Positions 1 to 64,000 of a stretch of DNA of 64,000 nucleotides are shown here, piece after piece. Positions within the stretch are counted from its first letter, which is position 1. Each line of letters begins with the position of its first letter. Both the position numbers and the translations under genes were made by a program. The DNA is taken from NCBI RefSeq assembly GCF_030944405.1, contig NZ_CP132340.1, positions 172,310-236,309 on the forward strand, written 5' to 3'. Source of the DNA: Janthinobacterium sp. J1-1 (GTDB lineage: Bacteria; Pseudomonadota; Gammaproteobacteria; Burkholderiales; Burkholderiaceae_D). The notes under the pieces are model-generated. The model ran no database searches, was not told the origin of the DNA, and was given only the letters and a program-made list of their open reading frames with translations.

Positions 1-386
1 ACCCGCCCGCCGACGGAGCTGGACACAACGGCCGCCTGCTTGGGATCGGCGGCGATAACGGCCGGGGCCTCAATGGCGCCAGCGAAGGATTGCCGTACCG
101 GCGCAACGTCGATTCCCGCTGCTCGAATTTGCTGATCAGAAAGCGTGACAAAATCTTCTTTGCCCTCCGACTCGCCTTCTTTCTCTTCGCTTCCGCCGCT
201 CTCCTTAGCCTCGCTCTTGGCATCGGACTTGGCTTCCTTCTCCTCTTGCTTTTCGTCCTTATCGTTTTTCTTGTCGTCACTCTGAGCCACGACCGAATCT
301 TTCGGCTTCGCCGCTTCAGGCTTGGGCGAGCACGCGCTCAACAGAATTATGGCGGCGCACAGGCCCGATCGAAATACCGCTTGCAT
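1..386 (-). CDS. czcB: CzcB-like RND efflux periplasmic adaptor lipoprotein, partial (C-terminus beyond left edge)
   Basis: The reading frame is open from the ATG at 386 to the left edge, giving about 128 residues of the N-terminus. It starts with a signal peptide ending in a lipobox (LLSAC, Cys near residue 19), then a very Lys/Glu/Asp-rich linker (about residues 25-65), then the start of the adaptor fold (DFVTLSDQQIRAAGIDVAPV), as in CzcB-type membrane fusion proteins that link an inner-membrane RND pump to an outer-membrane channel. The charged linker is typical of this family. Only 2 bp separate it from the czcC stop, so the two are co-transcribed; the CzcA pump is expected to the left of the window. 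Confidence 0.85.
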   Translation of the reverse strand, partial: MQAVFRSGLCAAIILLSACSPKPEAAKPKDSVVAQSDDKKNDKDEKQEEKEAKSDAKSEAKESGGSEEKEGESEGKEDFVTLSDQQIRAAGIDVAPVRQSFAGAIEAPAVIAADPKQAAVVSSSVGGR

Positions 387-388
387 GG

Positions 389-1636
389 TCAGTCCTTATA
401 AATTGGAGAAGTGGAACCTTGTAGCCGCGCCAGACGCGCACGCGCAGTGTGCAATGCCGTCAGTGCATCTACAGATGCCTGGCGAGTCTCGGCCAACGAA
501 CGCTCGGCCTCGATCAGTTCGAGTTGGGGGAATTTACCTTCGCGGTAGCCGAGCCGTGCGATACGTGCCGCTTCCTCCGCAGCGGCCAAGGCGGGACCGT
601 TCGCCGCGCGCGCCGCCTCAACGGCATCAGCAACCTCGGCGTTTGCCTGTTCCATGGACTGGTCAAATGCCAGCCCAGCGGCACGGCGCGTTGCTACAGC
701 TCGATCGTATTCAGCCCGCGTGCGTGATAAAACGGCTGTACCCGGATTGAACAGTGGGAGGGGGATTGACAGACCGATTACAGCCGCCTTATCGGAAGTT
801 TCTCCAAAGCGGCGCATGCCGGCGGTGAGTGTAACGTCGGGAACGCGGTCGCTCCTGGCCGCGACAATGCGGGCAGCGGCAGCGGCGACCTCGGCATCAG
901 CAGCCACAATTGCCAGTCCCGCACCTGAAGCGGCAGGTACGTCACTACGTTCAACATGCTCAAACCAGGGCGATGCGATTGCAAATGGCTTTGCGACGCC
1001 CGTCAGCCGTACCACATTGGACCGAGCCAACTCGACTGCGCGTACTGCCTTGCCCAGGCGGACCTCCGCATTAATGCGCAGGACATCAGCGCGTTGCTCT
1101 TCTATTGGAGACGCTTTACCCGCTCGCACCCGTTCTCGTGCCGCATGGAAGGCGCGCTCGGCCAGCTCGTGACTCGTTTTAGCGATCTGCGCGTGCCGCT
1201 CGCTTGCGGCAAGGCTAACGAAAGCTTCGGTTACCTGCAGCGTCAAGTCGGCTTGCGACGCTTTGGCGCCAATCCCAGCAGCAATGCTTTCAGCCCGCGC
1301 CACGCCGACCCTGGCTTGACGCTTACCGCCCAGTTCCAAGGGTATCGAAAATGAAACGGTTTTTTCACCGCCGCCGAAACCGGTGTAGCGGCCTGAACCC
1401 ATGACGTTTTCAGCTTCTACCGACAGCGTTGGGTTGGGCCGCAGGCCGGATAGTTGCACGTTGGCCTCGGCTGCACGCACGGCAGCATCCGCCCCCTGGA
1501 GAGCGGGCGCCTGAAGCCGCGCCTTCGCCACGGCGTCTCCCAATCTGAGGGCAGTACCATTCTCGACGACCGATTGCGCCACAGCGGTCGTAGCCAGCAC
1601 AGTGGCAACAATGAAGAAAGAAATCCGGATACGCAT
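389..1636 (-). CDS. czcC: CzcC-like outer-membrane efflux channel (TolC superfamily)
   Basis: This is the outer-membrane component of a heavy-metal RND efflux system. It has a signal peptide (ISFFIVATVLATTAVAQ) and then two OEP-type coiled-coil/beta-barrel halves typical of CzcC (415 residues from this start). A longer frame opens at 1663, but the MerR-type promoter upstream puts the transcription start near 1663, so I chose the ATG at 1636 (MRIRISFF); 1645 is the alternative. It is the first gene of an operon with the adaptor gene, order czcC-czcB as in the Cupriavidus czc operon. Metal specificity cannot be read from this gene. Confidence 0.85.
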   Translation of the reverse strand: MRIRISFFIVATVLATTAVAQSVVENGTALRLGDAVAKARLQAPALQGADAAVRAAEANVQLSGLRPNPTLSVEAENVMGSGRYTGFGGGEKTVSFSIPLELGGKRQARVGVARAESIAAGIGAKASQADLTLQVTEAFVSLAASERHAQIAKTSHELAERAFHAARERVRAGKASPIEEQRADVLRINAEVRLGKAVRAVELARSNVVRLTGVAKPFAIASPWFEHVERSDVPAASGAGLAIVAADAEVAAAAARIVAARSDRVPDVTLTAGMRRFGETSDKAAVIGLSIPLPLFNPGTAVLSRTRAEYDRAVATRRAAGLAFDQSMEQANAEVADAVEAARAANGPALAAAEEAARIARLGYREGKFPQLELIEAERSLAETRQASVDALTALHTARARLARLQGSTSPIYKD

Positions 1637-1669
1637 AGGTTCCATGGCTTGACGGGATGGCAAAGAGTC

Positions 1670-1700
1670 TTTATAAACCTTAATGTCACTTTAAGGTCAA
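1670..1700 (-). promoter_or_regulatory. MerR-type promoter of the czcCB operon with operator dyad
   Basis: On the minus strand there is a -35 TTGACC (1695-1700) and a -10 TATAAA (1670-1675) separated by 19 bp, the over-long spacer of MerR-activated promoters. The spacer is filled by a perfect dyad, ACCTTAA-N7-TTAAGGT (1677-1697). The divergent MerR gene starts 6 bp beyond the -35, so the regulator probably controls both itself and czcCB here. Confidence 0.85.
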
Positions 1701-1705
1701 GCGCC

Positions 1706-2110
1706 ATGTCACCTACTTTTACGATTGGCCAACTGGCCAGCGCAGCCGAGATACCGGCTGCCACGATTCGCTATTACGAAAAAATAGGACTGCTCGCGTC
1801 GCCGTCCCGCTCGGGGAGCAATTATCGGCAGTATGGGAATGACGACCTCGACCGCCTTACCTTTGTACGGCGTGCGCGTGACATCGGTTTTACGATTGAC
1901 CAGGTCCGGAGCCTGCTATCTTTTTCCGACCAGCAGAATGGCGACTGCTGTACGGTGACTGCGCTGACCGAGAACCATCTTGCCGTAGTGGAACAAAAGA
2001 TTGCCGATTTGCTCCTCTTGAAGGACCGACTCACTAGTCTCTTGGCCTCCTGCAAGGGCGGCCTGGTTTCCGATTGCCGGATTATCGACGCTCTGACACC
2101 TCGCCAATAA
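1706..2110 (+). CDS. MerR-family divalent-metal-responsive regulator (CadR/PbrR/ZntR-like)
   Basis: A 134-residue MerR protein: winged helix-turn-helix at the N-terminus (TIGQLASAAEIPAATIRYYE), dimer helix, and a metal loop with CX7C (C116, C124). Aligning with CueR numbering (offset 4), C81 falls where copper sensors have Ser77; a Cys there is characteristic of sensors of Zn, Cd or Pb. The start at 1706 is chosen because the fold begins there; upstream in-frame sequence is the antisense of czcC. It sits between two MerR-type promoters, that of czcCB and that of the CDF gene, and likely regulates both. The exact metal is not determined. Confidence 0.85.
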   Translation: MSPTFTIGQLASAAEIPAATIRYYEKIGLLASPSRSGSNYRQYGNDDLDRLTFVRRARDIGFTIDQVRSLLSFSDQQNGDCCTVTALTENHLAVVEQKIADLLLLKDRLTSLLASCKGGLVSDCRIIDALTPRQ

Positions 2111-2126
2111 TCGATGCTTACAGTGC

Positions 2127-2157
2127 TTGACGTTAAAGCTGCTTGAACGTTTAACCT
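2127..2157 (+). promoter_or_regulatory. MerR-type promoter of the CDF transporter gene
   Basis: A -35 TTGACG (2127-2132) and -10 TAACCT (2152-2157) are 19 bp apart. The spacer carries a near-perfect dyad, ACGTT-N-AAGC-N-GCTT-N-AACGT (2130-2150). The arms differ in sequence from those of the czcC promoter, but the geometry is the same, so control by the adjacent MerR protein is an inference. Confidence 0.65.
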
Positions 2158-2186
2158 GAGCGGATTCAACTCGAAAGTACATCACC

Positions 2187-3248
2187 ATGACGCCAGATCC
2201 AACTTCCGCTCCTGTCACCTTGGAAACCGATTTATTCGTGTCCAAGATGGACTGCCCATCCGAAGAGAATTTGATCCGGATGGCCTTGGGGAGCGTCCCG
2301 GATATTGACCGCATGGCGTTCGATTTGAACACGCGCACGGTAACGGTGTTCCATCGCGGTGCTCCAGGAACGCTGGTCGATGCGCTGCTGCCTTTGGGAC
2401 TGGGCGTCGAACTGCGCCAGTCGCGCCCTGCAGCCGCCCGAGCAACACGGACGACCAGCACGCTGGGGATTCCCAAGATGGATTGCCCGTCAGAAGAGAA
2501 CATGATCCGCATGGCGCTCTCCGACATAGAAGGTATCAAGTCGCTCAACTTCGATATCGAACAGCGACAGCTCCACGTGACGCATACCGGCACCATCGAT
2601 CCCATCCTCTCGAAGCTCATTCCCTTACAGTTTGGTGCGTATCTGATCAGTGCGGCGCCAGCAGCCCCCGAAGATGGTGCCGACGCTGACAAGGCGGGTA
2701 ACGAGTCAGAGGCGAAAGTCCTTCGCTTGCTCCTCGCGATCAATGGCGCCATGTTTGTACTCGAATTGGTGTGGGGCCTTATTGCTCAATCGGCGGGCTT
2801 GGTAGCCGACTCGCTGGATATGTTCGCCGACGCCGCCGTCTATGGCCTTGCGTTGTACGCCGTGGGCCGGGCCGCATCGCTCAAGACGCGCGCAGCGCAT
2901 GTTGCTGGTTGGCTGCAGATGGCGCTTGCGCTCGGGGCGCTTGGAGAGGTCGTGCGGCGCACCCTGCTTGGTAGCGACCCGGAATCCGGCTTGATGATGG
3001 GCGTCGGCGCGCTCGCGCTGGCGGCGAACGTCGCGTGCCTGGTGTTGATCGCAAAAAAGCGGGATCGCGGCGCCCATATGAAGGCAAGCTATATATTCTC
3101 CGCCAATGACGTCATTGCGAACATCGGCGTGATTGTCGCGGGCGCACTCGTCGCCTGGACTGGCTCCCATTATCCTGATTTAGTGATCGGCACGGTCATC
3201 GGCATCATCGTATTAAATGGGGCGCGTCGAATTCTAAAGCTGAAATAA
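2187..3248 (+). CDS. CDF-family cation efflux protein with two N-terminal HMA-like domains
   Basis: 353 residues. Two tandem N-terminal domains (about 14-80 and 92-155) each carry the motif KMDCPSEEN, a heavy-metal-associated fold variant with one Cys instead of CxxC. A transmembrane CDF unit follows from about residue 175, with the TM2 metal site around VADSLDMFAD and a TM5 site around SANDVIAN, the Asp/His positions that bind the transported divalent cation in CDF antiporters. The long cytoplasmic C-terminal CDF domain is absent, and the protein ends just after the last membrane segment. It probably exports Zn, Co, Cd or a similar ion to the periplasm, working with the czc pump encoded to the left. 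Confidence 0.85.
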   Translation: MTPDPTSAPVTLETDLFVSKMDCPSEENLIRMALGSVPDIDRMAFDLNTRTVTVFHRGAPGTLVDALLPLGLGVELRQSRPAAARATRTTSTLGIPKMDCPSEENMIRMALSDIEGIKSLNFDIEQRQLHVTHTGTIDPILSKLIPLQFGAYLISAAPAAPEDGADADKAGNESEAKVLRLLLAINGAMFVLELVWGLIAQSAGLVADSLDMFADAAVYGLALYAVGRAASLKTRAAHVAGWLQMALALGALGEVVRRTLLGSDPESGLMMGVGALALAANVACLVLIAKKRDRGAHMKASYIFSANDVIANIGVIVAGALVAWTGSHYPDLVIGTVIGIIVLNGARRILKLK

Positions 3249-3286
3249 ATGGGGCGCCTCGCTGCTAGTTAATCGAAGGGACTTGC

Positions 3287-6256
3287 TTGACCAGTATTCA
3301 TGAAACGGCCTATCCGCGGTTCAAGCCGGAGCTGACCCACCGCGAGCTGGCAGATGTCTACACGCCGAGCGACGAGGAACTTCGATTCGCACGCAGAACA
3401 GGGCGTACAGCTCCCGCGCGGCTGTATATCATGCTGTTACTAAAAGCAGTGCAGCGGCTGGGCTACTTTCCCATGCTGGCGGACATTCCCGCGCCAATCG
3501 TTTCCTTCCTGTCGAAATCGACACACAACCGTTCCATTCCAGCCCGCGATATCGCCCTCGAGGAGCGATCGGATTCGCGCCAGCGCTTTATGGAGGCCAT
3601 CCGGAGCTATTTGGGCATCCGCCCCGTTACAGCCGACACGGACAGCGCGATTCAATCGGCGGCAACCGAGGCGGCGCAGACAAAGCAGGAATTAGCCGAC
3701 ATCATCAACGTCGTCATCGAGGAATTGATCCGGCAACGTTTCGAGCTGCCGGCGTTTAGCACCTTGAACCGGAAAGCGCAGAAAGTGCGAAACCAGGTCA
3801 ACGACCGCTTTTTCCGCTCGCTGGCCGAACCCCTCGCGGCGGCCGTCATCGAGAGATTTGACGCCATGCTGGCGAGCGCACCGCAACAGTCGCTCACCGG
3901 GTGGCAGCAACTGAAGCTGGAGCCGAAGAAGCCGACCAACACGGAAGTGCGCCAGTACCTCGAACACATAGGCTGGCTCAAAAGCTGGTCTAGCGAACTG
4001 CCGGCGGTCGATCACATTCCTGTCGTCAAGCGCAGCCAATATATCCATGAGGCGCGGGCCTTGGATGCCGCGGACATGAAGTCGACGCAGCCCAACAAGC
4101 GCTATGTGCTGATGGTCCTGCTGTTTCACGCCCAGCTGTGCAAGGCGCTGGACGATGCGGTGGGCATGTTCATCCGTAAGCTTCGAAAAATCCACACCGG
4201 CGCCGAGCTTGCGCTCCAGCAATACTATCTCGAACATCAAAAGCGCGCCGAGAAACTGATCGCCCAGCTGCGTGACGTACTCGAAGCGTTTCAGGAAGGC
4301 GAGACCGACGCGGAGCGCGGCACACGCATCGCGGCAGCCTTTCATGACGATCCGGGAAGCCTGCTGATCGAGTGTGATGAGCATATCGCCTATGCGGGCA
4401 ATAACTACTTGCCGTTCATGTTGGCTCCCTACCAGACGCAGCGGCCTTTGCTGCTCAACTGTCTGGGCCTGCTGAACCTGGAGTCCACGTCCGCAGACCT
4501 GTCGCTCATCGCCGCCATCCGCTTTGTGCTGGCCAACCGCCAAAGCCATAGAGACTGTATTTCGATTGCCGGCGCGAACATCAACCTCAAATGGATCCCG
4601 GAAAAATGGCGCCGGCTGATCACTGGCCAGCGGTCAGGCGGCGCGCCGGTTACCGAGGTCAACCGCAAGTATTTCGAGCTGTGCGTGTTGACCGAGGCGA
4701 TGCAGGAATTGCAGTCGGGGGATCTGTACGTCGCCAACAGTGACCAGTACAGCGACTACCGGGTGCAACTGATCGACTGGGACTCCTATCAGGCCCAAGT
4801 GGCCGACTATGGCGCCATGCTCGGTTTTCCGACGGAGCCGAAGGAGTTTGCTGCCGGGCTCAAAAAGTGGCTGGGCGAAACTGCCAGCCGCGTCGACGCC
4901 GGCCTGCCTGAAAACGAGCATGTCGAACTGCTCGGTACCGAACTGGTCCTGCGCAAGCATGCCAAGGACGACAAGCCGGCCGCGCTCGAGCAGATCGACA
5001 AGCTGCTGACCGCCCGCCTGCCGGAAAAGAACATTCTCGATATCCTTGTCGAGTCCGAGGGCTGGCTCAATCTCCATAAGCACTTTGGACCCTTGTCCGG
5101 GTTCGACTCGAAGATCGACGATCCGCGCAAACGCTTCATCACGACATTGTTCTGCTATGGCTGCAATCTCGGCGCCACGCAGACAGCGCGCTCCGTCAAA
5201 GACCTGAGCCGCAAGCAAGTAGCCTGGCTAAACCTGCATCACGTGACCGAGGAGCGGCTGGAGAAAGCGACGGTGCAGGTCATCAACGCCTATAACAAGT
5301 TCTTACTGCCAAAATACTGGGGTAGTGGAAAAAGCGCTTCGGCCGACGGCACCAAGTGGAATATGTATGAGCAGAACTTGCTGTCGGAATATCATATCCG
5401 CTATGGAGGCTATGGAGGAATCGGCTACTACCATGTGTCTGACATGTATATCGCGCTGTTCAGCCATTTCATTCCATGCGGGGTTTACGAGGCGATCTAT
5501 ATCCTGGACGGCCTGATTAAGAACGAGTCGGACGTCCAGCCCGACACGCTGCACGGGGACACGCATGCCCAGAGCGCGCCGGTGTTTGGCCTGGCCTACT
5601 TACTTGGGATCAATCTCATGCCGCGCATCCGCAGCCTGAAGAAACTGATTTTCTTCAAGCCGGATCGGGGCGTGCGCTACGAGCATATTAATGGGCTCTT
5701 TAGCGAAGCCATCAACTGGGACCTGATCGAAACGCATCTTCCCGACATGTTGCGCATTGCACTTTCCATCAAGGCCGGCATGATCACGCCCTCGACAATC
5801 TTGCGCCGCCTTGGAACGGCGAGCCGGAAGAATAAGCTGTACTTCGCGTTCCGGGAACTGGGGCGCGTTGTACGTACAGAATTCCTGCTGAAATATATTG
5901 GTGACGTCGAGCTGCGCAGGACAATTCAGGCTGCGACCAACAAGAGTGAGGAATTCAACCAGTTCATTAAGTGGTTATTTTTTGGTAACCAGGGGCTCAT
6001 TGCAGAAAACGTACGGCACGAGCAACGCAAGGTCGTCAAATACAACCAATTGGTCGCCAATCTCGCGATCCTTCATAACGTGGAGGCGATGACCGGTGTC
6101 TTGAAAGAGATGCAGGGGGAGGGCTTGCCCATTGACGAGGCGATTCTTGCCGGCTTGGCGCCGTACCGGACCGAACATATCAACCGCTATGGAGATTACA
6201 CGTTGGATCTGGAGCGAGTTGTACCGCCGATGAATTTCTCCACGAAAATTCTTTAA
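3287..6256 (+). CDS. tnpA: Tn3-family transposase TnpA
   Basis: 989 residues, full length for the family. An N-terminal DUF4158-type region is followed by the Tn3 DDE domain: ADG around D687, GDTHAQS with D758, and RELGRV with E857, the conserved catalytic triad context. The start is a TTG at 3287 preceded by GAAGGGA at good spacing; no ATG fits as well. No resolvase gene lies next to it, and I could not find convincing 38-bp terminal repeats on both sides, so the element is probably incomplete. It sits just after the CDF gene and before a truncated YedK gene, suggesting it took part in shaping this junction. Confidence 0.9.
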   Translation: MTSIHETAYPRFKPELTHRELADVYTPSDEELRFARRTGRTAPARLYIMLLLKAVQRLGYFPMLADIPAPIVSFLSKSTHNRSIPARDIALEERSDSRQRFMEAIRSYLGIRPVTADTDSAIQSAATEAAQTKQELADIINVVIEELIRQRFELPAFSTLNRKAQKVRNQVNDRFFRSLAEPLAAAVIERFDAMLASAPQQSLTGWQQLKLEPKKPTNTEVRQYLEHIGWLKSWSSELPAVDHIPVVKRSQYIHEARALDAADMKSTQPNKRYVLMVLLFHAQLCKALDDAVGMFIRKLRKIHTGAELALQQYYLEHQKRAEKLIAQLRDVLEAFQEGETDAERGTRIAAAFHDDPGSLLIECDEHIAYAGNNYLPFMLAPYQTQRPLLLNCLGLLNLESTSADLSLIAAIRFVLANRQSHRDCISIAGANINLKWIPEKWRRLITGQRSGGAPVTEVNRKYFELCVLTEAMQELQSGDLYVANSDQYSDYRVQLIDWDSYQAQVADYGAMLGFPTEPKEFAAGLKKWLGETASRVDAGLPENEHVELLGTELVLRKHAKDDKPAALEQIDKLLTARLPEKNILDILVESEGWLNLHKHFGPLSGFDSKIDDPRKRFITTLFCYGCNLGATQTARSVKDLSRKQVAWLNLHHVTEERLEKATVQVINAYNKFLLPKYWGSGKSASADGTKWNMYEQNLLSEYHIRYGGYGGIGYYHVSDMYIALFSHFIPCGVYEAIYILDGLIKNESDVQPDTLHGDTHAQSAPVFGLAYLLGINLMPRIRSLKKLIFFKPDRGVRYEHINGLFSEAINWDLIETHLPDMLRIALSIKAGMITPSTILRRLGTASRKNKLYFAFRELGRVVRTEFLLKYIGDVELRRTIQAATNKSEEFNQFIKWLFFGNQGLIAENVRHEQRKVVKYNQLVANLAILHNVEAMTGVLKEMQGEGLPIDEAILAGLAPYRTEHINRYGDYTLDLERVVPPMNFSTKIL

Positions 6257-6375
6257 ATTCAGAGGCTTGTATCAGATTGTGCGGAATTTTACGTGAATCC
6301 CGGCCACCCCTCAATAACTGGCGGTAGACGGGGACGAAGCCGCTCTGTTCCGTGATGCGCAGCTTGCAGCTATAG

Positions 6376-6780
6376 GTGCCGACGAGGGCCTTCTACGAAC
6401 CGAACTATGAAAGCGGCAAGCCGGTGCGCTGGGGCATTGGCATGGCCGACCAGTCGATGTTCGCTGTTGGCAGCCTGTGGAGTGAATGGGATGGCGAGGC
6501 CGGGCCGGAGTATTCATTCACGCAGTTGACCATCAACACAGACAAGCATCCGTTAATGCGCCGCTTCCATAAGCCAAGTGACGAAAAGCGCGCCTTGGCG
6601 ATCGTGCCGCAGAGCGAGTGGGACGACTGGCTCAGTGGCTCGGATCCAGAATACGCGCGCGGTTTGCTACGGTACTACCCTGCAGAACAGATGCGCGCCT
6701 GGGAATTTCCGGTGCCGCCGCGCGCCAAGAAATCCGAACCGGTCAAGCCGGCGTCGGACACTCAGATGGGCTTGCTATGA
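6376..6780 (+). pseudogene. HMCES/YedK (SRAP) protein, N-terminally truncated
   Basis: About 134 residues match the C-terminal two thirds of SOS-response-associated peptidase (YedK/HMCES) proteins, which shield abasic sites in single-stranded DNA: VPTRAFYEP, then FAVGSLWSEW, the block FTQLTINTD and the His-containing HPLMRRFH, and the MP-like block IVPQSEWDDWLSG. The N-terminus with the catalytic Cys2 is missing; an in-frame TAG lies directly before the first homologous residue (6373-6375). The break is between the Tn3 tnpA gene and this fragment, so a transposon-associated deletion is likely. The fragment could not form the DNA-protein crosslink. Confidence 0.75.
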
Positions 6781-6914
6781 CCTTTGAACTAAATGACGGC
6801 CGCCCTCCGGAAGGCAACCAGGTAGATGCCTTGGTCGAGGCCGCTTTAAAGGGCTGTTCTTGGCGTATAGCCATCAAGCATTTCGCGCACTCGTTAATCA
6901 TATTTAAAAACGGT

Positions 6915-7127
6915 TTATACGGATTTCCTTGGTCGCGGTGCTGGAGAGCTGCCGTCCGGCTCGGGCGGCAGCGATTCTGGAATGTCCCACCCCATATGGC
7001 GCATCGCGTGCGCCGGCACGGATGTCGTTGCGGCTTCCAAAGCCGCAGCACGTTGCGCATCCGTCAAGGCATTCCAGGCCTCGATAGAACGTAGAATCTT
7101 CGCTTCAACCGCCTCAGTTTGGTTCAC
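6915..7127 (-). CDS. Small hypothetical protein
   Basis: 70 residues, starting at a GTG with GGGGAAA upstream. It contains an acidic helical stretch (TEAVEAKILRSIEAWNALT) followed by an Ala-rich helix and a Pro/Ser-rich tail. It lies 14 bp behind the next small gene, so the two form an operon. No family recognised; such small genes are common on plasmids and ICEs next to kfrA and radC. Confidence 0.5.
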   Translation of the reverse strand: MNQTEAVEAKILRSIEAWNALTDAQRAAALEAATTSVPAHAMRHMGWDIPESLPPEPDGSSPAPRPRKSV

Positions 7128-7141
7128 GGCATTTCCCCTTT

Positions 7142-7411
7142 TTATCGTGGTACGTAGCCATTGACGGCCAGAGCTGCGCCGATTGATTCAATGCCAGAGA
7201 TCATCTGGTAGGCGCACCTCTGGCGTTCATCGTGCGGTAGATGTGCTTCTGTGAAGTCGTAGAAAGTGTCGAAGGTCGAGCGCTTGGCAAATTGCGCCAG
7301 TTGCAGCGCAACATCCGGGCGCAGCTCAATGGTGATGCTGACGGGCGTATCCGCTGCCGCCTCGGCGGTGGTACGGCATGCGGTTCGTACTTCCGTCTGG
7401 AATCCATTCAT
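7142..7411 (-). CDS. Small hypothetical plasmid-type protein
   Basis: 89 residues, ATG preceded by GGAGGAC at ideal spacing, which makes it a credible gene. The central part (ITIELRPDVALQLAQFAKRS) looks amphipathic and the second half is rich in His, Asp and Arg (EAHLPHDERQRCAYQM). It is the first gene of a two-gene operon with the small gene that follows. Function not recognised. Confidence 0.6.
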   Translation of the reverse strand: MNGFQTEVRTACRTTAEAAADTPVSITIELRPDVALQLAQFAKRSTFDTFYDFTEAHLPHDERQRCAYQMISGIESIGAALAVNGYVPR

Positions 7412-7428
7412 GATTTAGTCCTCCACGA

Positions 7429-7479
7429 CCAGGCACCATGCCTGGCCCTCTCACTAGCAAGGCCCGCTCAAGGCGGGCC
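7429..7479 (-). terminator. Two adjacent GC hairpins
   Basis: Two perfect 7-bp stems: CCAGGCA/TGCCTGG (7429-7445, 3-nt loop) and GGCCCGC/GCGGGCC (7461-7479, 5-nt loop). They lie between kfrA with its decayed follower and the two-gene operon, a natural terminator position for minus-strand transcription. There is no clear T-tract, so termination is only inferred. Confidence 0.35.
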
Positions 7480-7674
7480 GTGTGTGCTGCTGGGTGTTTG
7501 TCTTCGAGCGTTTAACACTCGTGCTGCCTGGCGGCGAATGCGGCCGGCGATGCGCGTCGGGTTCTGGCTGACCTGGCGCCAGTCGTCATGCCATCAGGCG
7601 ATGGCACGAGTGGCTGTCGCAGTGTCCGGCGCAGTCGTCCCCGCGTCAAAATCAGCGCTCAACTCGCGCCCCAT
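7468..7674 (-). pseudogene. Possible decayed small gene downstream of kfrA
   Basis: An ATG at 7674 opens a frame of 26 codons, meets an in-frame TGA, then stays open for about 40 more codons with a plausible protein texture (WHDDWRQVSQNPTRIAGRIR, basic and helical) until a stop inside the hairpin at 7468. This looks like one small gene broken by a nonsense mutation. Nothing in it is recognised. The rest of 7412-7905 shows no other supported gene. Confidence 0.2.
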
Positions 7675-7905
7675 TGTGCACCCTGCCCTTCGCCTATGGC
7701 CGATCGAAGGCACGCTCAACGATATTCAATTGCCTGGTCCGGTCGCATACTCTATCCTTGCCTTCATTGAGTTTCCCGACGGATCCGCTTGACAACACTT
7801 CGGACTTGGCCAGCCACTTCACGCTGATGTTAATCTCTTTGGAGATCATCGAACAGGCATTCTTCCGCGGCGCTGCGACACCTCGGCGCCGGTCGTCTAT
7901 GGCAA

Positions 7906-8778
7906 TTACTTCAGCTGGCCACGCAGTGCATCCACGTGACCTTTCCACTCGGCCTCGGCTTCGCGCGCCTTTGCCGCTATGACACGCGCCTGCTGCGCTT
8001 CGTCTTTCGCGACACTTAGCTCGGCGGAGACCAGCTCGAAGCGGCCTTGTGCCGCCTCGACCCGGGCTGCGGCTTTGCCCAGCTCCTGTGAAAGCGCTTC
8101 TACCTGTCCCAGCAGTTTTTCACTGCGTAGCTTCTCTTCCATGACGCGCTCTGCGTACGCGTCGCGCTGCGCGGCTGATACGCTGGCCTGCCGCTCCGAC
8201 TCGACCTGGCGCACACGCATTTGTTCCAGTTGCTGCAGGGTCACGGCGTGGCTCGCCTCCAGTTTTTCGACCTGCTCCAGCTGCAACTGCGCCCTTGCCA
8301 GGGCGATGTGCAGCTGATCCGCGTCGGCCCGTTGCTGGGCCTCACCGGCCTTGGCAGCCGCCATGTCCTCCTGCAGTTGCTGCAACTGGCCTTTCGTTTC
8401 TGCCACGCTGTCGAGCAGCTTGCCATTGACATCATCGAGCTGGGCGTTCTCGTCGGCCAGCTGTTCATTCTCGCGCACCAAGTCACTGATCGTTTCGGAT
8501 GCCACTTCGAGTTTTTCGCGCAGCTCCTGCTGGGCGCGCGATACCTCGATGCCGAGATTGTCCTGCAACGTTTTCTGCAGGGCGGTTGTCAGGGTCACCG
8601 CTGTTGCCGCTTCTGGATTGCTCCCCTCCCACACGCGCAGCATTGCTTGGATCGTACCGGTGCTGCCAGCGCCATGCTCGGCACGAATCAGGCGCGTGCT
8701 TGGACGCTTGCCTTGGGCGCGCAACCGGGCACAAAGGACGTTGACGTCCTCTTGGGTGATCTTTCCTTGCTGTGCCAT
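7906..8778 (-). CDS. kfrA: KfrA-family DNA-binding coiled-coil protein
   Basis: 290 residues. The N-terminal about 55 residues are the KfrA_N DNA-binding domain (KITQEDVNVLCARLRAQGK, then PSTRLIRAEHGAGSTGTI, a helix-turn-helix that also matches the RIRVxxG-like phasing). From about residue 75 to the end is an unbroken, Gln/Glu/Ala-rich coiled coil without Pro. KfrA proteins autoregulate their own promoter and support plasmid segregation, so this argues for a plasmid or ICE. The upstream AT-rich region carries a promoter and short tandem repeats that may be its operator. Confidence 0.85.
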   Translation of the reverse strand: MAQQGKITQEDVNVLCARLRAQGKRPSTRLIRAEHGAGSTGTIQAMLRVWEGSNPEAATAVTLTTALQKTLQDNLGIEVSRAQQELREKLEVASETISDLVRENEQLADENAQLDDVNGKLLDSVAETKGQLQQLQEDMAAAKAGEAQQRADADQLHIALARAQLQLEQVEKLEASHAVTLQQLEQMRVRQVESERQASVSAAQRDAYAERVMEEKLRSEKLLGQVEALSQELGKAAARVEAAQGRFELVSAELSVAKDEAQQARVIAAKAREAEAEWKGHVDALRGQLK

Positions 8779-8810
8779 GATCTTTACTTTCTATCGAAAC
8801 AAAATTTAAA

Positions 8811-8858
8811 ACGTTACGTTACGCTTTGAATTTTATGTTATGTTTCACCTTTTGTCTA
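8811..8858 (-). promoter_or_regulatory. kfrA promoter and repeat-type operator
   Basis: On the minus strand TAGACA (8853-8858) and TAAAAT (8830-8835) are 17 bp apart. Just downstream lies ACGTTACGTTACG (8811-8823), a tandem of the pentamer GTAAC, and the spacer holds the related CATAACATAA. KfrA proteins repress their own promoters through repeated sites, so these are candidate KfrA boxes. The local AT content contrasts sharply with the flanks. Confidence 0.5.
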
Positions 8859-8970
8859 TTTAATTATTCGACTGTCGTTTGGAATTGGAGCATATGTAGC
8901 ATCAGATGCTCGGATGGGAGGGCTTCGCATTAGAATCCAGGCCGGCGCTTTGCACGGGCCACAGCGGATC

Positions 8971-9558
8971 TTACGGATCGCTGGCGCTTGCAAAGCCAGC
9001 GGCTGGTTCGGCCGACCTGGCCAGCACCCCGTTACCAAGGTCAAGCTGCACATGGGCCACTTCGCCTTCATGCGCAGCGTTCTCGAAGGCCTCGCCCTGA
9101 GGCAACGCCGTCAACACCATATGTTGATGCACGGCGCGGTCTCCAAGGTCCACCCTGTACGCCGGCTGTGCGCCAATGTCACCGGTATCGCACGTAGTCA
9201 CAATCGACACGGCCTGGCGAGCCTGCTGGACCTCGACATCTTCCAGATCTCGCACTTGGTGCCGCAGTTGCCGCGGCAGTCCTATGAAACGTTCGCGATC
9301 GAGCAGGACTAGAGGATTTTTACTGTCGCCGAGCGGCTGCGCGCCTACCAAAGCGGAGCTTGGCGCTCCCTCACGTCGACAGCTGGTCAGGGCGCGTCTG
9401 ATAACCCGCCAGTTGGCGCGCCCGCGCTGGTCGAACCCATCAATGGCACCGGCGCAGGCTGGCACTTCAACCCGCACGGCATCGGCACCGGCAAGGCGGC
9501 GCGCGCCGTACGCTGGCGGTGCGGTGGGGGCCGATACCAAGCTGCCGATCGGTAACAT
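8971..9558 (-). CDS. Hypothetical protein (weak)
   Basis: A 195-codon frame on the same strand as kfrA and radC. The last two thirds have a plausible soluble-protein composition (acidic, few rare residues), but no motif or family is recognised, there is no clear ribosome-binding site, and overlapping frames on the other strand are also long. It could be a real plasmid gene or chance openness in GC-rich DNA. I see no other gene in 8880-9744. Confidence 0.25.
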   Translation of the reverse strand: MLPIGSLVSAPTAPPAYGARRLAGADAVRVEVPACAGAIDGFDQRGRANWRVIRRALTSCRREGAPSSALVGAQPLGDSKNPLVLLDRERFIGLPRQLRHQVRDLEDVEVQQARQAVSIVTTCDTGDIGAQPAYRVDLGDRAVHQHMVLTALPQGEAFENAAHEGEVAHVQLDLGNGVLARSAEPAAGFASASDP

Positions 9559-9744
9559 AGTCGATAAGCCGAGCCGACAACGTGGTGGCCGGCATGCGCG
9601 CCATGACCGTGCTTGACATCTTTTCCGCTCTTTGAGCGAAGGCGGATAGGTGGTGGCAACCCGTTCGCTGCAATGGCGGCGCCGCGCGCCGGGACAGCCG
9701 CAGCGCCGCCGGACGGCCCGGCTCCCGACATCGCTTGGTGGCGA

Positions 9745-10221
9745 TCAGATCAGGCCATTCTCGGCAAAGGAACACGTGCGCGTTCCGGCCACGATGATGT
9801 GGTCCAGTACCCGCACGTCGACCAGAGCCAGCGCCTGGATCAGCGTGCGCGTCAGCAGTTGATCCGCCTCGCTCGGGTCCGGCATGCCCGAAGGGTGGTT
9901 ATGCACCAGAATGCACGAGGCCGCATTCAGGCGCAGGCCAGCTTTGACGACTTCCCGGGGATAGACGGAACAATGCGTCAAGGTGCCATAGAACAGGATT
10001 TCATGGTCGATTAAACGGTTTCGCACATCCATCCATAACACTGAGAAAATCTCACGATCACTGGTGCCGAATTGGCAGATCAGATATGCCTTCACCTGAT
10101 TGGGCGACGACAGCTTGATCCCCTCCGCCTTCATCCGGCTGCGCAGGATATCGATAGCCTGGGCAATAACGGCGTCCTCGCACGCCACCTCGCCTGCCTT
10201 ATGACGTTTCGCTGCAGCCAT
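9745..10221 (-). CDS. radC: RadC-family JAB/MPN-domain protein
   Basis: 158 residues, starting at an ATG preceded by AGAAGGGGAC. The MPN+ (JAMM) metal site is complete: a Glu in REIFSVLWMD, then HNHPSG-x4-SEAD (H107, H109, D120). The long N-terminal extension of chromosomal RadC is absent; this short form is the type found on plasmids, ICEs and prophages (YkfG/YeeS-like). Its biochemical role is unsettled despite the old name. It sits near kfrA and hns, which supports a mobile backbone. Confidence 0.85.
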   Translation of the reverse strand: MAAAKRHKAGEVACEDAVIAQAIDILRSRMKAEGIKLSSPNQVKAYLICQFGTSDREIFSVLWMDVRNRLIDHEILFYGTLTHCSVYPREVVKAGLRLNAASCILVHNHPSGMPDPSEADQLLTRTLIQALALVDVRVLDHIIVAGTRTCSFAENGLI

Positions 10222-10360
10222 GATTGTCCCCTTCTGAAGTTGTTCTGAGAAAAGAGGTCGCATCGGATCCTCTTGCTCGAACTTCCTCGTCCCCTCCCTT
10301 GGGAGGGCGGAGGGAGGGGGACTTTGTTTCAGGCAGCGAGAAACAGGGCCGCTGTCTCTG

Positions 10361-10439
10361 CCCCGTTCCTTCGTTTATCCCCAAGCAAGCCCCCCTCGCT
10401 TGGCCTGGGGGGCGCTTGCTTGGGGATGCTGGAACGGGG
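10361..10439. repeat. Nested inverted repeat (possible cruciform)
   Basis: Three concentric perfect arm pairs: CCCCGTTCC (10361-10369) with GGAACGGGG (10431-10439); CCCCAAGCAAG (10379-10389) with CTTGCTTGGGG (10415-10425); and CCCCCC (10390-10395) with GGGGGG (10407-10412). Function unknown; it could be a protein-binding site, a terminator or a recombination site. Confidence 0.7.
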
Positions 10440-10480
10440 TACCGCGGCCCGTGCTGCCATCGTCGGGGTTGGCCGGGAGC

Positions 10481-10656
10481 GGCCGGCTGTAGAGCGCAAG
10501 CGGCGGCGCAAGGGCGGTGACAGCCGGGTTTCGGGCTGGCGCCGCCCTTGAAAGCACCCGGCCCCTGGACCTGGCGCGGCCGGCTTTACAGCGCAAGCGG
10601 CGGCGCAACCGGCGTGACAGCCGGGCTGTTCGGCTGGCGCGGCGGTTGAAAGCGCC
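10481..10656. repeat. Two tandem 78-79 bp hairpin units, period 97 bp
   Basis: Unit 1 is 10481-10558 and unit 2 is 10578-10656. Each contains two 17-nt arms around a short loop: an outer stem, a TGA/GCG internal loop, and an inner CAGCC/GGCTG stem. The outer stem is CAAGGGCGG/CCGCCCTTG in unit 1 and CAACCGGCG/CGGCGGTTG in unit 2, so several base pairs differ between units by changes on both arms. Flanking single-stranded parts (AGCGCAAGCGGCGGCG) are conserved. Confidence 0.75.
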
Positions 10657-11147
10657 TGTCCATCAATTCAGGTCCTATGGGTGTATGCTACCCTGCCGGC
10701 GCTGGACAACGTCACCAATGTCGAGCGACACTTTCGTCGCGCTGGAGCGCCGCGGGAGGCCGCTAGGCGGAGCCCGCAGGGCCGAGCGCCGGCCATATGG
10801 AACTCGGTTCACAAGAGACCGGGGTTTCGGCGCAGGGTGAGCGTCCGCTTAGCGATGACGTGCATGATAGAGGTGTAGGAAGCTTGGCGGCGACCAAGGC
10901 AGAGGCGAAAGCAGCCAGGCGCGGACGCTGGTTTGACCAGGTAACAATACCACCTTGGGATTTTCCAAAAACTATTCCATCACGCACCCGTTTCCGGCGC
11001 GCCGCCGGCCGTCTACAGATCGAGTTTTCTTGGATTCGATCAGGTCGTGCTGGCCAGTTGTCTCAGCGCTTTGCCGATAAAGCACGAAGGGCAAGCACAC
11101 CACGCCGGCTGGAAGTCGTGCGGGTGGTGTGTATGAAATGGAGTAAA

Positions 11148-11459
11148 TTAAACCTTTGCTTCGTCGATCGTTTTACCCGATTCAACCCATTCCTTTACCC
11201 ATTTTGGCTGACGGCCACGGCCGCTCCACTGCAAAGTCGAATCGTTAGGATGGCGGTATTTAACCGCGACCGTTTGCTTGACCTTCACGGGAGCACCACT
11301 GCCGACCAGGTCTTTGACTGATACACCGACTCGCTTGGCAATTTCAAGAATTTGCGTACGGGCATCGGCAATATCTTTTTGCTCTGTCATCTTCAACTGC
11401 TTTGTTATCCGATCCTGCAATTCACGCAGTTCGGCGATAGATAATTTCTCAATATTCAT
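11148..11459 (-). CDS. hns: H-NS family nucleoid protein
   Basis: 103 residues. The N-terminal half is the oligomerising coiled coil (MNIEKLSIAELRELQDRIT), and the C-terminus has the DNA-binding core WSGRGRQPKW (78-87), matching the short H-NS (Bv3F/BpH3) type of Burkholderiales. H-NS proteins bind AT-rich minor grooves and silence foreign DNA; copies on plasmids often keep the element quiet in its host. It is monocistronic; the next 720 bp carry no gene. Confidence 0.92.
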   Translation of the reverse strand: MNIEKLSIAELRELQDRITKQLKMTEQKDIADARTQILEIAKRVGVSVKDLVGSGAPVKVKQTVAVKYRHPNDSTLQWSGRGRQPKWVKEWVESGKTIDEAKV

Positions 11460-12183
11460 GTGGGGAACTTTCCTGATGGTGATGTAGCTGACAAGTTACC
11501 ACAATTGGCCTGCGCCTCACCGTATTTGCTATGTGTACATACCAGCACGATTTACAACAGGAAGCCGACTTTCGCGCGCGAAAAGGCAAGCGAGCAGAAA
11601 AGGGGTATCAGTTGAATGAAATAGGCACGCAGTGGCGATGGCCGCGTGTACCCGGCGTTTTTTTCCTTCACTCATTTGCTGCCATCCTTTCACGGCGAAT
11701 CGCCCCGCCCTCCGCACCCGACGACGAACCGATGTAATGGACAATCCTGTCCTACAACAAAGCAGGCGCAGTCGATCCAAATACCGGCCATCTCCAATTC
11801 ATCATGCGCCCCTAACTGGTTCAGGCCCTGCTTGCCACGCGCTTGTCGTGACCATTACCACGCTGTCGGCTTGCACTCGCATGCCGGCGAGCGTCTGGGC
11901 TCGGCACGCGGGCCTTCCGGCTCAGCCAACAACCGCGCCTGACCGACCCTGATCCGTTTCCTCGCCCGCGCACCAGCCAGGTTGCGGTCGTCGTAACTTG
12001 CTGGCACGGATGAACCAAACCATGGTCTTATCGAGAAAAATATACATACAGAAACTTATAGCACTGGTACAATTACCTTACCGCACTGCTACAGCAACAC
12101 ATTCTCATAGGTGGAATTTTCTTAGAGTCATTTTCTAGACTGCTACTTTATTGTCGCAATAGTTCATCCAGAAAGCCCGATCC
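11460..12183. other. Long intergenic region upstream of hns and the 12.2-kb operon
   Basis: No convincing gene. The final 150 bp (about 12025-12180) are markedly AT-rich and lie directly before the plus-strand operon, so they probably contain its promoter, but I could not pick one hexamer pair over others. Confidence 0.4.
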
Positions 12184-12441
12184 ATGCCAATTTCAGCAGA
12201 AGCCCTTGCCGACCAGATTGCCCAACACATGCGGCGACACAACCGCGACGTGGTGACCCTGCGCTGGTCAGATTTTTATGTCTTGTGCGAGCGCGAACGG
12301 CTGAAGTCGGGTTTCTACACGGCCCTGGCAAAAGGCTTGGCCAAGTCGAGCGTGTTGTTCGTGCAAGGGACATCGACGGTGGTGTTTGTCAAAGATTTCG
12401 ATTTCGCGCCGTACGGCGATCGGCACTTTTCGGGGAAATGA
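12184..12441 (+). CDS. Hypothetical protein, first gene of the VgrG-facing operon
   Basis: 85 residues, no signal peptide or membrane segment. The middle has a basic helical stretch (HMRRHNRDVVTLRWSDFYVL) and the C-terminus a hydrophobic strand (SVLFVQGTSTVVFVKDF), compatible with a small winged-helix-like or alpha/beta fold. It is 1 bp from the next gene. Function not recognised. Confidence 0.6.
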   Translation: MPISAEALADQIAQHMRRHNRDVVTLRWSDFYVLCERERLKSGFYTALAKGLAKSSVLFVQGTSTVVFVKDFDFAPYGDRHFSGK

Positions 12442-12442
12442 G

Positions 12443-13486
12443 ATGAGTATTCAGGAGCGTCAGATCCAGCAGGGCGCCGCCGGCAGCGCAGTAGCGGCAG
12501 CGCAGCTGCAAGCGGTCGAGCACCTGCTGTCGCGCCCTAACAACGGCGATGTGGATGCGCATTTCACGTTGGGGTCCATGTACGCCGGCGCCGTGGACGG
12601 CGACGGGATGGTACCGCAAAAAAATCAGGCGCTGGCGTGTGTCCACTTTCGGGCAGCGGCTGCCGGTGGCCACGTCGAAGCGCGTCTGGCAGCGGCGAAG
12701 CTGTTCGCTACCAGGGGCATCGCAGGCCTTGATGTCGACTTGACGCAAGCGTGGAAGCTGGTCAGGCGCGCAACGCAGTTGGGCTCGAAGGACGCGCAGC
12801 GGATCATGACGAGCTGTTATCTGGACAAAGGTAATCTGGAGCGTTTACTTGCGGCCGTGCAGTTTTCGTCCGCGTTCCCGAGGTTGCAGCCCGGGACCAT
12901 GCCAGGCAGTGTGAAGCAGGCACCGGCAGATTTTCCGGAAGGTGGTTTTGCACGCCATCCGGGCCAGGCAAAGTCGTATTCGCTCGAACGCACCAGCTGG
13001 TTCGATCAGGATACGTTTCCAGCAAGGCCAGGTGCGTATGAACGCCTGCACGAGGACGTCATCGAATTCGCCTATTGGGATGGTCACCGGTGGTCGCAGT
13101 CCGGCAGCGTGGCGGAAGACGTTGCTCGGGTGCCTGGGGCGCGCGCGGCGGGCGCCTCACGGCAGCACGTACGCTGGCGCGGCCTGCGGCATAGCCCGGA
13201 TATGCCGCACGTCGCGGTGGCGCCAGCGCCTGGCCCACTGCGCGCAGAGCTGGAAATTGATGGCTACGTTGGACACCATGAACAAGGCTCGCCGCAGATC
13301 CGGCAGGTCCACGTGGCAAAGACGACCCGCGCCAGGGATGGCGGCTTTCTGACCATGTGTGGCCACATGGCCCGGCCGGGACAGGCGCTGCGTCTGTGGT
13401 CCGATGCGCAGGGGCTGAAGATCGTCGATGGCCACCAGCCGACATTATGTGCGGTGTGTCTCAAGCTAACCTTCGAGCTGACCTGA
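12443..13486 (+). CDS. Sel1/TPR-like repeat protein with C-terminal Cys/His pair
   Basis: 347 residues; the start at 12443 is chosen because GGGGAAA precedes it and it follows the upstream stop by 1 bp. Residues about 35-130 look like Sel1-type repeats (AHFTLGSMYAGAVDGDG, then ACVHFRAAAAGGHVEARLA and AWKLVRRATQLGSKDAQRIM), a fold used for protein-protein contacts. The C-terminal 100 residues are beta-rich and contain MCGHMARPGQALRLW and a closing CAVCLKL, a possible Cys/His metal site. Sel1 proteins are common adaptors or immunity proteins near type VI secretion genes, which fits the VgrG nearby, but that is inference. Confidence 0.65.
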   Translation: MSIQERQIQQGAAGSAVAAAQLQAVEHLLSRPNNGDVDAHFTLGSMYAGAVDGDGMVPQKNQALACVHFRAAAAGGHVEARLAAAKLFATRGIAGLDVDLTQAWKLVRRATQLGSKDAQRIMTSCYLDKGNLERLLAAVQFSSAFPRLQPGTMPGSVKQAPADFPEGGFARHPGQAKSYSLERTSWFDQDTFPARPGAYERLHEDVIEFAYWDGHRWSQSGSVAEDVARVPGARAAGASRQHVRWRGLRHSPDMPHVAVAPAPGPLRAELEIDGYVGHHEQGSPQIRQVHVAKTTRARDGGFLTMCGHMARPGQALRLWSDAQGLKIVDGHQPTLCAVCLKLTFELT

Positions 13487-13553
13487 TGCCAGCCTGTCAC
13501 GCTAGCCTTTGGCCCGGTGCGACGCAGCTGGTGCGTTCATCGGTGACCAACCG

Positions 13554-13874
13554 ATGAAAGTGCGCGCCAACCCGTCAGCGGCAGGCGTTGGTCAGCGCGT
13601 TTGCCTGACTGCCGATCCGCGCAGCGTGCACAGTTTCCTGGCCGGATACGACGATGGTCGCGCCGCGCTGTGGCAGCGCTTCGAGCACGCATATGCGTCC
13701 CGGGCAATGGTGCCGGATGCCGAGGCGACCAGCACCGCATTCGCACATTTTGAAATGGCGGCGTACCTGGCTACGCGTAGTTTGCCGTGGGCGTGGCGCC
13801 CGTGTGCCACGCGCTGGCTGATGGGCGCCAGGCTGCACCTGGCGACACTGGGAGTGACAACATGGATGATCTGA
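13554..13874 (+). CDS. Hypothetical protein
   Basis: About 106 residues if started at the ATG 13554; an ATG at 13509 is the alternative. Mostly helical, rich in Ala, Arg and Trp (HFEMAAYLATRSLPWAWRPC). Its end overlaps the start of the next gene by 13 bp, so translation is probably coupled. No family recognised. Confidence 0.45.
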   Translation: MKVRANPSAAGVGQRVCLTADPRSVHSFLAGYDDGRAALWQRFEHAYASRAMVPDAEATSTAFAHFEMAAYLATRSLPWAWRPCATRWLMGARLHLATLGVTTWMI

Positions 13875-14263
13875 GCGAATTCGACTGGGGCGGCAGCGGG
13901 CATCTGGCGAAGGAAGTAGACGGCGAGACGGTCTGGAGTGGCAGCGTCATGGCCTGTCTGTATTTCGACAAACGGATCAACCACCGCAATGCCTACAACG
14001 ACTTTCCCTGCCGCGTCACGTTCCGGCCGGGCGAGCTGGAAATTGCGTACAACTACGATGGTTCGCTGCGGGCCAGCGAGCACCCGGACATGGTCTACCG
14101 CGGCAAGGAAAACGGGCCAGGCCACTACTACCTCTGGAACGGCAGGAACGGCGCTGGCAAAGGCAATGCGCGGATGCACCTGGCCAAAGCGAATGTGCTC
14201 GAAGGCTCATGGGAAGAAGACGGGCTGCGTGGCATGTGGATGGTCATCCTGCGACGCGGCTAG
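13862..14263 (+). CDS. Hypothetical beta-rich protein
   Basis: 133 residues starting MDDLSEFDWGGSGHLAKE. Aromatic and Gly-rich with many short strands (WSGSVMACLYFDKR, GELEIAYNYDGSLR, HYYLWNGRNGAGKGN, EGSWEEDGLRGMWMVIL), which suggests a lipocalin-like or small beta-barrel fold. It overlaps the previous gene by 13 bp. No signal peptide. The terminal GSWxEDGxxGxW pattern resembles small binding-barrel proteins, but I do not assign a family. Confidence 0.6.
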   Translation: MDDLSEFDWGGSGHLAKEVDGETVWSGSVMACLYFDKRINHRNAYNDFPCRVTFRPGELEIAYNYDGSLRASEHPDMVYRGKENGPGHYYLWNGRNGAGKGNARMHLAKANVLEGSWEEDGLRGMWMVILRRG

Positions 14264-14318
14264 TCCTGCCGCATCCCCCACCTGAGCACCAGAGCAACCC
14301 ATCACTCAAGGATATTCC

Positions 14319-15323
14319 ATGCGCAAGACCGAATCGAATGCCACCACCATGTTCCGCTCGAAGGGGCTGACACGCAAGAACATGACCTTTGTCGGCGATG
14401 TGTTCATCGACGGCGACCTCAATAGCGCCGGCCTGCTATTCATCGGAGGCAATCTGACGGTTTCCGGGTCGTGCCATTTGAACGAGCTGATTTGTCTGGG
14501 CGATATCACTGTCGAGGGCAACCTCAGCTGTGGCGACATCCGGATGCGCGGGATATTGTCGTGCAAGGGTAATCTGGCGGCATACGATTTGTTCGTCACG
14601 AATGATCTGCAGGAGTTGCGCTACTGGGATGGCGCCACGCGCCGCGAACAGGTCCTGCTGGCATTTGGAGAAGCGCGCAGTGAGTCGTATGAACAAAGCG
14701 ACATTTTCACCAGCGGAAATTCAGTCGTGGTCGGCGGATGGTTCGATGTAGACGATTTTGACATTCAGGGCGGCGTGTCGATTGGCGGCGATGCCATCAA
14801 TGTCGATGGCCAGATTCGCGGCATGCTCGACTGCGGCGGCACACTCTCAGGCGAGGGGCTGTGGGTAGCCGGCTACGCCTATGTCGCTCAGTCGATCCAC
14901 GTTACCGGTAAGCTGATCGCAGCAAACCTCACGTGTCGCGGCAGCTGCGTGGCCGGATCGATCCAGGTGGATGAAGACCTCGACGTCGCGCAGGCTATCG
15001 TTAGTGACGGGGACATCGAGGTCGGCGGCCATCTCCGGTCGGATAACAGGATCCAGGCGCGTGGCCTGGTCCGGGCCGGCAAAAGTGTCCAGTCAGCATC
15101 CTCGATCTTTGCGCTCAAGGGGGTGCGGGCGGGCCGCAGCTACGGCATTTACGCCGGCCTCGATGTCCCGGAGGAACACAAGGCAGCGCATGGGTTCATT
15201 GCCTGCCGCACCACGCCGGATGGCATCAAGGCCGGGGTCCATGTCAAGGGCAAGCGCTTCAGGCAGTTGAAGGAACGCCAGCTGGTCAGTTGGCCGGCAT
15301 CGGACCGCTCGGACGGTGTATAG
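14319..15323 (+). CDS. Bactofilin-like (polymer-forming) beta-helix protein
   Basis: 334 residues, starting after AAGGATATTCC. The sequence is a string of short Gly-turn repeats (FVGDVFIDGDLNSAGLLFIG, GDITVEGNLSCGDIRMRG, GDAINVDGQIRGMLDCGG, GDIEVGGHLRSDNRIQARG), the signature of the right-handed beta-helix of bactofilins and polymer-forming cytoskeletal proteins. It is much longer than a classical bactofilin (100-200 residues), has two helix blocks interrupted about residues 95-130 by a charged insert, and lacks membrane segments. It ends the operon, about 180 bp from the truncated vgrG coming the other way. Confidence 0.65.
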   Translation: MRKTESNATTMFRSKGLTRKNMTFVGDVFIDGDLNSAGLLFIGGNLTVSGSCHLNELICLGDITVEGNLSCGDIRMRGILSCKGNLAAYDLFVTNDLQELRYWDGATRREQVLLAFGEARSESYEQSDIFTSGNSVVVGGWFDVDDFDIQGGVSIGGDAINVDGQIRGMLDCGGTLSGEGLWVAGYAYVAQSIHVTGKLIAANLTCRGSCVAGSIQVDEDLDVAQAIVSDGDIEVGGHLRSDNRIQARGLVRAGKSVQSASSIFALKGVRAGRSYGIYAGLDVPEEHKAAHGFIACRTTPDGIKAGVHVKGKRFRQLKERQLVSWPASDRSDGV

Positions 15324-15500
15324 GCACCAGGCTCGGAAAGCCGATCTCATGCCTGCCGCAGCCGCCGGGTTGAGCCGCGGCCGCAAGCAGCACGCGCGAA
15401 TGGAGTTCGAAGCCGCCCTCTTCCCGGCGCCGTGGGACGCCAAAATCGGACCAAATCGAGCTTGGTATACGACTTTTCCGGATTCTGTGTTCTGCGCTGT

Positions 15501-16799
15501 CTACGGCGAGCTCTTGTCGTCGAAGGTGCCCAGACGGTCCCATTGGAACTGCACCTTGACCCGGCCGTAGCCGTCGGTATGGATTTCCTCGCCGGGCGGG
15601 CCGACCACGGTGGCCGTTTGCACCCCGTCGATGCGCACCTGATGGCTGTGAAAATGGCGGCCCGGGCGCCATGGCGTGTCGCGCGGCAGGCAGGTAAAAC
15701 TGTTGCTGTAGTGCGAGGTGGCCTGGCGGCCCTGCTGGTAGTTATTGCTGGCGTGATGGTGCACGGAAACGATCAGATATTCGGTGGCCGCCTTGCCGGC
15801 GCCGCCATCGAAATGGCCGCTGAGGGTGAACCAGCGGCCGGGCTGGGCCGTGCGATCGTTGCCTTGCGCCTGGTATAACTGGCCCTGGGCGTCGATCTCC
15901 TCCATGCGGCGTTTGGCCAGCAGCTCGCCATCGTCGATATTTTTAAAGCCGTAGCTGCCGGTGTTTTCATACACTTCCAGCTGCGGCACGGCGCCTTGCC
16001 GGTTCAGCGAGTCGCCGCTGGCGCGGGCGCTGCGCGGGTTCTTGAAGTTGAAACTGGCGACCGTCATCTTGCCGGGCGCCATGCGCCGCACCGGGCTCCA
16101 GTCGTGCACGCCATCGTCTTCCAGACTGCCGGCCTGGTGCTGGAAGGGCATGCTGCTGAGCTCGCCATCGATGGACTGGCCGCTCGTCGTATCGTCAGAC
16201 AGCCACAGGGTATGGCCGTCGCGCCGGTGTTCATAGCGGTAGTGCCAGCCCAGTTGCTCCCAGTGGCGGTGCAGCAGGTTGTGGTCGCTTTCGCGGTACT
16301 GGCAGATGTATGTGATGAGCGGGTCGGGGCCGCCGGCGGCCAGCTTGTAGTCGCGCATCAGGTAGTCGTTGAAGACCAGTTCCGTCAGGTCCGCCACGGT
16401 CTTGCCGTGGAAGGCCACGTTGTTGTGGCGCAGGCGCAAATGGCTGAGCCAGGGTTCCAGCACCATCTCGTAAAAGGCGAAGCCGCCGTCGGTGCGCAGG
16501 AAGCGGAACTCGAACACATGGCCATTGAAGTAGCGCAAGCTGCCGTCTTCGCGCACCAGTTCGATGCTGACCATCTTGCCCATCAGCGCCGTCAGCGGGA
16601 TGGAGGCGTTATCGGACAGCACTTCCACCACATAGGAAAAATCGCGCGACAGGCTTTCACTGCCGTCGAGCGCATTGGCCAGCAGCAGGGCGCCGGCGGG
16701 CGCGTCGCCTTGCGGAAAGTGCAGGCGCAGCAATCGGTCGCCCTGCATGTCGCCGAGCAGCGCAGCCAGTGCGATTGAGTCGCCGTCGAAGAAGTTCAT
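15501..16799 (-). pseudogene. vgrG: VgrG (type VI secretion tip protein), C-terminally truncated
   Basis: 432 residues where VgrG proteins have 600-900. The gp27-like domain is intact (DSIALAALLGDMQGDRLLRL to QYRESDHNLLHRHWEQLGW, then TCLPRDTPWRPGRHFHSHQV), and the sequence enters the gp5/OB domain (PPGEEIHTDGYGRVKVQFQW) but stops at FDDKSSP, exactly where the family continues with CW. The spike helix and any effector part are absent. The start at 16799 has GGGAA upstream. No other T6SS gene is in the window, so this is an orphan remnant; the join lies in GAGCTC near 15508. Confidence 0.85.
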
Positions 16800-17742
16800 G
16801 AAGTTCCCGTTGCCATTGCATGGTGGTAGCAACGACTTTAGCGAGCAGATCAGAAAGAGTCTGCGCCAACACAACAGTTCGCCACGGGACACTCGACAGT
16901 GGCGTTCGCTGCTCAGCCCTTCACCCTGCGGTGATTGCCGCCTTGCTCCCGTCCCGCGGCGCCAGCGCTCAACACTGCGGCGTTTTGAAGGCCTGCCGAA
17001 GCGGCGTACTTCGCATCCGCCATCTTGTCGTGATCAACTGGCTCAACACGACGATTTATCGATGGGCGGCGTGGTCAGAGCTTTCGGTATCCTAGAAGGA
17101 CAAGCAACTGTCTAGCTCGGCGATCGCACTTAAACGCGCAATACCTTGATTCCGGCCGTGGCCATTGATGCCCGCGCTCGGAATTTTGCAAGCACGTTGC
17201 CAGCACGCTCACCACCAACCCGAGCGCTAACCCACACTAGAAGGAGACAGGCTCGTTAGAGTCTCGCGTATCAGTGAGACACGGCCGGTCGGCTTTTCGC
17301 AGTGGCAGCCGTCGGATTCAGCGCGCTTGTCTACTATCCTCGCGCTCCCCTCCTCGCCTTCCCTCTTGCCCAGTTTGCATCGCGCTATACCCATGAGCTA
17401 TCCGCCCAGTGTTCCGGGCAGACAGAGGAGTTCACGTACCGCCAGGTTCGGGTTGGACAATCTCTGAAGTGCTTGGGAGTAATACGCCATCTCCCATGGC
17501 GCATGGCTGCCATTTGGAAAACCCACCAGAGGAAAGGTTGTCTTGCGCGCGGCAAACTCATCCAAGGGAGCTTGCCCCGCAAAGTCGTGACGGTAAGGTT
17601 GAAGAGAAACGGGAGCCGATGAAACTAGTCTTGAAGAAAGGACGAAACGCGTGCCAAAACAGCCCGAAAGGCTAAAGCCATTTGCCTGCACTCAGTGAGC
17701 ACCACCACCGCTCACTCCCCCAATCGTTAAGGAGAACACCCT
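16800..17742. other. Gene-free stretch of about 940 bp
   Basis: Open frames are short, overlap on both strands and lack ribosome-binding sites. No tRNA, repeat array or IS end is recognised. It may be a scar of several rearrangements between the vgrG remnant and the toxin-antitoxin region. Confidence 0.4.
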
Positions 17743-17964
17743 ATGCATCAGAACCAAAACCATTCGACCGCCGTCCAGATGCTGGATAACGCCTATCGTG
17801 CCTGGAAGTGGCATCGCATGTCGGAAAGCATGGCAGTAGCTTTTCTGCACTCCGACATCGGCATATTGCTGATCAATAAGCTCAAACTTGCCTTTCATTT
17901 CGCTCTGTCCAGCGATAATGTGACCCTGGGTTTGAGCCTGCTGGGAAAAATCATCGCCGGGTAA
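17743..17964 (+). CDS. Small hypothetical protein
   Basis: 73 residues with an AAGGAGA ribosome-binding site 9 nt before the ATG, which is the main support. The second half has a hydrophobic stretch (AFLHSDIGILLINKLKLAFHF) too polar to be a clear membrane anchor. Monocistronic; nothing recognised. Confidence 0.45.
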   Translation: MHQNQNHSTAVQMLDNAYRAWKWHRMSESMAVAFLHSDIGILLINKLKLAFHFALSSDNVTLGLSLLGKIIAG

Positions 17965-18077
17965 CGTCCATCGCTCAAGCGGTGCGGCCGCGCCAAGGCA
18001 AGCATGGCCGGTGTTGGTGATGCCGAGAATTTGTCGACAGCATCCACAACGGCATTGTTTCCTGATTTTCGGCTTGT

Positions 18078-19007
18078 CTACGCTACTCCCCCACCGTGCA
18101 GCTGGCTCTGCACATGACTGACGACCGCCATCACCAAGCCGGCAACGTCCAGCTGCTCGCGCACGCGCTCTTCATCGTCCTCGCCATCCAAGCCCAACTT
18201 GAAGCGCGCCGCCGCAATCGGCCCGTTGCGCAGATACCCTTCCACGCCGTCGCCATCGCAAAAACGGTTTTGCAGAGCATCCAAGGCGTCCAGAATGGCT
18301 TGGTCGTGTGCGCCTGAGCGGTAGCGCTTGACGATCTCGTCGCCGACCTGCTCCGGCGTGCCGGCGTAGCGCATCACGTGTACCAGGTCACCGGCGTCCT
18401 TGTTCTCGGCGCGCTGGTCGAATGCGATGGCCTTCAAGATGAGGAAGGACGTCACATCGGCGTAGCGAACCAATTCGGTCGACATGCCTGCCCCGTCGAA
18501 CAATTCGGCCGTGACCCTGCGTTCGCAGTACCAATCATGTACCACGCCCGCATGTCGAATGCCGAGCGCCGACACTTTTTCCCCCTCGATCGGCGTGAGC
18601 CGGCCTTCCTGGGAGGGGTCAGCGGCGTCATGCAGGAACTCGACCACGACACTTTCATGCGCCGAGATCCTGTGCTCCCACTGCCAGCTGCTCGGTCCAG
18701 TGGCGCCGGGCTTGCGATAACGGCGAAAGCCACGCTGTTTCAACTGCTCGCCCAAGGATGCATAGCCCTCGCCTTCGGCGATCACCTGCAGATTGAAGAC
18801 AATATCGACGTCCGTCGTGCCCGCATGGGCCGGCACGTCTGGCGGCATCTCCGGTGTCAGGTAACGTGGCACCAGGCCACCCACCAGTCGGATGGAATCT
18901 TTCATGGTGCCGAACGCCGACAACAAGGTGACCAGAACCCGCTCGCACGCCAGCGTCTGTGCGCTGTCGTAACCGTCGGCTGTTTTTGGTTTTTCCGCTG
19001 TGGCCAT
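18078..19007 (-). CDS. AbiEii-like nucleotidyltransferase (type IV toxin candidate)
   Basis: 309 residues. The N-terminal half shows the minimal nucleotidyltransferase signature: GG at 43-44 (RLVGGLVPRYL) and TTDVDIVF with D66 and D68 at the expected distance, followed by a helical half. This matches the AbiEii/MenT-like toxins that transfer nucleotides to tRNA. It starts 2 bp after the stop of the regulator gene, the order antitoxin-toxin typical of AbiE. The family arose as phage abortive-infection systems. The exact subgroup and activity are not settled by sequence alone. Confidence 0.75.
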   Translation of the reverse strand: MATAEKPKTADGYDSAQTLACERVLVTLLSAFGTMKDSIRLVGGLVPRYLTPEMPPDVPAHAGTTDVDIVFNLQVIAEGEGYASLGEQLKQRGFRRYRKPGATGPSSWQWEHRISAHESVVVEFLHDAADPSQEGRLTPIEGEKVSALGIRHAGVVHDWYCERRVTAELFDGAGMSTELVRYADVTSFLILKAIAFDQRAENKDAGDLVHVMRYAGTPEQVGDEIVKRYRSGAHDQAILDALDALQNRFCDGDGVEGYLRNGPIAAARFKLGLDGEDDEERVREQLDVAGLVMAVVSHVQSQLHGGGVA

Positions 19008-19009
19008 CC

Positions 19010-20080
19010 CTATATTCCCAATGTTTGAAGTCGAAGTTGTTCGGCGAGCTCCTTGTTTCTGCCCTTGCCATCGAGCAAGTCAAGATACAGGATAAACGGA
19101 TTGGCCAGCAGTGCCTCGGACGACGGATCTTTGCTTGCAAACATCGTGCTGACACCGTCACGCTCAATAAGCGTGACGTTGCCGCCCTTGTCCACCGGTT
19201 TCATCCTGAACGCGGCCTCATAGTATCCGGCCTCGCCGGGAGGAATAATGATCTCAATGGTGTCGGTGCGGGTCAGATGCGGTACCACGCGGTTGGCTGC
19301 CGCAGCACCGGTAAAGACGCTGCCTTCAAGCGCAACGGTATCAATTTTTTCAGCCAACTGGTCAAGCAGAGTGGCTGGGTTGGATGCATAGCAGTGCCAT
19401 TTCGTTTTGGTGTCTTTGCGCTGTTTCCAGGCCGCCGCCCAAGCGTCGAGCAACTCGCCCGGCCTGGAGAGCCTGCGGCGTAGCGTTCGGCCGCTACCCT
19501 CGCTTTCGATCCATTCCCTGCGCTCCAGTTCGGCCAGCACGGTGGACACAGTGTAGGTAGAGGTCCTCGACATCTCGGCAAGTTCTAACCCGCTCCTGAA
19601 GTTGCGATGCTCCACCAGCAAGGTGAGGATCACCTGCTCGCGCGCATCGGTGAATAATGCCAGTGTGCCACGACGGGAAGCAGGCTTGGAAGGACGCTGA
19701 ATGTCGATCAGCCATTCTTGGTGCCTTAGATAGAAGGTACCGCTGGCTTCAAAATACGCCATTTGATGGTGCCGTAAATCGTCCTTCGCGCCTTCACTGA
19801 GGTGCTCGGCGGCGACCATCAGGATGATATCGCTGGCCTCGTCGTTCGCCTTCATGAAGCCCTGGAGCCGCCATGCGGCATCGCGCACATCTCTCGGATA
19901 TGCTTGGCGCAGCAGTTCAACGGCAAGTCGTCGGCGACCGTGTGGCGAGACAATATGCATGAGGCAATCCAGTCGCCTGCCTTCATGTTCCAGTTCGAAC
20001 ATGGTTTGTTCAACCTCGATACCGACGTTGTTCAAGGCCTGCGTGAGCGATGCCACAAGATTTTTCTCTGATATCGACAT
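19010..20080 (-). CDS. AbiEi-like winged-helix antitoxin/repressor
   Basis: 356 residues, with a central winged helix (about 160-215: LTLLVEHRNFRSGLELAEMS and TYTVSTVLAELERREWIES) flanked by an N-terminal restriction-endonuclease-like segment (RLDCLMHIVSPHGRRRLAVE) and a C-terminal domain of AbiEi type. AbiEi proteins repress their own operon and neutralise AbiEii without binding it. Two similar operator-like boxes lie just upstream of the start. Genes are 2 bp apart, giving a bicistronic toxin-antitoxin unit. Confidence 0.7.
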   Translation of the reverse strand: MSISEKNLVASLTQALNNVGIEVEQTMFELEHEGRRLDCLMHIVSPHGRRRLAVELLRQAYPRDVRDAAWRLQGFMKANDEASDIILMVAAEHLSEGAKDDLRHHQMAYFEASGTFYLRHQEWLIDIQRPSKPASRRGTLALFTDAREQVILTLLVEHRNFRSGLELAEMSRTSTYTVSTVLAELERREWIESEGSGRTLRRRLSRPGELLDAWAAAWKQRKDTKTKWHCYASNPATLLDQLAEKIDTVALEGSVFTGAAAANRVVPHLTRTDTIEIIIPPGEAGYYEAAFRMKPVDKGGNVTLIERDGVSTMFASKDPSSEALLANPFILYLDLLDGKGRNKELAEQLRLQTLGI

Positions 20081-20081
20081 G

Positions 20082-20155
20082 GTTTATCTGGGCAGATACA
20101 TAATTATTTGTGAATTTTCTTTAGGTATTTTTTATAGTTTAGCTGGACAGATAAA
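20082..20155 (-). promoter_or_regulatory. Repeated operator boxes upstream of the abiE-like operon
   Basis: On the minus strand the 18-mer GTATCTGCCCAGATAAAC (20082-20099) contains a dyad TATCTG-CC-CAGATA, and a related copy TTTATCTGTCCAGCTAAAC lies at 20137-20155. The interval between them is AT-rich and contains TATAAA-like sequence. AbiEi proteins cooperatively bind repeats in their promoter, so these are the likely autorepression sites. Confidence 0.55.
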
Positions 20156-20761
20156 TTAGTGCAAGCAAATACACTTGCAGTCAGTTTGGCTGACTGTCTG
20201 TCGATCCAAGAACATTGTTGTCATGATAACGCTCCAGCCAGCTTAGCCAGCGTTGCGCCGCTTAATAGGCTACTCTTGGATGGCACACGCTCCCGCAGCG
20301 AGCAACTGACAGCCAGCGGTCATTGGTGCCGCGAAAAAAATAAGAGGTATGATAAGGCGTCATCTCGAGGGCAAGTGGGCCTCAAAATGGAAGACTCATC
20401 ATTAGTCATACGAGTAACGAATTGCCGGCCGTTGCCCCGGCGTTGAACTAAAGCACTCGGCTTTGAACTTCGTCTTGGCGATTCGCGAATTGTTGAGGTT
20501 ATGAAGATCCTGGTTATTCAACTACTCTTTGATCAAATTTTGCGGGGACACGGTGAAGCGTGCCAGTAGCCTAAGCGCCATGTTTTTTTGCCCTCAAATA
20601 TGCGTTGAGTCGATGCATCAGTTAACCTCAAGCATGGACTTGAGGTTCCATCTACGTCTTGATTACCTAGCGAAACCCAAAGCAGTCAGCCTCATTGATT
20701 CCATGTATGGTGGCATCACAAACTTTTAAGGAAAATTTCAATCGATGCAGTTCCCGCTTTG
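20156..20761. other. Gene-free stretch between the abiE-like operon and IS6
   Basis: About 600 bp without a supported gene; only short frames without ribosome-binding sites. No repeats stand out. Confidence 0.4.
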
Positions 20762-21585
20762 GGTTGTGTCGCGTTGTTGATCAAACGGCGGAATTTCCCT
20801 AGAAGGGGCATTGTCCCGATCACTGCGGACGGACCTTGCCCGCCAGCGCATAAAATTGGTCGGCAAACGACATCGCATCGGCTCCGTTGATTGCGAACTG
20901 CCCCTTGCGGATCATGTGCATGAGCTCGACGCCGACGAGCACGCATTGGGCGGCGCGGAACGATTTGAAGTTGAGCATCGGCCTGGTAACCCGCTTGATG
21001 GCGCGATGGTCCTGTTCGACGATGTTGTTGAGGTATTTGACTTGGCGCACCAGGATCTGCACGTCGCGGCCAGCGTTGATCGCATCGATCGCCGCCTTGT
21101 TGGCGCCGCTCTTGTCCATCGCGACCTTGTCCGGATCGCCGTTCGCTCCCATGGCCTTGTCGAAGAAGCGCTTCGCCGCAGCCATATCGCGTTTGGCCGT
21201 GAGCAGGAAGTCGACGGTCTTTCCCTCCTTATCGACGGCGCGGTACAGGTATTTCCAGACGCCTTTGACCTTGATGTAGGTCTCATCCATGCGCCAGCTG
21301 CCACCGACTGGGCGCTTGTGTTTCCGGGCCATCTTCTCGACCAAGGGCAGGAAACGAATCGCCCACCGATTGATCGACGAATGGTCGACCGACACGCCGC
21401 GCTCTTCCATCATCTCTTCCAGGTGTCGGTAGCTCAGCGGGTAAGCTACATACCAGCGGATGCAGACGAAGATCACGTCGATCGGAAAGCGCATCCCTTT
21501 GAAGTTGAGCATGTCGATTCGTCCAGCGTCCAAACACCGTAGTTTACCTGATCGACCCGCCGGCGAGCGCTAATGCGACAGAACC
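20762..21585 (-). mobile_element. IS6-family insertion sequence, complete copy
   Basis: 824 bp, the usual IS6 size. The ends are imperfect inverted repeats: GGTTGTGTCGCGTTG at 20762 and, on the other strand, GGTTCTGTCGCATTAG ending at 21585. The single transposase gene is intact. The 8 bp on either side do not match, so it did not arrive here by a simple insertion or the flanks have since recombined. Confidence 0.85.
20820..21512 (-). CDS. IS6-family DDE transposase
   Basis: 230 residues from the ATG at 21512 (MLNFKGMRFP), the conserved family start. The DDE core is complete: WRMDETYIKVKG, then DKSGANKAAI and QDHRAIKRV. It acts on the IS6 ends to form cointegrates by a copy-in mechanism. The second, broken copy at 25316-26138 is nearly identical and in the same orientation. 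Confidence 0.92.
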   Translation of the reverse strand: MLNFKGMRFPIDVIFVCIRWYVAYPLSYRHLEEMMEERGVSVDHSSINRWAIRFLPLVEKMARKHKRPVGGSWRMDETYIKVKGVWKYLYRAVDKEGKTVDFLLTAKRDMAAAKRFFDKAMGANGDPDKVAMDKSGANKAAIDAINAGRDVQILVRQVKYLNNIVEQDHRAIKRVTRPMLNFKSFRAAQCVLVGVELMHMIRKGQFAINGADAMSFADQFYALAGKVRPQ

Positions 21586-21897
21586 AATCGTTTCTCATGA
21601 CCGCATCGGCGGCGCCCAGCCTAACCATGTCTCCGGTTCCAGATGGGAAGTTGCAACCGGGGGCGGCACACTAAGTTCGAACGTCGTGCTTCCATATTAA
21701 ACTGCGCGCAGATCGGGGAAAGAACAAATTTAGTGACTTTCGTATCTTGGCGATAGAGCTGAGAAAACCGCATGACATCTAGTCGTACCTTTTCGGACGA
21801 TTTCGCAAACACCCCATGATGATGTCGCAAAACACCCCAGAATGATGTCGGCGTACTATCAGGGTTCCAGAATTTCCAGCGAATCTCTTCTTGAAAT
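21586..21897. other. Intergenic DNA with a 24-bp tandem repeat
   Basis: No gene. At 21804-21850 two near-identical units start CGCAAACACCCCATGATGAT and CGCAAAACACCCCAGAATGA and both end GATGTCG. Short tandem direct repeats like this are found at ends of IS21-type elements, but no transposase fragment is attached, so the origin is open. Confidence 0.4.
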
Positions 21898-21929
21898 CTA
21901 TAATACTTAATATGGGCTAAGTATTATAG
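21898..21929 (+). promoter_or_regulatory. 12-bp-arm palindrome overlapping a TATAAT box
   Basis: CTATAATACTTA (21898-21909) and TAAGTATTATAG (21918-21929) are a perfect inverted repeat with an 8-nt centre. The left arm contains TATAAT (21899-21904), a good -10, so a protein bound here would block transcription of the coiled-coil/recombinase pair 25-130 bp downstream. It may also be a recombinase binding site. Confidence 0.55.
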
Positions 21930-22061
21930 GGTAAATGACAGGTACGTTTATCCATGAAAAATACCGGTTTAAATACCGCTGTTTGGCCGATCGTGCTATG
22001 CTCTTTTTCACCCACGCCGCCGGGATATCCGCGCTGGCCCACCCGATCGATTGCGCGCACC

Positions 22062-22952
22062 ATGCACCCAGCACCAGATTCGCTGTTCCCACCGCCGCCG
22101 GCACCGGCATCGGCGCTGCGCAACGCCGGCCGCCCGCGTTTTGCGCTCACCGACGACGAGGCGCGCAGCTTGGTGATGCAACTGGGCGATATGCGTACCC
22201 GTCACGCCAATAACCCCCGCCAGCATCGTCCGTTCGTGCACGATTTTCTACGGGCGGTGCACCACGCGACCGGGCGCATTTACAGCGCCGGCACCTATCG
22301 CAAGCTGCTGCAGGCGTACGCGCCCGAGCGCACACCGTCGACGACGACGCTCGAGACCGAAAAAAACTTGCTTGAGCATGAGCTGAAAAGCCGCGCGGTG
22401 TCGGTCGGCATCGCTGCGGCAACACCACTGACGACAGCTGAGGCAGTGCCACCGGTCCCCGCACCGGCGCTGGCGCGGGAAACGGGACTTGAACTTCAAC
22501 AGATCATTGGCTTGCTGCACCACCTGTCAGCGCGACTCGATCAACAGGATCGTGCGTTTGCCGGCCAGGATCGTTCGGCCGGCCTGCAAGCCCACAACGA
22601 CTATCTGCGCGAGCGTCTCGCCGTCACCGAAGAGGATTTAAATCAAACGCGGGCGCAGGCCGCCCGCATCGCGCTCGAGGCGCAAGCTGCCACCACCCAG
22701 GCAGAGGAACGCGCGCGCGAGTTGGCCGTGCTATACCAGAACGTCAAAGACCAGGCGGCGGCGCTGGGCGCGATGGCGGAAGAACTGCATGGCAGCCGGC
22801 AGTTTGCCATGCAAGCCATCGATGGCGTGCGCGGAGAAACGCGCGCGGCCAAAGAGCGCTGCGCGCAGCTGGAGCAACAACTCAAAGACAAGGAGCAGCA
22901 AGTGGACATGTACCGGCAAATGGCGTTCAGTAAAGGAGGTCCAGCGCGATGA
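22062..22952 (+). CDS. Coiled-coil DNA-binding partner of the adjacent recombinase (KfrA/TnpT-like)
   Basis: 296 residues from the ATG 22062 (332 from the ATG 21954; neither has a clear ribosome-binding site). A Pro-rich leader is followed by a predicted DNA-binding domain (about 15-100: GRPRFALTDDEARSLVMQLG, then GTYRKLLQAYAPERTPSTTT) resembling KfrA N-termini, and from about residue 150 a long Gln/Ala/Glu coiled coil. The stop overlaps the recombinase start (ATGA), so the two are translationally coupled. The pairing of a coiled-coil DNA binder with a tyrosine recombinase resembles TnpT/TnpS of Tn4651-type cointegrate resolution, although there the genes are divergent. Confidence 0.6.
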   Translation: MHPAPDSLFPPPPAPASALRNAGRPRFALTDDEARSLVMQLGDMRTRHANNPRQHRPFVHDFLRAVHHATGRIYSAGTYRKLLQAYAPERTPSTTTLETEKNLLEHELKSRAVSVGIAAATPLTTAEAVPPVPAPALARETGLELQQIIGLLHHLSARLDQQDRAFAGQDRSAGLQAHNDYLRERLAVTEEDLNQTRAQAARIALEAQAATTQAEERARELAVLYQNVKDQAAALGAMAEELHGSRQFAMQAIDGVRGETRAAKERCAQLEQQLKDKEQQVDMYRQMAFSKGGPAR

Positions 22953-24196
22953 CCGGACTGACCCCCTATTCCCACGGCGCCGGCCAAATGACGGTTGCCG
23001 CCCCTCAGCCGGTGCACAGCCTGGGGCCGGTCGCAGACGACTGGGAAGCGATCAATGTGTGGCTGGCCGCGGTGGCCGACAACAGCAGAAGCGGTTCCAA
23101 TGAAACGCTCAGAACCTACCGCTACCATCTGGCCAAGCTGCGCTGGTATTGTGAACGCGAACTGGGACGCCCGCCGTCAACCTGGACCCTGCAAGATGTC
23201 AAAGCCTTCCGCGACTACCTGGCACAACTGCCTGCTTCGTCCTTGCGTACTATCAATATCGTACCTGGTGCCCCGGACTACTCACCGTTTCAGAAGCAGC
23301 CCGGCGTCAGCACCCAGTCCGACATCATGCGCTTTACCAAGGCGATGTTCAGTGCCCTGCATCGTACCGGCTATCTGCGCCTCGATCCCATGGCGCTCGT
23401 CCAAGCGCCGAAGCAGCGCCGCTTGGACAAAAAACGCGCCGTGGGGGATGATTTGTTTGACCTGGTGCTGCAGGTGATGGCGGAGGCGCCGCGGCCGACC
23501 CAGAAAGACCATCAGATTTACCTGCGCGACTGCTTCATCTTCATTTGCCTGCGCGAGTCGGGACTGAGGGCGTCGGAACTCATCGGGGCGAAAATGGATG
23601 CCGTCGGGTTGCTGTACAACCCCAACAGCGGCAACACCTATTGGGCCATGACGGTCAAGGCAGAGACGGCCAAGGGCGGCAAACAGCGCACGGTACCGGT
23701 GAGCGTGGCGTTCCTGGAAGCTTTTATTGCCTACCGGCGCGCGTTCGGGCTGGACCCGATGCCCGGGCCGAGCACCCAGCAGTATGGGCTTGTACTGTCA
23801 GTGCGCACCAAAAAAAGGGAGATCGGGAGCAGGATCAAGAGCGCGTCGGACCGGCGGCTGTTTGGTGAATGGCGCGACGTGGGGAGCCGGCAAGGACTTC
23901 ACGGCATCATCAAAGGCCGGATACGGGATGCAGTCCTTCTGCTGGAGCAGGCCGGCGATGCCGCGAGCGCGGCACACCTGGATCGGGTATCGGCACACTG
24001 GTTGCGGCATACGTTCGCGATGACGGCGCTTTTGTCGGGGCAGGATCTGCGTAGCGTGGCCACGTCACTGGGGCATGCGAGTGTCGACACGACGATGGGC
24101 TACACGGAGCAGGATGCGATCGACCTGATCGAGAGTTGGGAGCGAGAAACGCCAGGCCGCGTGGCCCGTGCGGGCCCGGCCGATGGAATCAAGTGA
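22949..24196 (+). CDS. Tyrosine recombinase/integrase
   Basis: 415 residues. An N-terminal SAM-like core-binding domain (about 30-130: NETLRTYRYHLAKLRWYCER) precedes the catalytic domain with SGLRASEL (Arg about 207), HWLRHT (about 350), LGHASVDTT (about 376) and the nucleophile in MGYT (Tyr about 385). There is an insertion between the Arg and the HxxR box of about 40 residues with RTKKREIGSRIKS. Coupled by ATGA overlap to the coiled-coil gene. It may resolve cointegrates or integrate an element; no attachment site was identified. Confidence 0.88.
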   Translation: MTGLTPYSHGAGQMTVAAPQPVHSLGPVADDWEAINVWLAAVADNSRSGSNETLRTYRYHLAKLRWYCERELGRPPSTWTLQDVKAFRDYLAQLPASSLRTINIVPGAPDYSPFQKQPGVSTQSDIMRFTKAMFSALHRTGYLRLDPMALVQAPKQRRLDKKRAVGDDLFDLVLQVMAEAPRPTQKDHQIYLRDCFIFICLRESGLRASELIGAKMDAVGLLYNPNSGNTYWAMTVKAETAKGGKQRTVPVSVAFLEAFIAYRRAFGLDPMPGPSTQQYGLVLSVRTKKREIGSRIKSASDRRLFGEWRDVGSRQGLHGIIKGRIRDAVLLLEQAGDAASAAHLDRVSAHWLRHTFAMTALLSGQDLRSVATSLGHASVDTTMGYTEQDAIDLIESWERETPGRVARAGPADGIK

Positions 24197-24280
24197 ACAG
24201 TAGTTAAATTTTTTGGTAGGCTTACCCCCAGATGCTTCAGCCGTCCAACTAAATGTAACGAGGCAAATTCTTGCGTTTTG

Positions 24281-24309
24281 TTGACTGTTAACCGGATAAC
24301 GGATAATAT
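24281..24309 (+). promoter_or_regulatory. Promoter of higBA
   Basis: TTGACT (24281-24286) and TAATAT (24304-24309) are 17 bp apart. The spacer contains a partial direct repeat, CCGGATAA and CGGATAA, a candidate HigA operator. The predicted transcription start falls on or next to the higB ATG at 24316. Confidence 0.65.
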
Positions 24310-24315
24310 GAAAAC

Positions 24316-24585
24316 ATGCCAATTCAATCCTTCGCTTGTCCCGACACGCAAGCCCTGTTCACCACAGGCAGGAGTCGCCGATTCGTCAACATTAAGAACG
24401 TAGCCGAGCGCAAGCTGGCCCAGCTCGACGCGGCTCCCTCGGTGAATTTCATGAAGGCGCCGCCGGGTAACGACCTGAAAGAGTACGACGGCGCTTGGCA
24501 TGTGCGGATTAACGACCAGTGGCGTCTGACCTTCAAGTGGGGTGATAGCGGCCCTTATGAAGTGCTGATCGAAGACCCACACTGA
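24316..24585 (+). CDS. higB: HigB-type toxin (RelE superfamily mRNA interferase)
   Basis: 89 residues with the HigB pattern: SFACPDTQALFTTG at the start, RKLAQLDAA, the strand DLKEYDGAWHVRINDQWRLT and a final FKW plus YEVLIEDPH. HigB cleaves ribosome-bound mRNA. Gene order toxin-antitoxin is the rule for higBA. The ATG is so close to the promoter that the mRNA may be leaderless. Confidence 0.9.
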   Translation: MPIQSFACPDTQALFTTGRSRRFVNIKNVAERKLAQLDAAPSVNFMKAPPGNDLKEYDGAWHVRINDQWRLTFKWGDSGPYEVLIEDPH

Positions 24586-24634
24586 GCGGGGCCTAGCCCA
24601 TCATAGAAAAACCTGAACAGCCACGGAGGGCATT

Positions 24635-24937
24635 ATGTTCAAAAATGGTATGCGTCCTATCCACCCCGGCGAAATTTTGGTGGAGGACTACATTAAGCCC
24701 ATGGGCGTCAGCGTGCGCGCTGTGTCTCTGGCCCTGCACGTTCCGTACTCTCGCCTCAGCGAGATCACCAAAGGTGAGCGCGGCGTCTCCGCTGATACGG
24801 CACTTCGCTTGGAGCGCTATTTTGGCAGTGAGGCTCAAGGATGGTTGAATCTCCAAAGTGCGTATGACCTGCGTATGGCCGAGATATCGGCTGGCAAAGC
24901 CATCGCCAAAGCGATCAAGCCGCTTGCATTGGCATAG
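24635..24937 (+). CDS. higA: HigA-type antitoxin (XRE family)
   Basis: 100 residues, start supported by GGAGGGC 8 nt upstream. It begins with the diagnostic NGMRPIHPGEILVEDY, followed by the helix-turn-helix (VSVRAVSLALHVPYSRLSEI) and LRLERYFGSEAQGWLNLQ. It binds and neutralises HigB and represses the operon. A 49-bp gap separates the genes. Confidence 0.92.
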   Translation: MFKNGMRPIHPGEILVEDYIKPMGVSVRAVSLALHVPYSRLSEITKGERGVSADTALRLERYFGSEAQGWLNLQSAYDLRMAEISAGKAIAKAIKPLALA

Positions 24938-24965
24938 CTCAAGGATCGCCCAGCAGCACTCACGG

Positions 24966-25061
24966 GGCGTTGTTGAATAATTCGACCCGTCGCCATAGGG
25001 GTGTACAATCTGGCATCATTTTCTTCCAGGTAGACCCGTGCCGTACAAACACAGCAAAGAG
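24966..25061 (+). mobile_element. 5' end fragment of an IS5-family element
   Basis: GGCGTTGTTGAATAATTCGA is a typical terminal sequence of IS5-group elements. About 70 bp later the first codons of such a transposase appear (GTG start, PYKHSKEG) and are cut off by the terminal repeat of the IS6 remnant. Too short for a firm subfamily. Confidence 0.45.
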
Positions 25062-25315
25062 GGTTCTGTCGCATTAGCGAAGGTCGACGGGCCGATCAGG
25101 TAAGCTACGGCGCCCGAAACTTGGACGAATCGACATGCTCAACTTCAAAGGAATGCGCTTTCCGATCGACGTGATCTTGGTTTGCATCCGCTGGTATGCG
25201 GCCTACCCGCTGAGCTACCGACACCTGGAATAGATGATGGAAGAGCGCGGCGTGTCGGTCGACCATTCGTCGATCAACAACATCGTCGAGCAGGATCATC
25301 GCGCCATCAAGCGAG
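25062..25315 (+). mobile_element. IS6-family remnant with internal deletion
   Basis: It begins with the IS6 end GGTTCTGTCGCATTAGCG and carries the 5' part of the transposase from MLNFKGMRFP (25135) to DHSSIN, which is then fused directly to NIVEQDHRAIKR from near the 3' end, so about 125 codons are missing. It also has a TAG after HLE. The junction is at a short TCAA(C) sequence present at both breakpoints in the intact element. The right part is cut by the following IS6 copy. Opposite orientation to the intact copies. Confidence 0.8.
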
Positions 25316-26138
25316 GGTTCTGTAGCATTGTTGATTAAACGGCGGAGTTTTCCCGGCATGGCACATTGCCCCTCAAACAGGACGGACCTTGCCCGCCAGC
25401 GCATAAAATTGGTCGGCGAACGACATCGCATCGGCTCCGTTGATTGCGAACTGGCCCTTGCGGATCATGTGCATGAGTTCGACGCCTGCGAGCACGCAGT
25501 GGGCGGCGCGCAACGATTTGAAGTTGAGCATCGGCCTGGTCACCCGCTTGATGGCGCGATGGTCCTGTTCGACGATATTGTTGAAGTATTTGACCTGGCG
25601 CACCACGATCGGCACGTCGCGGCAGGTGTTGATCGCATCGATAGCCGCCTTGTTGGCGCCGCTCTTGTCCATCGCGACCTTGTCCGGATCGCCGTTCACT
25701 CCCATGGACTTGTCGAAGAAGCGCTTTGCTGCGACCATGTCGCGCTTGGCCGTGAGCAGGAAGTCGACGGTCTTTCCCTCCTTATCGACGGCGCGGTACA
25801 GGTATTTCCATACGCCTTTGACCTTGCTGTAGGTCTCATCCATGCGCCAGCTGTGGCCGACTGGGCGCTTGTGTTTACGGGCCATCTTCTCTACCAAGGG
25901 CAGGAAACGAATTGCCCACCGATTGATCGACGAATGGTCGACCGACACGCCGCGCTCCTCCATCATCTCTTCCAAGTTACGTTAGCTCAGCGGGTAAGCT
26001 ACATACCAGCGGATGCAAACCAAGATCACGTCGATCGGAAAGCGCATCCCTTTGAAATTGAGCATATCGATTCGTCCTGGGTTCGGGCGCCGCAGTTTAC
26101 CTGATTGGCTCGTCGACCTTCGCTAATGCGACAGAACC
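25316..26138 (-). mobile_element. IS6-family insertion sequence, second copy
   Basis: 823 bp between GGTTCTGTAGCATTG at 25316 and the inverted end finishing at 26138. Same orientation as the copy at 20762. Its left end abuts the IS6 remnant and its right end abuts the second codon of an IS3-family orfA. No matching 8-bp duplication flanks it. Confidence 0.85.
25373..26065 (-). pseudogene. IS6 transposase broken by a nonsense mutation
   Basis: Compared with the intact copy, the codon for Tyr in YPLSYRHLEEM is TAA here (reading YPLS then stop), so only residues downstream from MEEMMEERG remain open as a 200-codon frame. The DDE residues are still encoded. The frame starting at 26065 therefore cannot make full-length transposase, but the intact copy could mobilise this element in trans. 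Confidence 0.85.
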
Positions 26139-26165
26139 AAAAAATCAGTCCGATATTCCCCCGAA

Positions 26166-26459
26166 GTGATGGAGCGCGCCGTGCGCATGGTCCAAGAGGC
26201 CGGCAGCGAGTACGAGTCGCAGTGGGCCGCCATCACATCCATCGCAGCCAAGATAGGCTGTACCGCCGAAACTTTGCGTCGCTGGGTCCGCCAACGTGAG
26301 CGCGACACCGGCCAGCGTGAGGGTACCACCACCGCCGAAAGCGAGCGCCTCAAAGCGCTGGAGCGAGAAGTTAAAGAGCTGCGCAAGGCGAATGAAATCC
26401 TGCGCCTGGCCAGCGCGTTTTTCGCCCAGGCGGAGCTCGACCGTCGCTTCAAATCGTGA
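26166..26459 (+). CDS. IS3-family OrfA, start codon lost
   Basis: 97 residues if a GTG at 26166 is used. The natural frame extends upstream as [10 protein letters not shown] but its ATG was replaced by the IS6 end, so expression depends on a secondary start (GTG 26166 or ATG 26169). It contains the helix-turn-helix ([18 protein letters not shown]) and leucine zipper ([18 protein letters not shown]) of OrfA. Its end overlaps orfB, where a -1 frameshift would make the OrfAB transposase. Confidence 0.8.
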
Positions 26460-27382
26460 GAACGTTCATTGACCAGCACCGCCAAGCGTACGGGGTCGAG
26501 CCGATTTGCAAAGTCTTGCAGGTTGCCCCGTCCGGCTACTGGCGTTACGCCGCGCAGCGGCGCAATCCGGCTTTGCGCTGTGCCCGCGCAAAGAGTGATG
26601 AGGTGTTGACCCCTCAAATTGAACGCATCTGGCAAGCCAACATGCAGGTCTACGGTGCCGAAAAAGTCTGGCGACAGCTGCGTCGCGAAGGCATTGAGGC
26701 CGCCCGGTGCACTGTCGAACGCTTGATGCGCCGCGCCGGCCTGCGCGGTGTGATGCGGGGCAAGGTCGTCAAGACCACCATCGGCAATGCGGCCGCACCT
26801 TGCCCGCTGGATCGGGTCAACCGTCAGTTCAAAGCACAGCGGCCCAATCAACTGTGGGTGTCCGATTTCACCTACGTCTCGACCTGGCAAGGCTTTGTCT
26901 ATGTGGCCTTTGTGATTGATGTCTTTGCCCGGCGTATCGTGGGCTGGCGCGTGAGCAGTTCGATGCGCACCGACTTCGTCTTGGATGCCTTGGAACAGGC
27001 GCTGTACGCCCGCCAACCCGAGCGTGACGATGCCTTGATTCATCATAGCGACAGGGGCTCGCAATACGTTTCCATTCGCTACAGCGAGCGCCTGGCCGAA
27101 GCCGGGGTTGAGCCCTCTGTGGGCAGTAAGGGCGACAGTTACGACAACGCGTTGGCCGAGACCATAAACGGCCTGTACAAGGCAGAGCTGATACATCGCC
27201 GAGCTCCCTGGAAGACACGCGAGGCCGTCGAACTGGCGACGCTGGAATGGGTGACCTGGTTCAATCATCATCGCTTACTCGAACCGCTTGGCTATATACC
27301 GCCGGCCGAAGCTGAGGCAAACTACTATCGACAACTTTCCGGGCAGGCCATGTCGCCTGACTCACACCAAACGGCCTCCTAA
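26456..27382 (+). CDS. IS3-family OrfB transposase (DDE integrase domain)
   Basis: About 308 codons in the OrfB frame. HTH_21 region, then the integrase core with [12 protein letters not shown] (first Asp), [12 protein letters not shown] (second Asp) and [15 protein letters not shown] (Glu). Overlaps orfA by 4 bp. Catalytically complete by sequence, but the element lacks its left end and so is probably immobile. Confidence 0.9.
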
Positions 27383-27399
27383 ATTTCCGGGGCGATTCA

Positions 27400-28136
27400 A
27401 ACAACTAACCAACTCGCGCTTGAGGGCTCCTCGCCCTTGGATATACAGTGCTTGAAATGGCTTCGTGAGAAATGCGCATCGATTCGTCGTCAGGGAAATC
27501 GGTCTTCAGCCGGTTAGAGATTTGTTCGGGCGACCAACCACTGACCCATTTACGATCACCGCGATGCGGCTTGTTTCTCCCAATGAACGGCGCTTGCTGC
27601 GGCCCAGAAACTGGACGGCCACTGGCGTCTCGAATCCTACCTTCAAGACGGTCTTGAACGTAGTCGTGCAAGCGCTCATTGATCGCCAGTTTCGAAGGTT
27701 TAGGTCTCTTGGCAACCAGCTCCGCCTTCCACTGCGCAACCGAAGCTCGATACTCAAGTCGGCCGCCGCGAGTTGCAGCGTTACGCGTCAGTTCGCGGGA
27801 AACCGTTGATGCACTGCGCCCGATAAGACGAGCAATCTCGCGTACTCCAGCACCTCGGCACGAAAGAAGTCCGATTTCCTCTCGTTCCGCGAACGACAAG
27901 TACCTCCCGGAAACCGGGCTCAAAATAGAAAGTGGCATGCCGCCATTATGGCGGAACCATCGCGTCCCAACCGCTTGAGAAACGCCCACCGCCTCAGCAG
28001 CCTTCTCACTCGTAATGCCTGTTGCTATTTGCTCCCAGAATAGCCGCATTGTTTCGCGGCGAAGCGACGGCGCACCTGGTGAGCGCATCGCTCCACGCCC
28101 CGTCAATTTTTCCATCCACCTCGCGGGTCGTCCCAT
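27400..28136 (-). pseudogene. IS30-family transposase fragment with frameshift
   Basis: The start at 28136 has a perfect AAGGAGG. The N-terminal helix-turn-helix (LSFAEREEIGLLSCRGAG and REIARLIGRSASTVSRELTR) and the block GWSPEQISNRLKTDFP identify IS30. At about 27454-27457, in ISHEAI, two bases are missing; the other frame then continues as QALYIQGRGALKRELV. Immediately after, the gene is cut by the right end of the IS3 element, so the DDE domain is gone. The element's outer end lies near 28183 within another IS3 remnant. Confidence 0.85.
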
Positions 28137-28183
28137 AAACACCTCCTTGATTTAGGGTGTTGCGAGGACCAGTTGAATCCGCC

Positions 28184-28244
28184 CTGACTTCCCTGATCCG
28201 AATGGAACAGCAATCCCTGCGGTCGACCGCGCTGCTCGAAGGCC
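28184..28244 (-). mobile_element. Remnant of IS3-family orfB (distal piece)
   Basis: On the minus strand this short piece reads AFEQRGRPQGLLFHSDQGSQ, the catalytic FHSDQGSQ block of an IS3 OrfB. It is the direct continuation of the truncated OrfB at 29507-30015 (ending VVQALEMA), the two being separated by the IS3 copy at 28245-29506. Its other side is cut by the IS30 element. Confidence 0.85.
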
Positions 28245-28304
28245 TGAGGTACCCTGACTTTTTCGGACACTCTAGTTTGGTAAACTTCACCAACTGGAGA
28301 ACTT

Positions 28305-28616
28305 ATGACACGCTCAACAACATACACACCGGAGCTTCGGGAAGAAGCGGTAAAACTGGTCCTGACACAAGGCCTGACGCTGGAAGACGCCGCGTTGCGT
28401 CTCACCATTCCCAAGGGCACGCTAGCGAACTGGGTCAGTGCGGCAAGGCGCGGCACGTCGCCCAAAGTAGCCCCTGGTAGCCGCTCCGTGCCGGAGCTTG
28501 AGGCTGAGGTAACCAAGCTGCGCAAAGAGCTTGCCGAGGCACGCATGGAGCGCGATATCGTAAAAAAAGCGGCAGCGTACTTTGCGCGGGAGTCGCTGCC
28601 AAGTACGCGGTCATGA
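28305..28616 (+). CDS. IS3-family OrfA (copy 1)
   Basis: 103 residues: helix-turn-helix (LTLEDAALRLTIPKGTLANW) and leucine-zipper segment (LEAEVTKLRKELAEARMERD). It contains an A7 run (28562-28568), a typical slippery site for -1 frameshifting to OrfAB. The stop overlaps the orfB ATG (ATGA), allowing coupling. Confidence 0.92.
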   Translation: MTRSTTYTPELREEAVKLVLTQGLTLEDAALRLTIPKGTLANWVSAARRGTSPKVAPGSRSVPELEAEVTKLRKELAEARMERDIVKKAAAYFARESLPSTRS

Positions 28617-29473
28617 AGACCTTGCGACTCGAATTTCCTGTCACCATCATGTGCCGCGTCTTTGGCGTCTCGCGCAGCGGTTTCTACGCTTGGGCGAACG
28701 GCAAACCGTCGCAGCGGGCGCAGGACGACGCACGCCTGAAGGTCGCCATCGAGGCCGTGCACGCGCAGAGCCGGCAGACTTATGGCCCGTTGCGCATGCA
28801 GCCGGAACTGACGGCGCAAGGCTTTCCGGCCGGCCGTGATCGTATCGTCCGTCTGCGTCGCGAGCTCGCCCTGCGCTGCAAGCAAAAGCGCAAGTTCAAG
28901 GCCACCACGAACTCGAATCATGACCTGCCGGTGGCCGACAACCTGCTCAATCAGACTTTCGCGCCGACCCGGCCGAACGAAGCCTGGGTGACCGACATCA
29001 CCTATGTGGCGACCGGCGAGGGCTGGCTTTACCTGGCCGGTATCAAGGACGTGTTCACCTGCGAGCTGGTGGGCTACGCGATGGACGAGCGCATGACGCA
29101 AACGCTGACGGCAACAGCACTGTGGAAGGCCGTGCGCAACAAACGCCCCGCGCCGGGCTTGATTCACCACTCCGACCGTGGCAGTCAGTATTGCGCCCAC
29201 GACTATCAGAAACTGGTGACGCAGTTCGGCATGAAGCCGTCCATGTCGCGCCGAGGAAACTGCTATGACAACGCGCCCATGGAAAGCTTCTGGGGCAGCC
29301 TGAAAAACGAGCTGGTGCACCATCAACGTTACGCGACCCGGGCCGACGCGAAAGCCGCAATACAGGAATATATCGAAAGCTTTTACAACCGCCAGCGACG
29401 CCATTCGCGCCTTGGCAATGTTCCGCCCGCGTTGTTCGCTGAAAAATTCAGCAAACAGCCGCGGGTGGCTTGA
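28613..29473 (+). CDS. IS3-family OrfB transposase (copy 1)
   Basis: 286 residues. HTH_21 region, then the DDE core: [25 protein letters not shown] and DNAPMESFWGSLKNE. It differs from copy 2 by one noticed substitution (Ala for Ser in WANGK). Looks functional. Confidence 0.95.
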   Translation: MKTLRLEFPVTIMCRVFGVSRSGFYAWANGKPSQRAQDDARLKVAIEAVHAQSRQTYGPLRMQPELTAQGFPAGRDRIVRLRRELALRCKQKRKFKATTNSNHDLPVADNLLNQTFAPTRPNEAWVTDITYVATGEGWLYLAGIKDVFTCELVGYAMDERMTQTLTATALWKAVRNKRPAPGLIHHSDRGSQYCAHDYQKLVTQFGMKPSMSRRGNCYDNAPMESFWGSLKNELVHHQRYATRADAKAAIQEYIESFYNRQRRHSRLGNVPPALFAEKFSKQPRVA

Positions 29474-29506
29474 AACAAGAGTGTCCGCTATTGACAGTAC
29501 ACCTCA

Positions 29507-30015
29507 GCCATTTCCAGCGCTTGCACAACAAGGTCGGCATCGGGCCGTAGCGAGAATGCCCAGCCTACCGCTCGGCGAGCGAACAGATCCAACACCACAG
29601 CCAAGTAATACCATTGCCCCTGCGCCCAAACATAGGTGATGTCGCCGCACCAGACGTGATTTGGCGCCTCCACCGTGAACTCTCGGTTGAGATGATTCGG
29701 AATGTCGATCCGCTCCACTGTGGCCCGCTTGTAGGCGTGCCTTCCAGGTTGTTTGCAGACCAGCCCCAACTCCTCCATCAGACGACTAACTTTGAAGCGG
29801 CCAATGGCCGTGCCTTCCTCGCGCATCATGTCCATGATGCTGCGGCTCCCCGCTGAACTGCGGCTCTCAACGAACAGCTCGTGGACGCGGCTACGTAATG
29901 CCACACGCTCAACATCAATGTGTCGCACGCGCTCCCGATGTGCGTACAGGCATGACCGCGCGACATCGAACACCGCGCAAATCAACTCGATTGATTCGTC
30001 ACTGTCCGGCGACAA
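29507..30015 (-). pseudogene. Older IS3-family OrfB, N-terminal part, split by IS3 copy 1
   Basis: About 170 codons: HTH_21-like start (ELICAVFDVARSCLYAHRER), the region AGSRSIMDMMREEGTAIGRF and the first Asp of the triad in HVWCGDITYVWAQG. It ends at VVQALEMA where the IS3 copy entered; the next piece is at 28184-28244. Upstream it is bounded by the terminal repeats of the IS21 element near 30005-30015. Confidence 0.9.
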
Positions 30016-32310
30016 TTAGAAATGCCGGTGACGACAATTAGATTTGCCGGTTGAGGAGCCGGTCCGGTGCCCCGGTCCGGCTCTTATTTATCATGCCCTC
30101 CGAGAGGGGGCGGCATGAAGAAAGACGGAGAAATCAAATTGTTGTTGGAAGAACGTCGAAAGGGTGCGAGCCAGAAGCTGGCGGCAGCGCGCACCGGCAT
30201 GAGTGAGCGGACCGCGCGCAAGTATGAACAGTCCGGCAAGCTACCGAGCCAGATGAGGGCACCACGTACCCACCGTACCCGGGAGAACCCATTTGCTGCG
30301 GACTGGCCTTGGGTGGAGGAGCAGTTGCGACGCGATCAGGCGTTGCAAACGAAGACGCTGTTTGCGCTGCTGTGCCAGGCCTACCCTGGCCGATATCAAG
30401 AGAGCCAGTTGCGCACTTTGCAGCGGCACGTACAAGGATGGCGGCTGCAGCACGGCGAGCACCGCGAAGTGATGTTCCAGCAAGAGCACGTTCCCGGTCG
30501 AATGGCGCAGTCCGATTTCACCGTCATGAATGCGCTGGGCGTCACCATCGGCGCAGTGCCGTTTCCGCACCTTGTGTATCACATGGTCCTGACCTATTCG
30601 AACGTGGAGGCGGTGCGCGTGTGCTTCTCGGAGAGTTTTGAAGCGCTGTCCGAGGGCCTGGAGGCGTGCCTGTGGCAGCTTGGCGGGGTGCCGCTGCTAC
30701 ACCGTACCGACAACCTGTCGGCAGCGGTGCGCGACCTCGATCGTGATGGCCTACACGACTTCACGCAGAACTACCGGGCGCTGATGCGGCACTACGACAT
30801 GCAGCCGTCGGCCAATACCGCCGGCTGCGCCAACCAGAATGGCGATGTCGAGCAATCGCATTTTCGGTTCAAGAGCGCTGTCGATCAGGCGCTGCGGGTA
30901 CGCGGCAGCCGGGACTTCGCAGACCGTGGCACCTATGAACGCTTTCTGCTCGACCTGGTGCGCAGCCGCAATCTGACGCGCAGCCAGCGCTTCGAGGCCG
31001 ACCAGGCGGCGCTACGTCCACTACCGGCCGAGCCACTCGATTTTGGACGCGAGCTTATCGCACGCGTGTCGCGTTTCAGCCTGATACGGGTACTGAACAA
31101 TCACTACTCGGTACCGTCGCGCCTGATCGGCGCCAGGGTCAAGATACGGGTGCGTTCCGAATCGCTGGAGCTGTATCACGGCGCGGCCCATGTGCTAACG
31201 CTGCCACGACTGGCCGGACGCAACCAACGCCGGATCGACTACCGGCACCTGATCTGGTCGCTGGTGCGCAAGCCTGGCGCCTTCGCCAACTACTGCTATC
31301 GTGAGGAGCTGTTCCCGACCACGGTGTTCCGCCGTGCTTATGACGCTCTGCTCGAGGCCAGGCCAGTGCAGGCGGACCGCGACTACCTGCGCCTGCTGCA
31401 TCTGGCCGCCAGCGGCTCAGAGACTGATGTGGAGCAGTCGATCGCTGCCATGCTGGAGGCGAACCTGACGCCAACCTTCGATGCGGTACGTGAACAGGTC
31501 GTCCAGCACGAACCTGAACTGGCTCTGGCATGTGAGAAGGCGCCCATCAATCTGGCCAGCTATGACAGCCTGATTCCATCGAGGAGCCAGCATGGCTGAT
31601 GCACGCGACGAATTGCAGACACTGCTACGCGCATTGAACTTGCCGGCGATGGCCGACGCCGCCGAAACCACGGCGCTACGCGCTGCCAAGGAGAGGCTGA
31701 CACACGAGGCCTACTTGCTCGAGCTCGGTCGCATCGAGCTGGCCGCCAAGGCGGCCCGACGCACCGAACGGCTGCGCAAGCAATCCGGCCTGCTGCCGGG
31801 AAAGACGCTGCGGACACTGAATCTCAACTGCTTCGATGGCGCCACGCGGATGCAGATGGAGCGATTGCAAAGCGGCGATTTCATCAAGGACGCGATCAAC
31901 GTCATCGCTGTCGGCCGCCCCGGGGCCGGCAAAAGCCACTTCGCCTGCGCGCTGGGCCATGCCCTGATCGAGTTGGGCTACCCAGTCCTGTTTGCACCCA
32001 CTGCCGCACTGGTGCAGCGGCTGCTGGCGGCCAAGCGCGATCTGCGGCTGCCGCAGGAACTTGCCAAGCTCGATCGCTTCGAATGTCTGATCCTCGACGA
32101 CATCGGTTACGTCCAGCATGACCGGGACGAAATGGAAGTGCTCTTTACGCTGCTGGCCGAACGTTACGAACGCAAGAGCATGGTCATCACAACCAACCTC
32201 GTGTTCTCTGAATGGGACCGGATCTTCAAGGACCCGATGACCACGATGGCCGCCATCGATCGCGTCGTGCACCACAGCGTCGTACTTGATCTGATGGGCG
32301 TGGAAAGCCG
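30005..32310 (+). mobile_element. IS21-family element, right end replaced by the Tn7-like transposon
   Basis: The left end has the repeated terminal boxes typical of IS21: GACAATTAGAAATGCCGG and GACAATTAGATTTGCCGG within 30010-30053. istA and istB overlap as expected. The matching repeats are missing on the right; instead the sequence passes into the end of the Tn7-like element within the last codons of istB. Confidence 0.85.
30115..31599 (+). CDS. istA: IS21-family transposase IstA
   Basis: 494 residues from the ATG at 30115, which follows GAGAGGGGGC; an ATG at 30067 is less likely. Helix-turn-helix at the N-terminus (KLAAARTGMSERTARKYEQS), rve core with AQSDFTVMNALG and HRTDNLSAAV, then a Glu in NGDVEQSHFRFK, and the C-terminal Mu-transposase-like domain. 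Full length and apparently intact. Overlaps istB by 8 bp. Confidence 0.93.
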   Translation: MKKDGEIKLLLEERRKGASQKLAAARTGMSERTARKYEQSGKLPSQMRAPRTHRTRENPFAADWPWVEEQLRRDQALQTKTLFALLCQAYPGRYQESQLRTLQRHVQGWRLQHGEHREVMFQQEHVPGRMAQSDFTVMNALGVTIGAVPFPHLVYHMVLTYSNVEAVRVCFSESFEALSEGLEACLWQLGGVPLLHRTDNLSAAVRDLDRDGLHDFTQNYRALMRHYDMQPSANTAGCANQNGDVEQSHFRFKSAVDQALRVRGSRDFADRGTYERFLLDLVRSRNLTRSQRFEADQAALRPLPAEPLDFGRELIARVSRFSLIRVLNNHYSVPSRLIGARVKIRVRSESLELYHGAAHVLTLPRLAGRNQRRIDYRHLIWSLVRKPGAFANYCYREELFPTTVFRRAYDALLEARPVQADRDYLRLLHLAASGSETDVEQSIAAMLEANLTPTFDAVREQVVQHEPELALACEKAPINLASYDSLIPSRSQHG

Positions 32311-32323
32311 TCAATCGAAGTAA
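31592..32323 (+). CDS. istB: IS21-family helper ATPase IstB (last codons altered)
   Basis: 243 residues. AAA+ ATPase with Walker A GRPGAGKS (about 107-114) and Walker B LILDDIGYV (about 167-175), and the C-terminal VVHHSVVLDLMGVES. The last four or five codons (RQSK) come from the Tn7-like transposon end, replacing the usual short tail, so function may be retained. IstB assembles IstA on target DNA. Confidence 0.92.
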   Translation: MADARDELQTLLRALNLPAMADAAETTALRAAKERLTHEAYLLELGRIELAAKAARRTERLRKQSGLLPGKTLRTLNLNCFDGATRMQMERLQSGDFIKDAINVIAVGRPGAGKSHFACALGHALIELGYPVLFAPTAALVQRLLAAKRDLRLPQELAKLDRFECLILDDIGYVQHDRDEMEVLFTLLAERYERKSMVITTNLVFSEWDRIFKDPMTTMAAIDRVVHHSVVLDLMGVESRQSK

Positions 32324-32480
32324 TTGTGCATACACCCCAGCGCCCGTAAGTCCCTGAATTTACGCCAATCCCGTTTTTGATGGGTACACTTTTACTTCGC
32401 ATGTGTTCGAAGTAAAGTTGCGACATCCTTGAAATGCGCGGCAAAAGTGCTAAATTGTATAAAAACCAGCGGAGATCCGC

Positions 32481-33110
32481 ATGGCGCCTGGCAATTCACA
32501 CTCACGCTTCACTCATCCGATCGATAGCGAGCGGCCCAAAGGCGCGTCGCGCTTTGAGTTTTTCGCCCCCAAGCTCAAGCGCCGAGTGACGCTCTTCGAC
32601 CCGTTCCATGTTCGGCTTTGGGCGCTCCTCGAAAGTAATCCCCGGGTGTTTCGTTATTGCGAGCGCCCAGCGTACTGGCGTCATGACAACAGTCGGCAAC
32701 TGCTCGATTTTTGGGTGAGGGCTGGGCGACGCGAAATGTGCTGGATCGTTACGCCCACGCCACAACCGGCCCGGGCTGGGGTCCTGAGTCCCGACGACGA
32801 TATCGGTGTGCGATATGTGCATGTCCAAAATCTTGCCGCCCACAGCATCTGGATCGAGAACTGGATGCGCATCCTGCCCTACCTTGCGTCGAATGAGCGC
32901 TTTGTCAGCGAAAGGTTGTTGCTCGATGTCGAGCGGGCGACATCGACCGCGCCAACGCTGGGGCAACTCGAACGCGACTTTCAGCCATATGACACCGTGC
33001 TTGTCCGCACCGCGGTATTCCTGTTACTGCACAGAGGGCGCATCAAGGCGAAGTCATTGCGTGATCGGCCGTTGGGGCCGGCGATCGAATTGCTGAAGGA
33101 ATCGATATGA
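32481..33110 (+). CDS. tnsA: TnsA-like protein with degenerate nuclease motif
   Basis: 209 residues at the head of the Tn7-like operon; GGAGA upstream of the ATG. The N-terminal half resembles TnsA_N (LWALLESNPRVFRYCERPAY, then RQLLDFWVRAG). TnsA cuts the 5' ends of Tn7 using Glu, Asp and Lys. Here Asp of LDF is kept, but the Lys position of the (E)xK motif reads WIVT and the first Glu position appears to be His. It may therefore be catalytically dead or use different residues. Overlaps tnsB by 4 bp (ATGA). Confidence 0.65.
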   Translation: MAPGNSHSRFTHPIDSERPKGASRFEFFAPKLKRRVTLFDPFHVRLWALLESNPRVFRYCERPAYWRHDNSRQLLDFWVRAGRREMCWIVTPTPQPARAGVLSPDDDIGVRYVHVQNLAAHSIWIENWMRILPYLASNERFVSERLLLDVERATSTAPTLGQLERDFQPYDTVLVRTAVFLLLHRGRIKAKSLRDRPLGPAIELLKESI

Positions 33111-35089
33111 CTGGCCGTCGCAGCGCCGCTGTGACGGATCGCGCCGACCCGACATTGTGGCCGACCGTGGCTTGGCCAACCCTCTCTGGAGATCAACAAA
33201 AAATATTTCGCGCCCGTGAAGAAGCGGTTCGGCTGTATTGTCAGCGCGCCTCCCTGCGTGCCATCGAGGCCGCCACCGGCGTGCCGTTCAGCTCCGTGCG
33301 CCGGCTCTACGAACGCTGCCTACAGACCCATGCCGACGGACGTCTGCAGGGCTTGCGCGCACTCGTTCCCTACGAACACGTCAAGTCCTACCGGCGCTCG
33401 GCAACGAGCGTCCGATCCGGTCCTGCTGGCAAGGCTGGCGCATTCCAGCAATTGCTGGAACGTCACCCTGAGCTGGAAGTCCTGATCGTCCATGAGCTGC
33501 AAGCACACCACGTCGTTTTAAGAGACGGGCCAAACGGCCTTGTTGTCAGCGGGCTGAGCGCACTGCATAAGCGCTTTCGCCTGCTTTGTCTTGAGCTGGG
33601 CCTGACGCAACGGGACTATCCCCTGGTTCAGCACGAGCAAGGGATCCGCAGCTTGGCCGCGGCGGTCAAGTCCATCGCCACGCGCTCTTTTGAACTGGCA
33701 GCGCGCGCCGCGCTCGCGCAAAAACGCTCCGGCGGTGTACGTCCGAACGCCGAAGGCCTGCCATTGGTCGCGACCATCCCGTTCGATGCCGTTGAATTCG
33801 ACGGACACCGGGTCGACGTGCGGCTGCGCATCGTCTTTGAACGCGTCGCCGGCGTCGAGGAATCGTTCGAAATCGATCGCGTCTGGCTGCTCAGTATCAT
33901 CGACATTTGCAGTCGGGCGATCTTGGGTTACCACATCGTGCTCGAACCGGAATATAGTCGCTTCGACGTACTCAAGACGGTCGAGCGGGCTCTTGTCCCG
34001 TGGCGCCCTCCTGCCCTGACTATTCCCGGCCTGCGCTTTGCCTCTGGCGCCGGCATGCCTTCCGAGCGCTTCCCGGAACTTGGCTATGCGCTCTGGAACT
34101 TGTTCCGCTTCGACAATGCGAAAGCCAATCTCGCCGAGGACACCTTGCGCGTACTGACCGATATTGTCGGCTGTGGCGTCCATGCCGGTCCTGCTTACCG
34201 CCCCAACGAGCGCCCCCATATTGAACGTTTTTTCGGCATGTTGGCATCAGTCCTTGCGCACCGCTTGCCCGGCACCACGGGCACCGGCCCTGCCGATCCC
34301 CGTCGTCACCTTGCGGAACTGACCGGCACAGCGCCGGCCGTGGTCCGGCTCGACGAATTGATGGAACTGACCGCGGTGGCGATCGCCAACTACAACGCCG
34401 CTTCGCACACTAGCCTGGGCGGCCGTTCGCCTCTGGAAATGCTGGGCTATTATTTGCGCGAAAAACAGAGTGCGCTGCGCTGGCTGGCCGAGCCCATGCG
34501 CCGCAACCTGTGTCTGCTCCAGCACGAACACGAAGGACACGTGCGTGGCAGCATCGTCAAGGGTGTGCGGCCCTATATTCATTTCTTCGGCGCGCGCTAC
34601 ACGAGCCATGCTCTGGCCGGGCGGGCGGACCTGATTGGCAAGCCGGTGCTGCTCTATTTTGACACCGAGGACGTGCGCGCATTGCGCGTATTCGACGCAG
34701 CCGGACGTGAGCTATGCGTGGTGGAGGTCCAAGGGGCTTGGCGCTATACGGCCCATACCCTGCGTATGCGCAAGGAAATCCTTTCCCTCGTGCGGGCGCG
34801 CAAGCTTCACATTGCGTACAATGACGATCCGGTCCAGTGCTATCTCGATTATCTGCGCCATGGCGCAGCCAGGCTGCGCCGCTCAGCCAGTAAAGTGGAG
34901 ATAGCGCGTAGGGCAATTGATGCTGCCGCGCCGGTGCCGAAGGCGCCACCCGGTCCGGCCGACAACAAGGCGCAATTCGACTGTGCCACAGCGCCCGTCG
35001 CGGCCCCTTCCGAGGAAGCCCAAAAAGCCAAAATCCCGGTCAAGGGCAAGCGGCTCGTCATCGGCTCCGGTCAAGTGTTTTCGCGCTAG
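33107..35089 (+). CDS. tnsB: TnsB/TniA-like DDE transposase
   Basis: 660 residues. N-terminal helix-turn-helix domains (RASLRAIEAATGVPFSSVRR), an rve-type catalytic core with VEFDGHR (Asp about 231), FDNAKANLAED (Asp about 336) and RPHIERFFG (Glu about 371; 35-residue spacing) and a C-terminal Mu-type beta domain, then a variable Ala/Pro-rich tail that may contact TnsC. It binds the CGAAGTAA repeats and joins 3' ends to target. Coupled to the TnsA-like gene. Confidence 0.9.
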   Translation: MTGRRSAAVTDRADPTLWPTVAWPTLSGDQQKIFRAREEAVRLYCQRASLRAIEAATGVPFSSVRRLYERCLQTHADGRLQGLRALVPYEHVKSYRRSATSVRSGPAGKAGAFQQLLERHPELEVLIVHELQAHHVVLRDGPNGLVVSGLSALHKRFRLLCLELGLTQRDYPLVQHEQGIRSLAAAVKSIATRSFELAARAALAQKRSGGVRPNAEGLPLVATIPFDAVEFDGHRVDVRLRIVFERVAGVEESFEIDRVWLLSIIDICSRAILGYHIVLEPEYSRFDVLKTVERALVPWRPPALTIPGLRFASGAGMPSERFPELGYALWNLFRFDNAKANLAEDTLRVLTDIVGCGVHAGPAYRPNERPHIERFFGMLASVLAHRLPGTTGTGPADPRRHLAELTGTAPAVVRLDELMELTAVAIANYNAASHTSLGGRSPLEMLGYYLREKQSALRWLAEPMRRNLCLLQHEHEGHVRGSIVKGVRPYIHFFGARYTSHALAGRADLIGKPVLLYFDTEDVRALRVFDAAGRELCVVEVQGAWRYTAHTLRMRKEILSLVRARKLHIAYNDDPVQCYLDYLRHGAARLRRSASKVEIARRAIDAAAPVPKAPPGPADNKAQFDCATAPVAAPSEEAQKAKIPVKGKRLVIGSGQVFSR

Positions 35090-35091
35090 TC

Positions 35092-36105
35092 ATGGCCAAG
35101 GAAAAATCACCAACGGCGAGCGATGGCAGGACGCTCACGCGACCGGTCGCAATTGACCACCATCCCTTGAACAATCGCACCTACCGCGTCGCCACGACGG
35201 CCATTGAGGATTGCTGGCTGCTGGTGTCCAGGTGTCTGCAATACCGCATCCCCGGGGCGCTGATCTATGGTGAAAGCCGACTGGGCAAGACCTATGCTAT
35301 CGAATACCTGCGCATGCTGATCCACCGCGAGCGGCCGGAAATCCCGACCTTCCACGTCCAGTCCGAGCACAAGGCCAGCCGCAGCGAGGGTGCATTTTTC
35401 ACTCGGCTGCTACGGTCGGTGCGACATCCAACGCCAGACATTGGTCGCAATGCCGGGAAGCGAAGGGCTTTGCACGAGCGGCTGCGCGATCTGGCGGAAG
35501 CCCAGGGCAGTACATCGGTCATATTTTTCTGCGACGAGGCGCAGCGTTATTGTCTGCATGAATATGAGTGGCTGCGCGACGTCCATGACGAACTCGCCCA
35601 ATGCGGCGTGCGCTTGACGACCTTTCTGTTTGGTCAGGAACGGCTCTGCGAGCAACGGGCGCGCTTTCAGGAAACCGGCGACACGCATATCGTCAAGCGT
35701 TTCATGGTGGAGACCTTGCGGTTTCGGGGTATCCGCAGCGCGGTCGACGCCGCGACTTGCCTCAGGAGCTACGACGAGCACGCGTACCCGGTCAGCAGCG
35801 ATTGGAGTTTCACGCGTTATTACTATCCCTTCGCTTTCGGGACCGGCATGCGGCTGGAGATGAGTGCCGACTTCCTGTGGGATGCCTTTGCCCAGGCCCA
35901 CCAGCACGCCGGACTGGCCGGCACAGTCGAAATCCCGATGGAGTATTTTTCGCGCGCGGTCGAGGCCATTCTGCTCGATGGCCTGCTGCAAGATGCGCTC
36001 GACTTTCAATTGAACGAGCGCCACTGGAGCACGGTCGTGCAGCACTGTGGCTATGTGGCCTCCGAACAGGCTGTCGAGCGCAATGCGCGTGGACTGGGAC
36101 GTTGA
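35092..36105 (+). CDS. tnsC: TnsC/TniB-like AAA+ ATPase
   Basis: 337 residues, 2 bp after tnsB. Walker A GESRLGKT (about 60-67) and Walker B VIFFCDEAQ (about 144-152) with TLRFRGI and SYDEHAYP downstream. TnsC-type proteins form filaments on DNA and connect the target-selecting TniQ protein to the transposase. Its stop (TGA 36103-36105) overlaps a possible TTG start of the next gene. Confidence 0.88.
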   Translation: MAKEKSPTASDGRTLTRPVAIDHHPLNNRTYRVATTAIEDCWLLVSRCLQYRIPGALIYGESRLGKTYAIEYLRMLIHRERPEIPTFHVQSEHKASRSEGAFFTRLLRSVRHPTPDIGRNAGKRRALHERLRDLAEAQGSTSVIFFCDEAQRYCLHEYEWLRDVHDELAQCGVRLTTFLFGQERLCEQRARFQETGDTHIVKRFMVETLRFRGIRSAVDAATCLRSYDEHAYPVSSDWSFTRYYYPFAFGTGMRLEMSADFLWDAFAQAHQHAGLAGTVEIPMEYFSRAVEAILLDGLLQDALDFQLNERHWSTVVQHCGYVASEQAVERNARGLGR

Positions 36106-36116
36106 GTGTGACCCAG

Positions 36117-37307
36117 ATGCGCCTGCCCGTGCTCATCGTTCCTCCCGGCGGCGTCAAGGTGCTGGCCTTGCCGAAGTTGGCCCCACATCTTTTTGCGCCG
36201 TATGAATCGGGCTGGGCGTGGGCTGCCAAACTCGCCGCTGCAAACGCGTTATCGTCCTGCGAAGTTGCGGCGTTGCTGGGCATTTCGGCGAGCAATCTAT
36301 CTCCCCTGTTGCCCGATCACTTGCCTCGCGTCGCGCAGGTGCTGGGCAGGACATTGGGTTTTCCGGCCAGTCGGATCCAGGATGCCTTTCTCGAGGGCGG
36401 CTTGAGCAGTCTGCGCCCCCTGATGCACGACAGGCTTCGGTTTTGTCCCACGTGCGCGCGTCAGGGCCAGCATTTCATCATCCATCAGTTGCGGCCGTTT
36501 TCCCGTTGTCCGCTGCACGGTTTGCTGTTGCGCGATGGTTGTCACCGGTGCGGGAAGCCTATGGCCTACGGGCTGGGAAGTTCCCGGGTCTTTGGGCCAA
36601 TCAATTGCCCGACCTGCCGGGCACCGCAGCTGCCGTTATCGGCCGGCGGTCAACCCGAGGCCTGTGTGATGTCGGCGCGTAGTGAAGACGTGATCGTGCG
36701 CTGGCTGCTCTTCTTGCGGCGACGCGTCACGCTGCCGGTTTTGTTCGAGATGGATGGCGGAATCGACGCGGGTCGATGCGCGGGGGCTCTGCGCGCAGAC
36801 TGTATCGAGGTGCGCATTCCACCCAGGTCGATACGCTATCGGCTCGCCCCGGCGGTGCAAGCTCGCTGGTGCGCCGACATGCAGCACAAGTGCCTCGAGA
36901 TATGCTATTGGCGGCAGGCGAATCAGCTCTGGCGGCATTGCGATGGCCATTCGCGGCAGTGGTACCGGAACGTGATCCGAGGGCGGCCCTTCGCCGCGGC
37001 ACCAGGCCCGCATGTGCTCGCCTTCCTTTATTGGCGCATGACGTGGCAGGGATGCACCAACCCCTACCTGCTCCGGCGTGCCCATGGCTTGCCTCTTTAC
37101 GGGATTGCCGAGTGGGAGGCGAATCAGTGTGCGCGCGACGATGACGAGATCGATGTCACGATGCTGGCGTTCGAGGATGCCGTGACCGCATCGTGGGCGG
37201 ACTGGCTCGACTGCATCTATCTGCTCGGCGCGAAGGAATTGGGGCGGCATCCTTGGCGACTTCGTGCCGCGCCAGGCACCTTTGCGTCATTTCCGACAGT
37301 CAAGTAG
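36117..37307 (+). CDS. tniQ: TniQ/TnsD-family target-selection protein
   Basis: 396 residues from the ATG at 36117; TTG 36102 or GTG 36108 are possible earlier starts that would tighten coupling to tnsC. Zinc-finger pattern of TniQ: RFCPTCARQGQHFIIHQL, then RCPLHG, GCHRCGKPM and NCPTC. The longer C-terminal part (HPWRLRAAPG at the end) may be the DNA-binding tail. TniQ proteins choose target sites. No guide RNA or Cas gene is nearby, so a protein-directed target is likely. Confidence 0.85.
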   Translation: MRLPVLIVPPGGVKVLALPKLAPHLFAPYESGWAWAAKLAAANALSSCEVAALLGISASNLSPLLPDHLPRVAQVLGRTLGFPASRIQDAFLEGGLSSLRPLMHDRLRFCPTCARQGQHFIIHQLRPFSRCPLHGLLLRDGCHRCGKPMAYGLGSSRVFGPINCPTCRAPQLPLSAGGQPEACVMSARSEDVIVRWLLFLRRRVTLPVLFEMDGGIDAGRCAGALRADCIEVRIPPRSIRYRLAPAVQARWCADMQHKCLEICYWRQANQLWRHCDGHSRQWYRNVIRGRPFAAAPGPHVLAFLYWRMTWQGCTNPYLLRRAHGLPLYGIAEWEANQCARDDDEIDVTMLAFEDAVTASWADWLDCIYLLGAKELGRHPWRLRAAPGTFASFPTVK

Positions 37308-37439
37308 ATGCGCGGCATCGATCTTTTTGCACAATCACTTCGCAAATCGACATAACCGATTGTTTTTAAACGAATCGGTCTAAGACATTCGACATCGCGC
37401 CAATTTGTATACACTTTTTACTTCGTTTTTTTCGTACTT

Positions 37440-38072
37440 TTACTTCGGTTGATGGCCGCTGAAGATGGCGTCGACGACGGTCTTGAGGTTGTCGTAGATG
37501 AGTCGGGCCGGCACACCGCCAAAGAAGGCGAAAGCCCGGTTGTGCGCCTCCAGCACCATCTCCTGGGTTTCGCGCGGGTACGCGACGACGAACATCTGGC
37601 GGCTGTAGGTCAACCGGAAATGGGCCACCTTGATCGTTTGCAGCACGCCAGCCAACTCGACCTGCTCGTGGCTCCAGTCGAATTGGCAGGCATCACCACG
37701 CGCGAACTCCAGCGGGATAAATGCTTCCGTCAGTTTGGGGCCATGGTGGCTGGCCTTCCAGCGTTTTACAAACCGTTGAACGCTATCGTAAGCACCGCCG
37801 TAGCCCAGCTCCTGCAAGCCCTCGTAGAGACGATGGGCAGAACGGCGGCGCGGCCTCGGCAACTTTGCCTCCAGTTCCAGCCACTGCGTCAGCTGTGCCT
37901 CGAATTGCCCCAGCTTGGGCGAGACCGGTTGCACCCGTGCATAGCGAGGTTCCTCTACCGTCTTCAGATGCCGGCGTACCGTTGGCCGCGAGATTCCCAT
38001 CTCCCTGGCGATGGCGGAAATCGTCTGCTTCTGGACCAGATGGCGCCGGCGGATTTCGTAAATGATGTCCAT
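37440..38072 (-). pseudogene. istA: IstA fragment of the second IS21
   Basis: About 205 residues from the ATG at 38072 (GGAG upstream). Helix-turn-helix (TISAIAREMGISRPTVRRHL) and the start of the rve core (RGDACQFDWSHEQVELAG, IYDNLKTVVDAI). The reading frame leaves homology at FSG and ends HQPK with a stop contributed by the Tn7-like end. The last catalytic residue and the C-terminus are missing and no istB is present. Confidence 0.88.
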
Positions 38073-38184
38073 GTGAAACACTCCAGATACCTCCGGCGAA
38101 ATACCGGATGGTTACATACTGGGGTGGAAACTATTGGACGCTGTTTCCACCCCGAATCTGGAAAGTTTTGCACGCTGTTTGACA
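37453..38184 (-). mobile_element. Second IS21-family element, only left part left
   Basis: The outer end is TGTCAAACAGCGTGCAAAAC on the minus strand from 38184, followed by the repeated IS21 box motif (CAGCGTGCAAAACTTTCC and CAGCGTCCAATAGTTTCC). It contains the 5' part of istA. It is a different IS21 subtype from the element at 30.0 kb and is cut by the Tn7-like transposon. Confidence 0.8.
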
Positions 38185-38269
38185 GTTGAGCTGCTCTGCT
38201 TGCAACTTGGACGAGCAAGAGGCGCTCACTTGGTTCTCGCTAACGATGTCTGAGTGTGGCATGTGCGTC

Positions 38270-40690
38270 CTATCCTTGATGTGAGTTCATGGCACGGGTG
38301 CTCGCCGGTGCCACCTGTCCTCGAAGACGCAGTGCATTGGTGATTACTGAGACCGAGCTAAGACTCATGGCGAGTGCGGCAATCATGGGCGACAGCAGCT
38401 GTCCAGTGAAGGGATAGAGCACCCCAGCTGCCAGTGGAACTCCGAGCGCGTTGTAGACAAAGGCAAAGCCGAGGTTTTGCCACATGTTTCGCACTGTCTG
38501 TACAGAGATGGAGCGAGCGACCGCAATGCCGCGCAGGTCTCCCTTCACAAGGGTGATGTGGGCACTGTTAATGGCCACATCCGTCCCCGTACCCATGGCT
38601 ACACCGACGTTTGCTTTGGCGAGCGCCGGCGCATCATTGATGCCGTCGCCAGCCATTGCGACAACCCGCCCCGCCTTCTGCAGCTTATCTACCAAAGCTA
38701 GCTTGTCTTGAGGCTTTACTTCGCCATGGAACTCGTCTATCCCGAGTTTCGAGGCAACCGAGCGCGCCGTTGTGATTCCATCCCCGGTAGCCATCACGAC
38801 AGCAATCCCATCGTTACGAAGATTTGTCAGTGCCTCTATCGTTGTCTCCTTGATAGGGTCTGATACCGCCAGGATTCCCACAAGCGCGCCGTCCTTGGCC
38901 AAATACATTACGCTGGCGCCCTCTGCTCTTAAACTCTCGGCATGTCCTGTGAGGCCGGCCCAAGCTACGCCCAAAGACTCCATCAGCGCCGTATTTCCTA
39001 GAGCAACACGTTTTCCCTCTACGACACCTGTCACCCCGATACCACTTGCAGACTCAAAGGACTCAGGCTTCGAAAGCGAAATCCCTCTGCTTTTCGCCTC
39101 AGCTACGATAGCGTGGGCTAGCGGATGTTCGCTGCCTTGGTCGAGGCTGGCGGCAAGCTGCAGGACGTACTCATCGTCATTTCCTGGGGCTGCGACAACG
39201 GTGTTAAACGTCGGCTTCCCTTCCGTTAGCGTTCCCGTCTTGTCTACAATGAGGGTATCCACTTTTCGAAGGTCTTCGATAGCCGCAGCATCGCGGAAGA
39301 GAACTCCCTGCGTTGCCGCACGGCCGGTCGCAGCCATGATGGACATCGGGGTGGCCAAGCCGAGCGCGCATGGGCAGGCAATAATGAGCACTGCTACCGC
39401 ATTGACGAATCCAAAAACCCAGCTTGGTTCGGGACCAAACAGCCCCCAGACCACAAAGGTCAAAACCGCGATTGCGGCCACGACGACAACGAAATATCCA
39501 GCTACCGAGTCAGCCAGGCGCTGCATTGGTGCGCGTGAACGCTGAGCCTGCGAAACCATCTGGACAATCTGCGACAGCATCGTTTCTGACCCGACCTTCT
39601 CCGCGGTCATAACAAGGCTTCCGCTTGTGTTGATAGTTGCGCCTATCAGCCGGTCGCCAGGTCTTTTCGTTACGGGCACGGGTTCGCCTGTCAGCATCGA
39701 CTCGTCAACCGCGCTCTCCCCTTCCAACACGACTCCGTCTACCGGCACCTTCTCGCCTGGACGAACCCTAAGGGAATCCCCAACGTGCACATGAGTGAGT
39801 GGTACATCTTTCTCGCTTCCGTCCGAAGCGATTCGCCTTGCAGTCTTGGGAGCCAAGCCCAGCAATGATTTGATGGCAGCAGACGTCTGCGAGCGCGCGC
39901 GCAGTTCGAGGATTTGGCCGAGCAGCGTCAGCGAAACGATTACTGCCGCCGCCTCGAAGTACACACCAATGCGACCGTGGCTCGCGAAACTAATTGGGAA
40001 AGCGCTTGGCGCCAAAGTAGCAACGACGCTGTAGCCATACGCAGCCATGACCCCTGAGCCAATGAGCGTCCACATATTCGGGCTCATGCGTATGAGGGAT
40101 TGGAACCATCGCACAAAGAATGGCCAGCCTGCCCAGAGAACGACCGGTGTGCTTAGCGCTAACTCAATCCAGTTCTGTCCCGCTACGCCTGCCGGGAAAA
40201 GCATATGGCCGAACATTGCCAGTGCAAAGACAACTGCTGTCAGTGGTAGCGTCCACCAGAAGCGCCGGCGAAAGTCGACCAGCTCTGGATTTTCTTCATC
40301 TTCCAACGACGGGAGCTCAGGCTCTAACGCCATACCGCAAATCGGGCAATTTCCCGGCGCAGGCTGTCGAATCTCAGGATGCATCGGACAGATAAAAATT
40401 GTCCCTGCCGGTGCTTCCTGTAGGCGCACCTCGGCTGAGTTATCTGGGGCTAAATAGCTCTCTGGAGCGGCCCTGAACTTAACCATGCATTTTGCGCTGC
40501 AGAAGTGATATACCTCGCCCTTAAACGAAATCTCGCGCTCAGGGTTAGAACCAACTTTCATGCCACACACTGGGTCAGTGAACGGCTTCGGGTCTGCCGG
40601 TTGGTCGGGAAGGCGCGTGGATTCTTCGCCGTGCGAATGATGATGGCCGTGTCCCGCCATACGGTCGTGTGTAGCTTTACTCTCAGCCAT
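38270..40690 (-). CDS. copA: Copper-translocating P1B-type ATPase
   Basis: 806 residues. His-rich N-terminus (HGHHHSHG), a YHS metal-trafficking domain (about 38-80: [18 protein letters not shown]), a HMBD block with [20 protein letters not shown] (about 101-122), eight membrane helices, CPC in the transport helix ([11 protein letters not shown], about 436), the phosphorylation motif DKTGTLT (about 482) and GDGINDAPA (about 678). CPC is the Cu(I)/Ag(I) class. The CueR-type promoter upstream is split by an IS, so expression is uncertain. It is transcribed in the same direction as the copper operon. Confidence 0.93.
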
Positions 40691-40791
40691 GGTCGCCTCT
40701 CAATGTTCGTGATGTCGTCCGAAGCTGCAGCACTACTTACAAAATGTGCGGCAGAGTTGCGTATCTACGCGTGAAAGCTCATTCACAGTTC

Positions 40792-40797
40792 ACTTTA
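40792..40797 (-). promoter_or_regulatory. -10 half of the split copA promoter
   Basis: TAAAGT on the minus strand, preceded by GGAAGGCC (40798-40805), the downstream arm of a CueR-type dyad. Its partner -35 and upstream arm are on the far side of an inserted IS (42471-42483). Confidence 0.7.
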
Positions 40798-40840
40798 GGC
40801 CTTCCAATACGGTAGTTGTCAACAAAGATGTCGCGTCAAG

Positions 40841-41899
40841 TCATGCAGCTTTTCTTAATTCCTCTGGCGGTTTCCGCTCCGGATTCAGCCAGACCTCATC
40901 GTTCAATTCCCAATCCCGCGTAGTCCCGGTCCAGCGCTCTGGATGACGTTGCTTGGCGGCCTCGTAGACCTGCTTGCGGTGCTTGAGGATCGCTCCGTCC
41001 CGGCCATCATGGCGTTGCGCAGGCGTCACGAATTTCAGGCCGCTGTGCTTGTGCTGATGGTTGTACCACTGCACAAATGACAGCGTCCATTGCCGCGCCT
41101 TTTCGATACTTTCAAACGGCTTGCTCGGATAGTTCGGCCGGTATTTGCAGGTCCGGAACAGCGACTCGGCGTAGGCATTGTCGTTGCTCACACGGGGCCT
41201 GCTGAACGACGGCATGATCCCCAGCTTTTCCAACGTCGCCAACATTGTGGAGCCTTTCATCGAGCTGCCATTGTCCGAGTGCAGCACCACCTCACGCCCG
41301 GCCAGTCCCTCTGCCAGACTGGCTTTGCGCATCAGCAGCGAGGCCATTTCCGCCGACTCGGCGATGTTCACTTCATGCCCGACGATCTTGCGGCTGTAGA
41401 CGTCAAGAACCATGTACCAGTAAAAATATAAACCCCGCACACCGGTCGGCAACCAGGTAATGTCCCACGCCCACAAGCGGTTCGGTTCGATTGCGCAGTG
41501 GCTCGTGACGACCCTTGTGCTGGGCTTCTTCGCCCGACCGCGGTGATGCTGCTGCTTCTCTTCTTTCAAGATCCGGTAGACGGTCGATTCTGATGCCAGA
41601 TACTCGCCCCGGTCAGCCAAGGTCGGCACGATCTGGCTAGGCGGACTGCTGGCAAATTCAGGGCTGTTGGCAACCGTCAGAATCTGCTGGCGTTCCTCTT
41701 CGCTCAGCTTGTTGGCCGGCGCCCTGCGGCGGCTGCCTTTGCGCCCGTCGGCCTGGCTGCCATCACTGTCGAGCATCCAGCGCTGATAGGTTCGAAGGCT
41801 GATCTCCAGCGCACCACATGCCTGCGCACGCCGACACCCGCCGTCAACGGCTTCTTCAACCAATATCATCACCTGCTGGCGATCTGGGGTGCCGATCAA
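40841..41899 (-). CDS. IS3-family OrfB transposase
   Basis: 352 residues, probable TTG start overlapping the orfA stop (TTGA). DDE core: LWAWDITWLPTG, VVLHSDNGSSMKG and SNDNAYAESLFRT, followed by HSGLKFVTP. Family HTH_21-like region at the start. Complete. Confidence 0.9.
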   Translation of the reverse strand: MIGTPDRQQVMILVEEAVDGGCRRAQACGALEISLRTYQRWMLDSDGSQADGRKGSRRRAPANKLSEEERQQILTVANSPEFASSPPSQIVPTLADRGEYLASESTVYRILKEEKQQHHRGRAKKPSTRVVTSHCAIEPNRLWAWDITWLPTGVRGLYFYWYMVLDVYSRKIVGHEVNIAESAEMASLLMRKASLAEGLAGREVVLHSDNGSSMKGSTMLATLEKLGIMPSFSRPRVSNDNAYAESLFRTCKYRPNYPSKPFESIEKARQWTLSFVQWYNHQHKHSGLKFVTPAQRHDGRDGAILKHRKQVYEAAKQRHPERWTGTTRDWELNDEVWLNPERKPPEELRKAA

Positions 41900-42393
41900 T
41901 CGTCCTCGGGCTCCCCCCAGATCGCCTGTGCTTTTTTTCTGAGAATGATCAGCGCCGCTGCCTCTGCCAGTGCCTTCTCTTTGCGCTGCAAATCCTTCTT
42001 CAATTGCTTGATTTCTTTGCGGTCGCTTTTGCCTTGCTCGCGCAGTTCCCGGTTGCGCTCGGCCGGCGCTTCATTGGCCTGCTGGCAAGCCTCGCGCCAG
42101 TCGGCAACCTGTTCGACGAACAAGCCTTTGCCCCGACAGTATTGAGCCAGTTCGGCCTCGTTCATGCGTGCCGTTTCCAGCACCACCCCAAACTTATCTG
42201 CCGACGACCACACGACGGCATTCTTTCCATTTCCCGGCACCGGCACTCCCTGAGACTGTAGATTTCGTCGCCAAGTATAAAGTGTCTGTTCCGAGATGCC
42301 ATTCTCCTTCGCCAGGGCCGACACCGGCCTGTTCTCCGGCGGCATCATCTGCCGAAGAATGGCTTCCTTGCGTTCTGCTGGATACTGATTCAC
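41896..42393 (-). CDS. IS3-family OrfA
   Basis: 165 residues, longer than usual for OrfA. Helix-turn-helix (PVSALAKENGISEQTLYTWR) and a long charged coiled coil (REQGKSDRKEIKQLKKDLQR). Ends with a 4-bp overlap with orfB. Confidence 0.88.
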   Translation of the reverse strand: MNQYPAERKEAILRQMMPPENRPVSALAKENGISEQTLYTWRRNLQSQGVPVPGNGKNAVVWSSADKFGVVLETARMNEAELAQYCRGKGLFVEQVADWREACQQANEAPAERNRELREQGKSDRKEIKQLKKDLQRKEKALAEAAALIILRKKAQAIWGEPEDD

Positions 42394-42470
42394 TGTACGT
42401 CTTTGCTCCGCCCCCGGATGGATTAAAGTGATTCAAGTGACGCGACATCTATCCTGACATAGGGGGAATA

Positions 42471-42483
42471 ATAGGAAGGTCAA
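42471..42483 (-). promoter_or_regulatory. -35 half of the split copA promoter
   Basis: On the minus strand CTTGACCTTCCTAT: -35 TTGACC (42478-42483) and the upstream dyad arm ACCTTCC. After virtual removal of the IS the spacer to TAAAGT is 19 bp with ACCTTCC-TATTATT-GGAAGG(C), the same design as the intact CueR promoter at 52.0 kb. Confidence 0.75.
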
Positions 42484-42497
42484 GCACGTTTACGCTG

Positions 42498-42527
42498 CCG
42501 GATATCGCAGAAATTTGCGGTATCCGG
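42498..42527 (-). terminator. Hairpin after copD
   Basis: CCGGATATCGCA/TGCGGTATCCGG, a 12-bp stem with one wobble and a 6-nt loop, 14 bp after the copD stop. No long T-tract follows. It separates the operon from the copA promoter. Confidence 0.55.
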
Positions 42528-42540
42528 ACAGTTAACACAC

Positions 42541-43440
42541 TCACATGGCAGCTGGCGGCTGTTGCGCAGTCAGAACAGCCGCTGCAAACAACACAGCAAG
42601 TAAGACAATGCTTTCTACCTTTAGCGCAAACTTCACGCGCGCGATACCTTGCGCTGAGTTCCGCGCAAGGGCTAGTCCGAAAAATTTGTTGTACCCGCCC
42701 AGTAGCAACGCCACTGCAACTAGAGCGACCTTTACCAAAAGCGCCGTCGTGTAGAGGGTGCCGCCAAGAAGGTTGTCTACGGTGCCAACCCTGTGCCATG
42801 AGTTAAATAATCCCGTGGCAAAAATCGCGATGACTGCAACAGTGGCCGCTACCGACATCGCCTCGAGATATCCACCCATCCGATTCGAATCGTCTTGGAG
42901 CGCGTCGGCTCCCATCGCCTTCCAAGCTGAGACAAACACCAGGCCGGTCCATGCTCCCATAGCAGTTAGATGAACAACCTCAGCTGCAAAAGGAATAGTC
43001 CAGTAACCGTTCTCTCCTGCGTGGCCCATCGATGCGCGTACAAACGCAAAGACGCCTAATGCCGCAAGCACTGCCCACTCACGCCATGCGGCCGTTGAAC
43101 GATAGGCGCGAATCGCGAGTGCGAGCGCTAGAGCACCAAGCGAAATATAGCCAGCTCGTCCAATACTCGTCATGGTCAACATCTGCCACACGAGGTCCTT
43201 AGCTTCGGCCAGGCTTACACCACCCATGACTGCAGCGGAAGCCCATAGGCCCGCGCAGCCTGCCAACACTCCTAGTGCTCCAGCAAAGATGTCAGCTGAA
43301 CCTAACAGGTGTTCGGTGTCCGTTTTCGAGGTGCCCACAGCGGACATCCAGCGGCGCGCCAACCATGAACCTACAAGCCAAGCAAACGCAACGTTCAAGA
43401 AAATGGCTGACCCAACCTGCAGACCCAGGACACTATCCAT
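42541..43440 (-). CDS. copD: CopD copper-resistance inner-membrane protein
   Basis: 299 residues, about eight membrane helices. Conserved His/Trp/Arg features of CopD: FVRASMGHAGENG, VVHLTAMGAWTGL, GLFNSWHRVG and LLLGGYNKFF. CopD works with CopC in copper import or handling across the inner membrane. Its ATG directly abuts the copC stop, so the pair is coupled; it is the last gene of the operon. Confidence 0.92.
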   Translation of the reverse strand: MDSVLGLQVGSAIFLNVAFAWLVGSWLARRWMSAVGTSKTDTEHLLGSADIFAGALGVLAGCAGLWASAAVMGGVSLAEAKDLVWQMLTMTSIGRAGYISLGALALALAIRAYRSTAAWREWAVLAALGVFAFVRASMGHAGENGYWTIPFAAEVVHLTAMGAWTGLVFVSAWKAMGADALQDDSNRMGGYLEAMSVAATVAVIAIFATGLFNSWHRVGTVDNLLGGTLYTTALLVKVALVAVALLLGGYNKFFGLALARNSAQGIARVKFALKVESIVLLAVLFAAAVLTAQQPPAAM

Positions 43441-43809
43441 TTATTTCACCGAGAATGAGAAGGTTCCCGTACGGCGGTGACCATCGTTGCCGGCGACGGC
43501 CCACTTAACGGTGTAAGTGCCGGTGGACAGTCCCTTGGTTTGGAGGCGCACGATTTTCGGGTTACCGACGTCGACCTTGGCCTTGTCGGTTGCGATGACC
43601 TTACCGTCCGTATAAGTCAACGTCACGGTGCTAAACGCCTGCTCGACCTTTTCGTTGAAGGTCAGGGTGATTTCGGCAGGAGCTGTCTCTAAGACCGCCC
43701 CTGGCGTCGGGTTCGAGGTACTGAGTTTCGCGTGCGCCATGACAAATGGGGCCGCAATGGTGGCTGCTGTAAAAACGCAGGCTGCTACGATTTTTTGAAG
43801 GGTTTTCAT
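43441..43809 (-). CDS. copC: CopC periplasmic copper-binding protein
   Basis: 122 residues. Signal peptide ending at FVMA, so the mature protein starts HAKLSTSNP: an N-terminal His that can form the CopC copper brace together with Asp/His in NDGHRRTG. The core LTFNEKVEQAFSTVTL is typical of the CopC beta-barrel. The Met-rich Cu(I) loop is absent, indicating a Cu(II)-only type. Confidence 0.92.
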   Translation of the reverse strand: MKTLQKIVAACVFTAATIAAPFVMAHAKLSTSNPTPGAVLETAPAEITLTFNEKVEQAFSTVTLTYTDGKVIATDKAKVDVGNPKIVRLQTKGLSTGTYTVKWAVAGNDGHRRTGTFSFSVK

Positions 43810-44135
43810 ATTGCCTCTATGTAGGTGATTGGTTACTTGGCTTTACGGGAAGACCAGTGAACGTGCGTGATGACCCACTTGTCACCCTGCTTTTCCAATA
43901 CGGCAGTCTCGGTGCCAAACGAGTGAACATCGGTCCCTTTGAACTTGCCTTTTGTTTCCGTTTCACGTGTGACGATGGCGATATTTCCCTCAACTCTTTC
44001 GTTCTGTCGCACGACCGTTTGACTTGTGGCCTTGGCAAACGCGATGTCGCCAGGAAGATGGTGACCAGCGTACTCTGAGGTACCCTGACTTTTTCGGACA
44101 CTCTAGTTTGGTAAACTTCACCAACTGGAGAACTT

Positions 44136-44447
44136 ATGACACGCTCAACAACATACACACCGGAGCTTCGGGAAGAAGCGGTAAAACTGGTCCTGACACA
44201 AGGCCTGACGCTGGAAGACGCCGCGTTGCGTCTCACCATTCCCAAGGGCACGCTAGCGAACTGGGTCAGTGCGGCAAGGCGCGGCACGTCGCCCAAAGTA
44301 GCCCCTGGTAGCCGCTCCGTGCCGGAGCTTGAGGCTGAGGTAACCAAGCTGCGCAAAGAGCTTGCCGAGGCACGCATGGAGCGCGATATCGTAAAAAAGC
44401 GGCAGCGTACTTTGCGCGGGAGTCGCTGCCAAGTACGCGGTCATGAA
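44136..44447 (+). pseudogene. IS3-family OrfA (copy 2), shifted frame
   Basis: Same as copy 1 up to DIVKK, then an A6 run (44393-44398) instead of A7 shifts the reading frame, giving RQRTLRG and a long nonsense extension to 44669. The shift is not toward the orfB frame, so the normal OrfA end is lost and OrfAB formation would need a different slip. Could be a real indel or a sequencing error in a homopolymer. Confidence 0.8.
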
Positions 44448-45303
44448 GACCTTGCGACTCGAATTTCCTGTCACCATCATGTGCCGCGTCTTTGGCGTCT
44501 CGCGCAGCGGTTTCTACGCTTGGTCGAACGGCAAACCGTCGCAGCGGGCGCAGGACGACGCACGCCTGAAGGTCGCCATCGAGGCCGTGCACGCGCAGAG
44601 CCGGCAGACTTATGGCCCGTTGCGCATGCAGCCGGAACTGACGGCGCAAGGCTTTCCGGCCGGCCGTGATCGTATCGTCCGTCTGCGTCGCGAGCTCGCC
44701 CTGCGCTGCAAGCAAAAGCGCAAGTTCAAGGCCACCACGAACTCGAATCATGACCTGCCGGTGGCCGACAACCTGCTCAATCAGACTTTCGCGCCGACCC
44801 GGCCGAACGAAGCCTGGGTGACCGACATCACCTATGTGGCGACCGGCGAGGGCTGGCTTTACCTGGCCGGTATCAAGGACGTGTTCACCTGCGAGCTGGT
44901 GGGCTACGCGATGGACGAGCGCATGACGCAAACGCTGACGGCAACAGCACTGTGGAAGGCCGTGCGCAACAAACGCCCCGCGCCGGGCTTGATTCACCAC
45001 TCCGACCGTGGCAGTCAGTATTGCGCCCACGACTATCAGAAACTGGTGACGCAGTTCGGCATGAAGCCGTCCATGTCGCGCCGAGGAAACTGCTATGACA
45101 ACGCGCCCATGGAAAGCTTCTGGGGCAGCCTGAAAAACGAGCTGGTGCACCATCAACGTTACGCGACCCGGGCCGACGCGAAAGCCGCAATACAGGAATA
45201 TATCGAAAGCTTTTACAACCGCCAGCGACGCCATTCGCGCCTTGGCAATGTTCCGCCCGCGTTGTTCGCTGAAAAATTCAGCAAACAGCCGCGGGTGGCT
45301 TGA
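44443..45303 (+). CDS. IS3-family OrfB transposase (copy 2)
   Basis: 286 residues, same as copy 1 except WSNGK in place of WANGK. All three DDE blocks intact ([36 protein letters not shown]). Independent expression depends on its own ATG. Confidence 0.93.
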   Translation: MKTLRLEFPVTIMCRVFGVSRSGFYAWSNGKPSQRAQDDARLKVAIEAVHAQSRQTYGPLRMQPELTAQGFPAGRDRIVRLRRELALRCKQKRKFKATTNSNHDLPVADNLLNQTFAPTRPNEAWVTDITYVATGEGWLYLAGIKDVFTCELVGYAMDERMTQTLTATALWKAVRNKRPAPGLIHHSDRGSQYCAHDYQKLVTQFGMKPSMSRRGNCYDNAPMESFWGSLKNELVHHQRYATRADAKAAIQEYIESFYNRQRRHSRLGNVPPALFAEKFSKQPRVA

Positions 45304-45613
45304 AACAAGAGTGTCCGCTATTGACAGTACACCTCACTCATCGCGGGAGCGCTCGACGTAACCGGACTCGAAAATGTTGATGGTTGGGGAGAGGAAAACG
45401 GTTGCTGCGTCAGCCTTTCCGGCGGACAGTGCCGCATGAAACGCAGTTAACGTTTCAAGCGGCGTTGCTGCGAATGCCTGAAGCGATGCGGCCGAGATAG
45501 CAATGGCAAACAGTGTTTTACGCATAGATTTATAGGTTGGTAGTTGTAGGGGACGACCCGACAAGCTATTCATCGCTGACAGGCTTGTCGGCTCTTCGCT
45601 CAGCTGCAGCGTC

Positions 45614-46228
45614 TTATTTCTTCGCCGAAGATTTCTTCATTTCTGCCATGTGTGCCACTTCTTTCTTCTGCATCTCGACGAGCTTGTTTGCGAACTCTTT
45701 AACTTCGGCGTGCTCGAGCTTTGGTGCCGCGGTCTGCGCCATCTTGATTGCGCCTTTGTGGTGCTGACTCATCATGTCCACAAACATGCGGTCAAACTGC
45801 TCGCCCTTCGCCGACGTTAGCTTGTCGCCTGTCATTCCCTTCATCGACTCGGACATGCCTGGCATCTTCATGTTTACTGCATCTGGTTTGCCGGCATACC
45901 ACTGCTCTTTCCAACCCTTGAGCTGCGCAATCTCTTTCTCCTGCTCGGCCATCATCTTCTTGGCCATACCCTTGAGGTGTTCGCTGGCAGAACGAGTTTC
46001 GACCAGGCTGGCCATGTGCATAGCCATCTGATGGTGCATCGCCATGGTGTCCAGGAACTGCAGTTCATACGGCGCCTTAGCCGCGTTCGGCGAGCTCTTG
46101 TGCATCGACTGCATGTTTGTCATGTCATGCCCAGCGGCACCGTGTGCGCCGCTTTGATGCTGAGGTGCCGCGTTAGCAGACAGCGCAATCACGGCGATTG
46201 CGGCTAGTGCGATTTTCGAGATTTTCAT
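45614..46228 (-). CDS. DUF305 (CopM-like) periplasmic copper-binding protein
   Basis: 204 residues from the ATG at 46228, preceded by AAGGAGT. Signal peptide (ISKIALAAIAVIALSANA), a His/Met linker (HQSGAHGAAGHDMTNMQSMH), then two DUF305 helical-bundle repeats with FLDTMAMHHQMAMHMA and FVDMMSQHHKGAIKMA. Those HHxxAxxM motifs bind copper or silver in characterised members. Sits between the CusF-like and NTF2-like genes; its upstream region has been separated from the operon by the IS630 element. Confidence 0.88.
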   Translation of the reverse strand: MKISKIALAAIAVIALSANAAPQHQSGAHGAAGHDMTNMQSMHKSSPNAAKAPYELQFLDTMAMHHQMAMHMASLVETRSASEHLKGMAKKMMAEQEKEIAQLKGWKEQWYAGKPDAVNMKMPGMSESMKGMTGDKLTSAKGEQFDRMFVDMMSQHHKGAIKMAQTAAPKLEHAEVKEFANKLVEMQKKEVAHMAEMKKSSAKK

Positions 46229-46276
46229 ATTTACTCCTTGGTTGGTTGCAAAAGTACTCATCCGATTACATACACC

Positions 46277-47447
46277 TAGTGTCATGAGTTAAAAATTCAT
46301 TGAATAAATATTTTCCTTAGCTATGTTGTGTATATTGGATGCACAACATGGAGGCTGACATGGGAGCAGGTCGTCCGAAAGCTGAATTGGTTTTGACGGA
46401 GTCGGAGCGTGAGCAATTGGCAGCTTGGGCAAGGCGCCGCAAGACGGCTCAGGCGTTGGCACTGCGTTCGCGAATCGTATTGGCTTGCTCATATGGCGCT
46501 GAGAACCAGGCGGTTGCGGCGGACCTGAAGGTGGCGAAACAGACAGTGTGCAAATGGCGAGGCCGCTTCCTGCAGATGCGGCTTGATGGCCTGCTTGATG
46601 CGCCTCGCTCCGGTGCGCCCAGGACGATCGACGACGCGCGCGTGGATGCTGTCATCGCCAAGACCTTGGAAACGCAGCCGATGAATGCCACCCATTGGAG
46701 TACGCGGACAATGGCCAAAGAAAGCAAGCTGTCGCAGACAGCGGTAAGTCGGATTTGGCGCGCTTTCGGGCTGCAACCGCACCGCCAGGAAACGTTCAAG
46801 CTGTCCACCGATCCATTGTTTGTTGAAAAGACCCGGGACATTGTGGGCCTGTACATTGATCCTCCGGTCAAAGCCATGGTGCTCTGCGTCGATGAGAAAA
46901 GCCAGATCCAGGCGCTCGACCGGACCCAGCCGATTCTGCCCCTGGCGCCCGGCGTTGCCGAACGGCGCACGCATGATTACGAGCGCCACGGGACGACCAC
47001 ACTGTTCGCCGCGCTCGACATCGCCACCGGCAAGGTCATTGGTGAGCTGCATCGTCGCCATCGCAGCGCTGAATTTTTGAAATTCCTTCGCACCATCGAA
47101 GCATCCGTTCCGCAGGATCTCGATGTGCATCTCGTGATGGACAACTATGGCACCCATAAGACGCCGACCATCCGGAACTGGTTTGCCCGCCACCCCCGCT
47201 TCCATGTCCATTTCACGCCAACATCGGCTTCGTGGCTGAATCAAGTTGAACGCTGGTTTGCGACCTTGACGGAGAAGCAAATACGACGCGGCACGCATCG
47301 ATCAACTCGCCAATTGGAAGATGCTATCCGCGCTTACCTCAAGATAAATAATGAAGAACCCAAGCCTTTCGTTTGGACAAAATCGGCCGACGCAATCTTG
47401 GCGAGCGTCGAGCGATTTTGTCTGCGAATTTCTAACTCAGGACACTA
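46277..47447 (+). mobile_element. IS630-family insertion sequence with TA target duplication
   Basis: Ends CTAGTGTCATGAGTTAAAAA and, inverted, CTAGTGTCCTGAGTTAGAAA. The TA at both outer edges (46277-46278 and 47446-47447) is the expected IS630 target duplication. It is inserted in the copper operon, transcribed against it. Confidence 0.9.
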
Positions 47448-47448
47448 G
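46360..47448 (+). CDS. IS630-family DDE transposase
   Basis: About 362 residues. The ATG at 46360 has GGAGG 5 nt upstream; 46339 and 46348 are in-frame alternatives. N-terminal helix-turn-helix ([20 protein letters not shown]), DDE core with [24 protein letters not shown] and WLNQVERWF. The stop codon TAG is formed at the duplicated TA. Intact. Confidence 0.93.
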
Positions 47449-47491
47449 CGCCGATGCTGATTCAGACACAGACGCCTCCTACCTCCCTTAC

Positions 47492-47845
47492 TTATTTTTG
47501 AAGCACCAACTGGGTCACCACCAAGCGCCCATCAAGCCTTTCAGCGACGAACTTAATCTTGTCGCCGGCCTTGAGCGTATCGAGTGCTGAAACGTCCTTT
47601 ACACCGAATACCATGGTCATGCCGGACATACCAAGGTTCTCTAGTGGACCGTGTTTGATAGTCAAACGCCCGGTATCTTTATCGACTTTCTTGACTTCGC
47701 CTTCCGACAGTGCCAGTTCTTGACCTGCGACTGCCGCGGGTGCGGGAGCGTGATTTTCACGGTCGTGAGACTGCGCCATCGCATTATTGAAAGCGAGGAG
47801 AGCAACTATGGCGGCGACATTAGCAATGATTTTTGCGATTTTCAT
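47492..47845 (-). CDS. CusF-like periplasmic copper-binding protein
   Basis: 117 residues. Signal peptide (ANVAAIVALLAFNNAMA), His-containing linker, then a CusF/CopK-like OB-fold: GEVKKVDKDTGRLTIKHGPL with the His ligand, and GMSGMTMVFGV with the two Met ligands; the capping Trp of E. coli CusF is not evident. It likely shuttles Cu(I)/Ag(I) in the periplasm. Downstream of the multicopper oxidase gene by about 95 bp. Confidence 0.85.
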   Translation of the reverse strand: MKIAKIIANVAAIVALLAFNNAMAQSHDRENHAPAPAAVAGQELALSEGEVKKVDKDTGRLTIKHGPLENLGMSGMTMVFGVKDVSALDTLKAGDKIKFVAERLDGRLVVTQLVLQK

Positions 47846-47942
47846 TCGATATCTCTTCTTTAATTTAGGTTTAGCAGCCCCATTTCGAACTGCCAGTTAC
47901 AACGCTATTCACTGCGCTCAAACTCAGCCACTTCGCTCGAGG

Positions 47943-49334
47943 TCAATGCCCAGAATGGCCCGATGGCTTACGGACGTTAAATTCCACATTCTGAGCAGGC
48001 TTACCTGCAGGCATAGACTGCCCGCCGGCTGAGGTGTTCCTGGTGGCTTCCGGCGGGGCACCATTCCATTCATACGCCAGAGTTCCAGCAGGGTGCTTGT
48101 ACCAACCCGGGTCGCTGTAATCGCCGCGCTTCTGTTCCTTACGAACCTTCATCACGGTGAACATCCCGCCCATCTCAACCCCACCGAATGGCCCTTGTCC
48201 ACCCATCATCGGCAAAGTGTTCTCTGGCAGTGGCATTTCCATCTCACCCATCGCTCCACCTGTCGAGCCCATGGCCATGTAGTCCGGAATGATTGAGCTA
48301 ATCTTCTTCGCGACGTCGCTCTGAGATACGCCAATCATGTTGGGAACGTCATGTCCCATTGCATTCATTGTGTGGTGAGATTTATGGCAGTGAAATGCCC
48401 AGTCGCCCAGGTCACTTGCGACAAACTCGATAGCGCGCATCTGACCCACGCCAACGTCGACGGTCACTTCTGGCCAACGCGATTCTGGTCGAGTCCAGCC
48501 CCCGTCAGTGCCCGTTACCTCGAACTCGTGCCCGTGCAGGTGAATCGGGTGATTGGTCATCGTCAGATTGCCGAAGCGAATGCGGACCCGCTCGCCCTGG
48601 CGCGCGACCATCGAATCGATTCCCGGAAATACCCGACTGTTAAACGTGAACAAATTGAAGTTCAGCATTGTCGATGTCTTAGGCACGAAGCTACCAGGCT
48701 CGATGTCGTAGCTACCGAGGAGGAATACGTAGTCGCGGTCGACTTTCATGAAGTTGGGATTCTTCGGGTGGGTCACCCAGAACCCCATCATTCCCATGGC
48801 CATCTGGACCATTTCGTCCGCATGCGGGTGATACATGAAGGTGCCCGGGCGCTTTGCCTCAAATTCATAGACCATCGTCTTACCGGGCTGGATAGGTTTT
48901 TGCGTTAGGCCAGCTACGCCATCCATGCCGTTGGGCAAACGCTGACCGTGCCAGTGCACACTGGTATGCTCCGGGAGCCTATTCGTCACAAAAATCCGAA
49001 CACGGTCGCCTTCAACAACTTCAATGGTTGGCCCCGGTGAAGCACCGTTGTAACCCCAGAGATTCGCTTTCATGCCCGGCGCAAATTCACGTACGACGGG
49101 CTCAGCAACCAAGTGAAATTCCTTTACCCCGTTGTTCATACGCCAAGGGAGCGACCAACCGTTGAGCGTCACCACTGGGTTGTATGGACGCCCATTCGGT
49201 GGTGGCGGTGGCACCTGTGTTGAAGCACTCTGCATGATTACTGCTTCTGGGAGGGATGCTGCGCCAACGCGGCTAACTACCCCGGCCCCGACCAAGGCTG
49301 CTGCACCGGTGAATAAATCTCTACGTGAAACCAT
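47943..49334 (-). CDS. Multicopper oxidase, CopA/PcoA-like
   Basis: 463 residues from the ATG at 49334 (GGGAGAG upstream). Twin-arginine signal (SRRDLFTGAAALVGAG). Copper ligands: HWHG (127-130), HPHADE (169-174), HPIHLHGHEF (about 290) and HCHKSHHTMNAMGH (about 340), giving type 1, 2 and 3 sites. The C-terminal part is Met/Gly-rich (MGEMEMPLP, MMGGQGPFGGVEMGGM), typical of cuprous oxidases. It oxidises Cu(I) in the periplasm. Partner genes in the operon are copper-related. Confidence 0.92.
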   Translation of the reverse strand: MVSRRDLFTGAAALVGAGVVSRVGAASLPEAVIMQSASTQVPPPPPNGRPYNPVVTLNGWSLPWRMNNGVKEFHLVAEPVVREFAPGMKANLWGYNGASPGPTIEVVEGDRVRIFVTNRLPEHTSVHWHGQRLPNGMDGVAGLTQKPIQPGKTMVYEFEAKRPGTFMYHPHADEMVQMAMGMMGFWVTHPKNPNFMKVDRDYVFLLGSYDIEPGSFVPKTSTMLNFNLFTFNSRVFPGIDSMVARQGERVRIRFGNLTMTNHPIHLHGHEFEVTGTDGGWTRPESRWPEVTVDVGVGQMRAIEFVASDLGDWAFHCHKSHHTMNAMGHDVPNMIGVSQSDVAKKISSIIPDYMAMGSTGGAMGEMEMPLPENTLPMMGGQGPFGGVEMGGMFTVMKVRKEQKRGDYSDPGWYKHPAGTLAYEWNGAPPEATRNTSAGGQSMPAGKPAQNVEFNVRKPSGHSGH

Positions 49335-49348
49335 TTCAACTCTCCCAA

Positions 49349-50767
49349 TTAATGTTGTGCTGCTGGCGCAGAACTTGAACTTGCCGTCACTGCTTGCGAA
49401 ACAGCCCCGCCGCCGCCATTGATAGCTGCTTGCATGTCGGTCTCTGCAATCCAAAAATCGCGCTGCGCTTCAATGGCGCCGTTCACGCTCATCACCTGGT
49501 CGCGCGCATCGGCCAGAAGCTCGAACACGCTGGCAAGCATGCCGTTGTAACGAAGAAGGACTTCGTCCGAAATTTGCTTTCTTAAAGGGACGACTTCATC
49601 GCGGTAGTGCTTGGCGACGTCGTAAGTAGTCCGGTACGCCGAATACGCTTCGCGCACTTCCGAGCGCGCTCTAATGGCAGTGTCAGCGGTACGGTTAAGA
49701 GACATCATGTAGGTAGCCTTGGCACGAGCCCGTCGTGCCCCGCCCCAGTCAAAAATGGGCAACTCCAGTGATATGTCGTAGCCATTTTCGCGAGGTGCGC
49801 CCGTTGTACTTTTATTGGCATATCCAGCGTCAAGGACATTGATGAAGCCCGTCGCGTTGGTCAGGCCCAACGACCGAGCAGTAGCGTCGACATCTCGTTT
49901 GGCAAACTGGATGTCGAGCCTCTGCTCCATCGCCATTGCCTCAAGCGCACCAGGCTCATTCGGCTTTTGCGGCAGGTCCGGCAAGCGGTCAGGAATTTTG
50001 AAGTTGATGTTCGAACCCCAGAGGCCGAGTAACCGCACCAGTTGTTCACGTGCAGCCGTCGCAGCATGGCGGGTACGGGCGTACTGCGTCGTTGCTTCGG
50101 CATAAAACGCCTGCTGGCGTGCCCTGTCCAGTTTGCTAGAGTTACCAACCTTCGCCTGCTCTTGCGCCAGTTGAGCTCCAGCCTCGGCTGAAATTACTAC
50201 TTGGCTCATGAATTTCTCTGCCTGAGCAGCCGCTACAGCGTTGAAGTAAGCCCGGCGAGTTTCGCTAGCTAAGCGGACGGCTTCTGACGCTGCAACCAGC
50301 TTCGCTTGTTCAAACCGACCGCGTTCGATAGTGCTTCGAACTGGAAGAGTCAGGAGGCCAATCAAATCGAACATGACGCTACGTCCGATTTCAGTAGTGT
50401 CGACGCCCCGCATCTTGCTAAACGAGAAACCAGGGTTACGCAGCCGGCCGGCTTGAACGAAGTCGGCTTCCGATACGCCCAGCTCCGCCAGTGACGCCTG
50501 GAAGCCGCGATTGTTGAGCAGGGCAATCTGTACAGCGCTGTCCGGTGTCAGCGGCGACGACAACAACTTCGAGACTTCAGTAGTGCTAGTCTGCGCATCT
50601 TTGTCGTTGCGCTCTGCCGAGACTCCGAAGCCGGTCCGCGGTTTCGTCAACTTTGAGACGTCAGTTGCTCCGCCGTCGCTAGATAGCGTCGAGCACCCGG
50701 CCAAAACTGATATCGCTAGAAGGAGGCCAGAAGTCTTCAAAGCAGGTGTGATATTCAGAGGCCTCAT
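49349..50767 (-). CDS. TolC-family outer-membrane lipoprotein
   Basis: 472 residues. Lipobox LAISVLAGC, an unordered linker of about 60 residues, then two OEP repeats (QIALLNNRGFQASLAELGVS; RRARAKATYMMSLNRTADTA) and an Ala/Ser-rich tail. Such TolC-like proteins occur in copper operons between a His-rich protein and the multicopper oxidase. No RND genes are adjacent, so it may couple to another pump. Start overlaps the preceding gene (ATGA). Confidence 0.88.
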   Translation of the reverse strand: MRPLNITPALKTSGLLLAISVLAGCSTLSSDGGATDVSKLTKPRTGFGVSAERNDKDAQTSTTEVSKLLSSPLTPDSAVQIALLNNRGFQASLAELGVSEADFVQAGRLRNPGFSFSKMRGVDTTEIGRSVMFDLIGLLTLPVRSTIERGRFEQAKLVAASEAVRLASETRRAYFNAVAAAQAEKFMSQVVISAEAGAQLAQEQAKVGNSSKLDRARQQAFYAEATTQYARTRHAATAAREQLVRLLGLWGSNINFKIPDRLPDLPQKPNEPGALEAMAMEQRLDIQFAKRDVDATARSLGLTNATGFINVLDAGYANKSTTGAPRENGYDISLELPIFDWGGARRARAKATYMMSLNRTADTAIRARSEVREAYSAYRTTYDVAKHYRDEVVPLRKQISDEVLLRYNGMLASVFELLADARDQVMSVNGAIEAQRDFWIAETDMQAAINGGGGAVSQAVTASSSSAPAAQH

Positions 50768-51417
50768 TTCCTGGTTCCTTTTTCTTGAGGTTGCTGATGC
50801 TGCCCATGCGCAGCGTCATTCATTGCTCCACTCGCAGGTGCTGCGCTAGCCGCATTGGCTGGCTTCTTCGGCTGGCCCATCTGGTGCCCAGCATGCGAGC
50901 CGGGCTTTGGAGCTGGTGCCATCTGATGACCTGCGTGTGGGTCTGGCTTTGGAGTTGGCGCCATTTGATGACCGGTATGCACTGCAGCGGCAGGTTGGCC
51001 ATTAGACGTCGCTGGAGAGGCTGTTGGAGCTGGCATTTGATGACCGGCATGGGACGCCTGGCCAGCGGGTGCAGCTGGTGTTGCGCGGCTCGGGCTAGCG
51101 CTTGGATTTGCACCTTGGGCCGGCATCGTGTGCCCAGCGTGGCCGCTAGCATCTTGCGGCGCCGGAGATTCGGCCCCATGAGCTTCCCCATGCATGCCCT
51201 CGCTTGCAACTGTAGCGTTAGCCTCTCGCCAAACTTTGTCAGGTGAGACGTTACTTTCCCTCACTGGGGTGTATGTCGACAAAACCGAGGTGTACGACGT
51301 TTGCGGAACTTGGGCAGCTGGGTCAGCGACCTTAAGAGAAACTGGAGGCTCGCTCGCAAAGGACACGAGCGAAGTTACGGCTGCCGCGGTAGCGGCAACA
51401 AAACGCTTTGAAAACAT
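50764..51417 (-). CDS. Periplasmic His/Met-repeat protein (HAGHQM repeats)
   Basis: 217 residues. Signal peptide (RFVAATAAAVTSLVSFA), a short folded-looking N-terminal part with SYTSVLSTYTPVRESNVSPD and KVWREAN, then a Pro/Ala-rich region with five H(A/T)GH(Q/T)M motifs, ideal for binding several copper ions. The second gene of the operon, coupled to the TolC-like gene by ATGA. Similar proteins precede TolC/copper oxidase pairs in related bacteria; likely a copper buffer. Confidence 0.8.
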   Translation of the reverse strand: MFSKRFVAATAAAVTSLVSFASEPPVSLKVADPAAQVPQTSYTSVLSTYTPVRESNVSPDKVWREANATVASEGMHGEAHGAESPAPQDASGHAGHTMPAQGANPSASPSRATPAAPAGQASHAGHQMPAPTASPATSNGQPAAAVHTGHQMAPTPKPDPHAGHQMAPAPKPGSHAGHQMGQPKKPANAASAAPASGAMNDAAHGQHQQPQEKGTRK

Positions 51418-51514
51418 AGTTTTCCCAAAATCGAAAGTAGGCGCGCAGTAGTATTGCGCGACAAAAGCACAACGAAATACGAGCGAGTACGCGCGTCGTT
51501 GCTACCGAAAACGA

Positions 51515-51949
51515 TTAAACGGCGAAGGGCCGGGGGGGACGTTCGAGACTGTCGGGGATGAATCCGCCGACAAATGTAGAGCCGAAGGTCTCATAGACCT
51601 CAGCGTTACTGAAGGAAGGTTTGAAGGTCAACAGCTGAGGGGGAGCGAAGGCCCCAACAGAGCAAGCAGCACAAGCACTGCACGACCCATGCTTGATGCT
51701 TGTGGACGTCTCGCTGCTCTGTTTGCTAGACGACGCCATCTCTGGGCAATGGTCATCCTGGCCGGACGGTTGGTCCATGCCTGCACCGTCAGAAATATCT
51801 GATACGTTACCGTGGTCCATTGCGCTGGCGACCATGCTCATACTCTGATGACTTGAACCGCACGCCCGCAGCACATTCGCTGCGAATGCCTGGAAAGGCA
51901 TCACGGCGATTAGCAGCCATAGTACGTAGGTTTTCAGGGTTCGATTCAT
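51515..51949 (-). CDS. DUF2946-like small secreted/membrane protein, first gene of the copper operon
   Basis: 144 residues from the ATG at 51949. Hydrophobic N-terminus (TYVLWLLIAVMPFQAFAA), a Ser/Met/His/Asp-rich middle and CSACAACSVGAF near the C-terminus, followed by PSFSNAEVYETFGSTFVGGF and RPPR at the end, the pattern of DUF2946-type proteins found at heads of metal operons. The longer frame to 52120 crosses the promoter and is rejected. Possible metal sensor or chaperone role; unknown. Confidence 0.7.
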   Translation of the reverse strand: MNRTLKTYVLWLLIAVMPFQAFAANVLRACGSSHQSMSMVASAMDHGNVSDISDGAGMDQPSGQDDHCPEMASSSKQSSETSTSIKHGSCSACAACSVGAFAPPQLLTFKPSFSNAEVYETFGSTFVGGFIPDSLERPPRPFAV

Positions 51950-51999
51950 TGGTCGAAAGTGTAGCACGAGCTCTTTCACCGTCAGGGTGACACAAATCC

Positions 52000-52030
52000 A
52001 AGATACACCTTCCCACAACAGGAAGGTCAA
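52000..52030 (-). promoter_or_regulatory. CueR-type promoter of the copper operon
   Basis: On the minus strand -35 TTGACC (52025-52030), 19-bp spacer, -10 TATCTT (52000-52005). The spacer holds the perfect dyad ACCTTCC-TGTTGTG-GGAAGGT (52007-52027), matching known CueR sites. The start codon of the first gene is about 50 bp downstream. Confidence 0.9.
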
Positions 52031-52171
52031 GCGAAATCGCGCTGAACTTAACAAATAGTTGCGTCTGCCGCGCCCCGGCTCCGTGGCATTGTCAGATTTA
52101 CAAAAAAGAGGCAATATCAATACGCTACGAAAATAGATGATTTTGCGCTACCACAACATTACGGTATTTAC

Positions 52172-53206
52172 ATGATGACCCTCATCCGACTCTGGTTTTC
52201 CCTGCTTCTGCTTGTATCGACGCAAGCTGGTGCTCAAGAGTCACAAGTCAGCCAGAACCTTCGCTCATGCGAGGCCGGGTATTCAAGCTGCGACATATCT
52301 TTATTGAACGCGTCTCAACTTGAACGGGTTCGTCAATCAACCCTCGCACGAAACTTCCGTTCTTGCGACAGTGGATACTCAAGCTGTGACTTGGCTCTGC
52401 TGACTGAACCTCAGCGAACACAGGTTCACAGCTCTGCCTTGGTAAGGAACTTTCGCAGCTGCGATAGCGGTTACAGCAGCTGTGACGAATCCTTACTAAC
52501 GACAGCACAGCAGGCACAAGTCCTCAAATCCCAGCACAGCCGAAACTTTCGGAGCTGCGATAACGGATATTCATCCTGCGACCTAACATTGCTCACACAG
52601 CAGCAGCATGACAAAGTTAAACTCTCAGCCCTGGCTCGAAATTTCGCCAACTGCGATAGGGGGTACTCAGGGTGCGATACGGCGCTTTTGACTGCAGCAC
52701 AGCGCGCACAAGTCGATGCGTCAGGTCGTACCCGCAATTTCCACAGCTGCAACAGCGGATACTCTGGATGCGATGCGAGCATCCTCACTGACGTCCAACG
52801 TACGACCGTCACGGAATCCGCATCACGCCGAAATGCGTACAACTGCCAGAAGGGGTACAGCAGCTGTATCCATACAGTCAGGACTTCGGAGTCACTATCG
52901 TCTGCGCCAGGACGTAGTTCAAGCTCGCCCCACGCCCGCACTCGCGACACCTACATTACAGATGGCCAACAGGCTTCTTTTGAAACGGCGAAGAGCGCGC
53001 CAACTAAACCTAAGGCGCCAACTGCCCTGGGCCCTGACGCAGTCGAAACAGTCGTGTTACCAGTCGCAGCCGGGCCGTCTTGCGCTGAGAATGGGTCCTG
53101 CTATGGCGACATCAGCTCAGCAACACTAAGGCCCAAGACGACACACGTTAGCGGGTACACACGTCGTGATGGAACGTACGTTCGCGGACACTACCGTAGC
53201 AAGTAA
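52172..53206 (+). CDS. Secreted protein with seven 32-residue Cys repeats
   Basis: 344 residues. Signal peptide ending QAGA. From residue 29 to about 250 there are seven repeats of 32 residues with the core N(F/L)RSC-x2-GYS(S/G)CD, LLT-x2-Q-x3-V and a closing R; each repeat has two Cys seven apart. Repeats 2 and 3 encode the same core with different codons, so the protein sequence is conserved by selection, not by recent duplication. A Ser/Pro/Ala linker follows, then SCAENGSCYGDIS and a terminal SGYTRRDGTYVRGHYRS block seen in many secreted proteins. It is divergent from the copper operon. Function unknown. Confidence 0.85.
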   Translation: MMTLIRLWFSLLLLVSTQAGAQESQVSQNLRSCEAGYSSCDISLLNASQLERVRQSTLARNFRSCDSGYSSCDLALLTEPQRTQVHSSALVRNFRSCDSGYSSCDESLLTTAQQAQVLKSQHSRNFRSCDNGYSSCDLTLLTQQQHDKVKLSALARNFANCDRGYSGCDTALLTAAQRAQVDASGRTRNFHSCNSGYSGCDASILTDVQRTTVTESASRRNAYNCQKGYSSCIHTVRTSESLSSAPGRSSSSPHARTRDTYITDGQQASFETAKSAPTKPKAPTALGPDAVETVVLPVAAGPSCAENGSCYGDISSATLRPKTTHVSGYTRRDGTYVRGHYRSK

Positions 53207-53614
53207 TTGTAAACACGCGGCAGGCCTTGATACTGTCTGTTTACTTCTTATAGAAGTTACATCCCGGGCAAAGATGCCCCCTGCTTGCTAACGACAGCAA
53301 GCTCGCATCTCTGCCCGGCGGTGCGTGAATCGCCCGGGCATACCGGTTCGCGCAAATGCGCCGGTACTCCAGCCAGACTTCAAGCGAATTTGCTCGCTCC
53401 TACCTCACCTCTAGCTGCTGCCCAGTGTGCGCCCATGGTATCCCGCTTGACGCTCTTGTTCCTCGTCGACCGCGGGGTTTCGAGCCCTCTCCTCCGACGA
53501 AGTGGTATACGCAATGGTTTTATTCTTTTCTGTTCATCCGCTTGCTACCTTTCTGGGAAGAACATGCATCGCAACTGTCTTCCCACGGTAAAACACCTGA
53601 CAGATGCGCTCTAT
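53207..53614. other. Intergenic region between convergent genes with strong hairpins
   Basis: No gene. A 55-nt hairpin at 53264-53318 (CCGGGCA/TGCCCGG, AGATGC/GCATCT, GCTTGC/GCAAGC, 8-nt loop) and a smaller one at 53341-53366 (TACCGG/CCGGTA with inner CGC/GCG) lie after the Cys-repeat gene and before the end of cueR. Bidirectional termination is the simplest role. Confidence 0.55.
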
Positions 53615-54028
53615 CTAGGCCCTGGGCTCAGCTCGCACACGCGGTTGTGCCAGCTCATCAAGAATCGGACAGTCAGGGTGGGAGTCGCCATGGCAGTTCT
53701 TAGCCACGTGCTGCAGCTGGTCACGAATTGACTGCAGCTTCGCGATGTCATCATCGAGCTCGGCGATATATCGCTGAGCTAGTTCCTTCACGTCGGCACT
53801 TTGTCGGCTACGGTCCTGCCATAGGCTCAGTAAGGTCTTAATACGCTCGAGCGAGAAGCCCAGGTCACGAGAGCGTTTAATGAAGCGCAACGTTTGGACA
53901 TCACCCTCGTTGTATTGACGATAGCCTGAATCAGTGCGATTTGCAGCAGTAATCAAGCCTATACTTTCATAGTACCGGACCATTTTTGCGGTCACTCCTG
54001 AGGCGTCAGCAGCTTGTCCAATGTTCAC
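53615..54028 (-). CDS. cueR: CueR, copper-responsive MerR-family activator
   Basis: 137 residues, GTG start with AAAGGAAAA upstream. N-terminal winged helix (NIGQAADASGVTAKMVRYYE), dimer helix, metal loop NCHGDSHPDCPI with C112 and C120. Position 77 is Ser, the residue that marks sensors of monovalent Cu, Ag or Au. It should activate the 19-bp-spacer promoters at 52.0 kb and (before the IS) of copA. A short basic tail follows the loop. Confidence 0.92.
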   Translation of the reverse strand: MNIGQAADASGVTAKMVRYYESIGLITAANRTDSGYRQYNEGDVQTLRFIKRSRDLGFSLERIKTLLSLWQDRSRQSADVKELAQRYIAELDDDIAKLQSIRDQLQHVAKNCHGDSHPDCPILDELAQPRVRAEPRA

Positions 54029-54194
54029 ACCATTTTTCCTTTAGAAATGGTCCGCTCCTCCTAGGAAGCGGCGCGTTGTCCTTTGCTTAGGCGCCCCCGC
54101 ACGAGACCGGGCGCTGCCTTGCCTACAATCTAGTGACGCCCTCGCCGCAAGGGAGTGACAGTTGTGACAGTCTGCCGCATTCGCAGCACGCGTA

Positions 54195-54890
54195 TTAACC
54201 GACGGCGCCGAAGAGCGCACCAATGCCTGCGGTCACACCCATGGCAAGGGCGCTCCAGAATGTAACCCGCACGACGCCGGGTAAGATACGTGCGCCTCCT
54301 GTCTTCGACGCGAGTCCGCCAAGGATTGCCAGCGATACAAGCGCAGCTACCGCTACGGATGGAATCAAAATCGCTGTGGGTGTGACCACAGCAACCCCAA
54401 GAGGTAACGCGGCACCGACGGCGAAACTTGCAGCTGAATAGACAGCAGCCTGCAAAGGCCGCGCCGTGGTTGTTTCAGAAATGCCTAGCTCATCCCTGGC
54501 ATGAGCACCGATTGCATCATGGTCCATCAACTTTTGGGCCACCTGTGTTGCAAGGGAATGGTCGAGCCCTCGTCGTACGTATATTGCCGTCAGCTCCGCG
54601 TGTTCTCCAGAGTAGTTCTCGTGAAGTTCTGTTCTTTCTTCTGCCATGGCAGCCCTCTCCGTATCGGCTTGGGACGACACCGATACGTATTCACCTGTGG
54701 CCATAGACATGGCGCCAGCAACAAGACCTGCGACACCGGCGGTCAGGATATTCTCGTGCGCCGCACTTGCTGAAGCGACACCTAAGATAAGACTTGCAGT
54801 CGACACAATTCCATCATTGGCTCCAAGCACCGCGGCGCGTAGCCATCCAATTGCGTCAATCCGGTGCCCTTCGGTATGGGGTATTCTCAT
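54195..54890 (-). CDS. VIT/CCC1-family metal transporter
   Basis: 231 residues. Five helices of the VIT fold: LRAAVLGANDGIVSTASLIL, then GLVAGAMSMATGEYVSVSSQ, followed by the cytoplasmic segment AAMAEERTELHENYSGEHAE with Glu residues that bind metal, and three C-terminal helices. Relatives move Fe(II) or Mn(II). Its link to the copper genes is only proximity; it is 166 bp upstream of cueR on the same strand. Confidence 0.9.
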   Translation of the reverse strand: MRIPHTEGHRIDAIGWLRAAVLGANDGIVSTASLILGVASASAAHENILTAGVAGLVAGAMSMATGEYVSVSSQADTERAAMAEERTELHENYSGEHAELTAIYVRRGLDHSLATQVAQKLMDHDAIGAHARDELGISETTTARPLQAAVYSAASFAVGAALPLGVAVVTPTAILIPSVAVAALVSLAILGGLASKTGGARILPGVVRVTFWSALAMGVTAGIGALFGAVG

Positions 54891-54976
54891 TTATTCCGTT
54901 CCAAAAGTTGGCGCCGCAGTGCTAAGTGCCGTAATGAGTGAGCACATCAATATCGAGCAACTGTCAGCTGAAACTG

Positions 54977-55366
54977 CTATAGGTAATGGCTTGACAACAC
55001 CGAAATCCATGCTAAGGCAGCAATAGCTAGGGATAAGGTTACAGCAGCACTGCCTAAATCCTTAGCCCGCTTAGACAATGGATGGCGCTCAAGTCCAATG
55101 CGGTCTACTACTGCTTCGATTGCAGAATTGATGATTTCCACCAGCAGAACCAGCAGCAAGACAGCGACAAGAAATGCTTTCTGAAGCATTGGGACCGGAA
55201 GCATCATGGCGACAACGGTGGCAATTGAAGCACCCATGAGTTCTTGTCGGAAAGCGTGCTCGTATCGCCAAGCATCTCGAAAACCCTCCATCGAGTTGAC
55301 AAAGGCGGCGAAAATGCGGCGATAGCCAGCCTTGCTTTTAAAGTGACTTATTGGTGGCTGGTCCAT
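54977..55366 (-). CDS. dgkA: Diacylglycerol kinase DgkA
   Basis: 129 residues, three membrane helices. Signature LVEIINSAIEAVVDRIG followed by RAKDLGSAAVTLSL, containing the Glu and Asn/Asp catalytic positions. It phosphorylates diacylglycerol to recycle lipids. Such genes occur in metal-resistance islands next to PAP2 or phosphoethanolamine transferase genes. Confidence 0.93.
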   Translation of the reverse strand: MDQPPISHFKSKAGYRRIFAAFVNSMEGFRDAWRYEHAFRQELMGASIATVVAMMLPVPMLQKAFLVAVLLLVLLVEIINSAIEAVVDRIGLERHPLSKRAKDLGSAAVTLSLAIAALAWISVLSSHYL

Positions 55367-55453
55367 AGATATAAAATATATGAAAATATTTATCTTGCAG
55401 GCATGCTGCTTTCGCTTTGAGGCCTGTACAGTGGCTAAAGAAATGTTTGGCTT

Positions 55454-56008
55454 TTATAAGCGTGGCCACATCCGCTCGAAGACTCCATCTCGGTCAAGAA
55501 GCAGATGCTTCAGTGCTGCCAGCACATGTAGCACAATAGCTGCCACTAGAATCCAAGCAATCCAAGAATGAATAGTGAAAAGCTGCTCTTTCAGAATTTC
55601 GTTCTTGGAGGCCCAACCCAGTGTTGGGACGCCGAAATACGCTACGCCATCCCCACTGAACGAAGCACCAAGATAGCCGGTGGTTGGCATCAATATCAAT
55701 AAAAGATACAGCAGTTTATGAGTGTAACGTGAAGCTTTGATTTGCCAGACTGGCAGCGATGACGGTAAAGCAGCGGGCACATGTCTTAGACGCCAGAAGA
55801 GTCGCATTACAATGAGCGCTGCCGCTGTAAGACCGAGCGATATATGAAGGCCGAAAAGCCATTCACTACCTGGCTCTTCTTCGACCGACATCATATACCA
55901 GCCCAAACCGATAAGCCCGACAATTAAAACTGCAAGTGTCCAATGAAAAAAGATGGCTGGACTACCGTACCTGTCCGAATTCTCGCTTGTTGTATCTTGA
56001 GACGTCAT
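55454..56008 (-). CDS. Cytochrome b561-type membrane protein
   Basis: 184 residues, four helices. Haem ligands appear as His in AIFFHWTLAVLIVG, LFGLHISLGLTAA, then IHSWIAWILVAAIVLHVLAA. It belongs to the CybB family that passes electrons from quinol. Its substrate here is unknown; it may support the redox side of metal stress. The stop is about 90 bp before dgkA. Confidence 0.9.
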   Translation of the reverse strand: MTSQDTTSENSDRYGSPAIFFHWTLAVLIVGLIGLGWYMMSVEEEPGSEWLFGLHISLGLTAAALIVMRLFWRLRHVPAALPSSLPVWQIKASRYTHKLLYLLLILMPTTGYLGASFSGDGVAYFGVPTLGWASKNEILKEQLFTIHSWIAWILVAAIVLHVLAALKHLLLDRDGVFERMWPRL

Positions 56009-56475
56009 AAAACACCTTTCTGAGTTACTGCTCTTCGCTGCTGATAGGCCGATGACTTTAGACGCGGCGATTCGTACACAAGGTTAGCTAGCACTGCCCT
56101 CGCTTGGAGTCCATACGCCTTGCACCGGACCGCGAATGCGCCGTGGGTGCTCATCAAACGCAGTATTTCAACAAAGTCACCTTTTGACCAGAGGCATAAG
56201 TAAGCTCCGACATGGCGACGTGGATGACACAGTAAGTAGCAAGCATGTGGAGCGCAATTTCATTACACCATTTTCAGTGTCAAGACTTTGTTAACAACTC
56301 ACTTAACTTAGACTGCTGTGGGTGCCTATACGCAACTTCCTCACATTTTGGATAGTGCGAGCTACTTCCTCAGATTCGATATACTATAGGGGGGTAGGGT
56401 ATTGAGTACCATCTGAGAGACGAATGGTGCCGAGATGAGAGCCCATCACGAAGATGTCTATCTAACAAGGAAACT
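56009..56475. other. Intergenic region between divergent genes
   Basis: About 470 bp without a gene. The right part holds the G-tract operator-like site. Nothing else stands out. Confidence 0.45.
56380..56408 (+). promoter_or_regulatory. G-tract operator with -10 upstream of the EamA transporter
   Basis: TATACT (56380-56385) is a good -10, followed by TACTATA-GGGGGG-TAGGGTATT and AGTA. RcnR/CsoR-type repressors recognise TACT-G6-N-AGTA-like sites overlapping a promoter. The regulator gene is not in the window. Confidence 0.45.
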
Positions 56476-57543
56476 ATGCACAAAGGAGTGCTTTATGCTC
56501 TGCTTGCTGCAGCGCTTTTTGGTGCAAGCACCCCGTTTTCCAAGCAGCTAACTGGGAGAGTCGACCCGGTAATGCTCGCCGGATTGCTTTACTTGGGTAG
56601 CGGTCTAGGCTTGGCGACCTGGTTCGCACTAAGACCTGTGTTGGTGCGCGACAGCACTCCGGCTCTCGTCCCAAAAGGTGACATTCCCTGGCTCGCAGGC
56701 GCAATTTTGTCCGGCGGCATAGCGGGACCGGTTCTCCTAATGGTCGGGCTGGTCAATACACCAGCATCATCAGCTTCACTCCTCCTCAACCTTGAAGGCG
56801 TGTTGACAGCGATGCTAGCGTGGTTCGTATTCAAAGAAAATTTTGACCGGCGAATTTTCGTCGGCATGGTGTTCATAGTCGCGGCCGGGGCACTGCTCTC
56901 TTGGAGCGAGCGACCAGAATTCGGTATTCCATGGGGGCCACTAGCTATCGTAGCGGCCTGCCTGTGCTGGGCGATTGATAACAACTTGACTCGTAAAGTT
57001 TCCGCTAGCGACCCCGTCCAAATTGCATGCCTTAAAGGACTAACTGCGGGTACCGTCAACCTGGTCATTGCGTTCTCGCTTGGCCAGCAACTGCCTGAGC
57101 TGACAACTGTTTTGACCGCAGCAACGGTCGGATTATGTGGCTATGGGATTAGCCTGGTGCTCTTCGTCTTGGCCCTTCGCCATCTTGGCACCGCGCGAGC
57201 CGGCGCATATTTTTCCGCAGCACCTTTTGCTGGCGCCTTGATTTCCTTGGTCATGTTTGGGGAACGTCCAGGCATCGCTTTTTGGACTGCAGCTGTGCTC
57301 ATGGGTATTGGCCTCTGGCTGCATCTGACAGAGTCGCATGGGCATGCACATGAACATACGATGTTCGAACACGAGCACGTTCATGACCACGACACCCATC
57401 ATGAGCACGAACACGATGCAGACGTCGACATAAATGCGCCGCACTCGCATCACCATGTTCACGAGCCCCTTACGCACTCTCATGAGCACTATCCGGACAT
57501 CCATCATCGGCACGACCATGCGACCCAGCCACAAAGCAAGTAG
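56476..57543 (+). CDS. EamA/DMT-family transporter with His-rich C-terminal tail
   Basis: 355 residues, AAGGAAA before the ATG. Ten predicted helices forming two EamA repeats (LLAAALFGASTPFSKQL; LAIVAACLCWAIDNNLTRKV), then from about residue 287 a tail with roughly 24 His in 65 residues, mixed with Asp and Glu (HEHVHDHDTHHEHEHD). The tail suggests metal binding, as in NreB and ZIP-type exporters. Metal export is an inference from tail and context. Confidence 0.85.
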   Translation: MHKGVLYALLAAALFGASTPFSKQLTGRVDPVMLAGLLYLGSGLGLATWFALRPVLVRDSTPALVPKGDIPWLAGAILSGGIAGPVLLMVGLVNTPASSASLLLNLEGVLTAMLAWFVFKENFDRRIFVGMVFIVAAGALLSWSERPEFGIPWGPLAIVAACLCWAIDNNLTRKVSASDPVQIACLKGLTAGTVNLVIAFSLGQQLPELTTVLTAATVGLCGYGISLVLFVLALRHLGTARAGAYFSAAPFAGALISLVMFGERPGIAFWTAAVLMGIGLWLHLTESHGHAHEHTMFEHEHVHDHDTHHEHEHDADVDINAPHSHHHVHEPLTHSHEHYPDIHHRHDHATQPQSK

Positions 57544-57717
57544 CTTCGCGCATACGCGCGGCAGGATGGCACGGGACTCCACACGCTTAGCTGCAGGTGG
57601 GCTGAAATCGTCACTTACCTTGGGCTCTAGGACGTGGGCGATGTGCCTAAGCACCGAAACCACAAGAGCACTTTGCATCATCTTCCCGAACGCGAACCTT
57701 CGTGGTAGAGTCGCACC

Positions 57718-58092
57718 ATGTTGAAGTTCCGCAATCCGCTCGCGCTCATCTTGCTCGTCATATTTCTGGCGAACATGGGCCTATGGAGCCTCACTAACAA
57801 GTCAGTGACTCATGGCTTGATGCATGACGATGTTGTCCAGTTAGCTGCGGACCACGACCATCATGAACTGGTGTCTAACGACACCACCGACGATGACAGT
57901 CTGACGTCGGTTCAACACAACGCACTTCACGCCGCGGAACACATTCAGTTCATTACCGGCGTTCCAGGCAACGCGCTTCGCGTTGAAATTGAAGTTAGCT
58001 CTATCTCCCTGCACTTCCCTCCGCAGGCGCTTCCGCGTCCAGCGTTAGACCAGCCGTTTAAGCCACCTCGCCTCACCGTACTTGCAGCCTAA
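57718..58092 (+). CDS. CzcI-like small periplasmic protein
   Basis: 124 residues. N-terminal hydrophobic signal or anchor (ALILLVIFLANMGLWSL), a His/Asp-rich part (LMHDDVVQLAADHDHHELV) and a Pro-rich end (PPQALPRPALDQPFKPPRL), the layout of CzcI/CopI-like proteins that precede RND metal pumps. Role possibly regulatory or metal-buffering. It begins the RND operon by position, 180 bp before the adaptor gene. Confidence 0.6.
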   Translation: MLKFRNPLALILLVIFLANMGLWSLTNKSVTHGLMHDDVVQLAADHDHHELVSNDTTDDDSLTSVQHNALHAAEHIQFITGVPGNALRVEIEVSSISLHFPPQALPRPALDQPFKPPRLTVLAA

Positions 58093-58271
58093 ATCCGTCC
58101 GTTTTTCCGAGAGCTCTTAAGTAGTCCTCTCTGTAGAACAGTCTGAATAAGGCGTTTGTGGACGATTACATCGTCCCATCGCTTGGTTGCGCCCTTCCCT
58201 TTTCTAGCATCTACCTTGACGGCTGACGCCGCGTTGCGTCCGCATGTCCAATTCGTCATATCGAGAAATTT

Positions 58272-59387
58272 ATGAGACCAAAAGTCACGCTCCTACTGCG
58301 GTTGTTGCCAGTTGCATTGGCGTTTCACGCTAACTCTTACGCGGCAGAGCGACAGGCCAAGTTTACGGTTACTGACCAGCAGATGAAGGCCTTGAGTATT
58401 GAAACTGCTCCTCTTCAATCGGGGGCTCAACCAGTCATGTTGTCGCTTCCTGCGCAAGTGAGCGTACCTCCCAACCGAGAGCAGATAGTCAGCACGCCAC
58501 TATCGGGATTGGCGACTCAAGTACTCGTACAGCCGAACCAGACGGTCCGCCAAGGAACCGCTTTGGTTCGCATTAGCAGTCCAGAACTTGGGCCTCTTCA
58601 GTTGCAACTGCTCCAGGCCGCAAGCCGCACAAATCTCGCTCGAAAAGCTTCCCTGCGCGAGAAAGCGCTGTTTGATGAAGGCATTATTGCGCGCCGGCGT
58701 CTCGAAGAAGCACAGGCGAGCTTCTCGGAAAATGAAGCGGCGCTGCGCCAGGCCAAAGCGGCGCTTCGCTTTAGCGGTATGGCAGGCCCACAAATTGAGC
58801 GCGTCATTGCTACTGGCAAACTGGAAGATGCCATCACGCTGTCGGCTCAGAGTGCGGGTACCGTGGTGAGTGTTGATGTCAAGCCAGGCCAGCGAGTTGA
58901 ACCGTCTGTCGCCCTAATTCACGTAGCCCAAGTAGACCGCTTGGCGTTGGAAATCCAGGCGCCGACAGCCCAAGCCGCCGCATGGCGAACTGGCAGCAAA
59001 TTGACACTCCAAGGCCGCCCGGGCACTGCTACTGTGACAAGCATCAGCCCAATCGTGGCGACGGGCAGCCAGACGGTCGTTATCCGGGCTTCTATCGACG
59101 CGGGTACGAGCGGTCTTCGTCCGGGTGAGCTGGTTACCGTCCAATTTCCTTTGCCAGCAACGAGTGGCTCTTGGGATATCCCTCTCTCCGCTGTAGCCCA
59201 TGACAACCAAGACGCCTATGTGTTTGTTCGTAATGGAGCAGCTTTCGAGGCCCGTCCGGTAAAAGTACTCAGCAGCGCCGGTCAGCGGGTGCGCGTTAGC
59301 GGGAGCCTTCGCGCGGGCGAAAAAATTGCAGTGTCCGGAGTCATCGCGCTCAAAGGCTCCTGGCTTGGCGAAAAGGGAGGCGATTGA
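58272..59387 (+). CDS. czcB: RND metal-efflux periplasmic adaptor (CzcB/CusB-like)
   Basis: 371 residues. Signal peptide (LLPVALAFHANSYA), barrel-sandwich halves (IVSTPLSGLATQVLVQPNQT and SAGTVVSVDVKPGQRVEPSV), a helical hairpin between (LREKALFDEGIIARRRLEEA) and beta-barrel/membrane-proximal domains (RVRVSGSLRAGEKIAVSGV). Unlike the adaptor at the left edge it has no lipobox or charged linker. Its stop overlaps the czcA start (TGATG). Confidence 0.88.
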   Translation: MRPKVTLLLRLLPVALAFHANSYAAERQAKFTVTDQQMKALSIETAPLQSGAQPVMLSLPAQVSVPPNREQIVSTPLSGLATQVLVQPNQTVRQGTALVRISSPELGPLQLQLLQAASRTNLARKASLREKALFDEGIIARRRLEEAQASFSENEAALRQAKAALRFSGMAGPQIERVIATGKLEDAITLSAQSAGTVVSVDVKPGQRVEPSVALIHVAQVDRLALEIQAPTAQAAAWRTGSKLTLQGRPGTATVTSISPIVATGSQTVVIRASIDAGTSGLRPGELVTVQFPLPATSGSWDIPLSAVAHDNQDAYVFVRNGAAFEARPVKVLSSAGQRVRVSGSLRAGEKIAVSGVIALKGSWLGEKGGD

Positions 59388-62300
59388 TGCTATCCCGTCT
59401 GATTCAGGCCTGCCTCTCGCAGCGCCTGTTCGTGCTTCTGGCCACTTTGATGGTCGCCGGTGCCGGCTGGTATGCCTTCACGCAGCTGCCTATTGACGCG
59501 TTCCCGGACGTTTCGAGCACACAGGTCAAGGTCATTATGAAGGCACCCGGTATGACACCGGAAGAGGTCGAAAATCGCATTGCCGTGCCTATTGAAGTAG
59601 AAATGCTCGGCATACCAAACACCAAGATTTTGCGCTCGGTGACCAAGTACGGTTTAGCCGATGTGACTATCGATTTCCAGGATGGGACCGACCGCTACTG
59701 GGCACGGCAGCAGGTAAGCGAGCGCCTTGCGGGCATTTCGGAAAGTCTACCCGCAGGTATCAGCGGCGGCATGGCGCCTATCACGACGCCACTGGGCGAG
59801 ATGTACATGTTCACAGTTGAGAGCGAGAGCATGTCGCTGGCTGAGCGCCGCAGCTTACTCGACTGGGTGATACGCCCTGCGTTACGCACGGTTCCCGGGG
59901 TTGCGGATGTCAACTCCTTGGGTGGTGTAGTTCGCGCCTTCGAAGTAGTGCCCAATGAGCCAGCGATGGCTGCTAGCGGCATCACTCTCACGCAGCTGAA
60001 GGAAGCCATATCCTCGAACAATCGCAATGATGGTGCCGGGCGTCTCGGTGAGGGAGATGAAGTCCTCCTGGTGCGCAGCGAAGGCAGCATCACAAGCCTT
60101 GATGACTTGCGCTCGGTCGTGGTGACTGTGAAGGACGGAGTTCCAGTAAGGATTGGCGCTGTGGCGGAGGTACGGATTGGCACCATGACCCGCTACGGCG
60201 TTGTCACACAAAGTGGCAAGAGCGAAGCGGTCCAAGGCCTCGTTTTAGGGTTAGCGGGCGCTAACGCGCAGCAGGTTGTCGAAGGTGTACGTAAAAAGCT
60301 AGAGGAACTCAAGCCGACGTTACCAAAAGGTGTGGCAATCAACGTGTTCTATGACCGAGCCAACCTGGTGTCCAACGCAGTCGGTGCAGTCTCATCCGCG
60401 CTTTTGGAAGCGACCATCATCGTCATCGTTTTGTTAGTCTTATTTTTAGGGAACGCAAGGGCCGCATTTACCGTCGCCATGGTTCTGCCAATGGCTGCGT
60501 TGGTCACATTTATCTTGATGCGCATGTTTAACATGTCCGCGAACTTGATGAGCTTGGGCGGACTCGCGATTGCCATTGGTATGTTGGTCGATGCTGCTGT
60601 TGTCGTCGTCGAGAATATTGTTCAGCGCATGGCTGATGACCCATCCAAAGGTAAGCTCCCACGCTTACACATCATCTACCGAGCAGTGAGCGAAGTCGCT
60701 GTGCCAGTAACGTCTGGCATCCTCATCATCATCACTGTGTTCTTACCTCTGCTGACTCTCCAGGACCTGGAAGGAAAGTTCTTCTCTCCGGTTGCACTGG
60801 CCATTGTGTTTGCCCTCGCCGGCTCGTTGCTCCTGTCGTTCACCATCATCCCGGTGCTTGCTTCGTACCTTCTGAAAAACGTCGCTCATAACGAACCTTG
60901 GCTCCCACGCAAGCTCCTTGCAGCTTACGGTCCAGTACTTGAGTGGACGATGCGCCGTCAGCGCATCGTTGCGATAGGTGCAGTAGTGATGTTGCTCGTG
61001 GCAGCAGGGGTCTACACACAGGTAGGCAAAACCTTCATGCCTACCATGGACGAAGGTGACCTCATCGTCGGCATCGAGAAGCTTCCCTCAGTGAGCCTCG
61101 AGCAAAGTGCAGCGCTCGACTTGAAAATCCATCAGGCCTTGATGAAAGCCATACCGGAAATTATCGGTATCAACGCCCGCGCGGGTTCTGACGAGATTGG
61201 ACTGGACCCGATGGGGCTAAATCAGACCGATACGTACTTACTACTCAAACCTCGCGACCAGTGGCGGATGAAGAGTAAGGAAGCGCTGATGGATGAAGTA
61301 CGCAAGGTGTTGGATGAGCTGCCGGGTGTCAAGTACAGCTTCACACAACCCATCGAAATGCGTGTGTCAGAGATGATTATTGGCGTTCGCGGCGATATCG
61401 CTGTGAAGGTTTTCGGCCCTGACCTCAACCAACTGAATCGCTACGCAAGCCAAGTCGAAGAGGTGCTTAAGACAGTGCGCGGCAACCAGGACGTCTACAC
61501 CGTTCAGAACGATGGCGTGCAATATTTGCGCGTCGTCGTCGACCGATTACAGGCCGGCCGCCTGGGCTTGTCCGTTGAGGAAATCCAGGACAGCCTCCGA
61601 GTACAAATCGAGGGGCAGCAAGCCGGCAGTGCAATCGAAGGCAACAGGCGCACTCCAATTATCGTCCGTGCTGACGAATCGGTACGTCTGTCACCGACTC
61701 AGTTCGGCGCCATCCGCATCACAGGCAAAGACGGAAGTACAGTCCCGCTCTCCGCCATAGCCACACTCGAACGCGCTGCTGGCCCAGTGAAAATCGACCG
61801 CGAGATGGGAAGCAGATATAGCGTCGTGATTGCGAACGTTAGTGGACGTGACCTAGTTGGCTTTGTAGAGGAAGCCAAAGCTGGCGTCGCTAAAAAGCTG
61901 ACCCTCCCAACGGGCTACAGGATTACCTGGGGTGGCCAGTTCGAGAACCAACAGCGCGCCGCTAGCCGACTCGCGATTGTGATTCCAGTCGCATTAGGGC
62001 TGATTTTCATCGTGCTGTTTTCAACCTTCCGCTCAGTTAGACAAGCCCTTCTCATCCTGAGCATCATCCCGTTCGCGCTCGTGGGCGGAATCATCGCCCT
62101 TTGGGTGACTGGAGAGTACCTGTCTGTGCCTGCGTCAGTAGGATTCATTGCGCTGTTGGGCATTACCGTCCTGAACGGAATTGTCCTGGTGAGCTATTTC
62201 AACCAGCTACAGAGCACCGGAATGGCACTTGCGGATGTCGTTGTCCAAGGGGCTCGTCGACGTCTGCGCCCGGTCATGATGACTGCCTCCATCACTGCGT

Positions 62301-62470
62301 TCGGTCTTATTCCGCTTCTGTTCGCAACGGGTCCAGGCTCTGAAATTCAACGCCCCTTGGCCATCGTTGTTATCGGAGGCCTGATTACAGCTACAGCTCT
62401 AACGCTCATGTTGCTACCAATCCTTTACTTGCGCTTTGCAGTTGCGAAGCCGGAGACTACTCATGGCTGA
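59387..62470 (+). CDS. czcA: RND heavy-metal efflux pump (CzcA/CusA-like)
   Basis: 1027 residues, ATG at 59387 with GGGAGG upstream. Twelve helices and two large periplasmic loops, full length. TM4 reads AIAIGMLVDAAVVVVEN (about 395-409): the proton-relay Asp and Glu are present, but the DFG of the Zn/Co/Cd (HME1/2) class is absent, so the substrate class is uncertain. Typical early block DAFPDVSSTQVKVIMKAPGM and LGEMYMFTVESE are present. Overlaps the next gene by 8 bp. Confidence 0.92.
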   Translation: MLSRLIQACLSQRLFVLLATLMVAGAGWYAFTQLPIDAFPDVSSTQVKVIMKAPGMTPEEVENRIAVPIEVEMLGIPNTKILRSVTKYGLADVTIDFQDGTDRYWARQQVSERLAGISESLPAGISGGMAPITTPLGEMYMFTVESESMSLAERRSLLDWVIRPALRTVPGVADVNSLGGVVRAFEVVPNEPAMAASGITLTQLKEAISSNNRNDGAGRLGEGDEVLLVRSEGSITSLDDLRSVVVTVKDGVPVRIGAVAEVRIGTMTRYGVVTQSGKSEAVQGLVLGLAGANAQQVVEGVRKKLEELKPTLPKGVAINVFYDRANLVSNAVGAVSSALLEATIIVIVLLVLFLGNARAAFTVAMVLPMAALVTFILMRMFNMSANLMSLGGLAIAIGMLVDAAVVVVENIVQRMADDPSKGKLPRLHIIYRAVSEVAVPVTSGILIIITVFLPLLTLQDLEGKFFSPVALAIVFALAGSLLLSFTIIPVLASYLLKNVAHNEPWLPRKLLAAYGPVLEWTMRRQRIVAIGAVVMLLVAAGVYTQVGKTFMPTMDEGDLIVGIEKLPSVSLEQSAALDLKIHQALMKAIPEIIGINARAGSDEIGLDPMGLNQTDTYLLLKPRDQWRMKSKEALMDEVRKVLDELPGVKYSFTQPIEMRVSEMIIGVRGDIAVKVFGPDLNQLNRYASQVEEVLKTVRGNQDVYTVQNDGVQYLRVVVDRLQAGRLGLSVEEIQDSLRVQIEGQQAGSAIEGNRRTPIIVRADESVRLSPTQFGAIRITGKDGSTVPLSAIATLERAAGPVKIDREMGSRYSVVIANVSGRDLVGFVEEAKAGVAKKLTLPTGYRITWGGQFENQQRAASRLAIVIPVALGLIFIVLFSTFRSVRQALLILSIIPFALVGGIIALWVTGEYLSVPASVGFIALLGITVLNGIVLVSYFNQLQSTGMALADVVVQGARRRLRPVMMTASITAFGLIPLLFATGPGSEIQRPLAIVVIGGLITATALTLMLLPILYLRFAVAKPETTHG

Positions 62471-62765
62471 ACTTTGCCTGACGATACTTTGCCCTCCCCC
62501 ACTCGCAGAGCAGGTGCTCGACACCTTACTGACGATGCCTGAAATTTTATTCTTTACGAGCAGTGCAGCTTCCGCGCACGGACTTGAGCACTCGGCGCTG
62601 AACGCGACCGAACAAGTTCTTGGCATGGCGCGAATGACTCGAATCGAGGCACTGCTCTTGCACGCAACGCGCGCCGAAGTAGTCGCTCAGTTGAACAGCG
62701 CACTTGCCGGAACCGGTTTGAAATATTGGATGTCGCCAGTGACCGAAGCAGGAGAATTTCGATGA
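62463..62765 (+). CDS. DUF3240 family protein
   Basis: 100 residues, ATG overlapping the end of czcA. Pattern CLTILCPPPLAEQVLDTLLT, FFTSSAASAHGLEHSALNAT and EQVLGMARMTRIEALL, the DUF3240 fold, ferredoxin-like and related to PII. It is regularly found inside RND metal operons, where a regulatory role has been suggested. Coupled on both sides (8 bp and ATGA overlaps). Confidence 0.88.
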   Translation: MAELCLTILCPPPLAEQVLDTLLTMPEILFFTSSAASAHGLEHSALNATEQVLGMARMTRIEALLLHATRAEVVAQLNSALAGTGLKYWMSPVTEAGEFR

Positions 62766-63988
62766 AATATTGGTTATTTCTAGCGTTGGTCGCCGGCAGC
62801 GTCAACGCAGCCCAGCCGCCTACGCCAGGCTTATTGCCCACTGAAATCGTCAGACCGTTGATTGACCGGGACCCAGAAGTTGCTGCTGCCCGTGGTACCC
62901 GCCAGGTCGCACAACAAGACGCCCTGCTTACGCGTGCTTCGCCGTATGAATGGACTGCGAAAGCGACTACGCAGCGGCGTCGCGTCGAACCTAGTGTTCG
63001 CTACAACGAATGGAACGTCGGGCTTGAACGCACACTTCGCCTACCTCAAAAAGCGCGGGCCGACCGTGACATCGCTGCTGCCACCCTCGACGAGGGCGAA
63101 GCGAGATATGGCGAAGCCCTGCACGAAACAGCACGCACACTGCTCGACCTGTGGTTGAACTGGACCGAGGCTGAGCAAAACGCGTTGCTTGCAACAAGCC
63201 AGGTCAAAGCGGCGACGGACAACTTCAACGCTGTCGAAAAACGGGTCAAAGCAGGTGATGCGGCAAAGCTCGATGCGGGAATTGCACGCGCCGAACTTGG
63301 CGAGCAACAGCGAGCTGCGAGCGACGCAAAGACTGCTGCGAACGTCGCTTGGGCACGCCTAAATTCCCGCTTTCCTGACATGCCACGGCGCTTCTCAGCA
63401 GTACCTGAGGCAGTGCCGCTTGACACTGAACCTGGACAACTTCGCGCACGAATTATCGACCAGAGCGATGAGCTAAAAATTAGCGAGGCTTTGCTATCCA
63501 AGGCCAAGGCCAATACCGCTCGCGCTCGCGCTGACAGAATTCCCGACCCAACAGTAGGGGTGTTCACTGCTTCTGAAGTTGGGGGACGGGAGCGATTGAC
63601 TGGCGTAATGTTGAGCATCCCTATTCCTGGAACTATCCGCAGAGGCCGCGCAGACCGGTCGGTACACGCAGCGGAAGTATCGTACCAAGAGCACGAGCTG
63701 AAGAAACGAGAGCTCGACGCCATCATCAGTGCGACTCTGGCGTCAGCGAACGGTGCCTACGAAAGCTGGCAAATCGCTGAAAGCAGTGCCGAAGCCATGC
63801 GCGAAAACAGTCAACTCCTGCAGCGCGCTTACACGCTTGGTGAGGCGGACTTGCAGGCGCTCCTGACCTCGCGTCGGCAAGCGGCAACCGCGGCGCAAAG
63901 CGCTCTGACAACGAAGGTAGCGGCGGCCCGTGCGTACTATTCCCTGCTTGTCGACGCTCACCTGGTATGGGATATGGACCATGATTAA
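62762..63988 (+). CDS. czcC: CzcC-like outer-membrane channel
   Basis: 408 residues from the ATG at 62762 (GGAGAAT upstream). Signal peptide (YWLFLALVAGSVNA), two OEP repeats (LHETARTLLDLWLNWTEAEQ; LASANGAYESWQIAESSAEA), ends VWDMDHD close to the right edge. It completes the tripartite pump; here the gene order is adaptor-pump-DUF3240-channel, unlike the channel-first order at the left edge. Confidence 0.88.
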   Translation: MKYWLFLALVAGSVNAAQPPTPGLLPTEIVRPLIDRDPEVAAARGTRQVAQQDALLTRASPYEWTAKATTQRRRVEPSVRYNEWNVGLERTLRLPQKARADRDIAAATLDEGEARYGEALHETARTLLDLWLNWTEAEQNALLATSQVKAATDNFNAVEKRVKAGDAAKLDAGIARAELGEQQRAASDAKTAANVAWARLNSRFPDMPRRFSAVPEAVPLDTEPGQLRARIIDQSDELKISEALLSKAKANTARARADRIPDPTVGVFTASEVGGRERLTGVMLSIPIPGTIRRGRADRSVHAAEVSYQEHELKKRELDAIISATLASANGAYESWQIAESSAEAMRENSQLLQRAYTLGEADLQALLTSRRQAATAAQSALTTKVAAARAYYSLLVDAHLVWDMDHD

Positions 63989-64000
63989 TAGGGACTCACA

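Follow-up and report, generated by a model that had tools for sequence, protein, structure and literature searches.

The promoter of copA, the gene for a copper-translocating ATPase in Janthinobacterium sp. J1-1, is split by an IS3-like insertion sequence (IS) of 1657 bp lying between its -35 and -10 hexamers. The insertion has swapped the native -35 for a consensus hexamer at constant spacing and has dropped half of the operator for the copper regulator CueR. The host genome is 6.95 Mb in two contigs, and the stretch analysed here, 64,000 nucleotides that form the end of contig C2 (236 kb, a large replicon), is called the window hereafter; coordinates are those of the window unless a contig or locus is named. 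The case is a natural, base-precise exchange of half a promoter, the intact ancestral form of which is present in another genus, and with the two natural sequences the roles of operator, -35 and 19-bp spacing in a CueR promoter could be told apart. The case is also a warning that copper-resistance gene content is not the same as copper-inducible expression, that is, the pump gene is intact and the switch is not.

The split promoter and its ancestral form

The copA gene (38270..40690, minus strand) encodes a P1B-type copper ATPase of 806 amino acids in an intact frame, with YHS and HMBD N-terminal domains (Pfam), the CPC, DKTGT and GDGIND motifs and a score of 578.6 bits against TIGR01511 (copper-translocating P-type ATPase, cut-off 397). 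It has no internal stop and is identical to its orthologue in Massilia yuzhufengensis at 790 of 807 aligned columns, the stop being counted. Upstream of the gene, on the same strand, the native -10 TAAAGT (40792..40797) and the right arm of the CueR dyad, GGAAGG (40800..40805), are kept. Then follow one copy of the target duplication AATA (40806..40809), the IS (40810..42466) and the second AATA (42467..42470), beyond which the left dyad arm ACCTTCC (42474..42480) and the native -35 TTGACC (42478..42483) are stranded, now 1.66 kb off. At the present site, therefore, the complete dyad is absent and the right arm alone is contiguous with the -10. The position of the IS between the two hexamers was already given in a preliminary description of this DNA, which had also rebuilt the promoter by deletion of the IS.

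When the flanks are joined with one AATA removed, they give TTGACCTTCCTATTATTGGAAGGCCTAAAGT, in which TTGACC and TAAAGT are 19 bp apart and enclose the dyad ACCTTCC-N7-GGAAGG. Letter for letter, this sequence is found in M. yuzhufengensis (L036, NZ_FOLD01000021.1), where the -35 starts 132 bp upstream of the orthologous start, and again in a 20-kb stretch of that species (L161); the ancestral site in both loci has the 19-bp spacer and a dyad without mismatches. The uninterrupted sequence, which the preliminary description had proposed to look for in relatives, thus exists, and the view that the junction was never without the IS is excluded. The 210 bases adjoining the insertion site are matched in 4 of 294 family genomes, namely the host and three genomes of the group g18, and the junction was read in one of these, the M. 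yuzhufengensis genome G193. Moreover, all of the five nearest orthologues have a dyad promoter with the -35 at -123 to -133, the dyad being complete in two (L009 and L036) and having one mismatch in three (L010, L011 and L012). From the empty site and these orthologues, the ancestral copA promoter was an ordinary one of the CueR/HmrR type. A scan with the 31-base CueR-promoter pattern found it in 80 of 288 family genomes, and since the reversed control gave zero among the matches listed, a match to the pattern is not due to chance.

The same island retains an intact promoter of this type at 52000..52030 (minus strand, TTGACC-19-TATCTT, complete dyad, no mismatches to the pattern), which bears out the earlier comparison of the two designs. 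In addition, a CueR-family regulator gene is located at 53615..54028 (minus strand; TIGR02044, 181.1 bits, cut-off 147.4), and a C-x7-C motif near the C-terminus of its product was recognized by eye.

The insertion sequence

The IS lies on the minus strand and carries two consecutive frames, orfA (41896..42393), encoding a helix-turn-helix protein (HTH_Tnp_1), and orfB (40841..41899), encoding a DDE transposase with an rve domain (NF033516, IS3, 194.4 bits, cut-off 160). Both are on the minus strand like copA and consequently read toward it, as had been described. A whole-genome search found seven full-length copies, all of which have identical ends and each of which has its own 4-bp duplication (AATA, CTAT, ATGG, CTCA, TGCT, CAAC and CGAC). 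Six of the seven are identical, the window copy among them, and L007 is slightly different. Because the same ends recur in all of the seven copies, the borders of the IS are fixed independently of the copA site, and the borders and AATA duplication of the preliminary description prove exact to the base. Chance or an assembly artefact is ruled out by the seven matching pairs of ends with 4-bp duplications and by the empty site in L036 and L161. The structure of the split site and its history can be regarded as practically certain.

Members of the IS3 family typically make target duplications of 3-5 bp and have terminal 5'-TG...CA-3'. Two consecutive frames (an HTH orfA, then orfB) and a short target duplication of 4 bp are present here, but the termini are CCCCC... 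and ...ACCG in all of the seven copies and not TG...CA, so the element is called IS3-like, without a subgroup. Separately, two copies of the IS about 240 bp apart and in the same orientation were observed in L162 (13586-17140; G000:C2:83586-87139), where the pair adjoins the ATPase gene of a second copper island and a 477-aa frame enters the first copy.

An IS-borne -35 and a candidate hybrid promoter

A feature absent from the preliminary description is an outward-facing TTGACA in the end of the IS (40817..40822, minus strand), 19 bp from the native -10. All of the seven copies terminate, outward from orfB, in ...TTGACAACTACCG. At the present site TTGACA-19-TAAAGT thus replaces TTGACC-19-TAAAGT with the spacing of the ancestor, while the left arm ACCTTCC is supplanted by IS sequence ending in ACTACCG. 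The new combination is in the register of the CueR pattern with four mismatches in the pattern scan. Its -35 comes from the IS and its -10 from the target, as in an IS hybrid promoter, and its spacing of 19 bp is on the long side for a sigma-70 promoter that has no activator.

The hexamer is found in related ISs as well. From a longer match list the best 29 loci (L132-L160) were taken as the related set, and in 10 of these the end of the IS on the copA side could be seen; TTGACA stands in nine of them (identity 72-86% along the aligned part; five are partial matches) and TTGAAA in the tenth and most distant, L146 (68%). Since the hexamer is part of the terminal repeat, it may be conserved for transposition alone. 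In addition, the native -10 agrees with TATAAT in just four of six positions and the spacing is suboptimal, for which reasons the hybrid might be silent. A -10-like hexamer (at least four matches, at 15-21 bp) follows the outward TTGACA in two of the seven copies, the window copy (4/6 at 19 bp) and L005 (4/6 at 17 bp and 5/6 at 19 bp). As an observation apart, TTGACA in L005 (G000:C1:3724522-3726178) is 19 bp from TAAAAT, which is another possible hybrid promoter, and this candidate is upstream of a regulator gene that by eye looks to be of the MarR type. A promoter at the far end of the IS, composed of the native TTGACC and TATGTC of the IS at 16 bp, was also considered; its -10 has merely three of six matches and no claim is made for it.

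The copper island and further copper systems in the genome

From 38182 to 54154 the window is 97.3-100% identical to the 20-kb stretch of M. yuzhufengensis (G193:C36, L161), and three ISs are the sole large interruptions on the window side of the alignment; its end at 54154 is the end of the stretch compared and is no island boundary. Such identity between two genera of one family (g1 for the host, g18 for the relative) suggests a recent transfer of the island. In the ATPase piece there are 73 differences, all below 39200 and 42 of them in 38200-38399, and from 39200 up to the IS (40809) there are none, and the 3' part of copA (38182-39200) looks like a recombined allele.

The other two ISs are on the plus strand; both are absent from M. 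yuzhufengensis, and their sites are empty in L161. One is of the IS3 family (44076..45336), separates copC from the copper genes upstream and cuts short a small copper-island gene at 45334-45573. It has TG...CA ends and likely a CTC duplication. The second copper island holds a copy (L162 8096-9357) to which both this one and another in the window (28245-29506) are 99.9% identical. The other is of the IS630 family (46280..47444) with a CTAG duplication, and has a CusF-like gene on one side and a DUF305 gene on the other. In the ancestral island, transcription from the 52.0-kb promoter may possibly have read through to copC, copD and copA; judged from the sequence, such read-through toward copA, if any, is now broken by these two further ISs.

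The genome has further copper systems. The second copper island, also on contig C2, has its own complete CueR promoter at C2:72764 and an ATPase (C2:80607) identical to copA at 623 of 810 aligned positions, and on the chromosome there is a CopA gene next to a cueR, with a CueR-like site three mismatches from the pattern. P-type ATPase genes of all kinds number 11. This redundancy in copper ATPases may explain why lost control of one copy is tolerated. The earlier claim that copper control of copA has been cut is supported in so far as copA has lost its complete CueR site; it needs qualifying in that further copper ATPases are present and the possible read-through from 52.0 kb is itself interrupted by ISs.

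Predicted expression of copA

MerR-family regulators bind as dimers that use both arms of the operator, and promoters of the MerR type rely on the regulator distorting the 19-bp spacer. By transposing into the operator and spacer of a CueR-type copA promoter, the IS3-like element exchanged one promoter half; in the mechanism proposed here, CueR would be unable to grip and bend the resulting promoter, so that copper induction and repression by apo-CueR would both be lost. We hold it very probable that normal CueR control at the copA promoter is gone. Promoters under CueR/HmrR regulation need a spacer of 19 bp and are as a rule weak (PMC1526738), and in the mer system a 19-bp promoter is not activated without MerR and versions of 17-18 bp are constitutive (PMC11049809). 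Without an activator of the MerR type, the hybrid at 19 bp would therefore be weak as well, and expression of copA would be low and blind to copper, driven by the hybrid promoter and by read-through from the transposase genes. The preliminary description had left the choice between constitutive expression from the IS and none; between these, the sequence favours a weak TTGACA hybrid together with possible read-through, and low constitutive expression, rather than silence or strong expression, is what we consider reasonably likely.

As for read-through, a terminator-like site on the minus strand (41883-41868) could damp transcription from upstream, and from 41868 to the copA start the scan found no other terminator-like site on this strand. 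Two promoter candidates on the transposase strand within the IS have 9/12 matches each; because this total of two compares with 0.6 expected in shuffled sequences (sd 1.0), they are weak candidates. The scan admitted spacers of 16-18 bp only and so cannot report the hybrid.

That copA is effectively silenced, the hybrid being too weak, transposase transcription negligible, the loss tolerable with other copper ATPases present and the gene on its way to a pseudogene, is unlikely in our estimation. It would accord with the inactivity of the 19-bp mer promoter without its activator (PMC11049809) and with the second ATPase on the same replicon and the chromosomal CopA with its adjacent cueR, whereas the intact copA frame, the -35 which is now a consensus hexamer and the transposase frames oriented toward copA speak against it.

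Still less probable is that the capture by the IS was selected as a useful constitutive pump in a copper-rich habitat, comparable to zinc-resistant experimental lines of Cupriavidus. ISs with outward promoters do drive cnrCBAT after selection (PMC4803752), and a metal-rich habitat would fit the 11 P-type ATPase genes and the presence of two copper islands on a single replicon. However, a hybrid with 19-bp spacing is not of the strong kind, three different ISs in one island look like relaxed constraint and not like a single adaptive hit, and the insertion is seen in the host genome alone.

A continued copper response of the hybrid, on the ground that the -35 of the IS is in exact register and the spacing, the -10 and the right arm are all unchanged, has hardly any probability, since MerR-family proteins bind palindromic sites within the spacer (PMC1526738) and the left arm is now IS sequence. 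CueR might bind the surviving half-site weakly. A variant of this, in which the hybrid works as a MerR-type promoter with one arm and the IS captured copA yet left residual copper sensing through the downstream half-operator, is highly improbable too; if true, the site would show in nature whether CueR can untwist a 19-bp promoter from the downstream half-operator alone. Low, copper-blind expression is the reading preferred here.

Recurrence and comparison with known systems

Within the DNA compared, none of 80 copA loci carries the IS, the single match being a weak one (66-71%) in L015. In a near-mode search of the plasmid collection, copA with its promoter side gave no match; the IS region gave matches of 73-78% over 14-46% of the query in four Cupriavidus plasmids only. 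The one-armed signature TTGACA-N11-GGAAGG-N2-TANNNT is present in 6 of 288 family genomes. By eye, a left arm with one or two mismatches to ACCTTCC is recognizable in four of them, G049 lacks such an arm, and the sixth is that of the window; the five others gave no match to the window IS, the only IS searched for. There is thus no sign of recurrence of a one-armed promoter in what is a thin test. A chromosomal counterpart of the CueR promoter of G048 was dropped as a candidate, L172 being without similarity to L173 or L163.

In a literature search of open-licence papers by titles and abstract openings, no case of a CueR or MerR promoter split by an IS was found. The ancestral copA site has the 19-bp spacer and the ACCTTCC...GGAAGG dyad of the copA and actP promoters controlled by CueR/HmrR (PMC1526738), whereas the extant site has the right arm only. 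The gene set resembles, by description only, the plasmid cop cluster of Cupriavidus metallidurans CH34 with its copF ATPase (PMC7563307), in which copABCD-type genes and a P1B ATPase are likewise found on a large plasmid. In the hybrid or fusion promoters of IS911, IS2, ISKpn8 and other ISs, too, an outward -35 in the end of the IS, which in IS911 is the right end, is combined with an outside -10, and outward -35 elements of this sort at the right end are well documented for members of the IS3 family (PMC9330008). The IS911 junction, however, is described as optimally spaced and strong, while the copA site has the 19-bp spacing of the MerR type and the target is a split metalloregulated promoter. 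In C. metallidurans, also a betaproteobacterium, ISRme5 and IS1086 drive cnrCBAT from outward promoters, and the metal-sensing regulator of an efflux system is likewise bypassed (PMC4803752); that case was selected in the laboratory, is constitutive and has a measured start site (for ISRme5), whereas the copA case is natural and lies within a CueR operator. Capture of metal-efflux genes by ISs through outward promoters is therefore already described, and copA is a natural example of it; particular to copA are the base-precise split of the CueR operator and the conserved spacing of 19 bp.
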